A DNA stretch of 64,000 nt from Sphingomonas natans. GTDB taxonomy: Bacteria; Pseudomonadota; Alphaproteobacteria; Sphingomonadales; Sphingomonadaceae. The stretch is taken from the NCBI RefSeq assembly GCF_030546695.1, contig NZ_JAUOTP010000002.1, positions 310,001 to 374,000 of the forward strand, in the 5' to 3' direction. The notes beneath the pieces were generated by a model. The model had not been told where the DNA came from, searched no databases, and worked only from the letters and a program-made list of their open reading frames with translations. Positions 1 to 64,000 of the stretch are shown here, piece by piece (within the stretch, counting starts at the first letter, position 1; every line of letters starts with the position of its first letter). Made by a program: the position numbers and the translations under genes.

Positions 1-281
1 GCTCGGCGCAGGGGCTCCTTGTCGATTTCGCGGCGTCCGTCGGCGCGGTCGCGATCGTGCGCGGCCTGCGCAACGCGGCCGACTTCGATTATGAGGCGCA
101 GATGGCCGGGATCAACGGCCAGCTCGCGCCCGACATCGAGACGATCTTCCTGGTCGCCGAACCCCGGCTCCAGCCCATCTCCTCGACGCTCGTCAAGGAG
201 ATCGCCCGCGGCGGCGGCAGCATCGCCGCCTTCGTCACCCCCGCCGTCGCCGCCGAGACCAATGCTCGGCTGGGCCATTGA
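1..281 (+). CDS. coaD: Phosphopantetheine adenylyltransferase, 3' part only
   Basis: The reading frame is open from base 3 and enters from outside the window, so the start is missing. The visible 92 residues carry the CoaD C-terminal half. VRGLR followed by DFDYE matches the conserved VRGLR..DFEYE segment that binds ATP and phosphopantetheine, and PISSTLVKEIA matches the conserved SSxxVKE helix. CoaD makes dephospho-CoA from 4'-phosphopantetheine and ATP in the cytoplasm, the penultimate step of CoA synthesis. The stop TGA lies at 279-281, 21 bases before the next gene, which suggests co-transcription. Identification is firm although only part of the gene is visible. Confidence 0.9.
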   Translation, partial: SAQGLLVDFAASVGAVAIVRGLRNAADFDYEAQMAGINGQLAPDIETIFLVAEPRLQPISSTLVKEIARGGGSIAAFVTPAVAAETNARLGH

Positions 282-302
282 CGCTCTGAAGAGGTCTTTC
301 GC

Positions 303-1025
303 ATGCGCTTGTTCCTGAAATGCGCCGCCGGCTTCCTGGCGTTCCTCGCCGCCGCGCCGTCTCTGGCGCAGGCGACGGGTCCGTCGGGGCTCGCCGAGCC
401 CAAGGCGCCGCCCACGACCGGCACCTTCGCCGCGCCCCCCGCCGCCGATCCGGCCAACATCCTCAACATTCAGCTTTCGACTGGCGGGACCGTCTCGATC
501 CTGCTCCGGCCGGACAAGGCCCCGCTCGCGGTCGAACGCCTGAAGGTGCTCGCAGCGCGCCATTTCTACGACGGGTTGACCTTCCACCGCGTGATCGACG
601 GTTTCATGGCGCAGGGCGGCGATCCCAAGGGCACGGGCGAGGGCGGCTCCGACCTTCCCGATCTGAAGGCCGAGTTCAACGATCTGCCGCACGTGCGCGG
701 CGTGATGGCGATGGCACGCGCCGGCGCGCCCGACAGTGCCAACAGCCAATTCTATCTGATGCTCTCGCCCAATCTCGGGCTCGACCTCAAATATACGATC
801 GTCGGCCGCATCTTCCGTGGCATGCCCTATGTCGATCAGATCGCGAAGGGCGAGCCGCCCGCCAATCCGACGCGGATGGTCCGCTTCTGGTTCGGCGATC
901 CGCCCGCGGATTCGGCCACGCCGCCGGTCGCCACCGCGCCGGCTGCGGATCTCGCGACCAAGCTCGGCCTGCCGACAACCCTCCCGAGCAAGCCTGCCGC
1001 CGCGAAGGCGCCAGCGAAGCAGTGA
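303..1025 (+). CDS. Secreted cyclophilin-type peptidyl-prolyl isomerase
   Basis: 240 residues. Residues 1-24 form a clear Sec signal peptide (MRLFLK, a hydrophobic core, then SLAQA), so the enzyme should act in the periplasm. The cyclophilin domain spans roughly 52-195, with [14 protein letters not shown] at 94-107 and NSQFYL at 147-152, which supply the Arg and Gln of the active site. It catalyses cis-trans isomerisation of prolyl bonds during folding of exported proteins. The last 40 residues are a low-complexity Ala/Pro/Lys tail. The gene follows coaD by 21 bases and precedes queA by 28 bases, so the three probably form one transcript. Confidence 0.9.
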
Positions 1026-1053
1026 GGACGGCCTCGCGCAGGCGCTGAACGAC

Positions 1054-2100
1054 ATGCGCGTCGACCTCTTCGATTTCGATCTTCCGAACGATCGCATCGC
1101 GCTCCGGCCCGCCAGCCCGCGCGATGCGGCGCGGATGCTCGTCGTCGATGGCGATCAGACGACGGATGCGATCGTCCGCGATCTGCCGTCTCTGCTCCGC
1201 GTGGGCGATTGTCTCGTGTTCAACGATACGCGCGTGATCCCTGCGCAATTGGAGGGGCGGCGCGGCGAGGCCCGCATCGGCGCGACGCTCCACAAACGCG
1301 AAGGCCCGCGCGCCTGGATCGCGTTCGTGCGCAACGCCAAGCGCGTCCGAATGGGCGATCGCATCGATTTCGGCGAAGGCGTGGCTGCACTCGCCGCCGA
1401 ACGCTTCCCCGACGGCTCGATTCTGCTCGAATTCGAAGGCGACGAACCCGTCGAAATACTGCTGGAGCGCGCGGGCCGCATGCCGCTGCCGCCCTATATC
1501 GCCGGTAAGCGGCCGACCGACGCGCGCGACGCCGACGATTATCAGACGATGTTCGCGACCGAACCCGGCGCCGTCGCCGCGCCCACCGCGGCGCTCCACT
1601 TCACGCCCAGCCTGATGGCGGCGCTCGCCGAACGCGGCGTCGAGCATGCGACGCTCACCCTCCACGTCGGCGCGGGCACCTTCCTCCCCGTCAAGGTCGA
1701 CGACACCGATGCGCATGCGATGCACGCCGAATGGGGCCGGATCGACGCCGCAACTGCCGCCCGCCTCAACGCCGTTCGCGCCGCCGGCGGGCGGCTGATC
1801 GCGGTCGGCACGACGAGCCTCCGCCTGATCGAGAGCGCGACCGACGCAGCCGACCGCGTTCAGCCCTTCGAAGGCGACACGGCGATCTTCATCACCCCCG
1901 GCTACCGCTTCCGCGGCATCGACGGCCTGATAACCAACTTCCACTTGCCGCGCTCGACATTGTTCATGCTGGTGAGCGCGCTGATGGGCCGCGAGCGCAT
2001 GCAGGCCGCGTACCGGCGTGCGATCGAAAACGACTACCGATTTTACTCATACGGCGATGCCTCGCTGCTCCTCCCTGAATGTGGTGCAAGCAAACGGTAG
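1054..2100 (+). CDS. queA: S-adenosylmethionine:tRNA ribosyltransferase-isomerase
   Basis: 348 residues, the usual QueA size. The frame is open further upstream, but the family begins at the [11 protein letters not shown] motif, so I place the start at ATG 1054. QueA transfers and isomerises the ribosyl group of S-adenosylmethionine onto preQ1 at position 34 of tRNA, giving epoxyqueuosine. Family signatures visible are [44 protein letters not shown] and [16 protein letters not shown]. Its pathway partner tgt lies 2.3 kb downstream on the same strand, separated by two unrelated genes. Confidence 0.95.
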
Positions 2101-2200
2101 CGTGCCCTGAATGGTACTGCAGCAACGTTCTTGAATGGAAGCCATCGCGGTCAGCCTGTCGCGAGCGACAGCCCGCCTCCTCCAAGCGTTCGGCAGATAT

Positions 2201-2228
2201 TTGACATCGTCAACTATTCGCAGATAAG
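2201..2228 (+). promoter_or_regulatory. Putative promoter with a perfect palindrome over the -35 box
   Basis: TTGACA (2201-2206) is followed after 16 bases by GATAAG (2223-2228). The -35 box lies inside the perfect inverted repeat TTGAC-ATC-GTCAA (2201-2213). A start site 7-8 bases after the -10 would fall at or next to the ATG at 2237, so the message could be leaderless; no Shine-Dalgarno sequence is visible. The palindrome is a plausible autoregulatory MarR site. This is inferred from sequence alone. Confidence 0.5.
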
Positions 2229-2236
2229 CAGCTCGT

Positions 2237-3151
2237 ATGGACCAGATCGAGACGGTGCGGTCGTTCAACCGCTTCTACACGCGCGCTGTCGGAGCGCTGA
2301 GCCCGCGCTTCCTCGATAGCGAGATGTCGTTGCCCGAGGCGCGGCTGCTGTTCGAGATCGCGCAGGAGGATCGCGCGCTCGCCGCCGACATCGGTCCGCG
2401 GCTCGGCATGGATGCCGGCTATCTCAGCCGTCTGCTCGCGCGCTTCGAGAGCCGCGGGTGGATCGAGCGCCCGCGCGATGCCGCCGACGGCCGCCGCCGC
2501 CCGATCCTGCTCGCCCCCGCCGGACGCGCGCTCTTCGCCGATCTCGATCGCCGCCAGCGCGCGGCCGTCGTCGCGATGCTCGAGCCGCTGGCGCCCGCCG
2601 CGCGCAGCCGGGCGACCGAGGCGCTGGGGGAGGCGCAGGCCTTGCTCTCCGGCCCACCGCCTGCGCCGACGATCCGCACCTTCCGGCCCGGCGACATGGG
2701 GCTGATCGCCGCGCGTCAGGCAATCCTCTATCAGGAGGGCTGGGACTGGGGCCGGCCGATGGAGGTGCTGCTGGGCGAGGTCACGACCGGCTTCCTCCGC
2801 GATTTCCAGCCCGGCCGCGAACAATGCTGGGTCGGCGAGGTCGGCGGGCGCATGGCGGGATCCATCTTTTGCACGGACGGCAAGACGCCGGGCCTTGCCA
2901 AGCTGCGCCTCCTTTATGTCGAGCCGTTCGCGCGCGGCCTGGGCCTGGGCGAATTGCTCGTCGATGCCTGCGTCGGCTTCGCGCGCGACGCGGGCTACGA
3001 GACGATGGAATTGTGGACGCACACGATCCTGACGAGTGCGCGTCGCATCTATGCCGCCAAGGGGTTCCACCTGACCCGCAGCGAGATGCACGACCATTTC
3101 GGCGAGCCCGTCCAGGGCGAATATTGGCGGCTGAACCTCCGGCCGGACTGA
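2237..3151 (+). CDS. MarR-type regulator fused to a GNAT acetyltransferase
   Basis: 304 residues in two parts. Residues 1-140 form a MarR winged helix; the recognition helix region is GMDAGYLSRLLARFESRGWIE, followed by the wing RDAADGRRR. Residues 145-304 form a GNAT N-acetyltransferase domain with the acetyl-CoA pyrophosphate loop ARGLGLG at 232-238 after LRLLYVEP. MarR-GNAT fusions are a known architecture in proteobacteria and actinobacteria, but ligand and acetyl acceptor are usually unknown. It could be a sensor that acetylates, and so removes, its own inducer. The gene sits between queA and an oppositely oriented acyltransferase, and is probably autoregulated through the palindrome upstream. 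Confidence 0.85.
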   Translation: MDQIETVRSFNRFYTRAVGALSPRFLDSEMSLPEARLLFEIAQEDRALAADIGPRLGMDAGYLSRLLARFESRGWIERPRDAADGRRRPILLAPAGRALFADLDRRQRAAVVAMLEPLAPAARSRATEALGEAQALLSGPPPAPTIRTFRPGDMGLIAARQAILYQEGWDWGRPMEVLLGEVTTGFLRDFQPGREQCWVGEVGGRMAGSIFCTDGKTPGLAKLRLLYVEPFARGLGLGELLVDACVGFARDAGYETMELWTHTILTSARRIYAAKGFHLTRSEMHDHFGEPVQGEYWRLNLRPD

Positions 3152-3168
3152 TCCGGATCGGACTTCCC

Positions 3169-4287
3169 TCAGGCAGCCCGCGATTCCTGGTGGGGATCCT
3201 CGGCCGGGCTCGGCGGAGCGAATATCGACATGCGCGGCCGCGGCCAACTGCGCGACGGCTTCCAGGCCCGTCCGCCCGACAGGCGCGCCGGCATCGAGAT
3301 CGCGCCGGCTATTTTCGCCATCGAGATCGGAACCAGCAGCCCGGTGGTCAGCATCGCGGCAAAGAGGAGCAACATCCCGGACTCGGGCGCGAAGCGGTAG
3401 ACGACAGTCCGGGCGAGGCCTGCTGCCGCAGGATGCCAGAGATAGACGCTCAGGCTATATTCGCCGAGCAGGTTCAGCCCCCTGATCGCGGGCGTATAGC
3501 GGAAAAGCAGGAATGCCGTCGCTCCCCCGCCCATGCAATAACCGAGTGTGGCCGGCTGGCCCGGCATGTGAAAGATGAGCTGGTTGGCGATATATCCCAG
3601 CAGATAGATGAGGACCGCGCCTCCCGCCAACCGATCGAAAGCGGGACTGCTGAGCACAGCCGCCCGATCGCGGAAAACCATTCCGATCAGGAAGAGCGGT
3701 GCAAGCGTCAGCGCGCCGCCGAGGCTGAGGAAAGGATGATAGGCGGATAACGCGCAAAGGGTGCTGAGGCCGAAGGCACCGAGCAGCAGCGAGATCCAGT
3801 CCGGCTGCCACACCGCATCGCACAGCGCGATCACGAAGAAGATCACGAGTAGCGACTGGATATACCAGAAATGCTCATACGCGAAAAAGAGCGCCCTCGG
3901 CAGCGGCACGGTTTCCCCCATCGCGGCATGGATCTGCTGGAACACGACCAACGCCAGCACGGCCGGGACGATGAGGCGCACCGTCTTGGTCCGAAAGAAA
4001 GGTCCGAGCATGTGCCGATTTGCCAACCGGCGGCGGGCATAGAGATAGCCCGAAACGGTCGCGAGTACGGGCAAGCGCAGGAATGCGAGACCGGCCGCAA
4101 AGGGATGAAGCGGCGATTCGGCAGGAAGACGCATGCCATCGCCCGGGCCGGGACCGATCACGTGAAAGACGACCACGAGCAGGATCGCCAGTCCCCGGAC
4201 GGTATTCAACCGCGCCTTGTCGAAGGTCAGCAGCGTCCGCCCGTGGGGCGCTGAAACAATCGGATCTGGCCCGAATCCGCGCGCCAT
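3169..4287 (-). CDS. Acyltransferase family 3 membrane protein
   Basis: 372 residues with about ten hydrophobic segments. The N-terminal helix contains [13 protein letters not shown], with the conserved RxxAilxVvxxH signature of acyltransferase 3 proteins (OafA/NodX type); the likely active-site His is residue 42. These enzymes O-acylate sugars of surface polysaccharides, antibiotics or lipids at the inner membrane; the substrate here is unknown. I start at ATG 4287 because AGGGG lies just upstream, rather than at the longer frame whose first 29 residues look non-coding. The C-terminal 40 residues are polar and Pro/Arg-rich. It is convergent with the MarR-GNAT gene and divergent from tgt. Confidence 0.82.
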
Positions 4288-4342
4288 CGCCCCTCCCCGG
4301 CACCGACCGCCGCAGCCCCAACCGCGCAGAATGCCTCCAAAT

Positions 4343-4368
4343 CGACATGTAACGATTTGTATATGTCG
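4343..4368. promoter_or_regulatory. Inverted repeat between divergent acyltransferase and tgt
   Basis: CGACATGTA and TATATGTCG form a 9-base inverted repeat with one mismatch and an 8-base spacer. It lies in the AT-richest part of a short gap between two divergent genes, 56 bases upstream of the acyltransferase ATG and 77 bases upstream of the tgt ATG. Placement and symmetry suggest an operator for a dimeric regulator. The regulator is unknown. Confidence 0.4.
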
Positions 4369-4444
4369 CATCAAGCGCGCCGCGCGTCACAGCCCGATGG
4401 GGCGGGACGTGACGCGCGCGTCCCGGGCCATTAAGGCCCGGCCG

Positions 4445-5584
4445 ATGACGGACCGTCCCCGCTTCGCCTTCACCCTTCACCACACCGACGGCAAGGCGCG
4501 CCTTGGCGAGATCGCCATGCAGCGCGGCGTGATCCGCACGCCGGCCTTCATGCCCGTCGGCACGGCCGGCACGGTCAAGGCGATGAAACCCGCCGACGTG
4601 CGCGTGACCGGCGCCGACATCATTCTCGGCAATACCTATCACCTGATGCTCCGCCCCGGTGCCGAGCGGGTCGCGCGGCTCGGCGGCCTGCATGCGTTCA
4701 GCGGCTGGGAGCGGCCGATCCTCACCGACAGCGGCGGCTATCAGGTGATGAGCCTGTCGGCGCTGACCAAGCGCAGCGAGGATGGCGTCGCCTTCAAGAG
4801 CCACCTCGACGGCTCCGCGCACATGATCAGCCCCGAACGCTCGATCGAAATCCAGCGCCTGCTCGGCTCCGACATCGTCATGGCCTTCGACGAACTCGTG
4901 CCGACCACCTCGACGCGCGACGTCCAGGAAGCGGCGATGGCGCGCTCGATGCGCTGGGCCGAGCGTTCGCGAAAAGCGTTCGACGGCGGGATCGATCACG
5001 CCGCGCGCGCCGCCATCTTCGGCATTCAGCAGGGCGCGCTCGATCCGGACCTGCGCGGCCGATCCGCCGAGGCGCTGAAGGGGATCGGCTTCGATGGTTA
5101 TGCGGTCGGCGGGCTCGCGGTCGGCGAGGGTCAGGAGGCGATGTTCGCCTGCCTCGATTACGCGCCCGGCATGCTGGACGAGGCCAAGCCGCGCTATCTG
5201 ATGGGTGTGGGCAAGCCCGACGACATCGTCGGCGCGGTCGAGCGGGGGATCGACATGTTCGATTGCGTGCTACCGACCCGCTCGGGCCGCAACGGCCAGG
5301 CCTTCACCTGGGACGGCCCCGTCAACATCCGCAATGCGAAATGGGCCGAAGATCTGTCGCCGATCGATCCGGACAGCCCCATCGCCGGCTGGAGCCGCGC
5401 CTATCTCCACCATCTGGTGAAATCGAACGAGATGCTCGGCGCGATGCTGCTGACCGAGCACAATCTGTGGTTCTATCAGCAGTTGATGGCGAGCCTGCGC
5501 GAGGCGATCGGCGCCGGGCGACTGACCCTGTGGGCCGACGCATTCCGCGCGCGTTACAAGGGCCAGGCGAACGCGCCAGCATGA
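4445..5584 (+). CDS. tgt: tRNA-guanine(34) transglycosylase, zinc site degenerate
   Basis: 379 residues; the start ATG 4445 is chosen from the family N-terminus. Tgt exchanges guanine 34 of GUN anticodons for preQ1, the first tRNA-level step of queuosine synthesis. The catalytic base is in LTDSGGYQ (Asp95), the nucleophile is in MFDCVLPTR (Asp273), and the substrate-pocket GGLAVGE is present. The odd feature is at residues 308-316. Classical bacterial enzymes have a DPxCxCxxC zinc loop before SRAYLHHL, but here the sequence reads DPDSPIAGW, shorter and without cysteine. Only the His ligand (TEHNLWFY, His339) remains. Fold and active site otherwise look intact, so I expect a functional enzyme lacking or rebuilding the structural zinc site. 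Confidence 0.93.
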
Positions 5585-5701
5585 CGCGTCACGGCTGATC
5601 ATCAGTCTGCGGTTTCATGCCGCAAAGCCGATCCCATAAGGGGAGCCGGTAGCGCAGGACGATCGCGGCAACCGCTTGGGCCACGAAGCGATCACGGGTC
5701 G

Positions 5702-6712
5702 CTACGAAGACATCCGACCGACACGCAAGGCCGAGACGGCGCGTCGCCCGGCCAGATGCGTTAGCGCGTAGCCGCCGATGATGGCGACGAGCGACACGAG
5801 GATCCCGGCCAGCAGATCGGCGCAATAATGCGTCCCCTCCACGGGGGTCGCCAGCAGCATCGCGCCGTTGAGCGTGATCAGCGGCCAGCGTAGCGATCGC
5901 GCACGCCAAGCCGTGGCGATGAACAGAGTCGCGCTCGCCGCATGGAAGCTCGGCGCGCAAACAAGCCCGCGCAGCTGGCCGGGATCGATGCTGTGCAGCG
6001 CATGATCGCGCAGCGCCGGGATCAGCTCCGCCTGATAGAGCGCGCTGACCGGCATATAGGGCACCGGCCCGTGCCACAGGAAGGCGAGCGGCCCTTCGGC
6101 GGGCATCAGGCTGAACAGCGACAGCGTCAGTACCGCCGCCAGCCAGAAGGAGAGGATGAACCGCCGCGCATCGGCCTGCCGGCCGGTCGCCGCGAAATAG
6201 CCGAGCAGGATGACCGGCGTCACGAAGATGCTGTCATAGACGCTGCGCCCCAGCATCTGCAGCGCCGGATGCGCGGCGACGACATCGTACCAGGCGATCC
6301 AGTTGAAGCGCAGCTGCTGGTCGATCGCGGCGAGCCGCGCATCGGCAAAGCCATGGTTGATCGCCGCGATCGGGTAGCTCGCCATCGCGCCTAGCAGGCA
6401 GATCGCGCCGAACAGGCCCAAATATTCGCTGAAATCGCGTGCCGCACGCGGCCAGCCGGCAACGGCCTCGCGGAAGATCGTGCGGACGGCGACGATCACG
6501 ATCCCGGCGGCGCAGATCGTCGACGTCCCCACCGCCAATGGGCTGATCGTCTCGTCCGTCCAGAGCATCAGCCACACGAAGCCGAACAGACTGAGCGCCA
6601 ACGCCCCCGCGAGCCAGATACCGGGCAGCGCGATGGCAGGAGCGCCGGCCGCCGGCTCGTCGCGATCCGAAAACACCTTGCTGATCTGGGCGGCGGTCGT
6701 GCTGAACGGCAT
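5702..6712 (-). CDS. PAP2/Aur1-like inner-membrane phosphotransferase or phosphatase
   Basis: 336 residues with six or seven transmembrane helices. The motifs CAPSFHAAS (252-260) and EGTHYCAD (292-299) match the second and third PAP2 motifs in the form used by the Aur1/Ipt1 branch, with paired catalytic histidines 257 and 296. The first PAP2 motif (KxxxxxxRP) is not recognisable, which also favours the Aur1-like branch. Aur1 transfers phosphoinositol to ceramide. Sphingomonads make sphingolipids, so a role in polar sphingolipid or phospholipid head-group exchange is plausible but is inference. It lies alone between tgt and the ABC-F gene. Confidence 0.8.
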   Translation of the reverse strand: MPFSTTAAQISKVFSDRDEPAAGAPAIALPGIWLAGALALSLFGFVWLMLWTDETISPLAVGTSTICAAGIVIVAVRTIFREAVAGWPRAARDFSEYLGLFGAICLLGAMASYPIAAINHGFADARLAAIDQQLRFNWIAWYDVVAAHPALQMLGRSVYDSIFVTPVILLGYFAATGRQADARRFILSFWLAAVLTLSLFSLMPAEGPLAFLWHGPVPYMPVSALYQAELIPALRDHALHSIDPGQLRGLVCAPSFHAASATLFIATAWRARSLRWPLITLNGAMLLATPVEGTHYCADLLAGILVSLVAIIGGYALTHLAGRRAVSALRVGRMSS

Positions 6713-6868
6713 CTGGCGGCTGGCCCACTTCTCGTCGTGCCGGCGTCGATCCGGTCGAATGTCATCGAAACGTCATCCTGTGCGGCCTCGTGGCTGAACC
6801 GGATATGTCGGAACGCGGATCTTTCAGGCCCCTCCCCTATTGCGCCGCAACATGCTAGGCGCGCCGCC

Positions 6869-8731
6869 ATGCTCAACATCAATGGCATCACCGTGCGCCT
6901 CGGCGGCCGCACGATCCTCGACGGCGCATCCGCGACGCTCCCGCCCCGCTCCCGCGTCGGCCTGATCGGCCGCAACGGCGCTGGCAAGTCCACGCTCATG
7001 AAAGTGATGATGGGCCATCTCGATCCCGACAACGGATCGATCGAGATGCCGCGCGGCACGCGCATCGGCTATATCGCACAGGAAGCGCCCCACGGCGCCT
7101 CCACGCCGATCGAGACCGTGCTCGCCGCTGATACCGAACGCGCGACGTTGCTCGTCGAGAGCGAGACCTGCGAGGATCCCGATCGGCTCGGTGACGTCTA
7201 TGAGCGGCTGATCGCGATCGACGCGTATACCGCCCCCGCGCGCGCCGCGGGCATACTCGTCGGCTTGGGCTTCGACGAGGAAGCGCAGAGCCGCCCGCTC
7301 GACAGCTTTTCGGGTGGCTGGAAGATGCGCGTCGCGCTCGCCGCGCTCCTCTTCTCGAATCCCGATCTGCTGCTGCTCGACGAGCCCTCGAACCATCTCG
7401 ATCTGGAAGCGACGCTCTGGCTGGAGAGCTTCCTCAAATCCTATCCGGCGATGATGGTCGTCATCAGCCACGAGCGTGATCTGCTCAACAACGTCGTCGA
7501 CAACATCCTGCATCTCCAGGGCGGCAAGGTCTCGCTCTATGCGGGCGGCTATGACGCGTTCGAGCGCCAGCGCGCCGAGCGTGCCGCCCAGGCTGCCGCT
7601 GCTAAGGCGAATCAGGACGTCCAGCGCGAGAAATTGCAGGATTACATCGCGCGCAATTCGGCGCGCGCCTCCACCGCCAAGCAGGCCCAGTCGCGCCAGA
7701 AGATGCTCGCCAAGATGCAGCCGATCGCCGAGCTCGTCGACGATCCCTCCTTGAGCTTCGACTTCCCGGATCCCGAGGAATTGCGTCCGCCGCTGATCAC
7801 GCTGGACCTCGCCAGCGTCGGCTACGGCGACACGCCGATCCTTGAGCGGCTCAACATGCGCATCGATCCAGACGACCGCCTGGCTCTGCTCGGCCGCAAC
7901 GGCAACGGCAAGACGACGCTCGCACGCCTGCTCGCCGCGCAGCTCGCGCCGATGGACGGGACGATGAGCGCGTCGGGCAAGATGAAGGTCGGCTATTTCA
8001 CCCAGTATCAGGTGGAGGAGCTCGACGGATCGGACACGCCGCTCGCGCATATGACGCGCGTGATGAAGGGCAAATCGCCCGCCGCGGTGCGCGCGCAGCT
8101 CGGCCGATTCGGCTTCTCGGGCGACAAGGCGGTCGGCGCGGTCGGCAAGATGTCGGGCGGCGAGAAAGCGCGCCTCGCGCTCGCGCTCATCACTCGCGAT
8201 GCGCCGCATCTGCTGATCCTCGACGAGCCGACCAACCATCTGGACGTCGATGCGCGCGAAGCGCTCGTCCAGGCGCTGAACGGCTATAAGGGCGCGGTCA
8301 TCCTCGTCAGCCACGATCGCCACATGGTCGAGCTCACCGCCGACCGGCTGGTGCTCGTCGACAGCGGCCGCGCGGTCGAGTTCGATGGCAGCCTCGAAGA
8401 TTATACCGCCTTCATCCTTTCGAAGGACGGCGGCGGCAAGGGCGGCACGAAGGGCAAGGCGAAGGACAAGAAGGCCGCCGCCGAGGCGCGCGACAAGGCG
8501 CTCGCCTTGAAGAAGCGCGTCAGTGAGGCCGAAGCGAAGATGGCGACTTTGACCGCCGAGCGCTCCGCGCTGGATCGCGCCATGTTCGATCCGAAGACCG
8601 CCGACGCGGCCCATGCGAAGTTGTCGATGAGCGAGCTGATGAAGAAGCGCGCCGACGTCGCGACCGCGCTCGACGAGGCCGAGGCCGCATGGCTGGCGCT
8701 GACCGAGCAACTGGAAACCAGCGCCGCCTGA
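6869..8731 (+). CDS. ABC-F family ATPase
   Basis: 620 residues, two ABC cassettes in one chain and no membrane domain, as in the Uup/YheS group of ABC-F proteins that bind the ribosome and adjust translation. The first cassette has Walker A GRNGAGKST (34-42), signature SGGWKMRVALA and Walker B LLLLDEPSNHLD; the second has GRNGNGKTT, MSGGEKARLALA and LLILDEPTNHLD. A charged linker with KQAQSRQKM sits between them. The C-terminal 80 residues are Lys/Ala-rich and predicted coiled coil. I start at ATG 6869 because the MLNINGITVRLGGR N-terminus fits the family; the extra upstream residues do not. The exact subgroup is not assigned. Confidence 0.93.
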   Translation: MLNINGITVRLGGRTILDGASATLPPRSRVGLIGRNGAGKSTLMKVMMGHLDPDNGSIEMPRGTRIGYIAQEAPHGASTPIETVLAADTERATLLVESETCEDPDRLGDVYERLIAIDAYTAPARAAGILVGLGFDEEAQSRPLDSFSGGWKMRVALAALLFSNPDLLLLDEPSNHLDLEATLWLESFLKSYPAMMVVISHERDLLNNVVDNILHLQGGKVSLYAGGYDAFERQRAERAAQAAAAKANQDVQREKLQDYIARNSARASTAKQAQSRQKMLAKMQPIAELVDDPSLSFDFPDPEELRPPLITLDLASVGYGDTPILERLNMRIDPDDRLALLGRNGNGKTTLARLLAAQLAPMDGTMSASGKMKVGYFTQYQVEELDGSDTPLAHMTRVMKGKSPAAVRAQLGRFGFSGDKAVGAVGKMSGGEKARLALALITRDAPHLLILDEPTNHLDVDAREALVQALNGYKGAVILVSHDRHMVELTADRLVLVDSGRAVEFDGSLEDYTAFILSKDGGGKGGTKGKAKDKKAAAEARDKALALKKRVSEAEAKMATLTAERSALDRAMFDPKTADAAHAKLSMSELMKKRADVATALDEAEAAWLALTEQLETSAA

Positions 8732-8795
8732 GCCTGCGCATCGTCGTGATGCCGGGCATTTGGGGCCGCGACGCCCCGGCGCGGTATCGAGGAAA

Positions 8796-8872
8796 TGGTA
8801 GCGGGAGAGGGACTTGAACCCCCGACCCCAGGATTATGATTCCCGTGCTCTAACCAGCTGAGCTACCCCGCC
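8796..8872 (-). tRNA. tRNA-Met (anticodon CAT)
   Basis: A 77-base cloverleaf on the minus strand with encoded CCA. The acceptor stem is GGCGGGG paired with TCCCGCT (G-U at both ends), the D arm starts at TAGCTCAGCTGG, the anticodon stem is CGGGA/TCCTG around ATCATAA, and the T arm is GGGGG-TTCAAGT-CCCTC. The weak G-U first pair is unlike the mismatched first pair of initiator tRNA. Elongator Met is most likely; a CAT anticodon could also be tRNA-Ile2 with lysidine. Confidence 0.93.
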
Positions 8873-8991
8873 ACTTCCTCGGCGGAGGCGCGCCTATAGA
8901 AAGGGGTCGCTCCCCGGTCAACATATCCGCGCACCGCCAAGGAACCGCAGCCTCGCCCTCTCGTTCGCGCCTCGATTGCCTCTAGGAGCTG

Positions 8992-9402
8992 ATGATGGAC
9001 CTGCTGACGCCGCTCGAAACGATCTGCCGCCTCATCATTCGCGCACGCGAGATGGAAGCGCAGGTCCCCTCCAACGATACCGACGACGAAGAGGACCCGA
9101 CCGATTCGGACGATCCCTTCGCCGTGATGGACGACGATGCCAACGAGGCGATCGAGGAAGAGATTTCCGCGCTCCTCGACGATCTCGGCGAGGATCAGGT
9201 CCAGGAGATCCTCGCGCTCGCCTGGGTCGGCCGCGGCACATATGATGCCAGCGAATGGACCGAAGCGCTGGAAGAAGCGCGCGATCCCGATTCCGAGAGC
9301 CCAGTCGATCAGCTGCTCGAGATGCCGACGCTTGCCGGCTATCTCGATGCGGGCCTCGCCGCCTTCGATCTGAGCTGCGCCGGCATCGGCCAGCTCGACT
9401 GA
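8992..9402 (+). CDS. DUF3775 family acidic protein
   Basis: 136 residues. AGGAG lies directly upstream of ATG 8992. The N-terminus (LLTPLETICRLIIRARE) and the central region (GEDQVQEILALAWVGRGTYDASEW) match the DUF3775 family, found mainly in alphaproteobacteria. The protein is very acidic, with Asp/Glu runs around residues 29-60, and has no signal peptide or membrane segment. Function is unknown. It is followed head-to-head by the minus-strand 2H phosphoesterase gene, whose stop is 16 bases away. Confidence 0.8.
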   Translation: MMDLLTPLETICRLIIRAREMEAQVPSNDTDDEEDPTDSDDPFAVMDDDANEAIEEEISALLDDLGEDQVQEILALAWVGRGTYDASEWTEALEEARDPDSESPVDQLLEMPTLAGYLDAGLAAFDLSCAGIGQLD

Positions 9403-9417
9403 CCATATCGCCGGCGG

Positions 9418-9936
9418 TCAGCCGCCGGCGAACATATGGCGCGAGAGCGGCTCCCACGGGCCGCCTCGGTAAACATAGGTGCCGATTCCGATGATCCGCA
9501 CCGGCCTTTCGCGAAATGTCGCGCCGAGCTCGCGCATCAGCGTCCGCGCCGTCTCGGCCGATACCTTGTTCTGGATCGTGACGTGCGGGCGCCAGCCCGC
9601 CTGATCCTGCGGCGTCAGCATCCCGACGAAAGCCTCGGCGATGTGCGCCCGCACCTCTTCCAGCGCAGGCGATGCTATCCTGATCGCAACGCCATTGCCG
9701 AGCGACATGAGCGCGGCAGCTCGTGCAGCGGGCGATACCGCGGAGCGCGTCAGGGTCGAAAGCCGCTGGCGAAGCTCATCCGCTGCCGAGGGCGGCAGAT
9801 GATGGAACAGCGTCAGATGCGCGGAGAGCTGGTTGCGCTCCGGCGGAAAATGCGCGCGACGCAGGCCGTCGAGCCACGCAAGATCGGCCGGCGCGAACAG
9901 CGCCGAGACGATGATCGGCGCGGAATCAGTGGGCAC
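9418..9936 (-). CDS. 2'-5' RNA ligase superfamily (2H phosphoesterase) protein
   Basis: 172 residues with the two HxT motifs of the 2H phosphoesterase fold: HLTL at His40 and HVTI at His118. These histidines act on 2',3'-cyclic phosphates or 2'-5' bonds in RNA. It is distinct from the thpR-like gene at 22.6 kb. The start is GTG 9936, which overlaps the end of the PRC-barrel gene by 11 bases, so it is the third gene of a kup / PRC-barrel / ligase transcript. The natural substrate is unknown. Confidence 0.83.
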   Translation of the reverse strand: MPTDSAPIIVSALFAPADLAWLDGLRRAHFPPERNQLSAHLTLFHHLPPSAADELRQRLSTLTRSAVSPAARAAALMSLGNGVAIRIASPALEEVRAHIAEAFVGMLTPQDQAGWRPHVTIQNKVSAETARTLMRELGATFRERPVRIIGIGTYVYRGGPWEPLSRHMFAGG

Positions 9937-10516
9937 CGGCGAGCGCCGCGGTCACCGGCCACCGTGCGCGATCGAGCGCGGGCCGCGCGGCGAGATCCGC
10001 CTCGCTCAGCTTTGTCTCGAGCCCGCCGTCATGATAGACGCTTTCGCCCCAGCCGATCGCATGCAACGTCTCGCCGACGCCGCCGACACCGCCGCGGCTG
10101 ACGACGATATATTCCACCTTGCCTTCGGCGCAGGACGCCATCGCCTCGATCGCCGTGCCGATCGCGGATCCGCTTTGCCCCTTCACCGGCTTGCCGGCGA
10201 GCGCGCCGATGGGAAACAGGGTCGGCTTGGCGGTCTGCGCACTCTCGTCGCGCGCCGCCTGCGCACCGTCGTCATAGGCGCTCTGCCGGCCGAGCCAGCG
10301 CCAGATTCCGACCAGATCGACGAGCAGCAGGAACGCGTTCGACAGCAGCAGATTGTTCTGCCCGGTCGCGAGCGCATCGATGATCCACGCGACCGCGCCG
10401 ATCGAGAAGACGACGAAGCCCCAGCCGGTCACCCGCGCGCCCAGATTGGCCGCGGTCATCATCGCCGCGATCATCGTCGCGGCGGGCGCCACATAACTGG
10501 CTATGGTCTCGAGCAC
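9926..10516 (-). CDS. Membrane protein with C-terminal PRC-barrel domain
   Basis: 196 residues. The N-terminal 75 residues contain three hydrophobic helices (VLETIASYVAPAAT, GWGFVVFSIGAVAWIIDALA, LLLSNAFLLLVDLVGIWRWL). Residues 100-185 resemble a PRC-barrel, with FPIGALAGKPVKG and later VEYIVVSRGGVGGVGETLHAI. I choose GTG 10516 because GGAG lies 8 bases upstream; the frame extends much further but only as antisense-like sequence over kup. PRC-barrels are small adaptor domains, known from photosynthetic reaction centres and RimM. The gene is 56 bases downstream of kup and overlaps the next gene, so a role linked to potassium transport is possible but unproven. Confidence 0.75.
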   Translation of the reverse strand: MLETIASYVAPAATMIAAMMTAANLGARVTGWGFVVFSIGAVAWIIDALATGQNNLLLSNAFLLLVDLVGIWRWLGRQSAYDDGAQAARDESAQTAKPTLFPIGALAGKPVKGQSGSAIGTAIEAMASCAEGKVEYIVVSRGGVGGVGETLHAIGWGESVYHDGGLETKLSEADLAARPALDRARWPVTAALAGAH

Positions 10517-10572
10517 GGGCGCATCTCCGGTGGGGAGCAGGCCTAACGAAGCCGAAGCGGCTCCGATCCGGA

Positions 10573-12519
10573 TCAGATCTCGACCTGGCTGCCCAGCTCG
10601 ACGACGCGATTGGTGGGCAGCCGGAAGAATTCCATCGCGCTTTCCGCGTTGCGCAGCATCCAGGCGAACAGTTTCTCGCGCCAGATCGCCATGCCCGGCC
10701 GCGACGAGGCGATCAGAGTCTGCCGGGCGAGGAAGAAGCTCGTCTCCATCATCTTGAAGCTCGGCCCGCAATCGGTGGTGCGCGCGAGCGCGGCCGGCAC
10801 GTCGGGATCGTCCATGAAGCCGTAGCGCACGACGAGCCGCCAGAAGCCCTGCCCCAGATCCTCGAGGAACAGCCGCTTCGACTGATCGAGATAGGGCACG
10901 TCCTCGATCTTCACCGTCAGCAGGATCACGCGCTCGTGGAGCACCTTGTTGTGCTTCAGATTGTGGAGCAGCGCGTGCGGCACGCCGTGCGGGCTGGAGG
11001 TCATGAACACCGCCGTTCCCGGCACGCGCGTCGCCGAGCCTGCCGCCGAGCGGACGAACACGTCGACCGGCATCGTCGCCTCGCGCATCCGCGCGATCAT
11101 CAACGCGCGGCCCCGCGCCCAGGTGGTCAGCAGCGTGAAGATGATGAAACCGATCAGCAGCGGGAACCAGCCGCCGTCGGGCACCTTCGTCAGGTTCGCG
11201 GCGAGATAGGCGAAATCGACGAGCAGGAAGAGGGCGAGCAGGGGCGCGCCGAACCACGGCTTCCACTTCCACAGGCTGAACAGCACGACGCCGATCAGGC
11301 AACTGTCGATCATCATCGCTCCCGAAACGGCGATGCCATAAGCTGCGGCGAGGTTGGACGAGCTCCTGAAGGTCACGACCAGCACCATCACCATCACCAT
11401 CAGCGCCCAATTGATGCTAGGGATGTAGATCTGGCCGGCGGCGCTGGAGCTTGTGTGGATGATCCGCAGGCGGGGAATGAAACCCAGCTGGATCGCCTGC
11501 TGCGTGACCGAGAAGGCGCCCGAGATCACCGCCTGGCTGGCGATGACCGTCGCGACGGTGGCGAGGATCACGAGCGGCAGCCGCACCTGCTCCGACGCCA
11601 TCAGGAAAAAGGGATTGTGGACCAATGCGAGCGCCTGCGCCGGTGTCGCGGCGAGGATCATCGCGCCTTGCCCCAGATAGTTGAGCATCAGCGCGGGCAG
11701 CACGAAGACGAGCCAGGAGACGCCGATCGGCTTGCGCCCGAAATGCCCCATATCCGCGTAGAGCGCTTCGGCGCCCGTCACCGCGAGCACCACCGAGCCC
11801 ATCGCCAGGAAGGCGCGGATCCCATCGTCGACGAAGAAACGCACCGCGTGCCACGGATTGAGCGCGTAGAAGACGCCCGGCTCGGCGAGGATGTTCACGA
11901 TCCCGAGCACCGCGAGGACGAGGAAATACAACACCATGATCGGGCCGAACAGCAGCCCGACCTTGCCGACGCCGCGCGACTGGATCGTGAACAGCCCGAA
12001 CAGGATCGTCAGCGCGATCGGCAGGATGAACGGCGCGAAGCCGTGATTGACGACGGCAAGGCCCTCGACCGCGGTCAGCACCGACATCGCCGGGGTGATC
12101 ATGCTGTCGCCGTAGAACAGGGCGGTCGCGAACACGCCGAGCAGGATCAGGCCCTTGGTCCAGCGCACCTTGGTCGATGCCGAACGCGAGATCAAAGCGA
12201 GCAAGGCGAGGCTCCCGCCCTCGCCCTTATTGTCCGCGCGCATGATGATCATGACATATTTGACCGTCACGACGATCATCATCGACCAGAAGATCAGGCT
12301 CAGCACGCCGAGGATGTTTTCGGGTGTCGGCGCCAGCCGGTGATGCCCGGCGAAGGTCTCGCGGAAGGCGTAGAGCGGGCTCGTGCCGATATCGCCGAAG
12401 ACGATGCCGATCGCGCCGAGCGCGAGCCGCGGAAGGCCCTCCTTGGGCCCATGAGTCGACGCCCCCGGCGAAGGCTCCAGCGGATCGGCATTGTTCTGAA
12501 CGGCGATGTCGGTGGACAT
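10573..12519 (-). CDS. kup: KUP family potassium:proton symporter
   Basis: 648 residues, typical of Kup. The N-terminal signature [23 protein letters not shown] is intact, followed by about twelve membrane helices to residue ~450 and a ~190-residue cytoplasmic C-terminal domain ending in [18 protein letters not shown], the usual Kup terminus. It imports K+ with H+ across the inner membrane. It heads a minus-strand operon with the PRC-barrel and 2H phosphoesterase genes and is divergent from ald. No K+-responsive RNA element is visible in the 162-base gap upstream. Confidence 0.95.
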
Positions 12520-12681
12520 CCGTTACGCGATCCTGACTGGCCCGCTGCGTCTTCGCAGGCGCCGACCGGAAAGGCCCAGCGGCAGCGGGCGGCGCGGTAT
12601 CACGCGCGATGAACCGCGGCAACAGCGACGGGACCCCGCTTCCGCGCTATGCATTGAGCAGGGGTAGTCCGGAGAGAGACG

Positions 12682-13776
12682 ATGAAGATCGGCGTGCCGA
12701 AAGAGATCAAGAACCACGAATATCGCGTCGGCCTGACGCCCCCCTCGGTCAGCGAGCTGGTCGGCGCGGGACACGAGCTGATCGTCGAGACGGGCGCCGG
12801 CCTCGGCATCGATTTCGAGGATCAGGACTATGTCGATGCCGGCGCGCGGATCGTGCCCGGTGCCGATGCCGTGTTCGATGCGGCCGAGATGATCGTGAAG
12901 GTGAAGGAACCGCAGCCGATCGAGATCGCGCGCCTGCGTCCGCACCACCTTCTCTTCACCTATCTCCATCTCGCCGCCGACAAGCCGCAGGCGGAAGGGC
13001 TGATGAAATCGGGCGCGACCTGCATCGCCTATGAGACGGTGACGAGCCTGCGCGGCGGCCTGCCGCTGCTGAAGCCGATGTCCGAGGTCGCCGGGCGCAT
13101 GTCGATTCAGGTCGGCGCGCATTATCTGGAGAAGGAGCAGGGCGGACGCGGCGTGCTCCTGGGCGGCGTCCCCGGCGTGGCGCCCGCACGCGTCGCGATC
13201 CTCGGCGGCGGCATTGCCGGCGTGAATGCCGCGCAGATGGCGGTCGGCATGCGCGCCGACGTAACGATCTACGACATCAACAATGATCGCCTTGCCGAAC
13301 TCGACATGTTCTTCTCCAGCCAGATCAAGACGGCCTACGCCTCGAAGGCGGCGATCGCGTCGGCCGTCGCCAAGGCGCATCTCGTCATCGGCGCGGTGTT
13401 GATCCCCGGGGCGGCCGCGCCGAAGCTCGTCACGCGCGACATGCTCAAGACGATGAAGCGCGGCTCGGTGCTCGTCGATATCGCGATCGATCAGGGCGGC
13501 TGCTTCGAGACGAGCCACGCGACGACGCACGACGATCCCGTCTTCGAGGTCGACGGCATCATCCATTATTGCGTCGCCAACATGCCTGGAGCGGTCGCAC
13601 GCACCTCGGCCTTCGCGCTCAACAACGCGACCCTGCCCTTCGCGCTGAAGCTCGCCAATCTCGGCGCCGAGGCGGCGATGGCGGCGGACCTGCATCTGGC
13701 CAACGGGCTCAACGTCTCCGGGGGCAGGATCCGCCACGCCGCCGTCGCCGAAGCGCTGGATCTTCCGCTCGGCTGA
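12682..13776 (+). CDS. ald: Alanine dehydrogenase
   Basis: 364 residues, close to the 371 usual for the family. The N-terminus MKIGVPKEIKNHEYRV carries the pyruvate-binding Arg15; VKVKEP has the conserved Lys75 and FTYLHLAAD the catalytic His96. The NAD-binding glycine loop is LGGGIAGVNAAQMA. Ald interconverts L-alanine and pyruvate plus ammonia with NAD(H). CCGGAGAGAG lies just upstream of ATG 12682. The gene stands alone on the plus strand, divergent from kup, followed after 49 bases by a small DUF3072 gene. Confidence 0.95.
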   Translation: MKIGVPKEIKNHEYRVGLTPPSVSELVGAGHELIVETGAGLGIDFEDQDYVDAGARIVPGADAVFDAAEMIVKVKEPQPIEIARLRPHHLLFTYLHLAADKPQAEGLMKSGATCIAYETVTSLRGGLPLLKPMSEVAGRMSIQVGAHYLEKEQGGRGVLLGGVPGVAPARVAILGGGIAGVNAAQMAVGMRADVTIYDINNDRLAELDMFFSSQIKTAYASKAAIASAVAKAHLVIGAVLIPGAAAPKLVTRDMLKTMKRGSVLVDIAIDQGGCFETSHATTHDDPVFEVDGIIHYCVANMPGAVARTSAFALNNATLPFALKLANLGAEAAMAADLHLANGLNVSGGRIRHAAVAEALDLPLG

Positions 13777-13825
13777 CGGGAACAGGGAGGGAACATCGGC
13801 GTTGGATCGGGCAAGGAGAAACGCC

Positions 13826-14038
13826 ATGATCGACAACCCGAAAAGCCACCCGACCTCGAACGCCGAGAAGGATCCGGACGACTGGACGACCGGCGACGAA
13901 CCGATGACCGGCGCGCAGGCCTCCTATCTCAAGACGCTGAGCGAGGAAGCGCACGAAAAATTCGAGGATGGCCTGACCAAGGCCGACGCGTCGAAGCGCA
14001 TCGACGCACTTCAGGAGGAAACCGGGCGGGGAAAATAG
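13826..14038 (+). CDS. DUF3072 domain protein
   Basis: 70 residues, hydrophilic. The core (DEPMTGAQASYLKTLSEEA then ASKRIDALQEETGRG) is the DUF3072 pattern, a short helical domain of unknown function. AAGGAGAAA lies 5 bases before ATG 13826, which fixes the start and removes eight upstream in-frame residues. A palindromic repeat follows immediately. Confidence 0.78.
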   Translation: MIDNPKSHPTSNAEKDPDDWTTGDEPMTGAQASYLKTLSEEAHEKFEDGLTKADASKRIDALQEETGRGK

Positions 14039-14044
14039 CTGTCT

Positions 14045-14152
14045 TCACCCCTCCCTGAAAGGGAGGGGCCGGGGGTGGGTCGGCCGCTTGCGACGACCTC
14101 ACCTGCCGACAGCGCCCCACTCCTCAGTCCCTTCCTTTTAAGGGAGGGGGGA
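14045..14152. repeat. Extragenic palindromic repeat, CCCTCCC/GGGAGGG family, copy 1
   Basis: Two C-rich/G-rich hairpins bracket a non-conserved centre: CCCCTCCCTGAAAGGGAGGGGCCGGG at the left end and CCCTTCCTTTTAAGGGAGGGG at the right end. The same design, including GGCCGGGGGTGGG, recurs at 41171-41288, with a related form at 42857-42974. It fills almost the whole gap between the convergent DUF3072 and serine deaminase genes and could end both transcripts. Confidence 0.65.
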
Positions 14153-14159
14153 GGCTAAA

Positions 14160-15533
14160 TCAGCATTCCACCACGTTCACCGCCAGCCCGCCGAGGCTGG
14201 TCTCCTTATATTTGGAGCGCATATCCTCGCCGGTCTGTCGCATCGTCTCGATCACCGCATCGAGGCTGACGATGTGCCGCCCGTCGCCATGCAGCGCGAG
14301 ATAGGCGGCGTTGATCGCCTTGATCGCGCCCATCGTGTTGCGCTCGATGCATGGGATCTGCACGAGCCCGCCGATCGGATCGCAGGTCAGCCCCAGATTA
14401 TGCTCCATCCCGATCTCGGCGGCATTCTCGATCTGCTCGTTGGTCGCGCCCAATGCCGCCGCCAGCCCCGCCGCGGCCATCGAGCACGCGACGCCGACCT
14501 CGCCCTGACAGCCCATCTCCGCCGCAGAGATCGACGCGCGCTTCTTGTAGAGAAAGCCGATCGCCGCCGCCGTCGTCAGCAGCAGGCGACTTCCCGCCCG
14601 CGTCGGCGCGGCGGTGAACACCTCATAATATTTGAGGACGGCGGGCAGCACCCCGGCGGCGCCATTGGTCGGCGCGGTGACGACACGCCCGCCCGCGGCA
14701 TTCTCCTCGTTGACCGCGAGCGCCCACAGGCTGACCCATTCGAACACCGCCGAAGGATCGCTGCGCGGTCCGCGCGCAAGCAGGCGATTGTGGAGATCGC
14801 GCGCCCGGCGGCGGACGTTGAGCCCGCCGGGTAATATCCCCTCGCCCTTCACGCCGCGCTCGATGCAATCGAGCATCGCGCCGCGCACCGCATCGAGAAA
14901 CGCATCGGTCTCGGCGGCCGGGCGCCAGGACAGTTCGTTGCGATCCACGATCTGCCCGATCGAAAGCCCCGTCTTCTCGCCGATCCGCAGCAACTCCTCA
15001 CCCGAGCTGAACGGATGCGGCAGCGTGAAGTTGACGCGCAGCGGCGGCTCGCCCTCGCGCAGGATGACGCCGCCGCCGATCGAGAAATAGACGGCGGCCT
15101 CGGTCCGCCCGTCCGCGAAAGTCGCGGTGAAGCGCACCGCATTGGCATGCCCCTCAAGGAAGCGCCCCTTGTGGAAAAGCAAGTCAGTCTCTTCGACGAA
15201 CGGTACCGGCACACTGCCGCCGAGCTGCAGCCCGCGCCTCTCGCGGATCGTGGCGACCGTCTCGGCGATGCGATCGGGATCGGCGGTCTCCGGCGCCTCG
15301 CCGGACAGGCCGAGCAGGATCGCGATGTCGGTCGCATGGCCGCGCCCGGTCAAGGCGAGCGATCCAAACAGCTCGGCCAAAACCCCGACCATATCCCCGC
15401 CCGCGATCGCACGCTCGGCAAAGTCGCGCGCGGCGCGCATCGGGCCTACTGTGTGCGAACTCGAGGGGCCGATGCCGATCGTGAACAGCTCGGTCAGGCT
15501 GATCGCCTGGCCGACGTCGATCCGCTCGATCAC
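14160..15533 (-). CDS. sdaA: L-serine ammonia-lyase, iron-sulfur type
   Basis: About 457 residues, single-chain type. The family N-terminus is visible as [21 protein letters not shown]. The Fe-S cysteines lie in [19 protein letters not shown] and VQIPCIER. The enzyme deaminates L-serine to pyruvate. The start is uncertain. The frame is open to base 15638, but no ATG precedes the conserved block; GTG 15533 gives 7 residues before it, and neither this codon nor the upstream GTG/TTG has a good ribosome site. The last residues ([10 protein letters not shown]) are typical of the family C-terminus. Confidence 0.9.
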
Positions 15534-15870
15534 GCGCGGTGCGCGCTCTTCATCGGGCAAAAGCGAAGCGCTGGGCACGGGCGGTGGTTTCCGGTCGATG
15601 GGAGTGCGGAACGGCCTTTCGCCGATCTCAACGCACAAGAGCGTGACAACGCTCGACCGTCAACCTCAACATCGCGAAACCATTAAGGCAGGGCTCGGAA
15701 TTGATGATATCCGGCGCGACGAGCTCAATCACCTATGCAATCCATCGCGACAAGCCAACTGAAAGCTCTGCCATTGTTCCGCACCTCAGCCCGACCCGCG
15801 CTTGCGCGCGTCCCGCCGGATGCTTAGTCGCCGCCCCTCGCCCATCGAAAACCAAGGGATTCGCACCACC
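15534..15870. other. Intergenic region between divergent sdaA and gapR
   Basis: About 340 bases with no convincing gene. If sdaA starts further upstream, the first 105 bases are coding. The centre (15670-15780) is relatively AT-rich and probably holds the promoters of both divergent genes, but I see no strong -35/-10 pair. GCGCTTGCGCGCG near 15803 is a small GC palindrome. Confidence 0.4.
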
Positions 15871-16110
15871 ATGTCGGACATTATCGCGGCCGAGCAGCTC
15901 CGCCTGTTCATCGAGCGCATCGAGCGGCTCGAGGAAGAGAAGAAGGGCATGGCCGACGATATTCGCGACGTTTACAACGAAGCGAAGAGCACCGGCTATG
16001 ACGTCAAGACGATGCGCTCGATCGTCCGGCTGCGGAAGATGGAGAAGCATGCCCGTGACGAAGCGGAAGCGTTGCTGGAAACCTACAAGGCGGCGCTCGG
16101 CCTCGCTTAA
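15871..16110 (+). CDS. gapR: GapR-like DNA-binding protein (DUF2312)
   Basis: 79 residues. The sequence [20 protein letters not shown] followed by [27 protein letters not shown] is the DUF2312 signature. In Caulobacter this family is GapR, an essential nucleoid-associated protein that encircles overtwisted DNA ahead of forks and transcription and stimulates type II topoisomerases. The coiled-coil half (residues 7-45) and the basic [12 protein letters not shown] helix are intact. The start ATG 15871 gives the expected N-terminus [11 protein letters not shown]. It lies 10 bases before the membrane-protein gene and upstream of yebC-ruvCA. Function is assigned by family, not by test. Confidence 0.88.
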
Positions 16111-16119
16111 GCGTCCGCA

Positions 16120-16842
16120 ATGGGCCGCCCGCCCGTGAGCCAGATGCACGTGACGCGTGCTTCGCTCGCGCTGCTAGGCCGCCTGCGGGGGCCGATGCTG
16201 GCCGCGTTGCTGGCGGTCACGATCGGGACCAACCTGATCGATTTTGCGACCGCGCCAGCGGCGGGCCAGCGGCCGGACATGGCGTTCGCGCTGGCCGCAC
16301 TCCTCCGCGTCGCGCTCGTTTTCTGGATCAGCTTCGTCGTCCAGCGCCGCATCGTCGATCCGCGCGGCGGCTTCCGGATCGGGCCGGACTTCTGGCGCTT
16401 CAGCCTTCTTCAGATCCTGCTGCTGATCGGCATGATCGCGGTGCGCGCCGCGACGCTGAAAGTCACCCCGCCCGCGCCGGCTCTCGCCGGAGAATGGCTC
16501 GCCAATTTCATCGGCCTCGCCGCCTGGGGCTTGATCGCAATCCGCCTGCTCGCCTGGAACGCTGCGCTCGCCGCCGGCGCACCGCTTGGCGATCTCGGCC
16601 ACCTCTGGCGCAACCTGCGCGGACATGATGTCAGCCTGCTGGGCGCATTCGCGATCCTCGTCCTGCCCTTCGCCGCTTTGCACGTCGCCTTCACGCTGAT
16701 CAGCGTGCGCGTCGAGATCCCGCGCGGGCCGCTCGCTTTCCTGGGGATTGTCGACGGTCTCGTCTCGGCGCTGCAGCTCGCGCTCAGTTGTGCCGTCGCT
16801 GCGGTCGCGCTGCGACTGGCGACGGGCGGCGAAGCGCGCTAG
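16120..16842 (+). CDS. Multi-pass membrane protein of unknown function
   Basis: 240 residues with about six hydrophobic helices (for example GPMLAALLAVTIGTNLI, MAFALAALLRVALVFWISFVV, FSLLQILLLIGMIAV, GAFAILVLPFAALHVAFTLI, LQLALSCAVAAVALRLA). Loops are Arg-rich. I do not recognise a family. An alternative start is ATG 16144. It lies 10 bases after gapR and 43 bases before yebC on the same strand, so it is probably transcribed with one or both. Confidence 0.7.
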   Translation: MGRPPVSQMHVTRASLALLGRLRGPMLAALLAVTIGTNLIDFATAPAAGQRPDMAFALAALLRVALVFWISFVVQRRIVDPRGGFRIGPDFWRFSLLQILLLIGMIAVRAATLKVTPPAPALAGEWLANFIGLAAWGLIAIRLLAWNAALAAGAPLGDLGHLWRNLRGHDVSLLGAFAILVLPFAALHVAFTLISVRVEIPRGPLAFLGIVDGLVSALQLALSCAVAAVALRLATGGEAR

Positions 16843-16884
16843 AGCGCGCCATCCTATCAGCCCGAAGAGCGAGAAGAAGCCGCC

Positions 16885-17628
16885 ATGGCCGGCCACAGCA
16901 AATATAAGAACATCATGCACCGCAAGGGCGCGCAGGACAAAAAGCGCGCCGTCCTGTTCTCCAAGCTCAGCCGCGAGATCACCGTGGCGGCGCGCGCGGG
17001 CCTGCCCGATATAGCCATGAATTCGCGCCTGCGCTCGGCGGTCATCGCCGCGCGCAAGGAGGGCATGCCGCGCGACAATATCGAGCGATCGATCAACAAG
17101 GCCGCCGGCAACGAGGGCGAGACCTATGACGAGATCCGCTACGAGGGCTTCGGCCCGGGCGGCGTCGCGCTGATCGTCGAGACGCTGACGGACAACCGCA
17201 ACCGCACCGCAACCAATGTCCGCCTCGCTTTCTCCAAGAATGGCGGCAATCTCGGCGCGCCCGGTGCGGTCAGCCACGGCTTCGATCGGCTCGGGCTGAT
17301 CAGCTATCCCGCCAGCGCGGGCGATGCCGAGAAGGTCTTCGAGGCGGCACTCGAGGCCGGCGCCGAGGATGTCGAGAGCAACGAGGACGGACACTCGATC
17401 TGGACCGCGCAGGAGAATCTGCACGAGGTCGCCAAGGGGATCGAGCCCGTGCTGGGCGAACCCGAAGGCATCAAGCTGGTCTGGCGCCCGCAGACCAGCG
17501 TCGACGTCTCGGCCGAAGATGCCGAAACGCTGATGAAGCTCATCGATGCGCTGGACGATGATGACGACGTCCAGAACGTCTCCGGCAATTACGAGATTTC
17601 GGACGAAATCATGGAGACGTTGGGCTGA
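16885..17628 (+). CDS. YebC/PmpR family regulator
   Basis: 247 residues, full length. The N-terminus [21 protein letters not shown] is diagnostic, followed by [22 protein letters not shown] in the central domain. The family binds DNA as a regulator in some bacteria, and some members assist translation of difficult sequences. The ruv genes next to it are a conserved arrangement in alphaproteobacteria. The stop TGA (17626-17628) overlaps the inferred CTG start of ruvC, so the two are likely translationally coupled. Confidence 0.92.
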
Positions 17629-18113
17629 TCCTGATCGGCTTCGATCCCGGGCTCGGCACGACCGGCTGGGGCGTTATCGCCGCCGAGGGCAACCGCCTCT
17701 CCCATATCGCCAACGGCCAGATCAAGACCGACAGCAAGGCGGCGCTGGCGGCGCGGCTGGTCGCGTTGCACGAGGCGCTCTGCGCGCTCTTCGCCGCTTA
17801 TCATCCGGGCGCAGCGGCGGTGGAGGAGGTGTTCGTCAACACCAATCCGCAATCGACGCTGAAGCTGGGCCAGGCGCGCGGCGTCGTCCTGCTCGCCGCT
17901 GCGCAGACCGGGCTCGTCGTCGGCGAATATGCGCCGCGGCTCGTCAAGAAGGCGGTCGTCGGCACCGGCGCCGCGGAGAAGACGCAGGTCCACGCGATGG
18001 TCTCGCGCCTGCTCCCCGGCACCAAGATCGCCGGCGCGGATGCCGCCGACGCGCTCGCCGTCGCGATCACCCACGCGCACCACCTCGCCACCGCGCGCCG
18101 CATCCCCACATGA
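17625..18113 (+). CDS. ruvC: Crossover junction endodeoxyribonuclease RuvC (non-standard start)
   Basis: 162 residues if started at CTG 17625, giving [16 protein letters not shown], the RuvC N-terminus with the first catalytic Asp in FDPG. The other acidic residues are in VEEVFVN and [12 protein letters not shown]. RuvC cleaves Holliday junctions, working with RuvA and RuvB. No ATG, GTG or TTG exists in this frame between the TGA at 17562 and TTG 17766, and a start at 17766 would remove the active-site Asp. GGAG at 17613-17616 lies 8 bases before CTG 17625, and CTG overlaps the yebC stop as CTGA, an analogue of ATGA coupling. CTG 17631 is a less likely alternative. Confidence 0.85.
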
Positions 18114-18120
18114 CCAGACA

Positions 18121-18228
18121 CCGTTTGGTTCGAGCAGCTTCGAGCGAAGTCGAGAAGCATCCGTCGAGAACTCCACGCGCCTTCTCGACTACGATCTCGG
18201 CAAGCTCGATCTTCGCTCGAAGCGAACG
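18121..18228. repeat. Extragenic palindrome, CGAGCGAAGTCGAGA family, in the ruvC-ruvA gap
   Basis: TTCGAGCGAAGTCGAGAAG on the left is matched by CTTCTCGACT... and ATCTTCGCTCGAAGCGAACG on the right, forming a long imperfect stem around a centre near 18170. The same unit occurs at 32971-33023. It fills nearly all of the 138-base gap between two genes expected to be cotranscribed, so it could form an RNA hairpin inside the ruv message. Confidence 0.65.
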
Positions 18229-18251
18229 ATAGATTACTTTAGACCGACACG

Positions 18252-18851
18252 ATGATCGCTTGCCTCTCCGGCCGTCTCGCCGAAACCTCCTCGGACGCCG
18301 CCGTGATCGACGTGGGCGGCGTCGGCTATCTCGTCCAGGCCTCAGCGCGCACGCTCTCGGCGCTTCCGCCCAACGGCGGCGACGTCATGCTCTTCACCGA
18401 GATGCAGGTGCGCGAGGACGCGATCACGCTGTTCGGCTTCGGCTCGGCAGGGGAGCGCGACTGGTTCCGCCTGCTGACCTCGGTCCAGGGCGTCGGCGGC
18501 CGCGTCGCGCTCGCGATCCTCTCGGTCCTCGATCCCGCCGAACTGTCGCGCGCGATCGCCGCGGGCGACAAGGCGATGATCGCACGCGCGCAGGGCGTCG
18601 GCCCCAAGCTCGCCCAGCGCATCGCGATGGAGCTGAAGGACAAGGTCGGTGCGGCGAGCCTGGGCGCGGGGCTGGCTGCGAGCATCGCGCCCAAGGGCAG
18701 CAACAGCGCCGACGCGGTGTCCGCCCTCTCCAATCTCGGCTTCCGCCCGGCCGAAGCCGCCACCGCCGTCGCCGCCGCAGCCGAAGAACTGGGCCCGGAT
18801 GCCGGCCTCAACGCGCTCGTCCGCCTCGCGCTCAGGAAAGCCTCGAGATAG
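18252..18851 (+). CDS. ruvA: Holliday junction branch migration protein RuvA
   Basis: 199 residues, usual length. The OB-fold domain is residues 1-65 ([23 protein letters not shown]). The helix-hairpin-helix pair contains [17 protein letters not shown] and [20 protein letters not shown], which bind junction DNA. The C-terminal domain ([17 protein letters not shown]) contacts RuvB. RuvA tetramers hold the junction while RuvB drives migration. It follows ruvC after 138 bases filled by a palindrome. ruvB is not next to it: an inverted decarboxylase gene intervenes. Confidence 0.95.
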
Positions 18852-18856
18852 TGCCC

Positions 18857-18951
18857 CCCGTTTGCCCTGAGCTTGTCGAAGGGCCGTCCTTTTCTTCCGG
18901 GGATTTGTCCGGAAGAAAGGACCGTGCTTCGACAAGCTCAGCACGAACGGG
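18857..18951. repeat. Extragenic palindrome, CTTCGACAAGCTCAGCACGAACGGG family, copy 1
   Basis: CCCGTTTGCCCTGAGCTTGTCGAAGGGCCGTCC is mirrored by GGACCGTGCTTCGACAAGCTCAGCACGAACGGG around a centre with its own inverted repeat (CTTCCGG/CCGGAAG). Related copies lie at 20442, 42311 and 57156. This copy overlaps the 3' end of the decarboxylase gene and provides its stop codon. Confidence 0.75.
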
Positions 18952-20350
18952 ATGGGAAACGGGTTTTCACCCGCCGCCACGCGGCGATGATCGCATCGGC
19001 GGTCACTTCCGCATCGTCGAGAGTCGTCGCCGAAGAGCTGACCGAGATTCGCATCACCCATTCGCCGCGCCACAACGCGCCACCCGCGAACAGGATCGCA
19101 TCCGCCTGGATCTGCTCGATCGTCGCGAGCGTCGCGGCATCGTCATCCCCGAACCGGACCATCACCTGATTGAGTTCGACCGGCGCGACGATTGCGATAC
19201 CGCGCTCCGCGGCGAGCCGCCCGGCGATCCGCGCCGCGATCGCGCAGCATCGCTCGACCATCTCGGCGACGCCGCTCCGGCCGAACTGGCGGATCATCGC
19301 CCAGGTCGCGAAGCCGCGCGCGCGGCGCGAAAATTCGGGCACGAAGGCCGAAGGCTCGCGCTCGCTGTCCGCGGCAGGCGGCATGTAGCTCGCCGAAAAG
19401 GCCATCGCCCGGCGATGCGCCGCCGCATCGCGGACGATCGCATAACCGCAATCATAGGGTGTCTGCAGCCATTTGTGGCCGTCGGTCGCCCAGCTGTCCG
19501 CGCCGTCGACGCCCGCCGACAGATGCCGCAGCGTCGGGCTCGCCTGCGCCCATAGCCCGAACGCGCCGTCGACATGCAGCCATGCGCCCGCCTCCCGCGC
19601 GATCGGCACGATCTGCGCGAAGGGATCGTTGGCGCCCGTATTGAGCTGGCCGGACTGCGCGATCACGATCGCCGGCCCGGTGCCCTGCCCAAGCGCCTTC
19701 GCGAGCGATTCCGGCCGCATCCGGCCCATCTCGTCCGCATCCACGAGCGTCAGCCGTCTGGCGCCCAGCCCGAGAAATTTGAGACCGGAATGGACGGTCG
19801 CGTGCGCGTCGGCACCGATGAGGACGCGGATCGGCGGTGCGCCGAACAGTCCGTCCGCCTCGACGTCCCAGCCGACGCGCGCGAGCACTTCGCTCCGCGC
19901 CGCCGCGAGGCACACGAAATTCGCGACCGTGGCCCCCGTGACGAAGCCGACCGATGCCTCGGCCGGCAAGCCGAGCAGGTCCAGGAGCCAGCGTGCCGCC
20001 ACCGCCTCCACGGCCGCAGCAGCCGGCGCGGACGCGATCGCGGTCGCATTCTGGCCCCAAGCCGCGGTCAGCCAATCGGCCGCCACGCCCGTCGGATGCG
20101 ATGTGCCGATCACCCAGCCGAAGAAGCGCGGCGCGGTCGAGCCGCGCAGTCCCGGGGTCGCCTGCGCGATCAGCTCGCTCAGAATCGCGGCCGGCTCCGC
20201 ACCCGCATTCGGAACCGGACCGTCGAATGCGTCCAGGATGTCGCGATAGCTCGCGGTCGGAGTCGTCTCGGCAGTCGCGATCCCGCGACGATAGGCGATC
20301 GCGGCCTCCGCCGCCTGCGCCATCGCGTCCAACCCCGCCTCGATGCTCAT
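18938..20350 (-). CDS. PLP-dependent group II decarboxylase
   Basis: 470 residues. The PLP lysine is in TDGHKWLQTPYDCG, with the cofactor Asp/Ala region in WLHVDGAFGLWA upstream; HATVHSGLKFLG is the expected active-site His region. This is the aromatic-L-amino-acid/glutamate decarboxylase superfamily; the substrate cannot be read from sequence. ATG 20350 is chosen because GGAGGG precedes it; earlier ATGs at 20377 and 20410 exist. The gene is inserted, inverted, between ruvA and ruvB, with palindromic repeats at both borders. Its last codons (after VKTRF) and stop lie within the left repeat, so the native C-terminus has probably been replaced. Confidence 0.85.
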   Translation of the reverse strand: MSIEAGLDAMAQAAEAAIAYRRGIATAETTPTASYRDILDAFDGPVPNAGAEPAAILSELIAQATPGLRGSTAPRFFGWVIGTSHPTGVAADWLTAAWGQNATAIASAPAAAAVEAVAARWLLDLLGLPAEASVGFVTGATVANFVCLAAARSEVLARVGWDVEADGLFGAPPIRVLIGADAHATVHSGLKFLGLGARRLTLVDADEMGRMRPESLAKALGQGTGPAIVIAQSGQLNTGANDPFAQIVPIAREAGAWLHVDGAFGLWAQASPTLRHLSAGVDGADSWATDGHKWLQTPYDCGYAIVRDAAAHRRAMAFSASYMPPAADSEREPSAFVPEFSRRARGFATWAMIRQFGRSGVAEMVERCCAIAARIAGRLAAERGIAIVAPVELNQVMVRFGDDDAATLATIEQIQADAILFAGGALWRGEWVMRISVSSSATTLDDAEVTADAIIAAWRRVKTRFPSRSC

Positions 20351-20441
20351 CGTCCGCCCTCCGCCATCCTGCGTCATCCACCGCTCTAGCGTGGCGAAAC
20401 GATGGCGCATCCCGGTGCTTGCGCCGAAACCTCACCTGACT

Positions 20442-20528
20442 CCCGTTCGTGCTCAGCCTCTCGAAGCACCGTCCTTCTTCGCCGAACGGAAGGAAAAGTC
20501 AGTCCTTCGACAGGCTCAGGACAAACGG
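20442..20528. repeat. Extragenic palindrome, CTTCGACAAGCTCAGCAC family, copy 2
   Basis: CCCGTTCGTGCTCAGCCTCTCGAAGCACCGTCCTTC is mirrored by GTCCTTCGACAGGCTCAGGACAAACGG. It lies 91 bases upstream of the decarboxylase ATG and 38 bases before ruvB, so with copy 1 it brackets the inserted gene. Confidence 0.72.
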
Positions 20529-20566
20529 TGATTCCACTTGGTCGATCCTCGCTCTAGACCGAGCGC

Positions 20567-21592
20567 ATGTCGGACGAAGATCGCCTGCTAAACCCCGCGC
20601 GGCTCGCCGACGATGCCGATGCCGCGCTGCGCCCGAAGACGCTCGCCGAGTTCGTCGGCCAGAAGGCGGCGCGCGACAATCTGCGCGTCTTCCTCGATGC
20701 CGCCAAGGCGCGCGGCGAGGCGCTGGATCACGTCCTCTTCTTCGGCCCGCCCGGTCTCGGCAAGACCACGCTCGCGCAGATCATCGCCCGCGAGCTCGGC
20801 GTCGGCTTCCGCGCCACCTCCGGCCCGGTCATTGCCAAATCGGGCGATCTCGCCGCCCTGCTCACCAATCTCGAGGAAGGCGACGTCCTCTTCATCGACG
20901 AGATCCATCGCCTCGCCCCCGCGGTCGAAGAGATCCTCTATCCCGCGATGGAGGATCGCGCGCTCGATATCATGATCGGCGAGGGGCCGTCCGCGCGCTC
21001 GGTGCGGATCGATCTGCCGCGCTTTACGCTCGTCGGCGCGACGACCCGCCAGGGCCTGCTGACCACGCCTTTGCGCGATCGCTTCGGCATTCCCGTCCGC
21101 CTGCAATTCTACGATGTCGGCGAGCTGCAGCAGGTGGTGTCGCGCGCCGCACGCCTGCTCGGCCTTCCGCTGACCGCCGACGGCGCGCACGAGATCGCGC
21201 GTCGTTCGCGCGGCACCCCGCGCATCGCCGGCCGGCTGCTCCGCCGCGTCCGCGATTTCGCGCATGCCGCCGGCGACATTGAGGTTGATGCGAAGGCTGC
21301 CGACGCCGCACTCACGCGCATGGAGGTCGACGGCCTCGGCCTCGACGCGATGGATCGCCGCTATCTGCTGATGATCGCCGACATCTATCGCGGCGGTCCG
21401 GTCGGAGTGGAGACGCTCGCGGCAGGCCTCGGCGAGCCGCGCGACACGGTCGAGGAGGTGATCGAGCCCTTCCTGATCCAGCTCGGCCTCATCGCGCGCA
21501 CCGCGCGCGGCCGCTGCCTCAACGGCCGCGCTTGGACCCACCTCGGCCTGCCGCCCCCCGCTAACAGCCAGGACGGCCTGTTCGACGCGTGA
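20567..21592 (+). CDS. ruvB: Holliday junction branch migration helicase RuvB
   Basis: 341 residues. AAA+ ATPase with Walker [15 protein letters not shown], Walker [11 protein letters not shown], sensor [20 protein letters not shown] and a C-terminal winged helix ([24 protein letters not shown]). RuvB hexamers pump DNA through RuvA-bound junctions. Start ATG 20567 has no strong ribosome site. The gene is cut off from ruvA by the decarboxylase insertion, so it probably needs its own promoter in the ~220 bases upstream, a region that contains repeat copy 2. Confidence 0.96.
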
Positions 21593-21641
21593 CGGCCTTC
21601 ACTATTCCGTTCCGATAAGGGCTAGGCACGGCCCAAACAAA

Positions 21642-21673
21642 GAGGGCCCGCCGGATCGCTCCGACGGGCCCTC
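21642..21673 (-). terminator. Intrinsic terminator of the Bax-inhibitor gene
   Basis: GAGGGCCCG-CCGGA-TCGC-TCCG-ACGGGCCCTC forms a strong GC stem. On the minus strand it is followed by TTTGTTTGG, so it terminates the BI-1 family gene; the stem may also stop ruvB transcription from the other side. Confidence 0.8.
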
Positions 21674-21712
21674 CTGATTTCAGCCCAGCCGGTCAGCCGG
21701 GGCCTGCCTCGT

Positions 21713-22468
21713 TCAGCGGCGATCGCCCATGAAGCGCAGCAGGAACAGGAACAGGTTGATGAAGTCCAAATACAGCTGCAGCGCGCCCATGATGACGGTC
21801 TTGCCGATCATCGCCGAGCCCTGCACCTCGAAATACAGGCTCTTGATGCGCTGCGTGTCGTAGGCGGTGAGGCCCGCGAACAGCAGCACGCCGACGAAGC
21901 TGACCACCAGGTCCAGCGCCGAGGACTTCAGGAACATGTTGATCAGGCTGGCGACGACGAGGCCGACCACGCCCATGATCAGGAACGTGCCGAAGCCCGA
22001 CAGATCCTTCTTGGTCGTGTAGCCGAACAGGCTCAAGCCAGCGAAGGCGGCGGCGGTCGCGAAGAAGGCCTGCGCGATCGACGTGCCCGTATAGACGAGC
22101 AGGATCGTCGAGAGCGACAGCCCCATCAGCACCGCATAGCCCCAGAACAACGCCTTGGCGGTGCTCTCGCTGATCCGGTTGATGCCGAAGCTCAGCCACA
22201 TGACGACGCCGAGCGGCGCGAGCATCACGACCCACTTCAGCGGGCCGCCATTGATCACCATCTGCGCGGCATAGCTGTTGTTCGCGCCGTCGGTCGCGGT
22301 GTTGTACGCGAACAGCAAGGCGACGATGCCGGTCAGCAGCACCGCCGACGACATGTAATTGTAGACCGAAAGCATATACGACCTGAGACCCGCATCGCGC
22401 GCGCCTGCGCCGATGCCGACATTGGTCGACTGGGCGGGCGTGCCCCATGGGTCGGACCGGTTTGCCAT
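21713..22468 (-). CDS. Bax inhibitor-1/YccA family membrane protein
   Basis: 251 residues with seven membrane helices. The family's C-terminal signature is present: FAGLTAYDTQRIKSLY, then ALQLYLDFINLFLFLLRFMGDRR. Members are pH-sensitive calcium-leak-like channels or FtsH modulators; YccA of E. coli interacts with FtsH, and hflK/hflC (FtsH modulators) are also in this window. AGGAG lies 10 bases before ATG 22468. It is divergent from thpR. Confidence 0.92.
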   Translation of the reverse strand: MANRSDPWGTPAQSTNVGIGAGARDAGLRSYMLSVYNYMSSAVLLTGIVALLFAYNTATDGANNSYAAQMVINGGPLKWVVMLAPLGVVMWLSFGINRISESTAKALFWGYAVLMGLSLSTILLVYTGTSIAQAFFATAAAFAGLSLFGYTTKKDLSGFGTFLIMGVVGLVVASLINMFLKSSALDLVVSFVGVLLFAGLTAYDTQRIKSLYFEVQGSAMIGKTVIMGALQLYLDFINLFLFLLRFMGDRR

Positions 22469-22652
22469 CTCGAAGAAACTCCTCTCGCGCCCACATCGGC
22501 GCTGACTGCGAATATCGGCTCATATCGCCGCCGATTCAAGAGAGACGATGCGAGTTCGGCCGCACGAACCGGGCGCCGCACGTCGCGATCGGGTGGCGCG
22601 CCCCACAGTCGAGCCATAGGATAGCGGCCCGGAAATATTTGGGAAACACGAA

Positions 22653-23184
22653 ATGGCCCGTCTGTTCGTCGCCTTGAGGCCGCCGCCGGCGATGCGGGGG
22701 CTTCTGCGCGCGACGATGCACGGCTTGTCCGGCGCACGCTGGCAGAGCGACGAGCAGCTGCACCTCACGCTCCGTTTCATTGGCGACGTGGATCGGGATC
22801 TTTATGCCGATGTCGTCGCCGCGCTGGCGCAGGTCGACGCGCCGACATTGGCGCTGGGCGTGGAGGGCGTCGGCGTCTTCGCGAGCCGGGGACGGCCGCA
22901 CAGCCTGTGGGCATCGGTCCCGGCCCCTCCCGATCTCTCGCGGATCGTGAAAGCGGTCGATCGCGCCCTGCTCGGCGTCGGCATCCCTTCCGAAACCCGC
23001 GCCTTTCGCGCGCATATCACGCTCGCCCGGCTGGGAAGCAGCACGCCGCCGATCGACCCCTGGCTCGCCGCGAACGCCGGCCTGCACGTCGAGCCCGCGC
23101 CCTTCGCACATTTCTATCTACGAGAGCATCCTGGGTCGGGACGGGTCGAGCTACGTCGTGGTCGGGCGCTACCCACTAGACTGA
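22653..23184 (+). pseudogene. thpR: RNA 2',3'-cyclic phosphodiesterase (ThpR), frameshifted near the 3' end
   Basis: The first 153 residues match ThpR: MARLFVALRPP, then LHLTLRFIGDV (first HxT) and RAHITLARLG (second HxT). ThpR hydrolyses 2',3'-cyclic phosphates in RNA. The frame then goes off near 23112-23118, reading FYLREHPGSG and running on 50 codons into unrelated sequence. In the next frame the expected C-terminus appears (IYESILGRDGSSYVVVGRYPLD, stop 23182-23184). One inserted or two deleted bases explain this. It is either a genuine recent pseudogene or a sequencing error; both HxT motifs are intact, so the altered protein might retain activity. Confidence 0.75.
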
Positions 23185-23248
23185 TCCGACCTCGGCGCGG
23201 TCACCGCGACTGCCCCAGAGGGCCCGCCGATCAGCGGACAAAGAAAAA

Positions 23249-23272
23249 GGGGCCGGCGTTTCCGCCGACCCC
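23249..23272 (-). terminator. Intrinsic terminator of the OmpA-family gene
   Basis: On the minus strand GGGGTCGGCGGAAACGCCGGCCCC is followed directly by TTTTTCTTTG. It is a classic hairpin plus U-tract 36 bases after the OmpA stop codon. Confidence 0.88.
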
Positions 23273-23307
23273 TCTGTCTGTGATCGCCTTGCGGCGGATC
23301 GGGTCGA

Positions 23308-24417
23308 TTACTGACCCGCACCCGGACCGAAGGTGATTTCCACGCGCCGGTTCTGCGGCTCGCGGACACCATCGGCCGTGTCGACCAGCGGACGGCTCTC
23401 GCCGAATGCTTCGGTCGCAAGCGCCGTCTCAGGCACGCCCTTGCTGGTCAGGTAAGCCTTGACCGAGTCCGCACGACGCTGGGAGAGACCAACGTTGTAC
23501 GAGTCCGAACCGGACTTATCGGTGTGGCCGGCCAGCATGACCGAAGCCTGACCCGTCGTCGCATAGGCCTGAGCCGCGTTGTCGAGGATCGAGGAAGCCT
23601 CCGGCGTGATCGCCGACTTATCCCAGTCGAAGAACACGATGAACGGACCAGGCGTCGCCGGGGGAGGCGGCGGCGGGGGCGGAGGAGGCGGCGGCGGCGG
23701 CGGCGGCGGCGGGGGAGGCGGCGGCGGTGCGGCCGGCTCGCCGAAGTTGTAGATCAGGCTCGCGAGAAGCGAGTGAGACCGGAACTTCGCCTTGGTCTCG
23801 CCAGCGGCCAGAGCGTTGAACGTGTTGCCAGCAACACTGACGCCATAGACGTTGAAGAAACGGTACTTCGCGCCGACGTCGATATGGTCGGTGACGGGAT
23901 ACAGCACGCCGGCCAGGACCTGCCACGCGAAGCGGCTGTCGCTGCCATCGGCGTACGGAATGCCGCCATACAGGCGATAGGCGTCATACTTGACGCGGGC
24001 GATACCGGCACCGGCGCCGACATAGCCGTTGATCGAGTCGTCCGCACCGAAGTTCAGGAGCGCGTTGCCCATGAAGCTCAGCACTTCGGTCGAGCCCGAA
24101 GCGTAACCGAAGTAGCGGCCGGCAGGCAGGCCACCGATGCGGGTCGTGGTCTCATGACCAGCCGCCTCGGCACGCTTGTAGCCGACTTCGCCCTCGAGGC
24201 GAACCATGCCCAGATCGTAGCCGACGACGCCGTCGACGTCGAAGCCGGTCTTGTGGTTGGCAGTCGCGGCGGGTGCAACGGCACCGATGTTGATCTTGGT
24301 ATCTTCGACGATCATGCCGCCGCCTTCGATACCGACGTACCACGCCTTGTCCTTGGCCATCGCCGGCGCGGCGAGCGCCGTGGAGGCCAAAACAGCCATC
24401 ATGGCAATTCTGCGCAT
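23308..24417 (-). CDS. OmpA family outer-membrane protein with long polyproline linker
   Basis: 369 residues. Signal peptide 1-21 (ending APAMA). Residues 22-230 form an eight-stranded OmpA-like barrel starting KDKAWYVGIEGGG. Next comes a linker of 23 consecutive prolines, then an OmpA/MotB peptidoglycan-binding domain (FDWDKSAITPEA, LAGHTDKSGSDSYNVGLSQRRA, PQNRRVEI) with the Asp and Arg that bind diaminopimelate. It tethers the outer membrane to the cell wall. AGGGG lies 8 bases before ATG 24417, which fixes the start. A strong terminator follows, consistent with an abundant monocistronic message. Confidence 0.93.
   Translation of the reverse strand: MRRIAMMAVLASTALAAPAMAKDKAWYVGIEGGGMIVEDTKINIGAVAPAATANHKTGFDVDGVVGYDLGMVRLEGEVGYKRAEAAGHETTTRIGGLPAGRYFGYASGSTEVLSFMGNALLNFGADDSINGYVGAGAGIARVKYDAYRLYGGIPYADGSDSRFAWQVLAGVLYPVTDHIDVGAKYRFFNVYGVSVAGNTFNALAAGETKAKFRSHSLLASLIYNFGEPAAPPPPPPPPPPPPPPPPPPPPPPPATPGPFIVFFDWDKSAITPEASSILDNAAQAYATTGQASVMLAGHTDKSGSDSYNVGLSQRRADSVKAYLTSKGVPETALATEAFGESRPLVDTADGVREPQNRRVEITFGPGAGQ
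23659..23727 (-). repeat. Run of 23 proline codons inside the OmpA-family gene
   Basis: All 23 codons are CCG, CCC, CCT or CCA in mixed order, so the run is kept at protein level more than as a pure triplet repeat. It makes a stiff spacer between barrel and peptidoglycan-binding domain. Translation of such a run should require elongation factor P, and the tract is prone to length variation. Confidence 0.85.
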
Positions 24418-24611
24418 CTGAAACCCCTTTTTCTTCACGGTGCTCGCAGGGAGCAGCGCGTACCTAACTATCACCATGTTTTTACGCAAGACGCAAGAAC
24501 CTGGACTGTTGCCGGAATGTCTCCGATGCCGCTTGACGCGCATCGTTTCCAGTCAGCGAACAGCCCCTAAACACAGATCATGGCCGCGGGTTTCATGCCT
24601 TCGGAACTTTT

Positions 24612-25112
24612 TTAGGAACTGATCAAACCATGTGTCCTTAATGTCACAAGCACGGCCGCCAAAGCGGCCCGTGCCTCCGTGTCGATTGTCGCCCCGCCGC
24701 CCGGATTGGCGATGCCCGAAAGCCTCGGTCCCACCAGCTGCACGCCGCCGATCGTCAGGGCGGAAGCGGCAAGTGCGCCGCTGCCCCAGCCCGTTGCGCC
24801 CCGCTCGATCCGCAGGCCGTTCGTCCGCAGCCGGAGCGCCACGCCCTCGCGCGGGCGCAGGAATCGCCAGCCGCCGGCCGTCCACAAAGCGATCTCGTCC
24901 GCATGGCCGGACCAGTCGCCCGTCGGCATCGCCCCCACGATCCAGCTCTGGCCCTGCTCCGGCGCAGTCGGAGGGACGGTCTGGCCGACGGCTTCCACCA
25001 TTCCCCCCACCAGCCCGTCCAGCAGCAGGAGCGCCTCGTTGTGCAGCGCTTCCTTCTGCGCCTGCCCCTCCTGGAGCAGCGGCAGGGTCAGGCGCGGCGT
25101 CGTCTCGCTCAT
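24612..25112 (-). CDS. DUF2793 protein of the GTA/phage tail region
   Basis: 166 residues. The N-terminus LTLPLLQEGQAQKEALHNEALLLLD and later GQSWIVG, DEIALWTAGGWRFLRPREG are the DUF2793 pattern, found at the 3' end of sphingomonad GTA clusters and in related prophages, usually as a tail-tip or fibre component. The frame is intact and begins 10 bases after the stop of the preceding tail gene. With the capsid and tail core gone, the product has no visible particle to join. Confidence 0.82.
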   Translation of the reverse strand: MSETTPRLTLPLLQEGQAQKEALHNEALLLLDGLVGGMVEAVGQTVPPTAPEQGQSWIVGAMPTGDWSGHADEIALWTAGGWRFLRPREGVALRLRTNGLRIERGATGWGSGALAASALTIGGVQLVGPRLSGIANPGGGATIDTEARAALAAVLVTLRTHGLISS

Positions 25113-25122
25113 ATTGGGATCC

Positions 25123-26763
25123 TTACAGCGTGAAGGTGTGCGCCGCCGGCGGCAGCGACGCGCCGAGTCGCCCGATCTGGCTGATAGTGACCGTCAGGGC
25201 GCCAGGTCCGTCGCGCAGCTCCGGCGGCTGGTCGTCGGCCGCATAATCGAAGCTGGGCGATGTCACGTCGATGGTCCGCTCCGTTCCACCGCTCGCCAGC
25301 GTCAGCCGATAGAGCTCGCTCTCTTCGCCGAGCGGCACGTCGGCGCCGTCGAGCCAGGCCCAGCCGCGCCGGCTGCGGCGGATCCAGTCGATGCGGATTG
25401 CGCCGCCCGCGAGCCTGCGCGCGCGCAGCGCGACCGGACTCGGCGGACGAACGCCCCGCCCGATCACGATCGCCGCGCGCGTCGCGGGCGGCCCGGCATC
25501 GCCGGGCCCGATCGCGCTCACCGCGATCGGACCGCCCAGCGCGGTGGCGGGCAGGTCGATCGGCAGCAGCCGCCCGGCCTCGATCAGCACGAACCGCTCG
25601 TCCGTCTCATGCCCCGCCATCGCCCACTCGCTGCCGAACCGCCCGCGCAGCAGTCCACCGAGCCGCCACCGCCGCGGCGCGATCTGTTCGGCACCGGCGA
25701 ACGCGATCAGCTCGTCACCGATCAGCGCGAGGTTCCGCCCGTCGATGAGCGCCGCATCCCCGCCGCCCGGCACCGTCATATTGTCGTGGAGCAGCTCCAC
25801 CTCGATCGAGTTCGCCCGATCGAAAAGCTCGGACGGGCCCGGCGCCGGCGCGCGCGTCAATGTGCCCATGACCGCGGGCGGCGCGGTCGTCGCGAATGTC
25901 CGCCAGCTCGCGCCTCCGTCGAGGCTCAGGCTCGCGGTCGCGCGGCGACAGCGGGTGCCCGTCCCCGCCGCTGCGAGCCAGAGCCGCGGCGCGTCGCCTC
26001 CGCCACTGCCGTCGAAGGCGGGTATGTCGAGCAATTCGATCACCGTCGTCCCCGCCCGCGCGTCCGCGCCGGTCGTCGCCCGCCCGGGCGAGGCGCTGGC
26101 CGCCACCGCCCCCGGGCCGATCCGCTCAAGGTCGAGCTCCAGCGCCATCCGCTCCAGCGTCCAGCTCGCGATGCGCCACGCTGCGCCATCCAGCGTCACG
26201 CGTCCGCCGGCGCGCAGGTCGAGCCGACGCCAGGGCAGGCGCACCGTCGCGCGCTCACGCCCGCGCCAAACGCGCATCAGCGCGGCCTCGGCGAAACCCT
26301 TGGCCGCGCCCGCACCGATGGCCACCGGCAGCTCGATCCGATTGCTGCGCAGCGCGATACCGTCGCGCCGCGCGCGCTGGAGTCCCGCCTGATAGTCGCG
26401 CTCGGGCTCGTAATAGGCGATTGCGACCTCGTCGGGCAGAGTCGAGGCGGCGCGCCGGTCGCGCACGATGCGGCTCTCGCGCCGATCGTCGACGCGCGCG
26501 CCAAGTTCCTCCGGGTCGATCATGCTCGCGCTTGCATCGTCCAGCCGAAGCGTCGCGCCGTCGTCGACGATCGCCAGCGGAAACGCATCGCCCAGCGCCT
26601 CGATCGCACCGCGCACGCTGTCCCCGCCCGCCGCATAGCCGCCCACGGCCGTACCCGTCTCGCCGACGACTGCGCCTTCGCTCAGCGCCGCCACGATCGT
26701 GCCGACATCGACATCGCCCGCATCGGCCTCCACCTCGAACGTGAGCGAGCTCCGGGAAGGCAT
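25123..26763 (-). CDS. 3' half of GTA host-specificity (gp15-like) tail protein
   Basis: About 546 residues of continuous frame from ATG 26763 (ATG 26769 is equally possible). Both starts lie in terminase-derived sequence read in another frame. From residue 7 the sequence (LTFEVEADAGDVDVGTIVAAL, CRRATASLSLDGGASW, PRRWRLGGLLRGRFGSEWAM, GWAWLDGADVPLGEE) matches the C-terminal half of gp15/phage tail_3 proteins, which normally exceed 1,200 residues. The N-terminal half is missing. I read this as a deletion remnant whose frame has stayed open; any expressed protein would be a truncated tail-tip fragment. Confidence 0.75.
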   Translation of the reverse strand: MPSRSSLTFEVEADAGDVDVGTIVAALSEGAVVGETGTAVGGYAAGGDSVRGAIEALGDAFPLAIVDDGATLRLDDASASMIDPEELGARVDDRRESRIVRDRRAASTLPDEVAIAYYEPERDYQAGLQRARRDGIALRSNRIELPVAIGAGAAKGFAEAALMRVWRGRERATVRLPWRRLDLRAGGRVTLDGAAWRIASWTLERMALELDLERIGPGAVAASASPGRATTGADARAGTTVIELLDIPAFDGSGGGDAPRLWLAAAGTGTRCRRATASLSLDGGASWRTFATTAPPAVMGTLTRAPAPGPSELFDRANSIEVELLHDNMTVPGGGDAALIDGRNLALIGDELIAFAGAEQIAPRRWRLGGLLRGRFGSEWAMAGHETDERFVLIEAGRLLPIDLPATALGGPIAVSAIGPGDAGPPATRAAIVIGRGVRPPSPVALRARRLAGGAIRIDWIRRSRRGWAWLDGADVPLGEESELYRLTLASGGTERTIDVTSPSFDYAADDQPPELRDGPGALTVTISQIGRLGASLPPAAHTFTL

Positions 26764-27997
26764 CCACATGAGCCACCCGCCCCCGCGCGTATAACGCCTG
26801 CACCGGTTCGGCCCGCGTCACCTTGCCGTGCGACGCATGCACGCGCCGCACCGGGAGGCCGGCATCCGCCGCCAGCAGCACGCTCTCGACCATCGCTCCG
26901 CCATTGTTCGCCTCGGCCACCACCCGATCCGCACCGTGCCGCGCCGCCGCGCGCGCAACCGCATCCGCCCAGCGCTCCGGGCTCAGGCCCTGGACGCTCG
27001 CGTCCTCGAGCACATAGGCCCGCCCCGCCGCGTCCAGCCCGGCGACGACGATCCCGCACGCATCGCTCGCCGCGCCTGCTCCCGCGGGCGGATCCACCCC
27101 GATGACGATCCGCACCAGCGCCGGCGCGGCCCGCACCCGGCACGCCTCGATCTCGGCGCGCCGCCACAGGGCGCCCTCGATCTCCTCGATCAGCTCGCCG
27201 TCCAGCTCCTGTCGCCCGAAGCGCGTACCCGCATAGGTCTCCCGCATCATGTCGAGGAAGACGGGCGCGAGATGCGCCCGATTGTCCTGCGTCCGCCCGC
27301 GCGTGACGATCGTGCCCGCCTGCCCCACCAACTTGCGCACGAGCGGCACGGCGCGGGGCGTCGTCGTCGCCACGATCCGCGGATCGCTGCCGCCCCGCAA
27401 ACCCATCACCAGATTGTCCCACGCATCCATGCCACGCGGCCATTTGGCGATCTCGTCGCACCAGGCGAAATCATGCTGCGGGCCACGCAAGGCTTCCGGC
27501 TCGCCTGCCGAATAGAGCAAGGCCTGCGAGCCATTCTCCCACACCAGCCGCCGGTTCGACGCCTCATACTGGATCTGGCTCCTGTCGGGCGCGACCGCAA
27601 GCACGCCGCTCTCGCCCTCCACCATCACGGCGCGCGCCTCGTGATACGAGGCGGCGACCAAGGCGATGCGACTGCCCTTGTGCGTCTCCGCCTGCATCCG
27701 CACCCATTCGGCGCCCGCGCGCGTCTTGCCGAAGCCGCGCCCGGCGAGGATCAGCCACGTCCGCCAGTCGCCGTCGGGCGGCCATTGCGCGGCGCGCGAG
27801 GCGTAGACCCAGCGATCGATCAGCGCGAGCACCTCGCGCGCCGCCGGCTTCAGCCGCCGTCTGCCGGCATCGTCGAGCGCCGCGATCCGTTCCGCCGCCG
27901 AGGCGCCCTCGGGCAAGCACACCGCCTCGTCGCGCCGCGCCCCGATCCGATCGACCAGCGCCTGCGCGCGCAACCACGATCCGCCTGCCGCCGTCAT
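26741..27997 (-). pseudogene. GTA/phage large terminase (gp2), 3' end deleted
   Basis: Starts at ATG 27997 (MTAAGGSWLRAQ). The Walker A motif GRGFGKT is at residues 86-92, followed by WENGSQALLYSAGEPEALRGPQ and WCDEIAKWP (Walker B/catalytic region) and a nuclease domain with VIGVDPPAG and VVAEANNGG. Homology stops after AHVDAFPEL (about residue 412). The final ~35 residues (typically ending in a DALVWAL motif) are missing, and the frame runs on out of phase over the tail gene to 26255. This is a terminase truncated by the same deletion that removed the GTA middle. The ATG overlaps the TGA of gp1. Confidence 0.8.
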
Positions 27998-28443
27998 CCC
28001 GTGCCGCCCATCCGCCGGTTCATCCGGCTCAGCCGGGCCAGCAGCACCTTGGCTGCCTCGGCGTCGCTCAGTGCGATCGGGGCAGAGTGTCCCGTCACGG
28101 TCGCGCGATGCTGTCGCAGCAGGCTGAGCGCCGCGGGGGCCGAGAAGGCGCGCAATCCTTCGGCTTTGTCTTACGATACACCGTTCAACGCGCGGTCCAG
28201 CAGCTCCGCCTCCAAGCGAACATAACCTTCGCTGAGTGCCGCGGCCCAGCCTGCGCGGAACGCGTCGGACGTCGTCCGCTTGCGGTACACGCTGCCGGAC
28301 GACAGGCCGGAGGCCTTGCTGGCCTCGCGAATATTGGCCGTCTGGCCCAGCGTCTCGAGAAACAGCGCCTCGCGCTCTGCGCTCCAGCGCACCGGCGTGC
28401 GCGACGGCGCCCGGCGCGATCGGACGATCGTCCGCTTGCCCAT
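27994..28443 (-). pseudogene. GTA gp1-like small terminase gene with an internal stop
   Basis: Start ATG 28443 has GGGAG upstream. The first 90 codons give a helix-turn-helix-like protein (ALFLETLGQTANIREASKASGL, VYRKRTTSDAFRAGW, LLDRALNGVS) typical of gp1, then TAA at 28171-28173. The same frame continues open for 58 more codons (DKAEGLRAFSAP, LSLLRQHRATVTG, LLARLSRMNRRMGGTG) and ends in TGA overlapping the terminase ATG, exactly as an intact gp1 would. So a single nonsense change splits the gene. gp1 of GTAs is thought to act as the small terminase. Confidence 0.72.
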
Positions 28444-28613
28444 GTCCCAACTCCCATTTTCGATGCTCCCCAGGCTTTGCCGGGGACCGCGCTGCACGAT
28501 GCGGTGGAGGGGGCACGACCCGTTTGTCCAACCCTCTCCGCCGATCGGGAGCGGGGTCGCACGACCACCGCCAATGCGTTTCCGCCCGCCCCGCCAGGAT
28601 GTAGGCTCTTGCC

Positions 28614-29180
28614 ATGATCGAATTTGACGAGCGCAGGCCGTGGGATCGCTCTGCGATACTGCTGCTCATCGGTCCCGGCGGTGCGGGCAAATCCTCGCTG
28701 AGCCGCGCGCTGGCGCCTTTATTGGGCTATGATCTGATCGATCTCGATGAGGAGTTCAGCCGCCGGATCGGCGGGATCGACGCCGTCATCCGCGACGAGG
28801 GCTACGCTTCCTACAAATCGCGCAACTCGAGGCTGGCAGCCGCACTCGCGGCGGACGCCGTCGACCGGATGATCCTGGTGACCTCGTCGGGCTTTCTGAC
28901 TCGCGACAATCCCGAGCCCGCGCTCGCGGCGAACCGCGGCCTGCTGGCGGATTGCTATTCGATCTGCCTGCTGCCCTCACGCGATCTCGAACAGGCCGTG
29001 GCGACCATCGTCGCCCGCCAGCTCACGCGCCCCTTCGCCCGCGATCGATCACGCGAAGAAGCGACGATCAGGCACCGTTACCCCACCTATGCCACCTCGG
29101 GCGATCTGATCCTGTTCTCGGCCGAGCCGCCGGCAGCCATCGCTTCTGCGGTTGCGCACCGTCTGTCTGCGGCTCGCTGA
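28614..29180 (+). CDS. Shikimate kinase-like P-loop kinase
   Basis: 188 residues. Walker A GPGGAGKSS at 20-28 and DLIDLDEEFSRRIG (about 40-53) follow the shikimate-kinase pattern, with SSGFL and the LTRPFARDRS lid region also recognisable. Length fits AroK-like kinases. The phosphate acceptor is uncertain because several small-molecule kinases share this fold and the housekeeping aroK is usually beside aroB, which is not here. It is divergent from the GTA relic, about 170 bases away. Confidence 0.7.
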   Translation: MIEFDERRPWDRSAILLLIGPGGAGKSSLSRALAPLLGYDLIDLDEEFSRRIGGIDAVIRDEGYASYKSRNSRLAAALAADAVDRMILVTSSGFLTRDNPEPALAANRGLLADCYSICLLPSRDLEQAVATIVARQLTRPFARDRSREEATIRHRYPTYATSGDLILFSAEPPAAIASAVAHRLSAAR

Positions 29181-29303
29181 TTGCCTCCGATCGCCGTCGG
29201 CGCATTTCTCCAGCGTTCCTGATCCCTAGACGATCAGCGGGGCGCTGTCAAGCATTTGTTTATGGTTTGTTCCACATCGCGTTCGTGCCGTACGCGAAGA
29301 AAA

Positions 29304-29334
29304 GGGGCCCGCTCCCTGTGCGGAAGCAGGCCCC
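29304..29334 (-). terminator. Intrinsic terminator of the TorF-family porin gene
   Basis: GGGGCC/GGCCCC and AGC/GCT pairing gives a stem of about 9 base pairs; on the minus strand TTTTCTTCG follows. It sits 20 bases beyond the porin stop codon. Confidence 0.8.
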
Positions 29335-29353
29335 ATCCCCCCTCTGACCGGAT

Positions 29354-30112
29354 TTAGAAGGCGACGCCGATCGCCGCGACGACGCCGCCCTTGGCGACAT
29401 TCTTGCCCGAGAAATCGACCGCCTCGCCCTTCTTGAAGTCGGTATCGACATAGGCGACCGAGAAGGTCAGGTTCTTCCAGGTGTAAGCCGCCGTCAGGCT
29501 CCAGTCGGTATAGTTCTTGAGGCCCGCGGTCAGGTACGAGCGGCCCCAATTCTCGCCGAGATGGCCGGTCAGGCTCACGCCCGTACCGGGGATCCCGCCC
29601 GACAGTTCGGCATAGGTATAGAGATTGTCCTCGCGCGCGCTGCTGCACAGGCCGCAGCTCAGCGCATGCTGCTTCCACGAATAATTGAGGCCGGCCTTGG
29701 CGGTCACCGGGCCGAAGGTGCGCGAGACGTTGGCATAAGGCTCGAAGAAGTCGGTATTCCCGCTCGGGCCCGGATAGTAATAATAAAGCAGGCCGACATC
29801 GACGGTCGTGCCGTCATAGGTCTTCTTGTAGCCGGCATAGAGATCAATCTCCTGGTCGCTGCCCGCCGCGACATAATCGTCGATCGAGGAGCCCCAGGTG
29901 CCGACGTAAAAGCCGCTCGAATGGCTGACGCCGAGCGTGCCCTGGATCGCCGGATTCTTGTCCGTCTGGCTGATGCCGCGGAAGCGATAGTCGCTGGTCA
30001 GCGTCGCGCCGCCGGTGATCGTGAAGTCGCTGGCGGGCGCGTCCTGCGCCAGCACGGGCGCCGCGTAGAGCGCCGCGGCGAGGAGAGTGGAGCCGACGAG
30101 AATCGAGCGCAT
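29354..30112 (-). CDS. TorF family putative outer-membrane porin
   Basis: 252 residues. Signal peptide 1-22 (ending APVLAQ). The mature part begins with ITGGATLTSDYRFRGISQTDKNPAIQG, the hallmark of the TorF/TIGR02001 family, followed by alternating amphipathic strands and a terminal aromatic residue (GVAF), as expected for an outer-membrane barrel. Function is unproven; some relatives are linked to nitrogen or small-solute uptake. AAGGGA lies 5 bases before ATG 30112, fixing the start. Two cysteines (CGLC) sit in a probable external loop, which is unusual for porins. Confidence 0.85.
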   Translation of the reverse strand: MRSILVGSTLLAAALYAAPVLAQDAPASDFTITGGATLTSDYRFRGISQTDKNPAIQGTLGVSHSSGFYVGTWGSSIDDYVAAGSDQEIDLYAGYKKTYDGTTVDVGLLYYYYPGPSGNTDFFEPYANVSRTFGPVTAKAGLNYSWKQHALSCGLCSSAREDNLYTYAELSGGIPGTGVSLTGHLGENWGRSYLTAGLKNYTDWSLTAAYTWKNLTFSVAYVDTDFKKGEAVDFSGKNVAKGGVVAAIGVAF

Positions 30113-30408
30113 GGATGTCCCTTTCGCAAATTGCGTCATGTTCCGCTGCGCGCCGGTCGCGTCCTCACCTCTGCCTCCTTTTGGGAGCGGGGGAACTGCG
30201 TTCCGGCCCACCGGCATTGACGCAATATGTTGCTGGGCACAACGGCGGGAAGCCGCGCTTTCCTCAGGAAGTCACGCTTCCGTTGCGATTCAGCAACAGT
30301 TTAGAAACGTGGGATGAACGAATGCGGGAATCCGGCAACGAACGGCCGACTGCCGTCGTGAAACTGTGCGGTCCTCGTAGTGGCGCGAGGCCTGGACCCC
30401 GCCGGTCG
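30113..30408. other. Intergenic region upstream of the porin
   Basis: About 296 bases between the TorF porin start and the metC stop, both on the minus strand. It contains a short C-rich palindrome remnant near 30165-30195 (CTGCCTCCTTTTGGGAGCGGGGG) resembling the CCCTCCC family, and an AT-richer tract near 30220-30310. I see no gene and no convincing promoter. Confidence 0.4.
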
Positions 30409-31590
30409 TCAGCCCGCGATCCGCGCGAACCCCGCCTCCAGATCGGCGATCAGGTCGTCCGCATCCTCCAGCCCGATGTGCAGTCGCACGAACGCGCCCT
30501 CCGTGGTCCAGGGCCTTGCCGTGCGGATCGGCCGCGGATCGATCGGCAAGGCCAAGCTCTCGTAACCACCCCACGAATAGCCGATCCCGAAATGGCGCAG
30601 TCCATCGATGAAGCGCGTCCGGCCGGCATCGTCGGCCTGCTTCAGCGAGAAACTGAACAACCCCGACGATCCGCGGAAATCGCGCGCCCACAGATCGTGC
30701 CCCGGGCAGGACGGCAGCGCCGGGTGCAGCACCACGCCCACCTCCGCCCGCCCCCCGAGCCAGCGCGCGACCTTCAGCGCCCCCGCCTCGTGCGCGCGCA
30801 GCCGCAGCTCCATCGTCCGCAAGCCGCGCAGGCACAAAGCGGCATCGTCCGGCCCGACCACCTGGCCCAGCCCCTGGCTCGTCTTGCGCACCGTCTCGAA
30901 GAATCCGGCCCGCGCGGTCGTCGCCCCCATCATCAGGTCCGAATGGCCGCCGACATATTTGGTCAGCGCGGTGATCGAAATATCCACGCCCAGCGAAATC
31001 GCGGGCAGCAGCAGCGAGGTCGCCCACGTATTGTCGATGAGACTGACGATCCCCGCCGCGCGCGCCTTCGCCGCGATCCCTGGCACGTCCTGCACCTCGA
31101 AGGTCAGGCTGCCCGGGCTTTCGAGGAACACCGCCTTCGTGTTCGGCCCGAACAACGCCGCCACCGCGTCCGCGTTGAGCAGCGGATCGTAATAACGCGT
31201 GACGATCCCGATCTTCTTGAGGATCCCGCCGCACACCGCGCGCGTCGGCTCATAGGCCGTATCCACCATCAGCAGCTCGTCGCCCGGCGCGAGCACCGCG
31301 AGCAACGCCGTCGCCACCGCCTGCGCGCCGGACGAATGGAGCACCGTGCCCGCCGCGCCCGGCTCCAGCTGCGTCAGCGCCTCGGCCAGCGCCCATTGCG
31401 TCGGCGTGCCGCGCCGCCCGTAATAGAGGCCCGCATCAGGATTGCGCCCCGCCGCGCGCAGCGCCGCGACATCGTCGAACAGGATCGTCGAGGCGTGCCA
31501 CACCGGCGGATTGACGATCCCGCGCGTCCATTCCTTGCGCCGACCGGCCGTCGCCAGCAACGTCGCCGGCCGGTCGCCCTCGTCGCTCAT
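30409..31590 (-). CDS. metC: Cystathionine beta-lyase
   Basis: 393 residues, Cys/Met metabolism PLP family. The PLP lysine is in [17 protein letters not shown], with [16 protein letters not shown] and VDTAYEPTR around the cofactor and [10 protein letters not shown] upstream. The YGRRGTPT and SWGGYESL segments favour the beta-lyase branch. It cleaves cystathionine to homocysteine, pyruvate and ammonia. AAGGAAA precedes ATG 31590, which overlaps the sseA stop as ATGA, so the two sulfur-metabolism genes are translationally coupled. Confidence 0.9.
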
Positions 31591-32420
31591 GTGACGCTTT
31601 CCTTGGGCGTCTGCGGCAGCGCGCCCCACTCGCTCCACGATCCGTCGTACAAAGCCCACTCGCTCTTGCCCGCCAGCGCGAGCCCGAACAGCAGGATCGA
31701 TGCGGTGATCCCCGATCCGCACGTCGTCACGATCGGCGCGTCGGGATCGACACCGACGGCGCGGAAGGCGGCGAGGATCTCGTCGGCCGATCGCCAATTG
31801 CCCTCGGCATCGAACAGCTTCCCGTAGGGCAGGTTGTACGCGCCCGGCATATGCCCGCGCGCTACGCCCGGCCGCGGATCGCCCTCTTCGCCACTGAAGC
31901 GTGCCGCGCTGCGTGCATCCACGATCTGCGCCGCGCCGATCGCGACGAGCGCCTCCATCTCCTCCAGCCCGCGCACCAGCGCCGGATTGTGCCACGCGGT
32001 CGCATGGCCGCCGCCCGGCTCCCCGGCAGGTCCGGTCTCCAGCGGCCGACCTTCCGCCTTCCACCGCGCGAGCCCGCCGTCGAGCAGCGAAACATGCTCG
32101 AAGCCGAACAGCCGGAACAGCCACCAGGCGCGCGCAGCGGTCTTGTGTGGCGCCTGGTCGTAGAGCACGACGCGATCGTCGCTATCGATTCCCAGCGCAC
32201 GCAGCCGCGCCTGGAACTGCTGCGCGGGCGGCGCCATGCTCGGCAGCGCGCTGGCATGGTCGTGCAGCTCGCCCAGATCGAGGAACAGGGCGCCCGGCAC
32301 ATGCCCGCTCTCGAAATCGGCGCGCGCGTCGCGCCCCGGCTCCAGCGCATAATAGGTCGCATCGAGGATCGTCGCGCCTGTGTCGGCGGTGAGATCGGCG
32401 GGGGTCATCAGGATCTTCAT
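31587..32420 (-). CDS. sseA: 3-mercaptopyruvate sulfurtransferase
   Basis: 277 residues, two rhodanese domains. The active-site loop CGSGITAS at Cys234 matches the CG(S/T)G(V/I)TA loop of mercaptopyruvate sulfurtransferases, not thiosulfate sulfurtransferases. The inactive first domain ends near residue 125 ([15 protein letters not shown]). It transfers sulfur from 3-mercaptopyruvate to thiol acceptors or cyanide. ATG 32420 is the family start; ATG 32408 is possible. It overlaps metC and is divergent from queF. Confidence 0.92.
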
Positions 32421-32498
32421 CGCCGAAAACTAGCCGCCGGCTCCCGCCACGTCACCTCCCCCGATGACGGACGCCGCCCGATTGCCTACATAAACACG

Positions 32499-32945
32499 AT
32501 GAGCCTCACCCATCTTGGCCAGCCTTCCGCGCTGCCCGCCTCGCCCGAGGCCGCCGTCCTCGATTATGTTCCCAACCCGCGCACGGGCCGGCCCTATCTG
32601 GTCCGCTTCACCGCGCCCGAATTCACCTCGCTCTGCCCGGTCACCGGCCAGCCCGATTTCGCGCATCTCGTCATCGATTATGCACCCGGCGCGACGATCG
32701 TCGAATCCAAGTCGCTCAAGCTGTTCCTCGGCGCCTTCCGCAACCACGCCGCCTTCCACGAGGATTGCACGGTCGGCATCGGCGAGCGCCTAGTCGCCGA
32801 GATGGCGCCGCTCTGGCTGCGCATCGGCGGCTATTGGTATCCGCGCGGCGGCATTCCGATCGACGTCTTCTGGCAATCGGGCGCGCCTCCCGAGGGCCTC
32901 TGGCTCCCCGATCAGGGCGTCCCCTCCTATCGCGGCAGAGGCTGA
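32499..32945 (+). CDS. queF: NADPH-dependent 7-cyano-7-deazaguanine reductase (preQ0 reductase)
   Basis: 148 residues, the short unimodular type. The nucleophile Cys46 is in [16 protein letters not shown] with the catalytic Asp53, and the NADPH-binding motif ESKSLKLFL is at 69-77. It reduces preQ0 to preQ1, the base that Tgt inserts into tRNA. The frame is open upstream, but ATG 32499 gives the family N-terminus; no strong ribosome site is visible. It is the third queuosine gene in this window and lies about 27 kb from tgt. Confidence 0.95.
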
Positions 32946-32970
32946 ATCCGCCACCCCACCGCGCCCCAAC

Positions 32971-33023
32971 CCGTTCGGTTCGAGCGAAGTCGAGAACCCC
33001 CAGCATCGAGCGAAGTCGAGATG
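32971..33023. repeat. CGAGCGAAGTCGAGA family repeat, copy 2
   Basis: Two direct copies of TCGAGCGAAGTCGAGA (as TTCGAGCGAAGTCGAGAA and ATCGAGCGAAGTCGAGAT) sit side by side downstream of queF, preceded by CCGTTCGG. The same unit forms the palindrome in the ruvC-ruvA gap. Confidence 0.6.
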
Positions 33024-33043
33024 CGTCGCCACAGGAACCACGC

Positions 33044-33454
33044 ATGAAAAAATTGCCAGCCCTCCTCGCCGCCGCCCTCCTTGCCACCCCGCTGGCCGCG
33101 CAGACCCCCGACGCCGCGATGCGCACAAGCCGCCAGATGGCGGCGCTCCCCGAGATCCAGCGCTACGCCGCGATCCGCCGCGCGATCCAGGATAACGGCC
33201 TGTGGTGCCCGCGCGTCGCCGCCGCCGCCTTTCAGCAACCGATCAAGAATCTCGCCATGTGGGTCGCACGCTGCGACGCGATCACGGCTCCGAAGAAGAC
33301 GCTCGCCGGCACGATGCCTAAGTCGAGCGAAACCTACGGCGTCTTCATCGGCCCCGACGGCACCGTCCAGGCCGGCCAATGCTCGGAAATCACGAAGGTC
33401 AAATGGCCCGCCTGCCGCCCCCTGCCGGCAACGCCCGCACCGAAGAAAGGCTGA
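33044..33454 (+). CDS. Small secreted protein of unknown function
   Basis: 136 residues. Signal peptide 1-20 (MKKLPALLAAALLATPLAAQ). The mature part has three Cys (LWCPRV, ARCDA, GQCSEI, plus PACRP near the end), so disulfides are possible in the periplasm. AGGAA lies 6 bases before ATG 33044. I do not recognise a domain. It is bounded by two different palindromic repeats. Confidence 0.65.
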   Translation: MKKLPALLAAALLATPLAAQTPDAAMRTSRQMAALPEIQRYAAIRRAIQDNGLWCPRVAAAAFQQPIKNLAMWVARCDAITAPKKTLAGTMPKSSETYGVFIGPDGTVQAGQCSEITKVKWPACRPLPATPAPKKG

Positions 33455-33483
33455 CGCCGCGCTTCGAAAGACGAAAGAAGCTG

Positions 33484-33610
33484 ATTTACGCAGAGGCGCG
33501 GAGGCGCAGAGACGTCCCGCGCGGCGCAGGCGCATCGAGTAAAATCACCGGTTACAGTAACGGACGAAGGCGTCGGCGAAGACCGACACCTCTGCGTCTC
33601 CGCGTGAATC
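33484..33610. repeat. Long extragenic palindrome, ACGCAGAGGCGCGGAGGCGCAGAG family
   Basis: TTTACGCAGAGGCGCGGAGGCGCAGAGA at the left is mirrored by CCTCTGCGTCTCCGCGTGAATC at the right, giving a stem of about 20 bases with a ~75-base centre. It lies in the gap between two convergent small secreted-protein genes and may terminate both. Only one copy is present in this window. Confidence 0.65.
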
Positions 33611-33619
33611 AAATCTTCT

Positions 33620-34090
33620 TTAGTTCGCCACCACAGCCACGGTGATCCCCGCCGCCTTCGCCTCGCTCAGATCGAGATGCCACACGCCGGGCGCCAGATC
33701 GAAGCTCACGATCTTGGCGATGCCCGAGCAGGCCGGGCCATGCCCGTGCGCGGTCGATGGCGCCTCGCCCGCCGCGCGCAGGACCGAGATCCACGCCCCT
33801 TGCGACAAGGCGACGCGATACGTCCCCGCCTTCACCACCGTCAGCAGATAGGCGCCCGCAAAAGTGCCCGGCTTGAACGGCCGCGCGCCCGCCACCGGCG
33901 GCGGCACATCGACGCGCTTCAGCGTCAGCGCCACGGCCTTGCCGATCGCCGGCGCGCCCGTCTCCGGCCGCCCGAAGCTCTCGAACCCCGGCACGATCTC
34001 GGCGCGCACGCACACCGGCTCCGCCTTGGGCGCCTCCTGCGCGAAGACAGCGAAAGGCGCGAGCGCCGCGAGAGCCAGCCACCGCTTCAT
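33620..34090 (-). CDS. Secreted protein of unknown function
   Basis: 156 residues. Short signal peptide 1-17 (ending FAVFAQ). The mature part looks beta-rich (GAYLLTVVKAGTYRVALSQGAWISVL, GVWHLDLSEAKAAGITVAVV) and includes HGHGPACSG, a possible metal-binding cluster. No family recognised with certainty. Its ATG 34090 overlaps the oxygenase stop as ATGA, so it is coupled to the 2OG/Fe(II)-type oxygenase; whether the two share a process is unknown. Confidence 0.65.
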   Translation of the reverse strand: MKRWLALAALAPFAVFAQEAPKAEPVCVRAEIVPGFESFGRPETGAPAIGKAVALTLKRVDVPPPVAGARPFKPGTFAGAYLLTVVKAGTYRVALSQGAWISVLRAAGEAPSTAHGHGPACSGIAKIVSFDLAPGVWHLDLSEAKAAGITVAVVAN

Positions 34091-35037
34091 GCCAGCTTGA
34101 TCTCCCGGAGCCGCTCGTAAAGATAATCATGCGCCGTGATCGGCACCGGATACAGGTTCGGCCGCTCATCGCTCACGCAGCCCGGCAGCGTCTCGATCAG
34201 ATAATCGGGCCGGAAGTGGAGGAAGAACGGCATCGAGTAGCGCGCGAAGCCGCGCCGCTCGGGCGCCGGGTTGAGCACGCGGTGCGTCGTCGATCGCAGC
34301 ACGTTGTTGGTCAGCCGCTGCAGCATGTCGCCGACATTGATGGCCAGCTCGCCGGGCTTGGGCTGGACGGGCAACCAATTGCCGTCGCGGTCGAGCAGTT
34401 CGAGCCCTGCTTCCTCCGCGCCGAGCAGCAGGGTGATCGTGTTGATATCCTCGTGCGCGCCCGCGCGGATACTCGGCCCGTCAGGCCCCATCGGCGGATA
34501 ATGGAGCAGCCGCAGCACGCTGTTGCCGTTCAATATCGTCGCGTCGAAGAAATCGGGCGTCAGCTCCAGATAGCGCGCGATCGCCTGCAACAGCCGCCGC
34601 CCCGCTTCCTCCAGCGCGTCGTACAGCGCCAGCTCCGCGCGGCGGAAGCCGTCGATCTCCTCGGGCCAGACGTTGGGCGGCATCACCGCCTCGAGCGGAT
34701 CGCCCTTCGGCAGCTCGCGCCCGACATGCCAGAATTCCTTCAGGTCGTGCGCCTTCGCGCCCTTCGCGGTCTCGATCCCGAACGGAATGTAACCGCGCTG
34801 GCCGCCGCTGCCGGCATTGGCATAGTTCCGCTTCACCTCTTCGGGCAGCGCGAAGAATGCCTTGGCCTTCGCATCCGCCTCGGCGATCAGCTCGGGCGAC
34901 ACGCCATGATCGGCGACGATCGCGAACCCGTAGCGCGCGAAGGATCCGCCCAGCGCCTGCGCGAATCCGTCCGGATCGCGCACTGCATCGGCGAGGCTGA
35001 CGGTGGGGACGATGGGTGTGTCGAGGATCGTGGCCAT
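34087..35037 (-). CDS. Isopenicillin N synthase-like Fe(II)/2-oxoglutarate-type oxygenase
   Basis: 316 residues. The iron ligands are in AGAHEDINTITLLLG (His195, Asp197) and STTHRVLNP (His252); ARYSMPFFL supplies the RxS motif (Arg266, Ser268) that binds the 2-oxoglutarate or substrate carboxylate. The N-terminal DIOX_N region (FAQALGGSFARYGFAIVADHGV) is complete. The substrate is unknown. ATG 35037 is used because the open frame upstream is low-complexity. It forms a two-gene unit with the small secreted protein downstream. Confidence 0.87.
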   Translation of the reverse strand: MATILDTPIVPTVSLADAVRDPDGFAQALGGSFARYGFAIVADHGVSPELIAEADAKAKAFFALPEEVKRNYANAGSGGQRGYIPFGIETAKGAKAHDLKEFWHVGRELPKGDPLEAVMPPNVWPEEIDGFRRAELALYDALEEAGRRLLQAIARYLELTPDFFDATILNGNSVLRLLHYPPMGPDGPSIRAGAHEDINTITLLLGAEEAGLELLDRDGNWLPVQPKPGELAINVGDMLQRLTNNVLRSTTHRVLNPAPERRGFARYSMPFFLHFRPDYLIETLPGCVSDERPNLYPVPITAHDYLYERLREIKLA

Positions 35038-35122
35038 GGCGATGATGTAGGCCGCTCGATCGCTCCCCTCAACCGCCCAGGTCGTAACGGGACGGGCGAC
35101 GCTGGCGCCCGTCCCGACTTCG

Positions 35123-35503
35123 TCACGCCTTCTTGCGCGCCCGCTTCGGAGCGGCGGCGGCGGCGACATCCTCTTCCTCGTCCGGCTGGTCTTCGCCGGC
35201 CTCGGTCAGCGCCTCGCCCAGCGCCTTGAGCTTGTCGCCATATTTATCGGCCTTGTCGGCGATCTTGGTCGTCGCCACGCCCAGCCGGTGGACGAGCGCA
35301 TGGACGCGGTCCGCGTCGGGCTCGGGCTTTTCGAGCTGCTTGCGGAGCGCACCGAGGTCGCGAAGAATGCCCTTCGCACCGGGAATGTCGACTTCAGCCA
35401 GCGCCGCTTCCCAATCCTCGACCATGTCCGCGCCCTTGGTCGGCTTGGTGTCGTCGAGCCCGCGATTGATCGCGTTCATCGTTCCGGCAAATTTGATCGC
35501 CAT
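35123..35503 (-). CDS. Small helical protein of unknown function
   Basis: 126 residues. GAGAGGAT lies 8 bases before ATG 35503, fixing the start. The body is mostly helical and charged (DWEAALAEVDIPGAKGILRDLGALRKQLE, ADKADKYGDKLKALGEALTEAG), followed by an acidic stretch (DQPDEEEDV) and a basic tail (PKRARKKA). There is no signal peptide. The basic tail could bind nucleic acid, but this is speculation. It is upstream of the oxygenase gene on the same strand, 85 bases apart. Confidence 0.6.
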   Translation of the reverse strand: MAIKFAGTMNAINRGLDDTKPTKGADMVEDWEAALAEVDIPGAKGILRDLGALRKQLEKPEPDADRVHALVHRLGVATTKIADKADKYGDKLKALGEALTEAGEDQPDEEEDVAAAAAPKRARKKA

Positions 35504-35676
35504 CCGTGTGATCCTCTCGTGCAGGGAAATCCCGTCTGCCAACGAGGTGCCCCGCCGTTAGGTCCGCCGGGGGAGGCCGCCTGATCGGAAAAAGACTTAT
35601 GGAACAAACAGATGGTGGAGGTGTGCAGGAACGTCCGCCTTGGACGCAGAGAAACGCACCCTGCCGTTTGCGTCGT

Positions 35677-37323
35677 CTAGCGCTTGAACAATCCCCCCAG
35701 CAGCCCGCGCAGCAATTGCCCGCCCAATTGCCCCGCCACCTGCCGCCCCACCGACGATGCGACCGAGCGCGCCGCCGACTGGATCATCTTGTCGGTGAAG
35801 GTCGGCTTGGCCGCCTCCCTTTCGGCGGCGACTCGCGCGCGCTCCTCGGCCTTGGCCTGCGCCGCCGCCGCACGCTCGGCCTCCTTGTCGCGGCGCGCCT
35901 GCTCGGCGGCGTCGAGCTTGGCCTGCGCCGCCGCCGCCTTCGCCGCCTCCGCCTGCTGCTTGGCGAGTTCGGCATCGGCCTTGGCCTTCTCGACCGCCGC
36001 CTTCGCGTCGCCCGCCTTGGCAGCGAGCATCTCGGCCGCCGATTCGCGATTGACGGCGGTGTCGTATTTGCCCGCCACCGGAGAGGTCGAGACCATCACC
36101 GCCCGCTCCTTGTCGGTCAGCGGCCCGACCCGTGAGCAGGGTGGCCGGATCAGCGTGCGCGATACCGGCGCCGGGCTGCCGTCGGGGAGCAACAACGAGA
36201 CCAAAGCCTCACCCACCTTAAGCTCGGTGATCGCGGTCGCGACATCCACGCCGGGGCTCGCGCGGAAGGTCTGCGCCGCCGCGACGACCGCCTTCTGCTC
36301 GCGCGGGGTGAAGGCGTTGAGCTTGTGCTGCACGCGGTTGCCGAGCTGCCCGGCGACATCGTCCGGCACGTCGATCGGATTCTGCGTGATGAAATAAACG
36401 CCCACCCCCTTCGAGCGGATCAGCCGGACGACCTGCTCCACCTTGTCGATCAAAGCCGGCGCGGCATCGTCGAACAGCAGATGCGCCTCGTCGAAGAAGA
36501 AGACGAGGCTGGGCTTGTCGGGATCGCCGACCTCCGGAAGCGTCTCGAACAACTCGGACAGCAGCCACAGCAGGAAGGTCGCATACAGCTTCGGCGCGGC
36601 CATCAGCTTGTCCGCGGCAAGCACGCTGATCGTCCCGCGCCCACTGTCATCGACGAGCATCATATCCTTCACGTCGAGCGCGGGCTCGCCGAAGAAGCCG
36701 TCGCCGCCCTGCGCTTCCAGCTGCAGCAATTGCCGCTGGATCGTCCCGACCGTCGCGCGCGTGACATTGCCATATTTGGCGGAAAGATCCGCGGCATTCT
36801 CGGCCGCCCACTGCAGCATCGCCTGCAGATCGGGCAGGTCGAGCAGCAGCATACCCTGCTCGTCGGCGACCTTGAAGACGAGGTTGAGCACGCCTTCTTG
36901 CACCTCGTTCAGCGCCATCAGCCGTGCCAGCAGCAGCGGCCCCATCTCGGAGATCGTGGTGCGCACCGGATGACCGCTCTGCCCGAACAGATCCCAGAAG
37001 ATCACCGGATTGTCGGCATAGGCCCAAGAATCCGGACCGGGGCCGGTCATCCCGATCTCGGCCGCGCGCGCGGCGAACGCCTCGTGCGTCTTGGCCATCG
37101 CCGAGCCGGCCATCGCCAGTCCCGCCAGATCGCCCTTCACGTCGGCGACGAACACCGGCACGCCCGCTTTGGAAAAGCCCTCGGCGATCCCCTGCAGCGT
37201 CACCGTCTTGCCTGTGCCGGTCGCGCCCGCGATCAGCCCGTGACGGTTGGCACGCTTCAGCTCCAGCGTCTGGCGCTGCCCTTCGGCGGTCGCGCCGACG
37301 AAAATCCCGGTCGGATCCGCCAT
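35677..37323 (-). CDS. HerA/DUF853-type P-loop ATPase
   Basis: 548 residues. Begins [30 protein letters not shown], typical of the YjgR/DUF853 family. Walker A is [10 protein letters not shown] (about 33-42), Walker B is [14 protein letters not shown], and the arginine-finger region [13 protein letters not shown] follows. Residues ~420-505 form a long Ala/Lys/Glu/Arg coiled coil, then a glycine-rich tail. HerA-like ATPases translocate DNA; the biological role of DUF853 proteins is not established. The gene is downstream of degP on the same strand but separated from it by a terminator. Confidence 0.87.
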
Positions 37324-37432
37324 CTTCTTCTCCTCGTGTCGCCCGAACCTAAGCGCCGCGCCGCGGCCAAGTCGAGCCGTCGCACGCCGCCTTCACAGGA
37401 GTTTACGGTGCGCGGCCTTGCCCAAACAAAAG

Positions 37433-37456
37433 GGAGGCCGGATCGCTCCGCCCTCC
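37433..37456 (-). terminator. Intrinsic terminator of degP
   Basis: GGAGGCCGGA and TCCGCCCTCC pair with one mismatch around TCGC. On the minus strand the hairpin is followed by CCTTTTGTTTG. Sequence and context resemble the Bax-inhibitor terminator at 21642. Confidence 0.75.
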
Positions 37457-37491
37457 CCGATGTCATGCGACGGACGCACGCGATCGCAGGC

Positions 37492-39048
37492 TTATTTGCC
37501 CGCGAGATCGACGCCCAGATATTGCGCCGGGCGCTGGCCGCGCTGGACGAGCAACAGCACGGTCTTGAGGCCCGATTTCTGCGCAGCGTCCACGGCGGCG
37601 GCAGCCTCGGCCACCGTCGTCACGCGGCGCTGGCCGACCGCGACGATGATGTCCTTCTGCTGGAGCCCCTTGCTCGCCGCATCGCTCGACGGATCGACCG
37701 TGGTGATGACGACGCCGGTCGTATTCTCCGCAACGCCGAGCTGGCGGGCGATGCCCGGGCTCATCGTCTGCAGCGTCACGCCGAGCGCATTCTTGATCGA
37801 CGGCGTCTCCTGGCCGCTGCCCATCGGGCCGTCATCGTCGCCATCACCCTCGGCGCTGGCGAGCTGATCCTCGGGCGGACGCTGGCTGACGACCGCGGTC
37901 GTCGTCAGCTTCTTGCCGCCTCGCAGATAATCGACCGGCACGCGGCTGCCGATCGGCAGGCCCGCGACGATGAACGACAGCGTATTGTCGGGCGTCACGT
38001 CGGTGCCGTTGACCTTCACGATCACGTCGCCCTGCTGGATGCCCGCGCGCGCCGCCGGCTGGCCGGGCTCGACCCGCGCGACGATCTCGCCGACATCCTT
38101 AGGCAAGCCGAGGCCGGCCGCAATATCGTCGGTCATCGGCTGGATGACGACGCCGAAATAGCCGCGCTTCGGGGCCGTGCCCTTCATCAGCTGGAGGATG
38201 ACGGGCTTGGCCTGCTCGGCGGGGATCGCGAAGCCGATGCCGACATTGCCGCCGGTCGGCGAATAGATGGCGGTGTTGATGCCGATCACATTGCCGTTGA
38301 GATCGAACATCGGGCCGCCCGAATTGCCCTGGTTAATCGCCGCGTCGGTCTGGATGTAGCGATCATAAGGCCCGCTCCCGATCGAACGGTGGATCGCAGA
38401 GACGATGCCCGCGGTCACCGTGCCGCCCAGCGCGAATGGATTGCCGATCGCGACGACCCAATCGCCGACGCGCGCCTTGGTCGAATCGCCGAACTGCACG
38501 AACGGCAGCCCCTTGGCCTCGATCTTGAGCACCGCGAGATCGGACACCGCATCCTTGGCAACGACGGTTGCGGTATATTCCTTGCGATCGGTCAGCGTCA
38601 CCTTGATGCTGGAGACGGTCACCTTGCCCTGATCGGTCGGCACGCCCGAGATCACATGGTTGTTGGTGACGATATAACCGTCTTCGGAAATGATGAAGCC
38701 CGAGCCGAGCGATACGGCTTCGCGCGTCTGCGGCGTGGCGGGAGCGCCGCCGCCGCCCTGTCCACCCTGGCCGCCGAAGCGCTTGAAGAAATCGTCGAAG
38801 GGCGTGCCGGCAAACGGATTCTGCTGCTGGCGGACCTGCACCTTCTGCGTGGTCGAGATGTTGACCACCGCCGGCTGCAGCTTGGCGGCGAGATCGGCGA
38901 AGCTCATCGGCGCGCCGCGCGGGGCGACGGCGGCCATCTGCGACGGCGCATTCTGCGCGACCTGCGCGCCCGCGGGCTGCTGCAGGGTCACGGTCGCGGC
39001 CGCGCCGCCCAGAAGCGTGGCGGCGGTAATGGCGTAGGCGTATCGCAC
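37492..39048 (-). CDS. degP: DegP/Do-family periplasmic serine protease
   Basis: 518 residues. GTG 39048 is chosen because AGGAGG lies 9 bases upstream; a longer ATG start exists but has no ribosome site. The N-terminus (YAITAATLLGGAAATVT) is a signal anchor or signal peptide. The catalytic triad is His131 (TNNHVISG), Asp170 (VSDLAVLKI) and Ser243 (NQGNSGGPMF). Two PDZ domains follow (about 290-390 and 420-515), the second ending GVDLAGK. A Gly/Gln-rich loop at 90-105 corresponds to the LA loop. It degrades or refolds damaged envelope proteins. It lies downstream of hflK-hflC, a common alphaproteobacterial arrangement. Confidence 0.93.
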   Translation of the reverse strand: MRYAYAITAATLLGGAAATVTLQQPAGAQVAQNAPSQMAAVAPRGAPMSFADLAAKLQPAVVNISTTQKVQVRQQQNPFAGTPFDDFFKRFGGQGGQGGGGAPATPQTREAVSLGSGFIISEDGYIVTNNHVISGVPTDQGKVTVSSIKVTLTDRKEYTATVVAKDAVSDLAVLKIEAKGLPFVQFGDSTKARVGDWVVAIGNPFALGGTVTAGIVSAIHRSIGSGPYDRYIQTDAAINQGNSGGPMFDLNGNVIGINTAIYSPTGGNVGIGFAIPAEQAKPVILQLMKGTAPKRGYFGVVIQPMTDDIAAGLGLPKDVGEIVARVEPGQPAARAGIQQGDVIVKVNGTDVTPDNTLSFIVAGLPIGSRVPVDYLRGGKKLTTTAVVSQRPPEDQLASAEGDGDDDGPMGSGQETPSIKNALGVTLQTMSPGIARQLGVAENTTGVVITTVDPSSDAASKGLQQKDIIVAVGQRRVTTVAEAAAAVDAAQKSGLKTVLLLVQRGQRPAQYLGVDLAGK

Positions 39049-39149
39049 TTGGGCAATCCTCCTGGGAAAAAATACGCCCGGCCGTGAATCTGGAGCGTCG
39101 GGCGGCGTCGTCAACCTGTTGCGTACGGGCTGAACGTATTTTGAACGGG

Positions 39150-39176
39150 GACGGGCCCGCCCGGCGCGGGCCCCGT
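39150..39176 (-). terminator. GC-rich hairpin after hflC
   Basis: GACGGGGCCCGCG and CGGGCGGGCCCGTC pair on the minus strand directly after the hflC stop. Only a weak U-rich stretch follows (GTTCAAAATAC), so it may attenuate but not fully separate hflC from degP. Confidence 0.55.
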
Positions 39177-39179
39177 CAC

Positions 39180-40049
39180 CTAAGGCTTGCCGCCCCGGAA
39201 CTGGCGCAGATATTCGCTATCTGGCGAAAGGATGATCTGGCTGCTCCCGCGCGGCTGATCGTCGTCGGTGCCGAAGGTCGCGCGATAGCTCTGCATCGCC
39301 CGGTAGAAATCGTAGAATTGGGGATCCTTGCCGAAGCTCTCGGCATAGGTCTTGGCAGCATTGGCGTCCGCCTGGCCGGTGATGATCTGCGCCTCGCGCC
39401 GGCCCTCGGCCTCGATCGACTTGGCCTCCTGCTGGCGTGCGGTCCGCATCCGGTTGAACGCGCTTTCCAGCGGCGCGCCGTCGGGCAAATCGGCGCGCTT
39501 GATCCGCACGTCGACGATCTCGGCGCCATATTGCTGCGCGACGCGCGCCACCGCGGTCTTGATGTCTTCCATCATCTCGCCGCGCTCGGGGCTGAGCAGA
39601 TCCTTGAAGGGACGCTTGCCGAGTTCGTTGCGCAGCGCAGAGCCCAGGATCGGCTTCAGCGCTTCGCCCACGCGCCGCTCGCTGCCCGCCGAGACGAACA
39701 TCCGCACCGGATCGACGATCCGGTAGCGCGCGAACGCGTCAACCTCGAGCCGCAGCTGGTCGGTCGACAGGACCGCCTGGCGCTGCATATCGAAATCGAG
39801 GACGCGCTTGTCGACCCAGACGACCGATTCCATGAACGGGATGCGCGCGACGACGCCCGCGCCGGTCCGGCCGAATTCCTCCTTGGAATCATAACCGTTG
39901 GCGATCCGCTTCGGCAGGCCGAAACGCAGGATCAGCGCCTGCTTGGTCTCGGGCACGACGATGAAGATGCTGAACAGGAAGCCCAGCACGACGAGCAGGA
40001 GTCCGCCCCAGAAAAGCGGGCTGCGGCGCACGGTATCGACCAGATTCAC
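39180..40049 (-). CDS. hflC: Protease modulator HflC
   Basis: 289 residues. One N-terminal membrane helix (SPLFWGGLLLVVLGFLFSIFIVV) is followed by a prohibitin/SPFH domain (VPETKQALILRFG, VDAFARYRIVDPVRMF, VDVRIKRADLP, RQQEAKSIEAEGRREAQII). HflC pairs with HflK in a large membrane vault around the AAA+ protease FtsH. The start is GTG 40049, overlapping the hflK stop as GTGA, a coupling that fixes this start. Confidence 0.94.
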   Translation of the reverse strand: MNLVDTVRRSPLFWGGLLLVVLGFLFSIFIVVPETKQALILRFGLPKRIANGYDSKEEFGRTGAGVVARIPFMESVVWVDKRVLDFDMQRQAVLSTDQLRLEVDAFARYRIVDPVRMFVSAGSERRVGEALKPILGSALRNELGKRPFKDLLSPERGEMMEDIKTAVARVAQQYGAEIVDVRIKRADLPDGAPLESAFNRMRTARQQEAKSIEAEGRREAQIITGQADANAAKTYAESFGKDPQFYDFYRAMQSYRATFGTDDDQPRGSSQIILSPDSEYLRQFRGGKP

Positions 40050-41098
40050 TTCGCGGCTCCCTTGGGCGGGATCGGCAGATAGGGGGTGACGCCGCCGGCC
40101 TCGAGGATCGTCTTGTCGGTCTTGGCCAGCACCTTCTCCATCGTCTCGTAATACATGCGCCGGCGCGTCACTTCGGGCGCCAGCTTGTACTGGGCATAGG
40201 TCTGGTCGAACGCGATCGACTCGCCCGATGCCTTGGCGCCGACCTGCGTCGCATAAGCGCGCGCCTGGTTCAGATAGGATTGCGCCTGCTGCTGCGCGGC
40301 GGACACTTCCTTGAACGCGTCCATCACTTCGCTCGGCGGATCGGCCTGCTTGATCGCGACGCCCTGCACAGCGACGCCGGCGCGATATTCGTCGAGCAAT
40401 TCCTGCATCCGCGCAGCGACGCGCTGCTCGATGATCGCGCGCTGCGGGCCGATCGCGGCGTTCAGCGTCACGCTGGAGATCTGCTCGCGCATCGCGCTCT
40501 CGGCGACTTCGCGGATCGTGCCGTCGGGATCGGCGAGCTCGAACATGTAGAGTTCGGGATCGCGGATGTTCCAGCGCACCGAATAAGCGAGGTCGATCAT
40601 ATTCTCGTCGCCGGTCAGCATCAGGTTCTGGCCCGATGCGCCGTCGGCGCCGCTCTCGATATCGATGACGTGGATATTGTCGACGTCGATCTTGCGGACG
40701 ATGTCGATCGGCGCGGGCAGCGAGAAGCCCAGCCCCGGCTGGAGCATGCCGACATAGCGGCCGAAGCGCGTGATCACGCCGCGCTGCTGCGGCCCGATCG
40801 TGTGCGCGGTCGTCAGCGCGATCCACAACAGGATCAGGCCCAGCACGCCCCACAGCCAGATGGAGCCGCCCGGAAGCTGCGGAATACCGCCGCCCCCGCC
40901 GCCGCCGAAGCGCGCACGGCCGCGCCGCACGAGCGCATCGAGCGCCGAGGGACCGGGCTTGCCCGACGCGGGCTTGCCAGCGCCCGACCACGGGTTGCGC
41001 GGCGGACCGCTTCCGCCGTCCCCGCCGGACCCGCCGCCCCAGGGGCCGCCTTCGTTCATCACCGCACCGGTTTCGCCGGCCTGACCGCTTGCATCCAT
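40046..41098 (-). CDS. hflK: FtsH protease-modulator subunit HflK
   Basis: 350 residues from ATG 41098; ATG 41059 (MNEGGPWGGG) fits the family N-terminus equally well and neither has a ribosome site. Residues 15-65 are Gly/Pro-rich as in HflK, then a membrane helix (GSIWLWGVLGLILLWIALTTAH) and an SPFH domain (GPQQRGVITRFGRY, QNLMLTGDENMIDLAYSVRW, GVAIKQADPPSEVMDAF). TATAAC lies 6 bases before ATG 41098 and could be a -10 box for a nearly leaderless message. It forms the HflKC complex that modulates FtsH. Confidence 0.92.
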   Translation of the reverse strand: MDASGQAGETGAVMNEGGPWGGGSGGDGGSGPPRNPWSGAGKPASGKPGPSALDALVRRGRARFGGGGGGGIPQLPGGSIWLWGVLGLILLWIALTTAHTIGPQQRGVITRFGRYVGMLQPGLGFSLPAPIDIVRKIDVDNIHVIDIESGADGASGQNLMLTGDENMIDLAYSVRWNIRDPELYMFELADPDGTIREVAESAMREQISSVTLNAAIGPQRAIIEQRVAARMQELLDEYRAGVAVQGVAIKQADPPSEVMDAFKEVSAAQQQAQSYLNQARAYATQVGAKASGESIAFDQTYAQYKLAPEVTRRRMYYETMEKVLAKTDKTILEAGGVTPYLPIPPKGAAK

Positions 41099-41170
41099 GA
41101 ACGCGTTATAGGGGGCGAGGACACGGAAAAACAGTGCTTGGCCGATGAGAAGGATTTCGCCGCCGCCCCG

Positions 41171-41288
41171 GACTCCCCTCCCGCTTGCGGGAGGGGCCGG
41201 GGGTGGGCATGGCGCTGACGAGCTAAAGCCACCCCCTCTTATTGGCCGGGGCAGCCCACCCCGGCCCCTCCCGCACGCGGGAGGGGAG
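41171..41288. repeat. Extragenic palindromic repeat, CCCTCCC/GGGAGGG family, copy 2
   Basis: Two perfect hairpins, CCCCTCCCGC-TT-GCGGGAGGGG at the left and CCCCTCCCGC-AC-GCGGGAGGGG at the right, flank a centre with GGCCGGGGGTGGG and its complement. The right arm ends 6 bases before the mrp ATG, so its GGGAGGGGAG supplies the ribosome site of mrp. Confidence 0.8.
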
Positions 41289-41294
41289 AAGACA

Positions 41295-42299
41295 ATGCCC
41301 GATCAGAACCACCTCCTCGCCGCACTCGATACCGTGCCCGACCCCCTCACCGGCCAAGGCCTCGCCGCCTCCGGCCGCGCCTCGGCGGTGCGGTTGGAAG
41401 GCGCCCGCGCCGACGTGATCGTCGATGTCGCGGGCCTCGCGCCGCCTGATCGCAAGACGCTGGACGCCGCGGTTCGCGCCGTGCTCCTTGCCGTGCCCGG
41501 AGTCGCCGAGGCGCGCGTGCTGCTCACCGCCGAAAAGCCCTCGCGCCGCATCGTCGCGATCGCCAGCGGCAAGGGCGGGGTCGGCAAGTCGACCGTCGCC
41601 GCCAATATTGCGGTCGCGCTCGCGCGGATGGGGCGCAAGGTCGGATTGGTGGATGCCGATATCTACGGCCCCTCGCAGCCGCGCCTGTTCGACGCGCATG
41701 ATCGCCCGGATGCCAAGGACAAGATCATGTTTCCCGTCCCCACCCGCTGGGGCGTGCCGATCCTGTCGATGGGCCAGCTGATCGAGCCGGGCAAGGCGAT
41801 CGCGTGGCGCGGGCCGATGGCGGCGGGCGCGCTCAGCCAGCTCGTCGATGCGCATTGGGGCGATACCGAGCTGCTGATCCTCGATCTGCCGCCCGGCACG
41901 GGCGACGTCCAGCTGACGATGATCCAGAAGCACCGCCCCGTCGGCGCGATCATTGTCTCCACCCCGCAGGATCTCGCGCTGATCGATGCGACCCGCGCGA
42001 TCGATCTGTTCTTCAAGGCGGACATCCCCATCATCGGCCTGATCGAGAATATGTCGGGCTATGCCTGCCCGCATTGCGGCGAGATCTCCGATCCGTTCGG
42101 GCAGGGTGGCGCCGAGACCGAAGCACAGGCGCTCGGCCTCCCCTTCCTCGGCCGCATTCCGCTCGCCCGCGCGATCCGCACCGCCTCGGATGCGGGCACC
42201 CCGCCCGCCTTCGGCGACGATGCCGACGCCCAGCCCTTTCACGCGATCGCGCGCGCGCTCGATGCCTGGCTGAACCCTTCGCCCTCCCCGGTGTTCTGA
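41295..42299 (+). CDS. apbC: Mrp/ApbC family Fe-S cluster carrier ATPase
   Basis: 334 residues. Residues 1-80 are a short MIP18/DUF59-like domain; the P-loop GKGGVGKST is at 92-100 with the deviant Walker A lysine. LVDADIYGPSQPRLF, ILDLPPGTGDVQLT and the CPHC pair in SGYACPHCGE, which binds the bridging Fe-S cluster, are all present. It delivers Fe-S clusters to apo-proteins in the cytosol. ATG 41295 fits the family; its ribosome site (GGGGAG) is the arm of a palindromic repeat. Confidence 0.93.
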   Translation: MPDQNHLLAALDTVPDPLTGQGLAASGRASAVRLEGARADVIVDVAGLAPPDRKTLDAAVRAVLLAVPGVAEARVLLTAEKPSRRIVAIASGKGGVGKSTVAANIAVALARMGRKVGLVDADIYGPSQPRLFDAHDRPDAKDKIMFPVPTRWGVPILSMGQLIEPGKAIAWRGPMAAGALSQLVDAHWGDTELLILDLPPGTGDVQLTMIQKHRPVGAIIVSTPQDLALIDATRAIDLFFKADIPIIGLIENMSGYACPHCGEISDPFGQGGAETEAQALGLPFLGRIPLARAIRTASDAGTPPAFGDDADAQPFHAIARALDAWLNPSPSPVF

Positions 42300-42310
42300 A
42301 CCCAACACCA

Positions 42311-42403
42311 CCCGTTTGCCCTGAGCCTGTCGAAGGGCCGTCCTGCTTCTGATCACCCGCCCGAAAAAAAGGACGGTGCTTCGACCAGCTCAGCACGAAC
42401 GGG
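42311..42403. repeat. Extragenic palindrome, CTTCGACAAGCTCAGCAC family, copy 3
   Basis: CCCGTTTGCCCTGAGCCTGTCGAAGGGCCGTCCT is mirrored by AGGACGGTGCTTCGACCAGCTCAGCACGAACGGG. It lies between apbC and the CoA-binding protein gene and leaves only about 20 bases for the latter's upstream region. Confidence 0.75.
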
Positions 42404-42422
42404 GAAAGCTGGAGGTCAGATC

Positions 42423-42851
42423 ATGCCGCTCACCGCCGAAGCCGATATCGCCCAGTTGCTCGCCGAGACCCGCACCATCGCGGTCATCGGCGCGTCCGAC
42501 CGCCCCGACCGCCCGAGCTGGGGTGTGATGCGCGTCCTGCAGGATTGGGGTTATCGCGTCCTGCCCGTGAACCCGCAGATCACGGGCGAGCATGTCCATG
42601 GCGAATATGTCTGGCGCGATCTGGAGCAGATCGGTGAGCCGATCGACATGGTCGATATCTTCCGCCGCCCCGCCGCGGCCGGCGAAGCGGTCGATCAGGC
42701 GATCGCCGCCGGCGCCAAATCGGTGTGGATGCAATTGGGCGTCGTCAACGAGGAAGCGGCCGCGCGTGCCGAGGCCGCCGGGCTGAAGGTGGTGATGGAC
42801 CGCTGCCCGGCGATCGATCTGCCGCGCTTCAACGTGCCCAAGAAGGGCTGA
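42423..42851 (+). CDS. CoA-binding protein (YccU type)
   Basis: 142 residues, a single Rossmann domain of the CoA-binding family: TIAVIGASDRPDRPSWGVMR, then GYRVLPVNPQ, IDMVDIFRRP, VWMQLGVVNEEAA and the terminal VMDRCPAIDLPR. Related to the N-terminal domain of succinyl-CoA ligase alpha; proposed to bind CoA or NAD, function unknown. Same strand as apbC with a palindrome between them. Confidence 0.88.
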   Translation: MPLTAEADIAQLLAETRTIAVIGASDRPDRPSWGVMRVLQDWGYRVLPVNPQITGEHVHGEYVWRDLEQIGEPIDMVDIFRRPAAAGEAVDQAIAAGAKSVWMQLGVVNEEAAARAEAAGLKVVMDRCPAIDLPRFNVPKKG

Positions 42852-42856
42852 GCAAA

Positions 42857-42974
42857 CCCTCCCCTGCAAGGGGAGGGGAACCATGCGCAGCATGGTGGAG
42901 GGGTATCGCGCTATCGAGAGGGCGACACCCCTCCGCCATCGCTTGCGCGATGCCACCTCCCCTTGCAGGGGAGG
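42857..42974. repeat. Extragenic palindromic repeat, CCCTCCC-related family, copy 3
   Basis: ACCCTCCCCTGCAAGGGGAGGGG at the left and CCTCCCCTTGCAGGGGAGG at the right, with GCGCAGCATGGTGGAGGGGT and ACCCCTCCGCCATCGCTTGCGC mirrored inside. A nested palindrome of nearly 120 bases between two convergent genes, so it may act as a two-way terminator. Confidence 0.75.
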
Positions 42975-42980
42975 ATCAAC

Positions 42981-43496
42981 CTACCCCAACGACCGCATCA
43001 GCAGCCGGATCGCGCTCCCTGCGAACACAAGGGCCGCGAAGAAGGCACCGGTCGCCGCCGCGACGGGGGCGACCCACACGAACAGCCCGATCACGATCAG
43101 CGCCGCGCCCATCGCCGGGAGCGAGGGTCGTCGCAGCAGCCAACCCATCGGCAGGAAATGCGCGCCGAGGACGACGAGCACCGCCGCGATCGCGCGCCCG
43201 TCCTGTCCATTGCTGCTCAGCACCCAGCCGTAGAGCAAGGCCGCCACCGCGGTGACGATGTTCACGCGCCGCACCCAGCGCGCCACCTGCGGTTCGAGCG
43301 CCTCGGGCATCGCTGGTCGGGCGCGCAGCCGCCGTGCGGCGATCACCGTCAGCCCGATCGCGAGGATCAGGAAGGCGATCGCCGGCAGCGGCGAGACGCT
43401 TCCGCCCGCCGCGAGCGAGACGAGCGCCCAGCCCGCCGCATAGCCCGCGTGGATCAAGGCGATCCGAAGGGAATCGCCGCGCGGCGCGCCTCGCAT
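42981..43496 (-). CDS. Multi-pass membrane protein of unknown function
   Basis: 171 residues with five or six hydrophobic helices (AGYAAGWALVSLAAGG, LPAIAFLILAIGLTVIAARR, IVTAVAALLYGWVLSS, AIAAVLVVLGAHFLPMGWLL, MGAALIVIGLFVWVAPVAAATGAFFAALVFAG). The position of HFLPMG in the third/fourth helix is distinctive, but I do not assign a family. ATG 43496 overlaps the cysQ stop as TGATG, so it is the last gene of a coupled pmbA-cysQ-membrane protein operon. Confidence 0.68.
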   Translation of the reverse strand: MRGAPRGDSLRIALIHAGYAAGWALVSLAAGGSVSPLPAIAFLILAIGLTVIAARRLRARPAMPEALEPQVARWVRRVNIVTAVAALLYGWVLSSNGQDGRAIAAVLVVLGAHFLPMGWLLRRPSLPAMGAALIVIGLFVWVAPVAAATGAFFAALVFAGSAIRLLMRSLG

Positions 43497-44284
43497 CAGC
43501 GCTGATCGGCGGCCTGCGCGCGTTCGGCGAGCCGCTCCAGCGCGGCGGGATGCAAAGCGCGGCCGCTGGCGAGGATGCCGAACACTTCGGGCACGGGCTT
43601 GTTGTAGCGAATCTCGCGGCCGAGCGGATCGGTGACGATCGCCCCGGCTTCGGCGGCGATCAAAGCCGCGGCGGCGATGTCCCATTCGCTGCCCCAGCGG
43701 AGACTCGCGCACAGATCGACCTCGTCGCTGGCGACCATCGCGATGCGCAGCGCGATCGAATTGGGGCGCGGCATCGCCACCAGATCCTGATCGACCTTGG
43801 GCAGGGTGTCGGCGGGCACGCGCGCACCGGGGATCGTCGTGCGCATGCCGGCCCGGAGGGGCATGCCGTTGAGCGTCGCCCCGCCGCCCGCCGCTGCGAT
43901 CCAGGTCTGGCCGCGGGCGGGCGCTTCCAGCACGCCGATGATCGGCAGGCCGTCCTCGACCAAAGCGACCGACACCGACCAGCCCGGCCGCCCGCGGACA
44001 TAATCGCGCGTACCGTCGATCGGATCGACGACCCAGACGCGCCGCGCCGCCAGCCGGTCCGCATTGTCGGCGGTCTCTTCGGAGAGCCAGGCGGCATCCG
44101 GATCGATCGCCATCAGCCGTTCGAGCAGCAGCGCATCCACCTCGAGATCGATCTCACAGACAGGATGGTTGGGCGACTTGTCCCAGCGGCGATAATCGTC
44201 CGTCGCCCGCCTTGCCGCGAGCGCCCCCGCCTCCCGGGCGGCCTCCGCGATCGCGGCGATCAGATCGGCGTCAGGCGCCGGCAA
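43496..44284 (-). CDS. cysQ: 3'(2'),5'-bisphosphate nucleotidase / inositol monophosphatase family
   Basis: 262 residues. Metal-binding motifs of the IMPase superfamily are in order: LSEET (about 92-96), WVVDPIDGTRDYV (about 109-121) and GSEWDIAAAALIAAEAG (about 215-231). The DPIDGTRDYV and WDIAAA forms, plus SPNHPVCEIDLEVD, favour CysQ, which removes the 3' phosphate from PAP made in sulfate assimilation and sulfotransfer. A plain inositol monophosphatase role cannot be excluded. It overlaps pmbA by 14 bases and the downstream gene by TGATG. Confidence 0.85.
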   Translation of the reverse strand: MPAPDADLIAAIAEAAREAGALAARRATDDYRRWDKSPNHPVCEIDLEVDALLLERLMAIDPDAAWLSEETADNADRLAARRVWVVDPIDGTRDYVRGRPGWSVSVALVEDGLPIIGVLEAPARGQTWIAAAGGGATLNGMPLRAGMRTTIPGARVPADTLPKVDQDLVAMPRPNSIALRIAMVASDEVDLCASLRWGSEWDIAAAALIAAEAGAIVTDPLGREIRYNKPVPEVFGILASGRALHPAALERLAERAQAADQR

Positions 44285-45611
44285 CGGTCATCCCGTCGAT
44301 GCGGATCGTCGGTACGTCGTGCGCGCGGCGGAAGACGAGGTCGTCGGCCGCGGTCAGATGCAGGAACATCTCGGGCAGGCAGCCCGCCGCGGTGACTTCG
44401 GCGACCGGCTCGGCGAGCTGGCCGTCGCGGATCGCGAAGCCCGAGGCGCCGCGGCTATAATCGCCCGTCACCATATTGACGCCCTGGCCGATCAGCTCGG
44501 TGACGAACAGGCCGAGCTTGATGTCGCCGATCAACTCGGCGACCGACAGCGCGCCCTTCTCCAGATAGAGATTGCTCGTCCCCGCGCCGGGCGCACCCGA
44601 TCCGCCGCGCGTCGCGTGGCCAGTGGGTTGCAGATCGAGCTGGCGGGACGAGGCGCTGTCGAGCAGCCAGGTCGTCAGCACGCCATCCTCGATCAGGTCG
44701 ATCGCGTGCGTCGGCAGACCCTCGCCATCGAAGGCGCGGCTGCGCAGGCCGCGCAGGCGGTGCGGATCGTCGCGGATCGTGATCCCCTTGGCGAAGACCT
44801 GCTGGCCGAGCTTGCCGAGCAGGAAGCTCGTCTTGCGCGCGATCGCGGCGCCGGTGACCGCGCCGGCCATATGGCCGATGAGGCTGGAGCCGACGCGCGG
44901 ATCGAACACGACCGGCATCGGCCCCGACGGCAATTTGCCCGGATTGAGCCGCGCCACGGTGCGCTCGCCGGCGCGGCGGCCAATCTCCTCGGGCGCCTCC
45001 AGATCGGCGAAGTGGCGCGAGGAATGATAGCCGTAATCGCGCTGCATGCCCGAGCCTTCGCCCGCGATCACGCTGGCCGAAATGCCGTAGCCGCTGGACG
45101 AGAAGCTGCGCAGGAAGCCGGTGCTCGTCGCTAGCGCCATCGCGGTACGGCCGGCGCTGGCGCCCGCGCCCTCGCTGTTGACGACGCCTGTGATGCCGCG
45201 CGCCGCATCCTCGGCGGCTAGCGCCAGCGCGCGCAGGCGATCGGGCGCGGGATCTGCACCGTCGTCGCCATCAATTTCGGGCGCGTCGCCTTGCAGCAGC
45301 AACTCCGCGGGGGCGAGGCCGGCATAAGGATCCTCGGGCGCCTCGCGCGCCATCGCCACCGCGCGCTCGACGAGCGCGGACAAGGCATCGTCGGTCAGGC
45401 TGGAGGAGGAGACGCTGGCCGAACGCTGGCCGACGAACACGCGCAGCCCGATATCCTCGCCGTCCGAGCGCTGGACATCCTCGAGCAGGCCGAGCCGCAC
45501 CTGCACCTGCGTGCTCTCGCTGCGATAATAAACGGCATCGGCGGCGTCGGCGCCGGCCCGGGCCGCAGCCTCGACAAGGGCGGCGACGCGATCTTCGTTG
45601 GCGGAGGTCAT
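44271..45611 (-). CDS. pmbA: TldD/PmbA family metalloprotease subunit
   Basis: 446 residues. The PmbA/TldE pattern is present: YRSESTQVQVRLGLLEDVQRSDGEDIGLRV at the N-terminus, then GVVNSEGAGASAG, MQRDYGYHSSRHF, and the C-terminal NMVTGDYSRGASGF. PmbA lacks the zinc HExxxH motif, as here, and pairs with TldD to degrade unfolded peptides and process microcin B17 or the CcdA antitoxin in E. coli. tldD is not in this window, but a ccdAB pair is, 6.4 kb away. First gene of the operon with cysQ. Confidence 0.9.
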   Translation of the reverse strand: MTSANEDRVAALVEAAARAGADAADAVYYRSESTQVQVRLGLLEDVQRSDGEDIGLRVFVGQRSASVSSSSLTDDALSALVERAVAMAREAPEDPYAGLAPAELLLQGDAPEIDGDDGADPAPDRLRALALAAEDAARGITGVVNSEGAGASAGRTAMALATSTGFLRSFSSSGYGISASVIAGEGSGMQRDYGYHSSRHFADLEAPEEIGRRAGERTVARLNPGKLPSGPMPVVFDPRVGSSLIGHMAGAVTGAAIARKTSFLLGKLGQQVFAKGITIRDDPHRLRGLRSRAFDGEGLPTHAIDLIEDGVLTTWLLDSASSRQLDLQPTGHATRGGSGAPGAGTSNLYLEKGALSVAELIGDIKLGLFVTELIGQGVNMVTGDYSRGASGFAIRDGQLAEPVAEVTAAGCLPEMFLHLTAADDLVFRRAHDVPTIRIDGMTVAGA

Positions 45612-45760
45612 CGCCTGCCCTTAGGCACCTAAGCCGCCGAACGGAAGGCGGCGTGCGTGATCGGGTGTAGGCCCGCCGTGATGGGAGCTGGGGCGACTCC
45701 CGAGATGCAAGCGCCTACGACAGGGGGCACAGCCGCCTCCATCACATATCGGGAACCCGC

Positions 45761-46201
45761 ATGACCCTCGATCATCCGCGCAAGCAGCGGCTCGCCGCCT
45801 TCATCCGGCGCGTCTGGGACGAGGGCGACGCGAGCGCGGCGGACGAATATCTCGCGGACAGCTACGTGATCCGTCACGATCCGGGCGATCCGTGGGACGG
45901 GATGACGCTCGACCGCGCCGGCTTCCGGGATCGCGTCGAACGATCGCGCGCCGCCTTTCCGGATCAGCGCTTCGATATTCAGGAGCTGTTCGCGGACGGC
46001 GACAGCGTCGTCATGTCGTGGCTGTGGGCGGCCACGCACCAGGGCGATCTTCCAGGCTTTCCGGCATCGGGCAAGACGATCCGGATGTCGGGCGCGACCG
46101 TCTATGGCTTCGACGCCGAGGATCGCCTCACCGGCCACTGGCAGATCACCGATCGGCTCGGCGTCTATCAGCAGCTTCAGCGGAATATGCTCGCCGGTTA
46201 G
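45761..46201 (+). CDS. SnoaL-like ester cyclase family protein
   Basis: 146 residues, a single NTF2-like domain: LAAFIRRVWDEGDASAADEYLADSYVIRHDPGDPW at the start and the family's FPASGKTIRMSGATVYGFD near the end. The fold serves polyketide cyclases and many small hydrolases; the substrate is unknown. Its stop TAG overlaps the stop TAA of the convergent GH27 gene within GTTAGG. Confidence 0.8.
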   Translation: MTLDHPRKQRLAAFIRRVWDEGDASAADEYLADSYVIRHDPGDPWDGMTLDRAGFRDRVERSRAAFPDQRFDIQELFADGDSVVMSWLWAATHQGDLPGFPASGKTIRMSGATVYGFDAEDRLTGHWQITDRLGVYQQLQRNMLAG

Positions 46202-48036
46202 GGCGCCTCGCCGCGCTCCAGCCGCAATCCGGCCCAGACGAAGCTCGACGCACCCGGCGCCGCGGCCGGCGCGACCAGTTCGAGCGACTGCGCGCCGGCG
46301 AGGGACAGCGTCACCGGCGCGCCATCGGGCACGGCATCGCGGAGGCGACGGCCGTCCACATAGATTGCGTAGCGGGCGAGGCTGGTGCCCGTCGCGGTCG
46401 GGCTGATGCGGATCGCGCGAAATTCCTGATCCAGCGCGATCCGAAGCCGGGATCCCGCTGCGACACCCAGGGCCGTGCGGTCCCTCCGGCCGGCGATCGT
46501 GATCGGCTGCCCATCCGGGAGATATCCGATGCGGGCGCAGATCCAGTCGCGCTTCGTGCTGCGATCGGCAGCCTTGAAGCCGGCATCGATCACGTCGATC
46601 CGCGCCGGTATCTCGTCGGCAAACGCCGTATCGGGCTCGGCCGGCTTGCCTATGACCGTGAACAAGGTAGTTTCATGCGGTGCCAGCTGCGCCTCGATCC
46701 GGCCGCCGGGCACGCGCTTCGTCTCGCGCCGCCAGACGTCCCGCGCCTCGGCGGGTGCCGTCGGATCGAGATGCAGATCGGCCAGATCGACCGCGAGCGA
46801 AAGCGGCGTCGCTCCGCGATTGATCAAGGCGACGGCTTTCCGCCCCGCGCCGGCCAGCGGCTTGACGATGATCTCGCCTTCGTCGGTCGCCGACAGGATC
46901 ACGCCCTGGTGGCCGGCGGGATCCTGATCGATCGCGATGACCTCACGATTGCCGACGAGCGCATCGATGGCGGGATCGGCCTTGGCGAAATCATAACTGA
47001 GCATCAGCGGCGCGGCGATGATCGCCCACATCGACAGATGCGCGCGGGCCTCGGTGAGATGCGCGCCATCGAAATCGCCATTGCCGATCTCCAGCAGATC
47101 CGGATCGTTCCAGTGACCGGGCCCGGCGAAGAGCGCGCGCGGCGCGGCGCTATCGAAATTGTGCAGCATCGACGCCCAGTTCGGATGGATGTCGGCGCTG
47201 GTCCGCCACATCTGCCCGGATCGCCCCGCCCAATCGTTCACGTCCGCCTCCCCCCAGGCGCAGATTGCCAGCAAGGGGGGAGCAGCCGGCGCAAAGGCCC
47301 GCAGATCCCGGACAAAAGCGGCATAGAGCGCCGCGAGGCCGGCCGGATCGGACTCCATAGGCTTGTCCCGCACGATCATCGGCGGAAAGGCCCGATACAG
47401 GCCGTCGCGCACCGCCGGCGTCGCCGCCGCATAGTCCGCGACCCCGCAGGCATCGACCTTGACGAAATCGAAGCCCCAGGCCGCGAACATCCGGGCATCG
47501 GCCGGACCATGCCCGAACAGGCCGACCTCCCGCTGATCGCGTGTGCCTTCGGGCAGGTTCGGGCTTTGCGCGTCCCAATGCTGCGAGCAGGTGTTGCGCC
47601 CGATATCGGTGTAGATTCCGGCCTTCAGGCCCATGCCGTGGAGGCGCTGGACGAACGGGCGGAAGCTGGTGCCGCCATCCGCTTGCGCGGCCGATGGAAA
47701 CAGGTTGGTCCTGATCCGGATCGCCGACGGTGTGCGGCGAAGCCACCAGCCATCGTCGATATTGACGTAAAGATAGCCGGCATCGGCCAGCTTCAGCCGA
47801 ACCAGCGCCTCCGCGGCCCGGAAAATATCTGCCTCGTCATAAGCGAGACGAAAGACGTTGAACGGGTTCCATCCCATGGGCGGCGTCGCCGCGAGCGGCG
47901 CGCGCGTCGACGGCGGACCGCTCGCCTCCGCTACCGTGCCGCCAATAGAGGCCAAGGCGATTCCCATCGCCAAAGAGAAGCCGCTTACTCCGATCCATCG
48001 TATGCCCGCCGCCAATGATCGCATCGCAATCCGCAT
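46198..48036 (-). CDS. Secreted GH27 alpha-galactosidase-like glycosidase
   Basis: 612 residues from ATG 48036 (GTG 48045 and ATG 48024 possible). Signal peptide to about residue 38 (ending GGTVAEA). The GH27 barrel begins at ATPPMGWNPFN; the nucleophile is Asp195 in FVKVDACG, and the likely acid/base is Asp282 in WRTSADI. An all-beta domain follows (about 385-465), then a C-terminal carbohydrate-binding-like domain (RIGYLPDGQPITIAGR, TALGVAAGSRLRIALD) resembling degenerate NPCBM. It should remove alpha-galactosyl or related residues in the periplasm. The gene starts about 10 bases after the HxlR stop, on the same strand. Confidence 0.87.
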   Translation of the reverse strand: MRIAMRSLAAGIRWIGVSGFSLAMGIALASIGGTVAEASGPPSTRAPLAATPPMGWNPFNVFRLAYDEADIFRAAEALVRLKLADAGYLYVNIDDGWWLRRTPSAIRIRTNLFPSAAQADGGTSFRPFVQRLHGMGLKAGIYTDIGRNTCSQHWDAQSPNLPEGTRDQREVGLFGHGPADARMFAAWGFDFVKVDACGVADYAAATPAVRDGLYRAFPPMIVRDKPMESDPAGLAALYAAFVRDLRAFAPAAPPLLAICAWGEADVNDWAGRSGQMWRTSADIHPNWASMLHNFDSAAPRALFAGPGHWNDPDLLEIGNGDFDGAHLTEARAHLSMWAIIAAPLMLSYDFAKADPAIDALVGNREVIAIDQDPAGHQGVILSATDEGEIIVKPLAGAGRKAVALINRGATPLSLAVDLADLHLDPTAPAEARDVWRRETKRVPGGRIEAQLAPHETTLFTVIGKPAEPDTAFADEIPARIDVIDAGFKAADRSTKRDWICARIGYLPDGQPITIAGRRDRTALGVAAGSRLRIALDQEFRAIRISPTATGTSLARYAIYVDGRRLRDAVPDGAPVTLSLAGAQSLELVAPAAAPGASSFVWAGLRLERGEAP

Positions 48037-48046
48037 CGCCACCACT

Positions 48047-48454
48047 TCACTCCGCCTCCGCGCGCCGATCGAAGTTCGCGCGCGCCGCCTGGATCGTCTC
48101 GTAATGCGTATCCGCCCACATCCCGATCGCCTGCATCGGCGCGCGCAGCGAATCGCCGAGCTCGGTCAAAGCATAATCGACGCGCGGCGGGATCGAGGGC
48201 GTCACGGTGCGCGTGACGAGCCCGTCGCGCTCGAGTCCGCGCAGCGAGAGCGTCAGCATGCGCTGCGAAATGCCGCCGATCTGGCGCTTGAGCTCGTTGA
48301 AGCGGCGCGGACCGCCGCCGAGAACCATCACGATCAGGATGCTCCATTTGTCGCCGATCCGTTGGAGGATAGGCGCGACGCGCGTGCAGCCAGCATGATC
48401 GGGTGCGGGCGGCAGCGCCTCCCCGGCGGTTACATCCTTGTGCGCGAGTGACAA
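48047..48454 (-). CDS. HxlR family transcriptional regulator (TTG start)
   Basis: 135 residues. The HxlR winged helix is complete: CTRVAPILQRIGDKWSILIVMVLGGGPRRFNELKRQIGGISQRMLTLSLRGLERDGLVTR. Cys23 immediately before the domain is the conserved cysteine that HxlR sensors such as YodB and HypR use for redox or quinone sensing. No ATG or GTG is available before the domain; TTG 48454 has a perfect AAGGAGG 7 bases upstream. It is divergent from azoR, the classic target of such regulators, and leads into the GH27 gene. Confidence 0.88.
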   Translation of the reverse strand: MSLAHKDVTAGEALPPAPDHAGCTRVAPILQRIGDKWSILIVMVLGGGPRRFNELKRQIGGISQRMLTLSLRGLERDGLVTRTVTPSIPPRVDYALTELGDSLRAPMQAIGMWADTHYETIQAARANFDRRAEAE

Positions 48455-48461
48455 AATAGTG

Positions 48462-48468
48462 CCTCCTT
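48462..48468 (-). promoter_or_regulatory. Ribosome binding site that fixes the HxlR TTG start
   Basis: On the minus strand AAGGAGG lies 7 bases before TTG 48454. It is the strongest Shine-Dalgarno sequence I noted in the window and decides an otherwise doubtful start. Confidence 0.8.
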
Positions 48469-48483
48469 GTGGGCGACCGGCCT

Positions 48484-48511
48484 GGTCACATATCGATCCT
48501 CGGTCACATAT
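48484..48511. promoter_or_regulatory. Direct repeat GGTCACATAT, candidate HxlR operator
   Basis: GGTCACATAT occurs at 48484-48493 and again at 48502-48511, 18 bases apart start to start, in the 77-base gap between hxlR and azoR. The second copy runs into ATATATACC, the most AT-rich stretch and a likely -10 region for azoR. Position and repetition suggest that HxlR represses azoR and itself here. Confidence 0.5.
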
Positions 48512-48531
48512 ATATACCGGGACACGTCATC

Positions 48532-49098
48532 ATGAAACTGCTCCAGATCGATTCCAGCATCCTCGGCGAGAATTCGGTGAGCCGGCAGCTCACCGCCGCG
48601 ATCGTGGATCAATTGCGCGCGTCCGATCCGTCGATCGCAATCGTCTCGCGCGATCTTGCCGCCGATCCGGTGCCGCATCTGACGCTCGCGACCTTGCCCG
48701 CGGCCAATCCGGATGCACGCGCCGACCTGGATCAGTTCAAGGCGGCCGACATCGTCGTCATCGGCGCGCCGATGTACAATTTCACGGTGCCCAGCCAGCT
48801 GAAGGCGTGGATCGATCGCATCCTCGTGGCGGGCGAAACCTTCGCTTATGGCGACAATGGTCCCAAAGGCCTTGCCGGCGGCAAGCGCGTGATCGTCGCC
48901 GTCTCGAGCGGCAACGTCTATGGCGCGGGGACGGCCTATGCGAGCTACGACCATCTCGCGACCTATCTGCGCGCGGTGTTCGGCTTCATCGGCATCGAGC
49001 CGGAGTTCGTCACCGCCGAGGGCATCGCCTTCGGGCCGGAGCAGCGCGCGGCATCGATCGAACAGGCTCTGGGGACGGTTTCGGCGCTGGCGGCTTAG
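48532..49098 (+). CDS. azoR: FMN-dependent NADH-azoreductase
   Basis: 188 residues. Begins MKLLQIDSSILGENSVSRQL with the FMN phosphate-binding SxLGxxSxS loop; PMYNFTVPSQLKAWIDRI and FAYGDNGPKGL are further AzoR signatures. The enzyme performs two-electron reduction of quinones and azo dyes and protects against thiol stress from quinones. ATG 48532 is the family start; an upstream in-frame extension is rejected. It is divergent from the HxlR regulator gene. Confidence 0.93.
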   Translation: MKLLQIDSSILGENSVSRQLTAAIVDQLRASDPSIAIVSRDLAADPVPHLTLATLPAANPDARADLDQFKAADIVVIGAPMYNFTVPSQLKAWIDRILVAGETFAYGDNGPKGLAGGKRVIVAVSSGNVYGAGTAYASYDHLATYLRAVFGFIGIEPEFVTAEGIAFGPEQRAASIEQALGTVSALAA

Positions 49099-49118
49099 GC
49101 TCTTCGCTCTCGTGCTTT

Positions 49119-49239
49119 CCCGCTCATCCTGAGGAGGGACTGAGCCCGACGAAGGCCTGTCTCGAAGGACCGGCACCGTCGCGCACGTCCTTCGAAACGC
49201 CATTTCGACAAGCTCAATGGCTCCTCAGGATGAGCGGGG
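49119..49239. repeat. Extragenic palindrome, CCGCTCATCCTGAGGAG family
   Basis: CCCGCTCATCCTGAGGAGGGACTGAG is mirrored by CTCAATGGCTCCTCAGGATGAGCGGGG; TCGAAGGAC/GTCCTTCGA pair inside. It contains CGACAAGCTCA, a core shared with the CTTCGACAAGCTCAGCAC family, so the two are probably related. It fills the gap between convergent azoR and ubiA. Confidence 0.75.
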
Positions 49240-49250
49240 AATTGCTTGGC

Positions 49251-50159
49251 CTAAGCCGAAGCCGCCCCCACCACCGCGCACGCCAAAAACATCAGCAGCC
49301 CCGCGAAGCGATTCGATCGAAAGCGGGCGAGCGCGTCGGCCGGGTTTTCCACACGGAGCCCGGCGACCTGCCAAGCGAGATGCGCCCCCATCGGCAGCAG
49401 CCCGGCCAGCGCAAGCGGCTCGGGCCGGACTTGCCAAAGGGCGATCCCCCAACACGCCAGAGCCGCCGCGTAGAATCCCGCGACGCCACCCCGCGCATGG
49501 CTCCCAAGCGCACGCGCCGAGCTCTTCACGCCGGCGAGCGCATCGTCCTCCAGATCCTGCAGCGCATAGATCGTGTCGTAGCCGATCACCCACCCGATCG
49601 ATCCCGCATAGAGCCAGGCCATCGCCGGCGCGAAGCCGCCCGTCGCCGCCGGCCAGCCGACGAGTGCCGCCCACGAGAAGACGATGCCGAGCCACGCCTG
49701 CGGCCACCAGGTGATGCGCTTCATGAAGGGATAGGCCGCGACCGGAGCGATGCTCGCGAGCGCGACGATCTGCGCGGGTCGCTCCAGCCGGAGCAGGACG
49801 ACGAGCCCGATCAGCGACAGCAGACCGAGCCAGGCCCAGGCGAGCTTCAGCGACAGCCTGCCGCTCGCCAGCGGCCGCGCGGCGGTGCGCGCGACGCGCC
49901 TGTCGAGATCGCGATCGACGATGTCGTTATAGACGCAGCCCGCGCCGCGCATCGCCACCGCGCCCAGCGCGAACCACAACAGCAGATCCCAGCGCGCGAT
50001 CGCCTGCCCCGACAAGGCGATCGCCCAGGCGCCCGGCCAGAAGAGCAGCCACGCGCCGATCGGCCGATCGAGCCGCGCCAGCTGGACGAGATCGCGCGCG
50101 ACCGCGGGCAGGCGGGCGACGCCGCGATGCTCGCTGTCGGGGACGAGGGTGTCGCTCAT
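49251..50159 (-). CDS. ubiA: 4-hydroxybenzoate polyprenyltransferase
   Basis: 302 residues, eight or nine membrane helices. The two Asp-rich motifs of UbiA are NDIVDRDLDRRV (about 78-89) and YDTIYALQDLEDD (about 196-208), which bind Mg-prenyl diphosphate. RPIGAWLLFWPGAW and RPLASGRLS are also family-typical. It prenylates 4-hydroxybenzoate, the membrane-committing step of ubiquinone synthesis. It follows the NYN-domain gene closely on the same strand. Confidence 0.94.
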   Translation of the reverse strand: MSDTLVPDSEHRGVARLPAVARDLVQLARLDRPIGAWLLFWPGAWAIALSGQAIARWDLLLWFALGAVAMRGAGCVYNDIVDRDLDRRVARTAARPLASGRLSLKLAWAWLGLLSLIGLVVLLRLERPAQIVALASIAPVAAYPFMKRITWWPQAWLGIVFSWAALVGWPAATGGFAPAMAWLYAGSIGWVIGYDTIYALQDLEDDALAGVKSSARALGSHARGGVAGFYAAALACWGIALWQVRPEPLALAGLLPMGAHLAWQVAGLRVENPADALARFRSNRFAGLLMFLACAVVGAASA

Positions 50160-50166
50160 GCGCGAA

Positions 50167-50940
50167 TCAGCGCAGGCGCTTGACGAAGACCCCGCCGTCG
50201 CGGTTCTCGATCTGGAAGTTCGGCACGTCCTCGATCAGATCGGACAGATGCTGATAGCCGTAATTGCGCGTGTCGAAGCTCGATCGGTTGCCCGCGAGCT
50301 GGCCGATCGCGGACAGGCTCGCATAGCCGCGCGCATCGCGCTTCACCGAATCATAGGCGTCGATCAGCAGCTTGAGCACGTCCTCGCCGACCTGCTTCTT
50401 CTTCGGCCGGCCTGCCGGCGGACGCGCGCCGATCGCGCGCGGCAGCGTATCCTCGAAGGTGAGTGGCTCCTCCTCGGGCGCGGCCGCGGCATCGGGGCCG
50501 CCCCCGCCCAAGGCGCCGACATCGATGAAGCGCGTGCAGGCCTGGCGGAAGCCCTCTGGCGTGCGCGAGGTGCCGAAGCCGTAGACCGGGATTCCGTCCT
50601 GGCGGATGCGCATCGCCAGCGGCATGAAATCGCTGTCCGACGACATGATCCCGAAGCCCTCGACGCGGCCGCGCGCGAGCAGGTCCATCGCGTCGATCGT
50701 CATCTTCATGTCGGTCGCGTTCTTGCCCTTGGTCAGATCGAACTGCTGCTGCGGCTCGATGCCGTGGCGGATCGACATGTCGCGCCAGCCCTTGAGCGCA
50801 GGCTTCGACCAGTTTCCGTAGACGCGCCGCACATTGACCGTGCCGAGCTCGGCGAGAACGGTCAGCACTGGGTCGATCGTCGAGGCGGACGCGTTGTCGG
50901 CATCGATCAGCAGCGCTACGTTGAGAGTGGCCTTGTCCAT
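50167..50940 (-). CDS. NYN domain RNase-like protein with C-terminal OST-HTH/LOTUS domain
   Basis: 257 residues. The NYN (LabA/PIN-like) domain covers ~1-150 with acidic clusters in ALLIDADNAS, NATDMKMTIDAMDLL and MSSDSDFMPLAMR, the expected metal-binding residues of a nuclease. Residues ~185-255 (GEDVLKLLIDAYDSV, GYASLSAIGQLAGNRSSFDTRNYGYQHLSDLIEDV) form an OST-HTH/LOTUS RNA-binding domain. The pair suggests an RNA-processing or RNA-surveillance nuclease. ATG 50940 fits the family (MDKATLNVALLID). ubiA begins 8 bases after its stop, so the two are probably cotranscribed. Confidence 0.85.
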   Translation of the reverse strand: MDKATLNVALLIDADNASASTIDPVLTVLAELGTVNVRRVYGNWSKPALKGWRDMSIRHGIEPQQQFDLTKGKNATDMKMTIDAMDLLARGRVEGFGIMSSDSDFMPLAMRIRQDGIPVYGFGTSRTPEGFRQACTRFIDVGALGGGGPDAAAAPEEEPLTFEDTLPRAIGARPPAGRPKKKQVGEDVLKLLIDAYDSVKRDARGYASLSAIGQLAGNRSSFDTRNYGYQHLSDLIEDVPNFQIENRDGGVFVKRLR

Positions 50941-50999
50941 GCGGACGGTCGTCGCGCGGATCGGCGCGTGATGCAATCGCGCAGATGTCCCGGAGATCC

Positions 51000-51737
51000 A
51001 TGCCCGCCACCCCCGCCTGGCCGCCCGCCTCCACCCCGCGCCTGTATGTCGAGGCTGTGCTGGCCGAGGGGCTGATGCTCGTGCTGGAGGGCGCGCAGGC
51101 CAATTATCTCGCCAATGTGATGCGGCTGAAGGCGGGTGATCCGGTGCGGCTGTTCGACGATTCCACCGGCGAGTGGCTGGCCGAAGTGGCGGATGCGGCC
51201 AAGCGGAACATCACCCTGCGGCTGACGACGAAGCTGCGCGCGCGCGAGGCGGTGCCCGATATCTGGCTGCTGTTCGCGCCGCTGAAGAAGGACCCGCTCC
51301 ATTATCTGGTGGAGAAGGCGACCGAACTGGGCGTGGCGCGGCTCCAGCCGGTCGTCACGCACCGCACGATCGTCGACCGGCCCAATCCCGAACGGCTGCG
51401 CGCGCACATGATCGAGGCGGCCGAGCAATGCGACCGAACCGCGCTGCCCGAACTGGCCGAGCCGGTGAAGCTGGCGGCGTTGCTGGCGAGCTGGCCCGCC
51501 GGACGCGCCTTGCTGTTCGCCGACGAGGGCGGCGGCGAGCCCTTCGCCGACATCGCGCCCGGCCCGGCGGCTTTGCTGATCGGCCCCGAAGGCGGCTTCA
51601 CCGAGGACGAGCGCGGCGCGATCCGCGCGCACGCCAGCGCGACGCCCATCTCGCTCGGCCCCCGCATCCTGCGCGCCGAGACCGCAGCCGCGGCCGGGCT
51701 GGCAGCGTGGATGTCGCGCTTCGGCGACTGGCGCTAG
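51000..51737 (+). CDS. rsmE: 16S rRNA (uracil(1498)-N3)-methyltransferase
   Basis: 245 residues. SPOUT methyltransferase signatures LLIGPEGGFTEDE and LGPRILRAETAAAAGLA form the knotted S-adenosylmethionine site; EKATELGVARLQPV and RTIVDRPNPERL are RsmE-typical. It methylates U1498 of 16S rRNA. GGAG lies 5 bases before ATG 51000; ATG 50985 is the alternative. Its stop TAG shares the palindrome CTAG with the stop of the convergent ccdB gene. Confidence 0.93.
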   Translation: MPATPAWPPASTPRLYVEAVLAEGLMLVLEGAQANYLANVMRLKAGDPVRLFDDSTGEWLAEVADAAKRNITLRLTTKLRAREAVPDIWLLFAPLKKDPLHYLVEKATELGVARLQPVVTHRTIVDRPNPERLRAHMIEAAEQCDRTALPELAEPVKLAALLASWPAGRALLFADEGGGEPFADIAPGPAALLIGPEGGFTEDERGAIRAHASATPISLGPRILRAETAAAAGLAAWMSRFGDWR

Positions 51738-52033
51738 ACGCCGCCTGTCAGCATATCGATCGCCGAGGTGATAGCGAGGCGATGCGCGCGTGCCGTCCCG
51801 ACCGGATTGCGCAGCACCGAGCGTGGCAGAGTCGCCGGGAGATGCGCCATCAGCACGTAGCCGACGCCGTCGATCTCTAGCATCGGGTTCAGTCGACTAG
51901 GGAAGATATAGACTGTGCCTTCCGCCACGAGAGGAAGAACGAGACGGGTCGTCAGGTCGCGCAGTAGATCCGATTGGCAATCGACGAACAGACCACCCGC
52001 CCCGGCGAGCCGGTAGAGATCAAACTGCGCCAC
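51734..52033 (-). CDS. ccdB: CcdB family toxin
   Basis: 99 residues, almost exactly the length of E. coli CcdB (101). The N-terminus MAQFDLYRLAG and the region LLRDLTTRLVLPLVAEG match the family, as do VGYVLMAHLPATLPRSVL and the C-terminal AIDMLTGGV; the gyrase-contacting C-terminal helix region is present. CcdB poisons DNA gyrase. The start is GTG 52033, overlapping the ccdA stop by 14 bases. It is convergent with rsmE and shares its stop palindrome. Confidence 0.85.
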   Translation of the reverse strand: MAQFDLYRLAGAGGLFVDCQSDLLRDLTTRLVLPLVAEGTVYIFPSRLNPMLEIDGVGYVLMAHLPATLPRSVLRNPVGTARAHRLAITSAIDMLTGGV

Positions 52034-52223
52034 ACGGCAGGATCATATATCGCGCGAGCGGGTGACCATTCTCTTCGTACCACCGATTGAGCGCTGCGAT
52101 GCCGTCCGCATTCTCGGCGCGCCACGCTGACCAGCGGGCCTCGCGATCCGCGTCGCGAGTCTTGTCTTCCACGCCCGTTGCTATCGCGTCGTCGGGTTCG
52201 TGCGCAGGCCGGGGCGCGTCCAT
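52020..52223 (-). CDS. ccdA: CcdA family antitoxin
   Basis: 67 residues. GAAGGAG lies 6 bases before ATG 52223, which fixes the start inside a much longer open frame. The C-terminal half (DREARWSAWRAENADGIAALNRWYEENGHPLARY) is the CcdB-binding region of CcdA, with the conserved W..EN...N.W.E.NG.PL pattern. The N-terminal DNA-binding part is short and poorly conserved (MDAPRPAHEPDDAIATG), so autoregulation may be altered. It neutralises CcdB; CcdA proteins are Lon substrates. Confidence 0.8.
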   Translation of the reverse strand: MDAPRPAHEPDDAIATGVEDKTRDADREARWSAWRAENADGIAALNRWYEENGHPLARYMILPCGAV

Positions 52224-52314
52224 CGCCATCTCCTTCGAACCCGGAGATATCGCCTGTCGACCCGCTCGCGCAACCCGCTGGCGCAAGGCTTTGCGCCAAG
52301 CTATCTGCCCGCGC

Positions 52315-53691
52315 ATGACGACGCGCTCCGCCGACACTGGCCCCGACCCTCTCATCGAAGGGCGCGACGATCTGATCGGCGTGTTCGTCAAGGGCGAGAA
52401 GCCCAAGGACAGGTGGCGGATCGGCACCGAGCACGAGAAGTTCGTCTACTGGACTGACGGCAGCCACCGCGCCCCCTCCTACGAGGAGAAAGGCGGAATC
52501 CACGCGCTGTTGATCGGGATGACCAAGTTCGGCTGGGAGCCGGTCTATGAGGGCGAGAATATCATCGCTCTCTCCGGCCCCGACGGCGCGATCAGCCTGG
52601 AACCGGCCGGGCAGTTCGAGCTGTCCGGCGCGCCGCTCGACAATCTGCACGAGACCTGCGCCGAGACCGGGCGGCATCTCGCCCAGGTCAAGGAGATCGG
52701 CGACAAGCTCGGCATCGGCTTCCTGGGCCTTGGCTTCTGGCCCGACAAGACGCGCGCCGAACTGCCGATCATGCCCAAGGGCCGCTACGAGATCATGCTG
52801 CGCCACATGCCGCGCGTCGGATCGCTCGGGCTCGACATGATGCTGCGCACCTGCACGATCCAGACCAACCTCGATTATTCGAGCGAGGCGGACATGGTGA
52901 AGAAATTCCGCGTGAGCCTTGCGTTGCAGCCGCTCGCGACCGCGCTCTTCGCGAATTCGCCCTTCACCGAGGGCAAGCCCAACGGCTATCTGAGCTACCG
53001 CAGCCACATCTGGACCGACACCGATCCGCACCGCACGGGCATGCTGCCGTTCGTGTTCGAGGACGGCTTCGGTTACGAGCGCTACACCGATTACATGTTG
53101 AACGTGCCGATGTACTTCGCCTTCCGCAACGGGGGCTATGTCGACGCGTCGGGGCTCGATTTCCGCGACTTCCTCGCCGGCAAGCTGCCGGTCCTGCCGG
53201 GCGAGACGCCCCGCGTCGCCGACTGGGTCGATCACCTGTCGACCGCCTTCCCCGAGGTGCGCCTCAAATCCTATCTCGAGATGCGCGGCGCCGATGGCGG
53301 CCCGTGGAACAAGATCTGCGCGCTGCCGGCCTTCTGGGTCGGCCTGCTGTACGACGATCAGGCGCTGGATGCAGCGTGGGACGAGATCAAGCACTGGACG
53401 ATCGAGGACCACAACCGCATCCGCGAGCAGGTGCCGCGGCTCGGTCTCGCCACGCAGGGCCCGCGCGGGCGCAATTTCCAGGAACTGGGCAAGCGCATCC
53501 TCGACATCGCGCATGCGGGGCTTGCCGCGCGCAATCGCCTCAATGCGGCGGGCGACAACGAGACGGGCTTCCTCGATCCGCTGCGGGAGATCGTCGCCTC
53601 GGGGAAGGTGCCGGCGCAGCGCCTGCTGGATCTTTACGAAGGCGAGTGGGCGGGCGATCTGTCGCGCATCTATGCGGACATGAGCTTCTAG
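52315..53691 (+). CDS. gshA: Glutamate-cysteine ligase, plant/alphaproteobacterial type
   Basis: 458 residues. The class-3 GCL pattern is clear: RWRIGTEHEKFVYW, ALSGPDGAISLEPAGQFELSGAPLDNLHET, GFWPDKTRAELPIMPKGRYEIM, TCTIQTNLDYSSEADM and MRGADGGPWNKICALPAFWVGLLYD. It joins L-glutamate and L-cysteine in the first step of glutathione synthesis. ATG 52315 gives the usual short N-terminus; no good ribosome site is visible. It is divergent from ccdAB, 91 bases away. Confidence 0.94.
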   Translation: MTTRSADTGPDPLIEGRDDLIGVFVKGEKPKDRWRIGTEHEKFVYWTDGSHRAPSYEEKGGIHALLIGMTKFGWEPVYEGENIIALSGPDGAISLEPAGQFELSGAPLDNLHETCAETGRHLAQVKEIGDKLGIGFLGLGFWPDKTRAELPIMPKGRYEIMLRHMPRVGSLGLDMMLRTCTIQTNLDYSSEADMVKKFRVSLALQPLATALFANSPFTEGKPNGYLSYRSHIWTDTDPHRTGMLPFVFEDGFGYERYTDYMLNVPMYFAFRNGGYVDASGLDFRDFLAGKLPVLPGETPRVADWVDHLSTAFPEVRLKSYLEMRGADGGPWNKICALPAFWVGLLYDDQALDAAWDEIKHWTIEDHNRIREQVPRLGLATQGPRGRNFQELGKRILDIAHAGLAARNRLNAAGDNETGFLDPLREIVASGKVPAQRLLDLYEGEWAGDLSRIYADMSF

Positions 53692-53712
53692 CGGCGGGCG
53701 CCGTCGGCGGGT

Positions 53713-53973
53713 CTAGCGGCTGCCCACCGCGCGCCGGTGAACCCCGTTCACCAGAGCATCGAGCCGGCCGCCCGAAATTTCCTCGCCGCCGCCGCGCCAG
53801 ATCCGGAAGAAGCCGCGATTCTCGGACGGGCACAGGATCGCCTGCCCGATCGCCTCAAACAACGTGCCGGCGCCTTCGGTAAGGATCGGCAATCCGCCGC
53901 GGCGGACGCATTCCGGCTCGTTATCCCGGCGCCAGGTGACCCGCTCGTCCATGTCCAGCGGAGAGAATGACAT
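53713..53973 (-). CDS. Small conserved-looking protein of unknown function
   Basis: 86 residues, no signal peptide. Notable segments are MSFSPLDMDERVTWRRDNEPECVRRGGLPIL and GFFRIWRGGGEEISGGRLDALVNGVHRR. The coding look comes mainly from composition; I cannot name a family. It is convergent with gshA, with stops about 20 bases apart, and its start lies 41 bases upstream of the tRNA-Gly 3' end. Confidence 0.55.
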   Translation of the reverse strand: MSFSPLDMDERVTWRRDNEPECVRRGGLPILTEGAGTLFEAIGQAILCPSENRGFFRIWRGGGEEISGGRLDALVNGVHRRAVGSR

Positions 53974-54013
53974 TGGGTCTGCTCCCGATCCTTGGCCGCG
54001 CGTCTTCCAGGGC

Positions 54014-54087
54014 TGGAGCGGGTAGCGGGAATCGAACCCGCGTATGAAGCTTGGAAGGCTACCGCTCTACCATTGAGCTATACCCGC
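54014..54087 (-). tRNA. tRNA-Gly (anticodon TCC)
   Basis: 74 bases on the minus strand including encoded CCA. Acceptor GCGGGTA pairs with TACCCGC; D arm TAGCTCAATGGTAGAGC; anticodon loop CTTCCAA with TCC; T arm GCGGG-TTCGATT-CCCGC. A complete cloverleaf. Confidence 0.94.
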
Positions 54088-54219
54088 GCGCCGCGAGCGC
54101 TCCTGCCATCCAAGGGCGCCGCGCGTCAACGCGCTAAATCGTCCTGCCGCATCGTTGCGGAACCGTTGCTTGGCCGATGCGTCTGCCTCCCGCTCCCATC
54201 TGGGGCAGGAGACTCCTGA

Positions 54220-54444
54220 ATGTCCATCAAGGCTTTTTTCGCGGCGGCCGGCCTCGTCGTCGCGACCGCAGCAATCGTACCCGCAGCGGTCTCGGCGCAG
54301 GGCATGCATCGCGACGATCATCGCGGCCCCGGCGGCCCGATGGTCCGTCACGATAACCGCCGCGACATGCGCCACAATATGCGCCGTCGCCCGGTTTGCC
54401 GCGTAACGTGGGTGCATCATCGCAAGGTTCGCCGCTGCCGCTAA
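54220..54444 (+). CDS. Small secreted His/Arg-rich protein
   Basis: 74 residues. GGAGACTCCTGA precedes ATG 54220. Signal peptide 1-26 (ending AVSAQ). The mature 48 residues are extremely His, Arg and Asp rich (MHRDDHRG, RHDNRRDMRHNMRRR), ending with two cysteines in VCRVTWVHHRKVRRCR. Such small basic His-rich periplasmic proteins are common in sphingomonads; metal binding is plausible but untested. Confidence 0.68.
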   Translation: MSIKAFFAAAGLVVATAAIVPAAVSAQGMHRDDHRGPGGPMVRHDNRRDMRHNMRRRPVCRVTWVHHRKVRRCR

Positions 54445-54553
54445 GCGACCTTCGCCGTGCTGGCGGGCCGAGCGAATGACGCTCGCCCGCCGGCCGGGGT
54501 TGACGGCCCGCACCGGCTTCGCCAATGAGCCGCCTCCTTCGGGACAAGCCTCT

Positions 54554-54639
54554 GGACAGGTGGCCGAGTGGTTAAAGGCAGCAGACTGTAAATCTGCCCG
54601 TGCAAGCGTACGCTGGTTCGAATCCAGCCCTGTCCACCA
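54554..54639 (+). tRNA. tRNA-Tyr (anticodon GTA)
   Basis: 86 bases with encoded CCA and a long variable arm, as expected for a class II tRNA. Acceptor GGACAGG pairs with CCTGTCC; anticodon loop CTGTAAA with GTA; T arm GCTGG-TTCGAAT-CCAGC. Confidence 0.94.
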
Positions 54640-54696
54640 GAGCTTCGAAATCGGCCCTCCCGATGAACCGAAGCGCCGGTCGCGGATTGAGCCGAC

Positions 54697-55323
54697 ATGG
54701 CCCGCACCCGCAAACTTCCGACCAAGCCCACGTCGCGGACCGCGATCGAGCAGGCCGATCTCGTCACGGCGCACAAAGCCGGGCAATGGCGCGATCATCC
54801 GATCATCAAGCGTCTCGGGACGCTGAGCGAACTGGCCGACCAGCCGCAGCTCTATGCGATCTGCGCATCGACGGTGGCGATCGGCGTGCTGCGCGGTAAC
54901 GGACGGCTGGCGCGCGCCGGGCTGCGGATGCTGGCCGCGGAATGGCTGGCCACCAAGGCCAAGAGCTTCATCAAGCATCGCGTGGATCGCTCCCGTCCGC
55001 ACGTGCCCGTCAATGGCGGGCATTATCGCATGCAGACTGGCCATAGCCACGAGAGCGCGCTCAACTCTTTTCCGTCCGGCCATACGGCGGGCGCCGTCGC
55101 GGTCGCGCGCGCTTATGCCAGCGAATATCCCGAACATGCCGGCCGCGCCGCGGCGATCGCCATCTTCGTCGGCGCGATCCAGATCCCGCGCTGCGCGCAT
55201 TTCGTGAGCGACGTCGGCGCAGGCGCGGCGATCGGCCTGGCGGCCGGATCGCTCGCCGCAAAGAAGACGGGCCAGCCGACCGACGAGGCTTCGGCGCAGA
55301 TGGGCTCGCGCTCGGGGCGATGA
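54697..55323 (+). CDS. PAP2 family membrane phosphatase
   Basis: 208 residues. All three PAP2 motifs are present: KHRVDRSRP (about 89-97), FPSGHTAGA (about 126-134) and RCAHFVSDVGAG (about 168-179), with the catalytic histidines. Hydrophobic segments between them indicate an inner-membrane enzyme. Likely substrates are phosphatidic acid, undecaprenyl diphosphate or related lipid phosphates. It follows tRNA-Tyr by 57 bases and precedes rlmB by 18 bases on the same strand. Confidence 0.88.
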   Translation: MARTRKLPTKPTSRTAIEQADLVTAHKAGQWRDHPIIKRLGTLSELADQPQLYAICASTVAIGVLRGNGRLARAGLRMLAAEWLATKAKSFIKHRVDRSRPHVPVNGGHYRMQTGHSHESALNSFPSGHTAGAVAVARAYASEYPEHAGRAAAIAIFVGAIQIPRCAHFVSDVGAGAAIGLAAGSLAAKKTGQPTDEASAQMGSRSGR

Positions 55324-55341
55324 CGCGCTAATCGCCCCGGC

Positions 55342-56088
55342 ATGCGCCGTGGTCATCGTCCTTCCCAGCCCGTTTCCGGAAAGCCTCGCTTCTGGGGCCG
55401 TCATGCCGTCTCCGCGGCTCTCGCCAATCCCGAGCGGACGATCCGCCGGATCTGGGCGACGCGCGAGGCCGCCGCCTCGTTCGGCGCGTTTCCCGAGAGC
55501 GTGCCGATGAGCTTCGCCGAGGTCACCGATCTCGCGCGGCTCGTGCCGAGCGATGCGCCGCATCAGGGCATCGTCATCGAGGTCGATCCGCTCGAGGATA
55601 TCTGGCTGGTCGATCTGCTGGAGCGCGGCGCGGGCAATGATCGCCCGCTTGTGATCCTCGATCAGGTGACCGATCCGCACAATGTCGGCGCGGTGCTGCG
55701 CTCGGCCGCCGCCTTCAACGCGCTCGGCATCGTCACGCAGGACCGGCATGCGCCGCCCGAATCGGGGGCGCTCGCGCGCTCGGCATCCGGCGCGCTAGAA
55801 TTCGTGCCGTGGGTCCGCGTCGTCAATCTCGCGCGTTCGCTCGGCGAGATCAGCGAAGCGGGCTTCTGGCGGATCGGGCTGACCGGCACCGGCCGCCGCA
55901 CCTTCGCCGAGGCGATCGGCACATCGCGGATCGCCTTGGTGCTCGGCGCCGAGGGCGAGGGCATGCGCCAGAATACCGAGGCGCATTGCGACGAACTCGC
56001 CAAGCTGCCGATCAGTCCGCTGGTGGAAAGCCTGAACATCTCGAACGCCGCCGCCATAGCGCTGTACGCGCTGGCGACGCGGGGGTGA
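55342..56088 (+). CDS. rlmB: 23S rRNA (guanosine(2251)-2'-O)-methyltransferase
   Basis: 248 residues. SpoU/TrmH family: FWGRHAVSAALANP at the N-terminal substrate-binding domain, then LVILDQVTDPHNVGAVLRSAAAF, IALVLGAEGEGMRQNT and PLVESLNISNAAAIALY, the three conserved motifs of the knotted S-adenosylmethionine site. It modifies G2251 in the ribosomal P loop. The N-terminal basic stretch (MRRGHRPSQPVSGKPR) is usual for sphingomonad members. Confidence 0.9.
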   Translation: MRRGHRPSQPVSGKPRFWGRHAVSAALANPERTIRRIWATREAAASFGAFPESVPMSFAEVTDLARLVPSDAPHQGIVIEVDPLEDIWLVDLLERGAGNDRPLVILDQVTDPHNVGAVLRSAAAFNALGIVTQDRHAPPESGALARSASGALEFVPWVRVVNLARSLGEISEAGFWRIGLTGTGRRTFAEAIGTSRIALVLGAEGEGMRQNTEAHCDELAKLPISPLVESLNISNAAAIALYALATRG

Positions 56089-56096
56089 TTTCTCGC

Positions 56097-56414
56097 TTAG
56101 TCCTCTTCGGCGATCCGCACGGCGAGCCCGTCGACGGCGGCGCTGAAGGGCACCTGGCAGGAGAGGCGCGAGGTCTCGTCGCGGAAGTCGGAACTGTCGA
56201 GCAGGTCGTTCTCGTCCTCGCTCATTGCCGGCAATCGGTCGGCGAAGGCCGGATCGACATGGATGTGGCAGGTCGCGCACGAGCAGCAGCCGCCGCACAG
56301 AGCGAGCAGCTCATCGATGCCCGCGTCGCGGATGACCTCCATCACCGACAGCCCCTCTTCGCCCTCGATCTCCTGCGTGGTTCCATCGCGCAGCGTGACG
56401 ATCAGCTTGGGCAT
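56097..56414 (-). CDS. [2Fe-2S] ferredoxin, adrenodoxin type
   Basis: 105 residues. Ligands fit C-x5-C-x2-C-x36-C: Cys40, Cys46, Cys49 and Cys86, in [16 protein letters not shown] and RLSCQV. The [32 protein letters not shown] start and the [16 protein letters not shown] end are typical of alphaproteobacterial ferredoxins that serve P450s, Fe-S assembly or aromatic oxygenases. No partner gene is adjacent, so the electron acceptor is unknown. It is convergent with rlmB and divergent from the glycosylase. Confidence 0.92.
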
Positions 56415-56488
56415 GTGCGGGCTCCGAAATATGTAGCTTTGCGGCGCTCCTATGGCGGCGGATGCGGCGACGCAAGCGTAGGTGCGGC

Positions 56489-57133
56489 ATGGGCCTGAAC
56501 GCCAAGGATCTGCGCAAGGGGCTCGATGCGCTCGCCCGGATCGAGCCCGCCTTCGCGAGCGGATTGGCGGCGTTCGGCTATCCCGACACGCGGATCAGCG
56601 CGCCCGGCCATGTCAGCCTGCTGCGGACGATCGTGGGCCAGCAGGTCTCGACCGCATCGGCCAATGCGATCTACGGACGCCTCGAAGCGCTGATCGGCCC
56701 GGAGATGGATCCGGCCAAGCTGGCCGCGACGCCCGATGAGGATCTGCGCGCGGTGGGCCTGTCGCGCCAGAAGATCTCCTATGTGAAGAGCCTTGCCGGG
56801 CTGATCGCGAGCGGCGAGCTCGATCTTGCGCACCTCCCGGCCGACGATGAGGAAGCGATCGCGCAGCTGACCAAGATCAAGGGCATCGGCCGCTGGTCGG
56901 CCGAAATCTACCTGCTGTTCGCCGAGGGTCGGCCGGACATCTGGCCGGCGGGCGATCTCGCCGTGCAGATCGAGATCGGGCATCTGCTGGGACAGGAAGA
57001 GCGACCCGCCGAGAAGCTGGTGCGCAGCCTCTCGGAAGCGTGGCGGCCCCATCGCGGCGCGCTCGCGATCTTCGCCTGGCACCATTATGGGCGCCGGCTC
57101 TCCGCCAAGGGCGCGGACAAGGCCCCGATCTAG
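56489..57133 (+). CDS. DNA-3-methyladenine glycosylase II-type base excision enzyme
   Basis: 214 residues, HhH-GPD family. The hairpin [11 protein letters not shown] is at 129-139 and the catalytic Asp156 is in [30 protein letters not shown] is the characteristic early helix. It removes alkylated purines in the cytoplasm. The small size and lack of an N-terminal beta domain place it with the short Mag1/AlkA-like enzymes, not full-length AlkA. ATG 56489 gives the family start. Confidence 0.88.
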
Positions 57134-57155
57134 GGGCGGGCGGTGTTCAGATGAT

Positions 57156-57243
57156 CCGTTTGCACTGAGCTTGTCGAAGTGCCGTTCTTCCTTCGACCGT
57201 CGCGAAGAAGGACCGTGCTTCGACAGGCTCAGCACGAACGGGG
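57156..57243. repeat. Extragenic palindrome, CTTCGACAAGCTCAGCAC family, copy 4
   Basis: CCGTTTGCACTGAGCTTGTCGAAGTGCCGTTCTTCC is mirrored by AAGGACCGTGCTTCGACAGGCTCAGCACGAACGG, with TTCGACCGTCGCGAA in the centre. It sits between the convergent glycosylase and nucleotidyltransferase genes. Confidence 0.75.
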
Positions 57244-57265
57244 GCGAGGAGCCGCTGCCTTATGC

Positions 57266-58051
57266 TCACCCCCTCGCCGCCAATATCTGCTCGGCCAACG
57301 CGTGGTCGCTCGGCTTGTCGACGTCGATGCCGGCCTCGGCGAAAGGCAAAGCCACGGGCCGCGCGACCATACCGACCTTGCGGCCGACCGCGAGCATCGC
57401 CGCGTCCAGCGTGATCGTCCGCGTCAGCGCACGCAATGCGAGCCACGGGCCGAAATGCGCGATCAGCTTCACCGCTTTCTTGCGATCGCGTTCGACCTCG
57501 CTCCACAGGGTGAGCGCGGCCATCGCCCGATCGGAGCGGAGCACGAACAGGTTCGCGCCCGACCAGGCCTCGCCCCTGAACTTGAGCCAGGTGCGCTGGT
57601 TGCCGGGATAGGCCGCGAGCAAGGTCCGCCGGCCGACAACGCCGACCGCCACATCCGCGTCCGCCCCGCTGGCGAGCATCGCCTCGATCATCGGCACGGT
57701 CAGCAGGGGATGGTCGGCGGTCGTGACCAGCACTGGCCAGGGCGCGGTGGCGCTGCCGGCAATCGCGGCGACGCTGGTGGCAATCCCCGAGTCCGAATGG
57801 GCCGTCTCGATGCGCGGCTCGTCCGCCAGCCACGCGCAATCGCCGTCGAACAATAGCTCGGGCGACTGCGCCATGACGATCACGCGGCCGATCTCGGGCA
57901 CGGCGAGCAGGGTCCGCGCGACGCGGCTCAGCATCGCCTCGCCCCCGACCTTGACCTTCGCCTTCCAGCTTTCGCCGAACGCATGCGCGAGCGGATCGAC
58001 GCCGGGCCGCTGGCCCGCGAGCAGGATCGCCGTCCAGACGGGATCGCTCAT
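57266..58051 (-). CDS. MobA-like nucleotidyltransferase
   Basis: 261 residues, GT-A type NTP-transferase fold: AILLAGQRPG replaces the usual LAGGxSxRMG loop, followed by KVKVGGEAMLSRV, VLVTTADHPLLTVPMI (the metal-binding Asp) and FAEAGIDVDKPSDHALAEQIL at the end, a pattern common in phosphosugar or phosphoalcohol nucleotidyltransferases. ATG 58051 overlaps the stop of the CDP-alcohol transferase gene as ATGA. By context it may make the CDP-activated substrate for its neighbour, as IPCT does for DIPP synthase; this is inference. Confidence 0.78.
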   Translation of the reverse strand: MSDPVWTAILLAGQRPGVDPLAHAFGESWKAKVKVGGEAMLSRVARTLLAVPEIGRVIVMAQSPELLFDGDCAWLADEPRIETAHSDSGIATSVAAIAGSATAPWPVLVTTADHPLLTVPMIEAMLASGADADVAVGVVGRRTLLAAYPGNQRTWLKFRGEAWSGANLFVLRSDRAMAALTLWSEVERDRKKAVKLIAHFGPWLALRALTRTITLDAAMLAVGRKVGMVARPVALPFAEAGIDVDKPSDHALAEQILAARG

Positions 58052-59115
58052 CCCAGCCAGCTCTTCACGGGCCGCCCGCGCGCGCGCCAGATCAACGCCT
58101 GGAGGAGCTGGACGAGATGGACGGCGAGCGAGGCGATCGTCCAGACCGCGACCGCGATCAGCCCCCAGTCGGGTCGACCGATGAGCAGAAAGGCCGTCAG
58201 GATCGGCATGTTCGGATTGCGCCGCGCGGTGATCAGCCGGAACCAGCTGTCGAAGCGCCGCCAGACGTGGATGTGGATGCCGAACAGAGCGATGAACGCC
58301 CCTTCGATCAGCCTTTGCACGATATAACCGCCGAGGATCGCGACCATGCACGCCCAGAAGACATGGTCGGTGAGCGGCCGGCCATAAGCGACGAGGCCGA
58401 CTCCCCAGCCATACCACCAGAAGGGCGGGTGAACGAGATCCATGCCGTGATCGAAGACATTGCCCCAGGCCGACGAGGTGATCGTGCAGCGCGCAAGCTT
58501 CCCATCGACCGTATCGAGGATCATCATGAACAGGCCCGCGGCGAGCCCCGGCCAGTAATCGCCGGTGAAGAAGCACCAGGTGGCGATCACGCAGAAGACC
58601 GCGCTGACCGTCGTCACCTGATTGGGGGTGACTCCCCACCGCGCGCACCAGCGCGTCATGTGGAACGCCCATTCGGGCCACATATATTTGGTCAGGATAT
58701 CGGTGACGCCCTTATAGGCACCCCAATAGCTCGCCCGCTCGATCGCCCCGACCGAAGCGGGGGTCAGCTTTTCGAGGAACGGCCGCTCGCGCTTGCGCAG
58801 CGTCTGGTTCTCGAGCTCGGTCGTTTCCTGCGGGATCGCGTCCAAAGCGTGCGGATCGGGGCGCTCGGCGGTGACATGCGCGATGACCGGAACGCCGTCG
58901 CGCGTGATCGCATGGCCCGGGCGCGCCGCGGCATATTTCAGCCACAGCGGATCGAACACATAATCGAGATCGACGATCAGCGCGTCGCCGCCTGCCGCCG
59001 CCTCCGCCAGATCGAACCCCTGCGCGGCGGCGATGCGCCGCAGCCGCTCATGCGTCGAAAGGCCCCAGATTGGTGTCGCGTTCTCACCCGTCGGCACCAG
59101 CGGCGGAAAACTCAT
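58048..59115 (-). CDS. CDP-alcohol phosphotransferase with an extra N-terminal domain
   Basis: 355 residues. The CDP-alcohol phosphotransferase motif is perfect: DTVDGKLAR (201-209), Gly218, Asp222 and Asp226 (D-x2-DG-x2-AR-x8-G-x3-D-x3-D). About six membrane helices surround it (VTTVSAVFCVIATWCFF, GLAAGLFMMIL, VFWACMVAILGGYIV and others). Residues 1-135 form a soluble domain of unclear identity (TPIWGLSTHERLRRIAA, DALIVDLDYVFDPLWLKYAA), recalling the fused N-terminal half of inositol-phosphate cytidylyltransferase/DIPP synthases but without its nucleotide loop. It should join an alcohol or lipid to CDP-activated phosphoalcohol. It overlaps genes on both sides by ATGA. Confidence 0.82.
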   Translation of the reverse strand: MSFPPLVPTGENATPIWGLSTHERLRRIAAAQGFDLAEAAAGGDALIVDLDYVFDPLWLKYAAARPGHAITRDGVPVIAHVTAERPDPHALDAIPQETTELENQTLRKRERPFLEKLTPASVGAIERASYWGAYKGVTDILTKYMWPEWAFHMTRWCARWGVTPNQVTTVSAVFCVIATWCFFTGDYWPGLAAGLFMMILDTVDGKLARCTITSSAWGNVFDHGMDLVHPPFWWYGWGVGLVAYGRPLTDHVFWACMVAILGGYIVQRLIEGAFIALFGIHIHVWRRFDSWFRLITARRNPNMPILTAFLLIGRPDWGLIAVAVWTIASLAVHLVQLLQALIWRARGRPVKSWLG

Positions 59116-59744
59116 TCGCTTTTGCCCCAGATACGCAGGAACGCCTCGACCGCGGTTTCGACATCCCGTCCGGGCGTCGAACTCGGCCCGCCGACGCGAT
59201 GCCAGATCACGTCCGAAAAGCAGCCCGCCTGGCACAGCGACAGGAATTGGCGGGCCGCGATCTCCGAATCTCCCACGCGCAATCGCCCCGTCGCCATCTC
59301 ATCCGCGATATAGCGGGCGAGCCTCTCCCGCGTACGCGCCGGGCCGCGTTCGTAAAAGGCCTTGGCGAGCGCGGGAAAGCGATGCCCCTCGCAGGCAATC
59401 ATCCGCTTCAGCGCGCGCGCATCCTCCGACAGGATCTTGGCGAGGAAGACGTCGCCGAAGCGCTTCAGCGTCGCACCGGTGCCGCCTCCGGTCAGAAGCG
59501 CCTCATCGAGCGCCTCGCTGAAATCGCCGACGAGGCGATCGACGAACGCCTGGAACAGATCCTCCTTCGAGGGAAAATGGCTCCACAAGGTCGTCTTCGA
59601 TCCGCCGCAGCGCGCCGCGATCGTCGACATCGACGTCTCGGCGAATCCCTGCTCGAGGAAAGAGCGCTTGGCGATATCGATGATCGCCTCGCGCCTGTCC
59701 TCCTTGCGCCGGCTGCGCTGATCCCTCGTGGTGATATCCGACAT
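59112..59744 (-). CDS. TetR family repressor
   Basis: 210 residues. The TetR helix-turn-helix is at ~15-65 (AIIDIAKRSFLEQGFAETSMSTIAARCGGSKTTLWSHFPSKEDLF). The C-terminal ligand domain belongs to the AcrR-like group (ILSEDARALKRMIACEGHRFP). A near-palindrome begins 3 bases upstream of its ATG and a second copy covers the start of the divergent efflux operon, so it probably represses both. It is also the first gene of a coupled operon with the CDP-alcohol transferase and nucleotidyltransferase, an unusual pairing for a pump repressor. Confidence 0.9.
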   Translation of the reverse strand: MSDITTRDQRSRRKEDRREAIIDIAKRSFLEQGFAETSMSTIAARCGGSKTTLWSHFPSKEDLFQAFVDRLVGDFSEALDEALLTGGGTGATLKRFGDVFLAKILSEDARALKRMIACEGHRFPALAKAFYERGPARTRERLARYIADEMATGRLRVGDSEIAARQFLSLCQAGCFSDVIWHRVGGPSSTPGRDVETAVEAFLRIWGKSE

Positions 59745-59747
59745 AAC

Positions 59748-59823
59748 GATACTATACAGTACACTTTCCTGTTGACAAGCCGCGGGCCGAAGCGCAGGCG
59801 CCGCAACCGTACTCTATGGTATC
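59748..59823. promoter_or_regulatory. Two TetR operator candidates flanking the divergent promoter
   Basis: Site 1, GATACTATACAGTAC (59748-59762), and site 2, GTACTCTATGGTATC (59809-59823), are inverted copies agreeing at 13 of 15 positions; each contains a near-palindrome of the form ACTrTAyAGT. Site 2 includes the ATG (59816) of the outer-membrane factor gene. For the TetR gene a promoter TTGTCA (59778-59773) -16- TATAGT (59756-59751) can be read on the minus strand, with the -10 inside site 1. Sites are inferred from symmetry. Confidence 0.6.
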
Positions 59824-61252
59824 ACACTCCTTCTCCTGGCGCACCGCCGCCCTGCTCCTCGCCGCCGCGCCGGCGCTGGCCGCCTGCGTGCCGAATCTCG
59901 GCCCAGCGCCCAAGCCGCGCTCGGCATCATCGCTTGCCAGCGCCAGCGCGCTTCCCGATCAGCAGGGCCAGTGGCCCGGCGAGGGCTGGTGGCAGGCTTA
60001 TGGCGATCCGCAGCTCGATGCGCTGATCGCCGAAGGGCTCGCCGGATCGCCGGACATCGCCACCGCCGCCGCGCGCGTCGCGCGGGCCGAGGGCATGGCG
60101 CAGGCCGCAGGCGCCGCGGGCGGGCCGACGCTGGAGGCCAATGCCAAGGGCGGCAGCACCAAGCAGAGCTACAATAACGGCTTCCCCAAGGAATTCGTGC
60201 CCAAGGGCTGGAAGTCCACGGGCGACGCCTCGGTCCGCCTCGGGCTCGATCTCGACCTGTTCGGCCGCAACCGCGCCACTCGCCGCGCCGCCTTGAGCGA
60301 GCGCGATGCCGTGCGGCTCGACGCGTCCGCGGCGCGGCTCGCGCTCGCCGCCTCGATCGCGGGCGCCTATGCCGATCTGTCGCGCCTTTATGCCGAGCGC
60401 GACGTGGCCGAGCAGGCGGCGCGGATCCGCTCGGAGAGCGCCAAGCTCGTCGCCGATCGCGTCGCCAACGGCCTGGATACGGAGGGCGAGCGCGCGCAGG
60501 CCAATGCCTCGGTCCCCGCGACCCGTGCCGACATCTCCGCGCTCGACACGTCGATCGAGCTCGTCCGCCACCAGCTCGCCGCGCTCGTCGGCGCCGGGCC
60601 CGATCGCGGGCTGGCGCCCGCGCGGCCGAGGCTCGCGGGCTCGGGCGCGGGGTCCTTGCCCGCCAATGCCGGCATCGATCTGGTCGGCCGCAGGCCCGAT
60701 GTCGCCGCCGCGCGTCTCCGCGTCGAGGCCGCGGACCAGCGCGTGAAGGCGGCGAAGGCGGCCTTCTATCCGGATGTCAGCCTCTCGGCGCTGATCGGCG
60801 TCCAGTCGCTCGGTCTGTCGAAGCTCGTCGAGCAGGATTCGATCTACGGCAATGCCGGGCCGGCCTTGTCGTTGCCCATCTTCGATTCGGGGCGCCGCTC
60901 GGGCGATTACCGCTCGTCGCGCGGCGATTACGACGCCGCCGTCGCCGATTATGACCGCGTCCTGCTGGGCGCGCTGCGCGAAGTCGCCGATGCGGTGAGC
61001 AACCGCGCCGGGCTCCAGCGCGAGGATAAGGACGTGCGCGCCTCGCTCGCGCAGAGCGAGACCGCTTATCGCATCGCCCGGCTGCGCTACGAAGGCGGGC
61101 TCTCCACCTATTTGTCGGTGCTCACCGCCGAGGATGCGGTCGTGGCCGCCCGCCGCCGCGTCGCCGATCTCGAAGCACGCGCCTTCACGATCGATGTCGC
61201 TCTCATCCGCTCGCTCGGCGGCGGCTTCGCCAGCGAACAAGGAAAAGGCTGA
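59816..61252 (+). CDS. Outer-membrane efflux factor lipoprotein, NodT family
   Basis: 478 residues. Lipoprotein signal with lipobox LAAC (Cys24), as in NodT/OprM-type factors. Two outer-membrane efflux repeats follow; recognisable blocks are WPGEGWWQAYGDPQLDALIAEGL, LGLDLDLFGRNRATRRAALSERDAV, NAGIDLVGRRPDVAAARLRVEAAD and GLSTYLSVLTAEDAV. The trimer forms the exit channel through the outer membrane. The start ATG 59816 lies inside a TetR operator candidate and has no ribosome site, so initiation may be weak or leaderless. The adaptor gene overlaps its stop as TGATG. Confidence 0.93.
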   Translation: MVSHSFSWRTAALLLAAAPALAACVPNLGPAPKPRSASSLASASALPDQQGQWPGEGWWQAYGDPQLDALIAEGLAGSPDIATAAARVARAEGMAQAAGAAGGPTLEANAKGGSTKQSYNNGFPKEFVPKGWKSTGDASVRLGLDLDLFGRNRATRRAALSERDAVRLDASAARLALAASIAGAYADLSRLYAERDVAEQAARIRSESAKLVADRVANGLDTEGERAQANASVPATRADISALDTSIELVRHQLAALVGAGPDRGLAPARPRLAGSGAGSLPANAGIDLVGRRPDVAAARLRVEAADQRVKAAKAAFYPDVSLSALIGVQSLGLSKLVEQDSIYGNAGPALSLPIFDSGRRSGDYRSSRGDYDAAVADYDRVLLGALREVADAVSNRAGLQREDKDVRASLAQSETAYRIARLRYEGGLSTYLSVLTAEDAVVAARRRVADLEARAFTIDVALIRSLGGGFASEQGKG

Positions 61253-62457
61253 TGGCCGAAGACAATCCCCAGATTCCGCCGGAAGTGAAGCGGCAGGAGG
61301 AAGCGGCCAAGCCGGTCGAGGCCAAGCCCGCGCCGCAGCCGGAGGCCGCCAAGCCCGATCCCGCCGAGCAGAAGGCCAAGCGCAAGCGCTGGCTGACGAT
61401 CCTCGCCGCCGTCGTCGCGGTGATCGCGGTGATCTTGCTGCTCTATCATTTCCTGATCGGCGTCCGCCACGTCTCGACCGACAATGCCTATGTCGGCGCC
61501 GATACAGCGCAGATCACGCCGCTGGTCGCAGGAGCGGTGACCGAGGTTCGCGTCGCGAACACGCAATATGTGCGCCAGGGCGACATTCTCGTCGTCATCG
61601 ATCCGGCCGATGCGCGCGTCGTCTCCGAGCGGACCGCGGCCGATCTCGCGCAGGCGCGCCGGGAACTGGGCCAGACCCGCGCGACGGGCGGCAAGCTCGA
61701 CGCGCAGATCACGGCGCGCGATGCCGATATCGCCCGTGCCCGTGCCGAGGGTCTCTCCGCGCAGGCCGATTTCGAGAAAGCGCGCACCGATCGCGATCGC
61801 CGCGAGAAGCTGGCGGCGGCCGGCGCGGTCTCGGGTGACGAACTGACCTCGGCACGCAACGCCTTCGCCACCGCGCAGGCGCGGCTCGGCGTGGCCAAGG
61901 CCGGCCTCGACCAGGCGCGCGCGAACCGCGCCGCCGCCGTCGAGGAGCTGAAGGCCAATCAGGCGCTGACCGCCGGCCCGACCGAGACCAATCCCGACGT
62001 CGCCGCCGCGCGCGCACGGTACGACGCCGCGCAGCTGGACGTGAAGCGCACCGTCATCCGCGCGCCGATCTCGGGCATCGTCGCGCAGCGCAACGTCCAG
62101 ATCGGCCAGCGCGTCGCCCCCGGCACCGCGATCATGACGATCGTTCCGGTCAACACCATGTATGTCGATGCCAATTTCAAGGAAGGCCAGCTGCGCAAGG
62201 TCCGTGTTGGCCAGCCCGCGACGATGACCGCCGATCTCTATGGCGGCGGCGTCGAATATACGGGCAAGGTCGTCGGCATGGCGGGCGGCACCGGATCGGC
62301 CTTCGCGCTGATCCCCGCGCAGAATGCGACCGGCAACTGGATCAAGGTCGTCCAGCGCATTCCGGTGCGCATCGCGCTCGATCCCAAGCAACTGGCCGAT
62401 CACCCGTTGCGCGTCGGCCTCTCGATGGATGTCGATATCGACGTATCGGAGCGCTGA
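61252..62457 (+). CDS. HlyD/EmrA-family membrane fusion protein
   Basis: 401 residues. A Pro/Ala/Lys-rich cytoplasmic N-terminus (~45 residues) is followed by one membrane helix (WLTILAAVVAVIAVILLLYHFLIGV) and the EmrA pattern: VSTDNAYVGADTAQITPLVAGAV, a long alpha-helical hairpin (about 120-240), then VIRAPISGIVAQRNVQIGQRVAPGT and MYVDANFKEGQL. The adaptor links the inner-membrane transporter to the outer-membrane factor. It is coupled to both neighbours: TGATG overlap with the gene before, and GTG two bases after its own stop. Confidence 0.94.
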   Translation: MAEDNPQIPPEVKRQEEAAKPVEAKPAPQPEAAKPDPAEQKAKRKRWLTILAAVVAVIAVILLLYHFLIGVRHVSTDNAYVGADTAQITPLVAGAVTEVRVANTQYVRQGDILVVIDPADARVVSERTAADLAQARRELGQTRATGGKLDAQITARDADIARARAEGLSAQADFEKARTDRDRREKLAAAGAVSGDELTSARNAFATAQARLGVAKAGLDQARANRAAAVEELKANQALTAGPTETNPDVAAARARYDAAQLDVKRTVIRAPISGIVAQRNVQIGQRVAPGTAIMTIVPVNTMYVDANFKEGQLRKVRVGQPATMTADLYGGGVEYTGKVVGMAGGTGSAFALIPAQNATGNWIKVVQRIPVRIALDPKQLADHPLRVGLSMDVDIDVSER

Positions 62458-62459
62458 GC

Positions 62460-63995
62460 GTGGCGAGCGCGGCACCCGCAGCAAAGCCGCAGGCGGGGCC
62501 TTTGGCCAATCCCTGGCTGGTCGGCGTGGTCCTCGCGCTGTCTAACTTCATGGTGGTGCTCGATATATCGATCGCCAACGTCTCGGTGCCGCACATCGCC
62601 GGCAGCCTCGCCATCGCGCCCGATCAGGGAACGTGGGTCATCACCTCTTATTCGGTGGCCGAGGCGATCTGCGTGCCGCTGACCGGCTGGCTCGTCGCGC
62701 GCTTCGGCACGGTGCGAACCTATCTCGTCGCGATGACCGGGTTCGGCATCTTCTCGGTGCTGTGCGGCCTCTCGACGACGCTCGGCATGCTCGTCGCGTG
62801 CCGGATCGGCCAGGGGATCTGCGGCGGGCCGATCATGCCGCTGACCCAGACCCTGCTGATGGCGGTCTTCCCGCCGCAGAAGCGCGGCCAGGCGATGGGA
62901 TTATGGGCGATGACCACCGTCGTCGCGCCGATCGCGGGGCCGCTGCTCGGCGGCCCGATCAGCGACAATTGGTCCTGGCACTGGATCTTCTTCATCAATA
63001 TCCCGATCGCGATCATCTGCGTGGTCGGGTCCTTCTTCAACCTGCGCAATCATGAGACGCCGACGCGGGCGGCGCCGATCGACGTCGGCGGCATGGCCCT
63101 GCTGGTGATCTGGGTCGGCGCGCTCCAAATCATGCTCGATATCGGGCGCGACCATGACTGGTTCGCATCGGACATGATCAAGGCGCTCGCGATCGTCGCC
63201 GCGATCGGCTTCATCGCCTTCGTCATCTGGGAGCTGACCGCCGATCAGCCGGCCGTGAACCTGCGCGTGTTCCGCCATCGCGGCTTCTCGATGTCGCTAC
63301 TTTCGCTGTCGCTGACCTATGCGATCTTCTTTTCGGCGATCGTCGTGACGCCGCAATGGCTGCAGGGCGCGATGGGCTATACCGCGACCTGGTCGGGCTA
63401 TGTCGTCGCCTGGCAGGGCCTGTTCGCTGTCGTGATGTCGCCGATCGTGGGCAAATTGGTCGGCATCACAGATCCGCGCCGCGTCTATTCGCTGGGCGTG
63501 TCCTGGATGGCGATGACGATGCTCCTGCGCGCCAATTGGTCGACCGATGTCGATTACTGGCATCTCGCCGTGCCGCATCTGCTGCTCGGGATTGGCATGC
63601 CGATGTTCTTCGTGCCGGTGACGATGATCGCGCTCGCGGCGGTCGATCCCGCCGAGGTGCCGGGCGCGGCCGGTCTCCAGAATTTCGCGCGGACGCTCTC
63701 GGGCGCGTTCGGCACCTCGATCGCGACCACCATGTGGCAGAATGGCGCCGAACAGCAGCGCGCCGAACTCGCCAATATCATCAATCCCGCGATGTTCGAG
63801 CAGCAGGCGGCCGCGGCCGGCCTCAGCGCGGAGCGCATGCGCGGGCTCCTGGAGCAACTGGTGATGGGCCAGGGCTTCGCGCTGTCGCTGGTCCACATCT
63901 ACCAGGTCGCGGCTGCCTTGTTGTTCGTGAGCGCGACGTTCGTCTGGTTCGCGCCGCGCCCGCGCGGTAGCCCCGCCGCGGGGGGCGGACACTGA
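62460..63995 (+). CDS. DHA2 family (EmrB/QacA type) multidrug MFS transporter
   Basis: 511 residues, fourteen predicted membrane helices. EmrB hallmarks are NFMVVLDISIANVSVPHIAGSL (motif with Asp in helix 1), ITSYSVAEAICVPLTGWLVARFG, RIGQGICGGPIMPLTQTLL and SWHWIFFINIPIAI. It exports hydrophobic drugs by proton antiport and, with the adaptor and outer-membrane factor, forms an EmrAB-TolC-like tripartite pump. The start GTG 62460 is two bases after the adaptor stop. It is complete, ending just inside the window. Confidence 0.95.
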   Translation: MASAAPAAKPQAGPLANPWLVGVVLALSNFMVVLDISIANVSVPHIAGSLAIAPDQGTWVITSYSVAEAICVPLTGWLVARFGTVRTYLVAMTGFGIFSVLCGLSTTLGMLVACRIGQGICGGPIMPLTQTLLMAVFPPQKRGQAMGLWAMTTVVAPIAGPLLGGPISDNWSWHWIFFINIPIAIICVVGSFFNLRNHETPTRAAPIDVGGMALLVIWVGALQIMLDIGRDHDWFASDMIKALAIVAAIGFIAFVIWELTADQPAVNLRVFRHRGFSMSLLSLSLTYAIFFSAIVVTPQWLQGAMGYTATWSGYVVAWQGLFAVVMSPIVGKLVGITDPRRVYSLGVSWMAMTMLLRANWSTDVDYWHLAVPHLLLGIGMPMFFVPVTMIALAAVDPAEVPGAAGLQNFARTLSGAFGTSIATTMWQNGAEQQRAELANIINPAMFEQQAAAAGLSAERMRGLLEQLVMGQGFALSLVHIYQVAAALLFVSATFVWFAPRPRGSPAAGGGH

Positions 63996-64000
63996 GCCGC

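Follow-up and report, generated by a model that had tools for sequence, protein, structure and literature searches.

The window analysed here, a 64,000-nucleotide stretch of the Sphingomonas natans genome, contains a short run of terminase, tail and tail-fibre genes. Is this run what is left of a gene transfer agent (GTA) cluster, and if so, how was the cluster lost? Our analysis makes it very probable that the locus is the remnant of a head-tail cluster related to the Rhodobacter capsulatus GTA (RcGTA), with a large internal loss and a stop codon in gp1.

Genes and junction at the window locus

The first-pass annotation had proposed the minus-strand order gp1, terminase, gp15 and DUF2793, and profile matches were obtained for every one of these genes (all features below except the junction are on the minus strand). 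The 5' part of gp1 (small terminase; 28171..28443) matched the PHROG terminase small subunit (2.8e-11) and positions 1-70 of the GTA gp1 profile. It is closed by the in-frame stop noticed earlier, a TAA at 28173-28171, beyond which gp1 homology resumes in the same frame as a separate piece (27994..28170; profile positions 83-132). The gp1 homologue of the congener G001 is intact (185 aa). The large terminase gene, gp2 (26748..27997; Terminase_6N 1.3e-26, Terminase_6C 2.8e-18), shares ~76% DNA identity with that of G001 and has lost its final ~30 residues. Thus, with gp1 interrupted by the stop and gp2 truncated, an intact pair of small and large terminases was not found at the locus. The gp15 gene (host-specificity/tail protein; 25123..26739) has lost its native start and matched Rcc01698_C (8e-28) and Phage-tail_3 (4.3e-22). 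It extends from profile position ~186 to the end (186-707 of 711), so that about three quarters remains and not merely the 3' half, as had been stated. Next follows the DUF2793 tail-fibre gene (24612..25112; DUF2793 2.8e-25), which is unbroken and, as in G001, encodes 166 aa. The right-hand neighbour is an OmpA-family gene with a proline-rich linker (23308..24417; start picked by homology).

An out-of-frame breakpoint had been expected near 26740-26755, and the ends of homology placed it at 26739..26748. At the DNA level the terminase can be aligned with those of G001 and G005 as far as 26748, and in the gp15 translation from 26739 the alignment to the gp15 of G023 begins at residue one, confining the junction to ~10 bases. 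The reading frame changes across the junction, so that translation coming from the terminase would read gp15 in the wrong frame. In relatives, 52 fuller loci have 7.8-13.7 kb at this point (median 11.2 kb), and a profile search of the window locus found no portal, protease, capsid or tail genes. The initial proposal of one deletion from gp3 to mid-gp15 therefore stands as to content, since the terminase end, gp3-gp14 and the gp15 start are all absent, but a single event is not established. One or more deletions would have taken the terminase end, portal, protease, capsid, most tail genes and the gp15 start. Judging by the missing genes, the locus would be incapable of making particles.

The lost middle was also sought in other parts of the genome. 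When the whole genome was queried, no GTA-type capsid copy was found, the sole match (42%) lying 230 kb away in a region that we termed prophage-like on inspection of its ORFs and on faint matches to the gp4 and gp5 profiles. The terminase query hit one place only, with no second terminase. The genome-wide search for missing genes covered the capsid and the GTA_TIM profile; the latter gave no match, and complete sphingomonad clusters may not match this profile either.

The same locus in congeners and across the family

The left flank of the window locus is shared with congeners, and comparison at this syntenic place, as suggested by the first-pass annotation, revealed other truncations in three of them and no GTA gene in a fourth. 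In G001 the terminase is complete and portal profile positions 2-69 are retained, after which comes gp15 555-687. In G002 gp1 adjoins the gp15 tail and DUF2793, while G004 retains gp15 from 645 plus DUF2793, and G003 has no GTA gene between the left flank and OmpA. The window breakpoints match those of no congener examined. The window genome lacks the terminase end and portal yet keeps gp15 from 186, and G001 shows the reverse. Because these breakpoints are mutually exclusive, neither collapse can be derived from the other and the two are independent. G005 holds gp1, terminase, portal, gp3.5, gp4 and capsid, spread over two contigs, and the genus ancestor therefore probably had a fuller cluster.

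These comparisons bear on whether the junction is an artefact of assembly, with a full cluster separating the two halves in the actual chromosome. Our judgement is made from assemblies and from one strain of the species, and so speaks against such an error only indirectly. However, the contig around the locus is 646 kb long and the assembly has a completeness score of 100%; the capsid query detects no copy of GTA type in that assembly. Moreover, three of the four congener genomes that carry a truncated or GTA-free site at this place are assemblies of 1-2 contigs. We consider a misassembly highly improbable.

The remnant of an ordinary prophage would likewise contain terminase and tail genes that are phage-like by family, and the genome has a second prophage-like region. 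Against such an origin, the gene order and the OmpA neighbour are those of the GTA clusters of the family, the left flank is the same as in congeners, and profiles built from these clusters recognise gp1, gp2 and gp15. An ordinary prophage is thus scarcely credible as the source. With gp1, TerL, gp15 and tail-fibre genes found in GTA order at the GTA locus, descent from an RcGTA-like cluster is indicated, and comparison with fuller clusters, which have ~11 kb more in between, supports reading the locus as a collapsed, inactive cluster of this kind.

The barrel part of OmpA has a homologue at E<=1e-20 in 190 of 199 family genomes and served as anchor for a census of 104 hand-picked loci, which is not a random sample; 100 of the loci were picked down the E-value list among the matches listed, with some short-contig loci and second copies skipped. 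Sixty loci were near complete, 32 were partial and 12 were without any GTA gene, meaning none within ~18 kb upstream of the given OmpA copy (G188 has two OmpA copies, one with a full cluster and one without GTA genes). In loci retaining DUF2793, the OmpA gene comes directly after it. A further 20 loci from 19 genomes were added later, chosen partly to find congeners of genomes with the recurrent short form described below. The window locus is one among many different truncations of one syntenic locus in the family. We do not take the retention of both ends as a sign of selection: ends would remain after an internal deletion of any kind, and the right-hand neighbour was itself the anchor of the census.

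Constraint on the remnants and a recurrent short form

We estimated dN/dS between the window and G001 with a counting method that saturates; the intact ranges exclude G062/G139, one of ten pairs labelled intact, which has a truncated member. For the terminase the value was 0.31 compared to 0.07-0.29 in 9 intact pairs (0.33 by another cut, and 0.50 over the first 114 codons). For gp15 the value was 0.39 compared to 0.08-0.34, but this comparison matches an end piece of 132 codons with whole genes. Ordinary constraint was observed for DUF2793 (0.29; 0.12-0.32 in 8 intact pairs) and gp1 (0.29; 0.08-0.46 in 8 intact pairs), and part of the locus may therefore still be of use. By these ratios, the signal of relaxed selection in the window appears small. 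The view that the loss is recent and the breakpoint dated was not established, the terminase value being only slightly above the intact range. Open flanking frames, cited earlier in favor of recency, are a weak sign of it because the opposite strand is likewise open over the same stretch (808 aa).

A natural short arrangement in homologues had been named as a finding that would contradict a deletion. The family does have many short arrangements, most of which differ in their breakpoints; a single form recurs widely with an identical junction, but it is not the form of the window. This recurrent form consists of gp1, a terminase cut just before the Walker B acids and DUF2793 joined at a new ATG. 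At its junction the terminase is cut at RGP(Q/E)HSHA, and the QAQKE codons of DUF2793 are joined 8 bases after CATGC. It occurs with a nucleotide-identical junction in 14 of 397 family genomes, from at least nine genera. When 84,980 species genomes were scanned with a junction pattern, 27 of the 29 matches were of this form; the pattern requires CATGC and a gap of 8 and is blind to other forms. Species of Blastomonas, Croceicoccus and Alteripontixanthobacter are among its carriers. Among the 104 + 20 loci, surveyed free of any pattern, we found six joints of terminase stump and DUF2793, five in the recurrent form and one different (G142). The pattern had 0 matches in the window genome, the breakpoints of which differ, and no exact match in IMG/VR.

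This recurrence may stem from a hotspot, from a deletion that spreads or from selection. Microhomology was rejected, as the observed register (mean 7.4 of 27 matches in 31 loci) was no better than offsets of -12 to +12 (4.2-9.5). Whether the form has one origin, or at least has been exchanged, is not settled. The recurrent-form loci show clustering, and their mean similarity to each other is slightly higher on the terminase side; against one origin, species with short and with intact loci interleave, and there is no such excess on the DUF2793 side. We tentatively suggest, as a possibility rated somewhat below even, that the Sphingomonadales GTA cluster is repeatedly removed at exactly the same two nucleotides. 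What remains each time (gp1, a terminase stump that retains Walker A and lacks the Walker B acids, and a DUF2793 gene read from its new start codon) would be a standard mini-locus serving as a heritable GTA-off or cheater allele. This mini-locus would arise either through dedicated site-directed excision or from one deletion spreading via DNA uptake, with recombination exchanging the flanks but preserving the joint. Its terminase stump may interfere with packaging by binding gp1.

Instead of being dead, could the window locus be a functional mini-locus that is maintained? Its DUF2793 is unbroken and constrained, and the frames of the gp1/terminase-N/DUF2793 form of other genera are open in nearly all of 31 genomes; in L199 DUF2793 is shortened, and a few are truncated where the contig or locus ends. 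Low dN/dS in these mini-loci is not decisive proof of function, as young deletions would look alike. In the window, however, gp1 is broken by a stop, the reading frame of the terminase does not carry on into that of gp15, which lacks its native start, and the breakpoints are unlike those of any congener examined, making a maintained function very improbable. A decayed GTA cluster remains the preferred reading.

Comparison with known gene transfer agents

GTAs pose the question of how a DNA-transfer trait that is suicidal can be kept up, and where non-producers come from. Because particle production would kill the producer, loss may be tolerated or favored, and non-producing "cheater" lineages could persist. 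With its many truncations at one syntenic place, and sister species that are intact, the family offers a natural deletion series for studying GTA persistence. For the form that is nucleotide-identical in at least nine genera, programmed or transferred excision predicts that a single species will contain both intact and short loci; plain decay makes no such prediction.

The abstract of a 2017 study reportedly mentions a proline-rich OmpA, and the locus of that study is probably the same as the one described here. According to a passage of PMC6821227, that locus is predicted to be RcGTA-like. Pseudogenised and lost alphaproteobacterial GTAs, and cheaters, are treated by Kogay and Zhaxybayeva 2024 (PMC10883770), who set aside incomplete regions; the passages of that paper considered here contain no breakpoint census or recurrent junction. 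Fuller sphingomonad loci resemble the RcGTA-type head-tail cluster in families, synteny and order (gp1, gp2 ... gp15, DUF2793). In comparison, the window lacks gp3-gp14, with gp1 interrupted and gp2 and gp15 truncated; it presents the same phenomenon as the GTAs in those passages of PMC10883770, where the cheater explanation is proposed.

The window locus and its counterparts in the genus

Family matches bear out the minus-strand order proposed in the first-pass annotation for this remnant of an RcGTA-like gene transfer agent (GTA) cluster: gp1, large terminase, gp15 piece and DUF2793. From its start at 28443, gp1 is open as far as an in-frame TAA (28173-28171), past which gp1 homology continues in the same frame. 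The terminase starts at 27997 and shows DNA homology to two congeners up to 26748. Homology to gp15 begins at 26739 or earlier, in a different frame, and runs to a stop at 25123, confirming the out-of-frame switch from terminase to gp15. DUF2793 (25112-24612) is uninterrupted, with the OmpA-family gene next. In 52 fuller loci, where terminase and gp15 are both matched over their full length and a capsid is matched too, the counterpart of the missing stretch measures 7.8-13.7 kb (median 11.2 kb). The window most likely carries a dead GTA locus. Elsewhere in the same genome (G000), a prophage-like region (L228, G000:C6:558500-578000) contains an HK97-type capsid and protease match, its remaining ORFs having been judged by eye.

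The genus comparison covered seven genomes. In G001, gp1 is intact and the terminase complete, followed by the portal start (profile 2-69), the gp15 end (555-687) and a DUF2793 of 166 aa. Since the left part of G001 is absent from the window and the right part of the window is absent from G001, the two truncations are separate events. In G002, gp1 adjoins the gp15 tail and DUF2793; G004 retains gp15 from profile position 645 and DUF2793; G003 (locus L065) has the left flank and OmpA with zero detectable GTA genes between them. Comparison across the genus yielded clusters truncated in other ways (G001, G002 and G004) and a GTA-free locus (G003). G005 has the fullest cluster seen among the congeners, split over two contigs: gp1 and the beginning of the terminase lie on one, and the end of the terminase with portal, gp3.5, gp4 and capsid on the other. 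Two further ORFs, of 107 and 241 aa (L057 1077-2126), separate gp1 from the terminase. G006 (71% complete) yielded no DNA match.

Partial clusters across the family

The census was anchored on the OmpA gene, which was matched in 190 of 199 family genomes. One hundred loci were picked by hand from the match list and supplemented with G023, G011, G001 and the window. These 104 loci were annotated with profiles that were seeded with G011 proteins, except for gp1 (seeded from G001) and OmpA (seeded from the window), and then trained on the loci. Sixty, which retain six or all seven of the middle genes tested, were near-complete; 12 were GTA-free beside that OmpA copy, and 32 were partial, five of them sharing the recurrent form described below. 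The other 27 partial loci, from 23 genera, include the window, G001 and two nearly complete clusters. Detectable pieces in these 27 were gp1 (19), gp2 (14), capsid (4), gp15 (18) and DUF2793 (25), with pieces of both cluster ends in 17. Because internal deletions leave the ends and the OmpA anchor favours the right end, this retention of both ends permits no selective conclusion. By profile annotation, breakpoints vary from one partial locus to the next. Several loci depart from the both-ends pattern: G143 retains the left end and has lost DUF2793, gp1 is the sole GTA gene left in G077, only gp15 and DUF2793 pieces are left in G182, G008, G086 and G004, and only DUF2793 pieces in G152, G191 and G065. 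An extra, shorter gp1-like piece lies directly upstream of gp1 in L186, L192, L197, L177, L143, L155, L217, L222 and L224.

A recurrent joint between terminase and DUF2793

The joint is present in five census genomes from four genera (G099, G104, G103, G171 and G007). There the terminase, ending in RGP(Q/E)HSHA (RGAQHSHA in G103), passes with identical spacing into DUF2793 at QAQKE or QSQKE, and DUF2793 starts on an ATG made of terminase codons. Short gp1/terminase stump/DUF2793 loci with this joint are called minis here; the window is not one of them. The pattern CATGC, 8 bases and QAQKE/QSQKE codons was matched in 14 of 397 family genomes (9 of 96 genera), all 14 of the recurrent form, and the backward control pattern gave zero matches in the 397. 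A slightly longer pattern, scanned against the 84,980 species genomes of genome_contigs, returned 29 stretches. Two (Ktedonobacter, Phormidesmis) were unrelated; 27 were of the recurrent form and came from sphingomonads by title (Blastomonas, Croceicoccus, Erythrobacter, Novosphingobium, Qipengyuania and others) or loosely named MAGs. By sequence matching, these 27 together with G336, G306, G351 and G389 make 31 distinct genomes. Loci with the nucleotide-identical joint (L165-L178, and L179-L207 minus L182 and L190) span many sphingomonad genera.

In 30 of the 31 minis the stump is open without a break from close to its start up to the joint; in L183 the contig boundary truncates it. gp1 was recovered in 30, though incompletely in L184 and in L204, whose contig begins there. 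DUF2793 measures 132-152 aa in 28 and 98 aa in L199, and runs off the end of the locus in L185 and L202. Among the 14 family minis, a capsid query found none in 13, and in G104 a distant copy (39%) that lies on a different contig; all 14 have the stump, with no second terminase place except a weak 27% match in G153. The cut lies directly before the terminase acids WCDE, which we take to be the Walker B acids. The RcGTA ATPase domain is described as having Walker A and Walker B. A different joint occurs in L216 (G142), at most ~1.3 kb upstream of OmpA: terminase runs to about residue 104 and continues in frame into DUF2793 at about residue 30, the fused frame having a late stop.

Two histories fit: repeated formation of the same joint, or spread or retention of the joint with exchange of the sequences beside it. 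Minis have near-complete congeners in genera g2, g48, g53, g92, g96, g90 and g107 (the G165 stretch is cut on the left), and left-flank DNA identity between short and intact congeners is 85-88% for G099/G163 and 81% for G007/G113, with pieces only for G171/G217. When gp1, the terminase N-part and DUF2793 are combined in one tree (46 selected rows, 19 genera), the short form requires 13 changes; supported branches demand at least 11 of them, and 420 of 500 shuffles reached as low a count. Short/intact sisters are G007/G113, G240/G135 and G099/G163, and G103 has a very long branch. The terminase part alone (90 rows) gave 17 changes, of which only 3 are required by supported branches; as few changes came up in 0 of 500 shuffles, which means that some minis cluster. 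We also compared the 45 bases on each side of the joint in the 14 minis, intact loci outnumbering minis. The best other-genus intact locus beat the best other-genus mini in 14/14 on the DUF2793 side. On the terminase side it did so in 12/14, with one tie and one reversal, and there the mean similarity of minis was slightly higher to minis than to intact loci.

In one of 406 mini pairs, Qipengyuania XHP0211 (L192) and G389 (L177), DUF2793 is more alike than the stump. Identity is 96% in the far left flank, 59% in gp1 and 67% in the stump, climbs to at least 90% at the joint, and averages 87% over a stretch that opens ~320 bases ahead of the joint and extends past DUF2793. This profile indicates that gp1 and the stump were exchanged in one of the two, with a boundary near the joint. 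The flanks are therefore swappable, and flank trees may overcount origins. The short conserved motifs flanking the joint, RGPQHSHA and GQAQKE, could serve as recombination arms. Microhomology was rejected as the cause, the observed register not being singled out.

Selection and relation to known GTAs

dN/dS was estimated by counting (NG86), a method that saturates. Intact pairs gave 0.07-0.29 for terminase (9 pairs), 0.08-0.34 for gp15 (9), 0.08-0.46 for gp1 (8) and 0.12-0.32 for DUF2793 (8). Window-G001 values were 0.31 for terminase, 0.39 for the gp15 end (132 codons), 0.29 for gp1 (70 codons) and 0.29 for DUF2793; thus the window slightly exceeds the intact pairs in terminase and gp15, and stays within their range in gp1 and DUF2793. 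For the stump, four mini pairs ranged over 0.09-0.29, and six of seven pairings of a mini with an intact congener over 0.03-0.40, the seventh having returned no estimate. In 15 mini pairs whose stumps are 80% or more identical, the range was 0.07-0.21. These low values fit function and recent deletion alike.

The available text of work on sphingomonad GTA decay and DUF2793 (including PMC10883770, PMC9836097, PMC6821227 and PMC6854486; Viswanathan 2017, the most relevant older paper, stands outside this set) yielded no description of the recurrent joint, which we provisionally regard as new. A putative block of packaging by its terminase stump is conceivable. PMC10883770 identifies DUF2793 as the RcGTA tail fibre and argues that GTA producers lyse, that non-producers still benefit, and that pseudogenised GTA clusters may represent recent cheaters.
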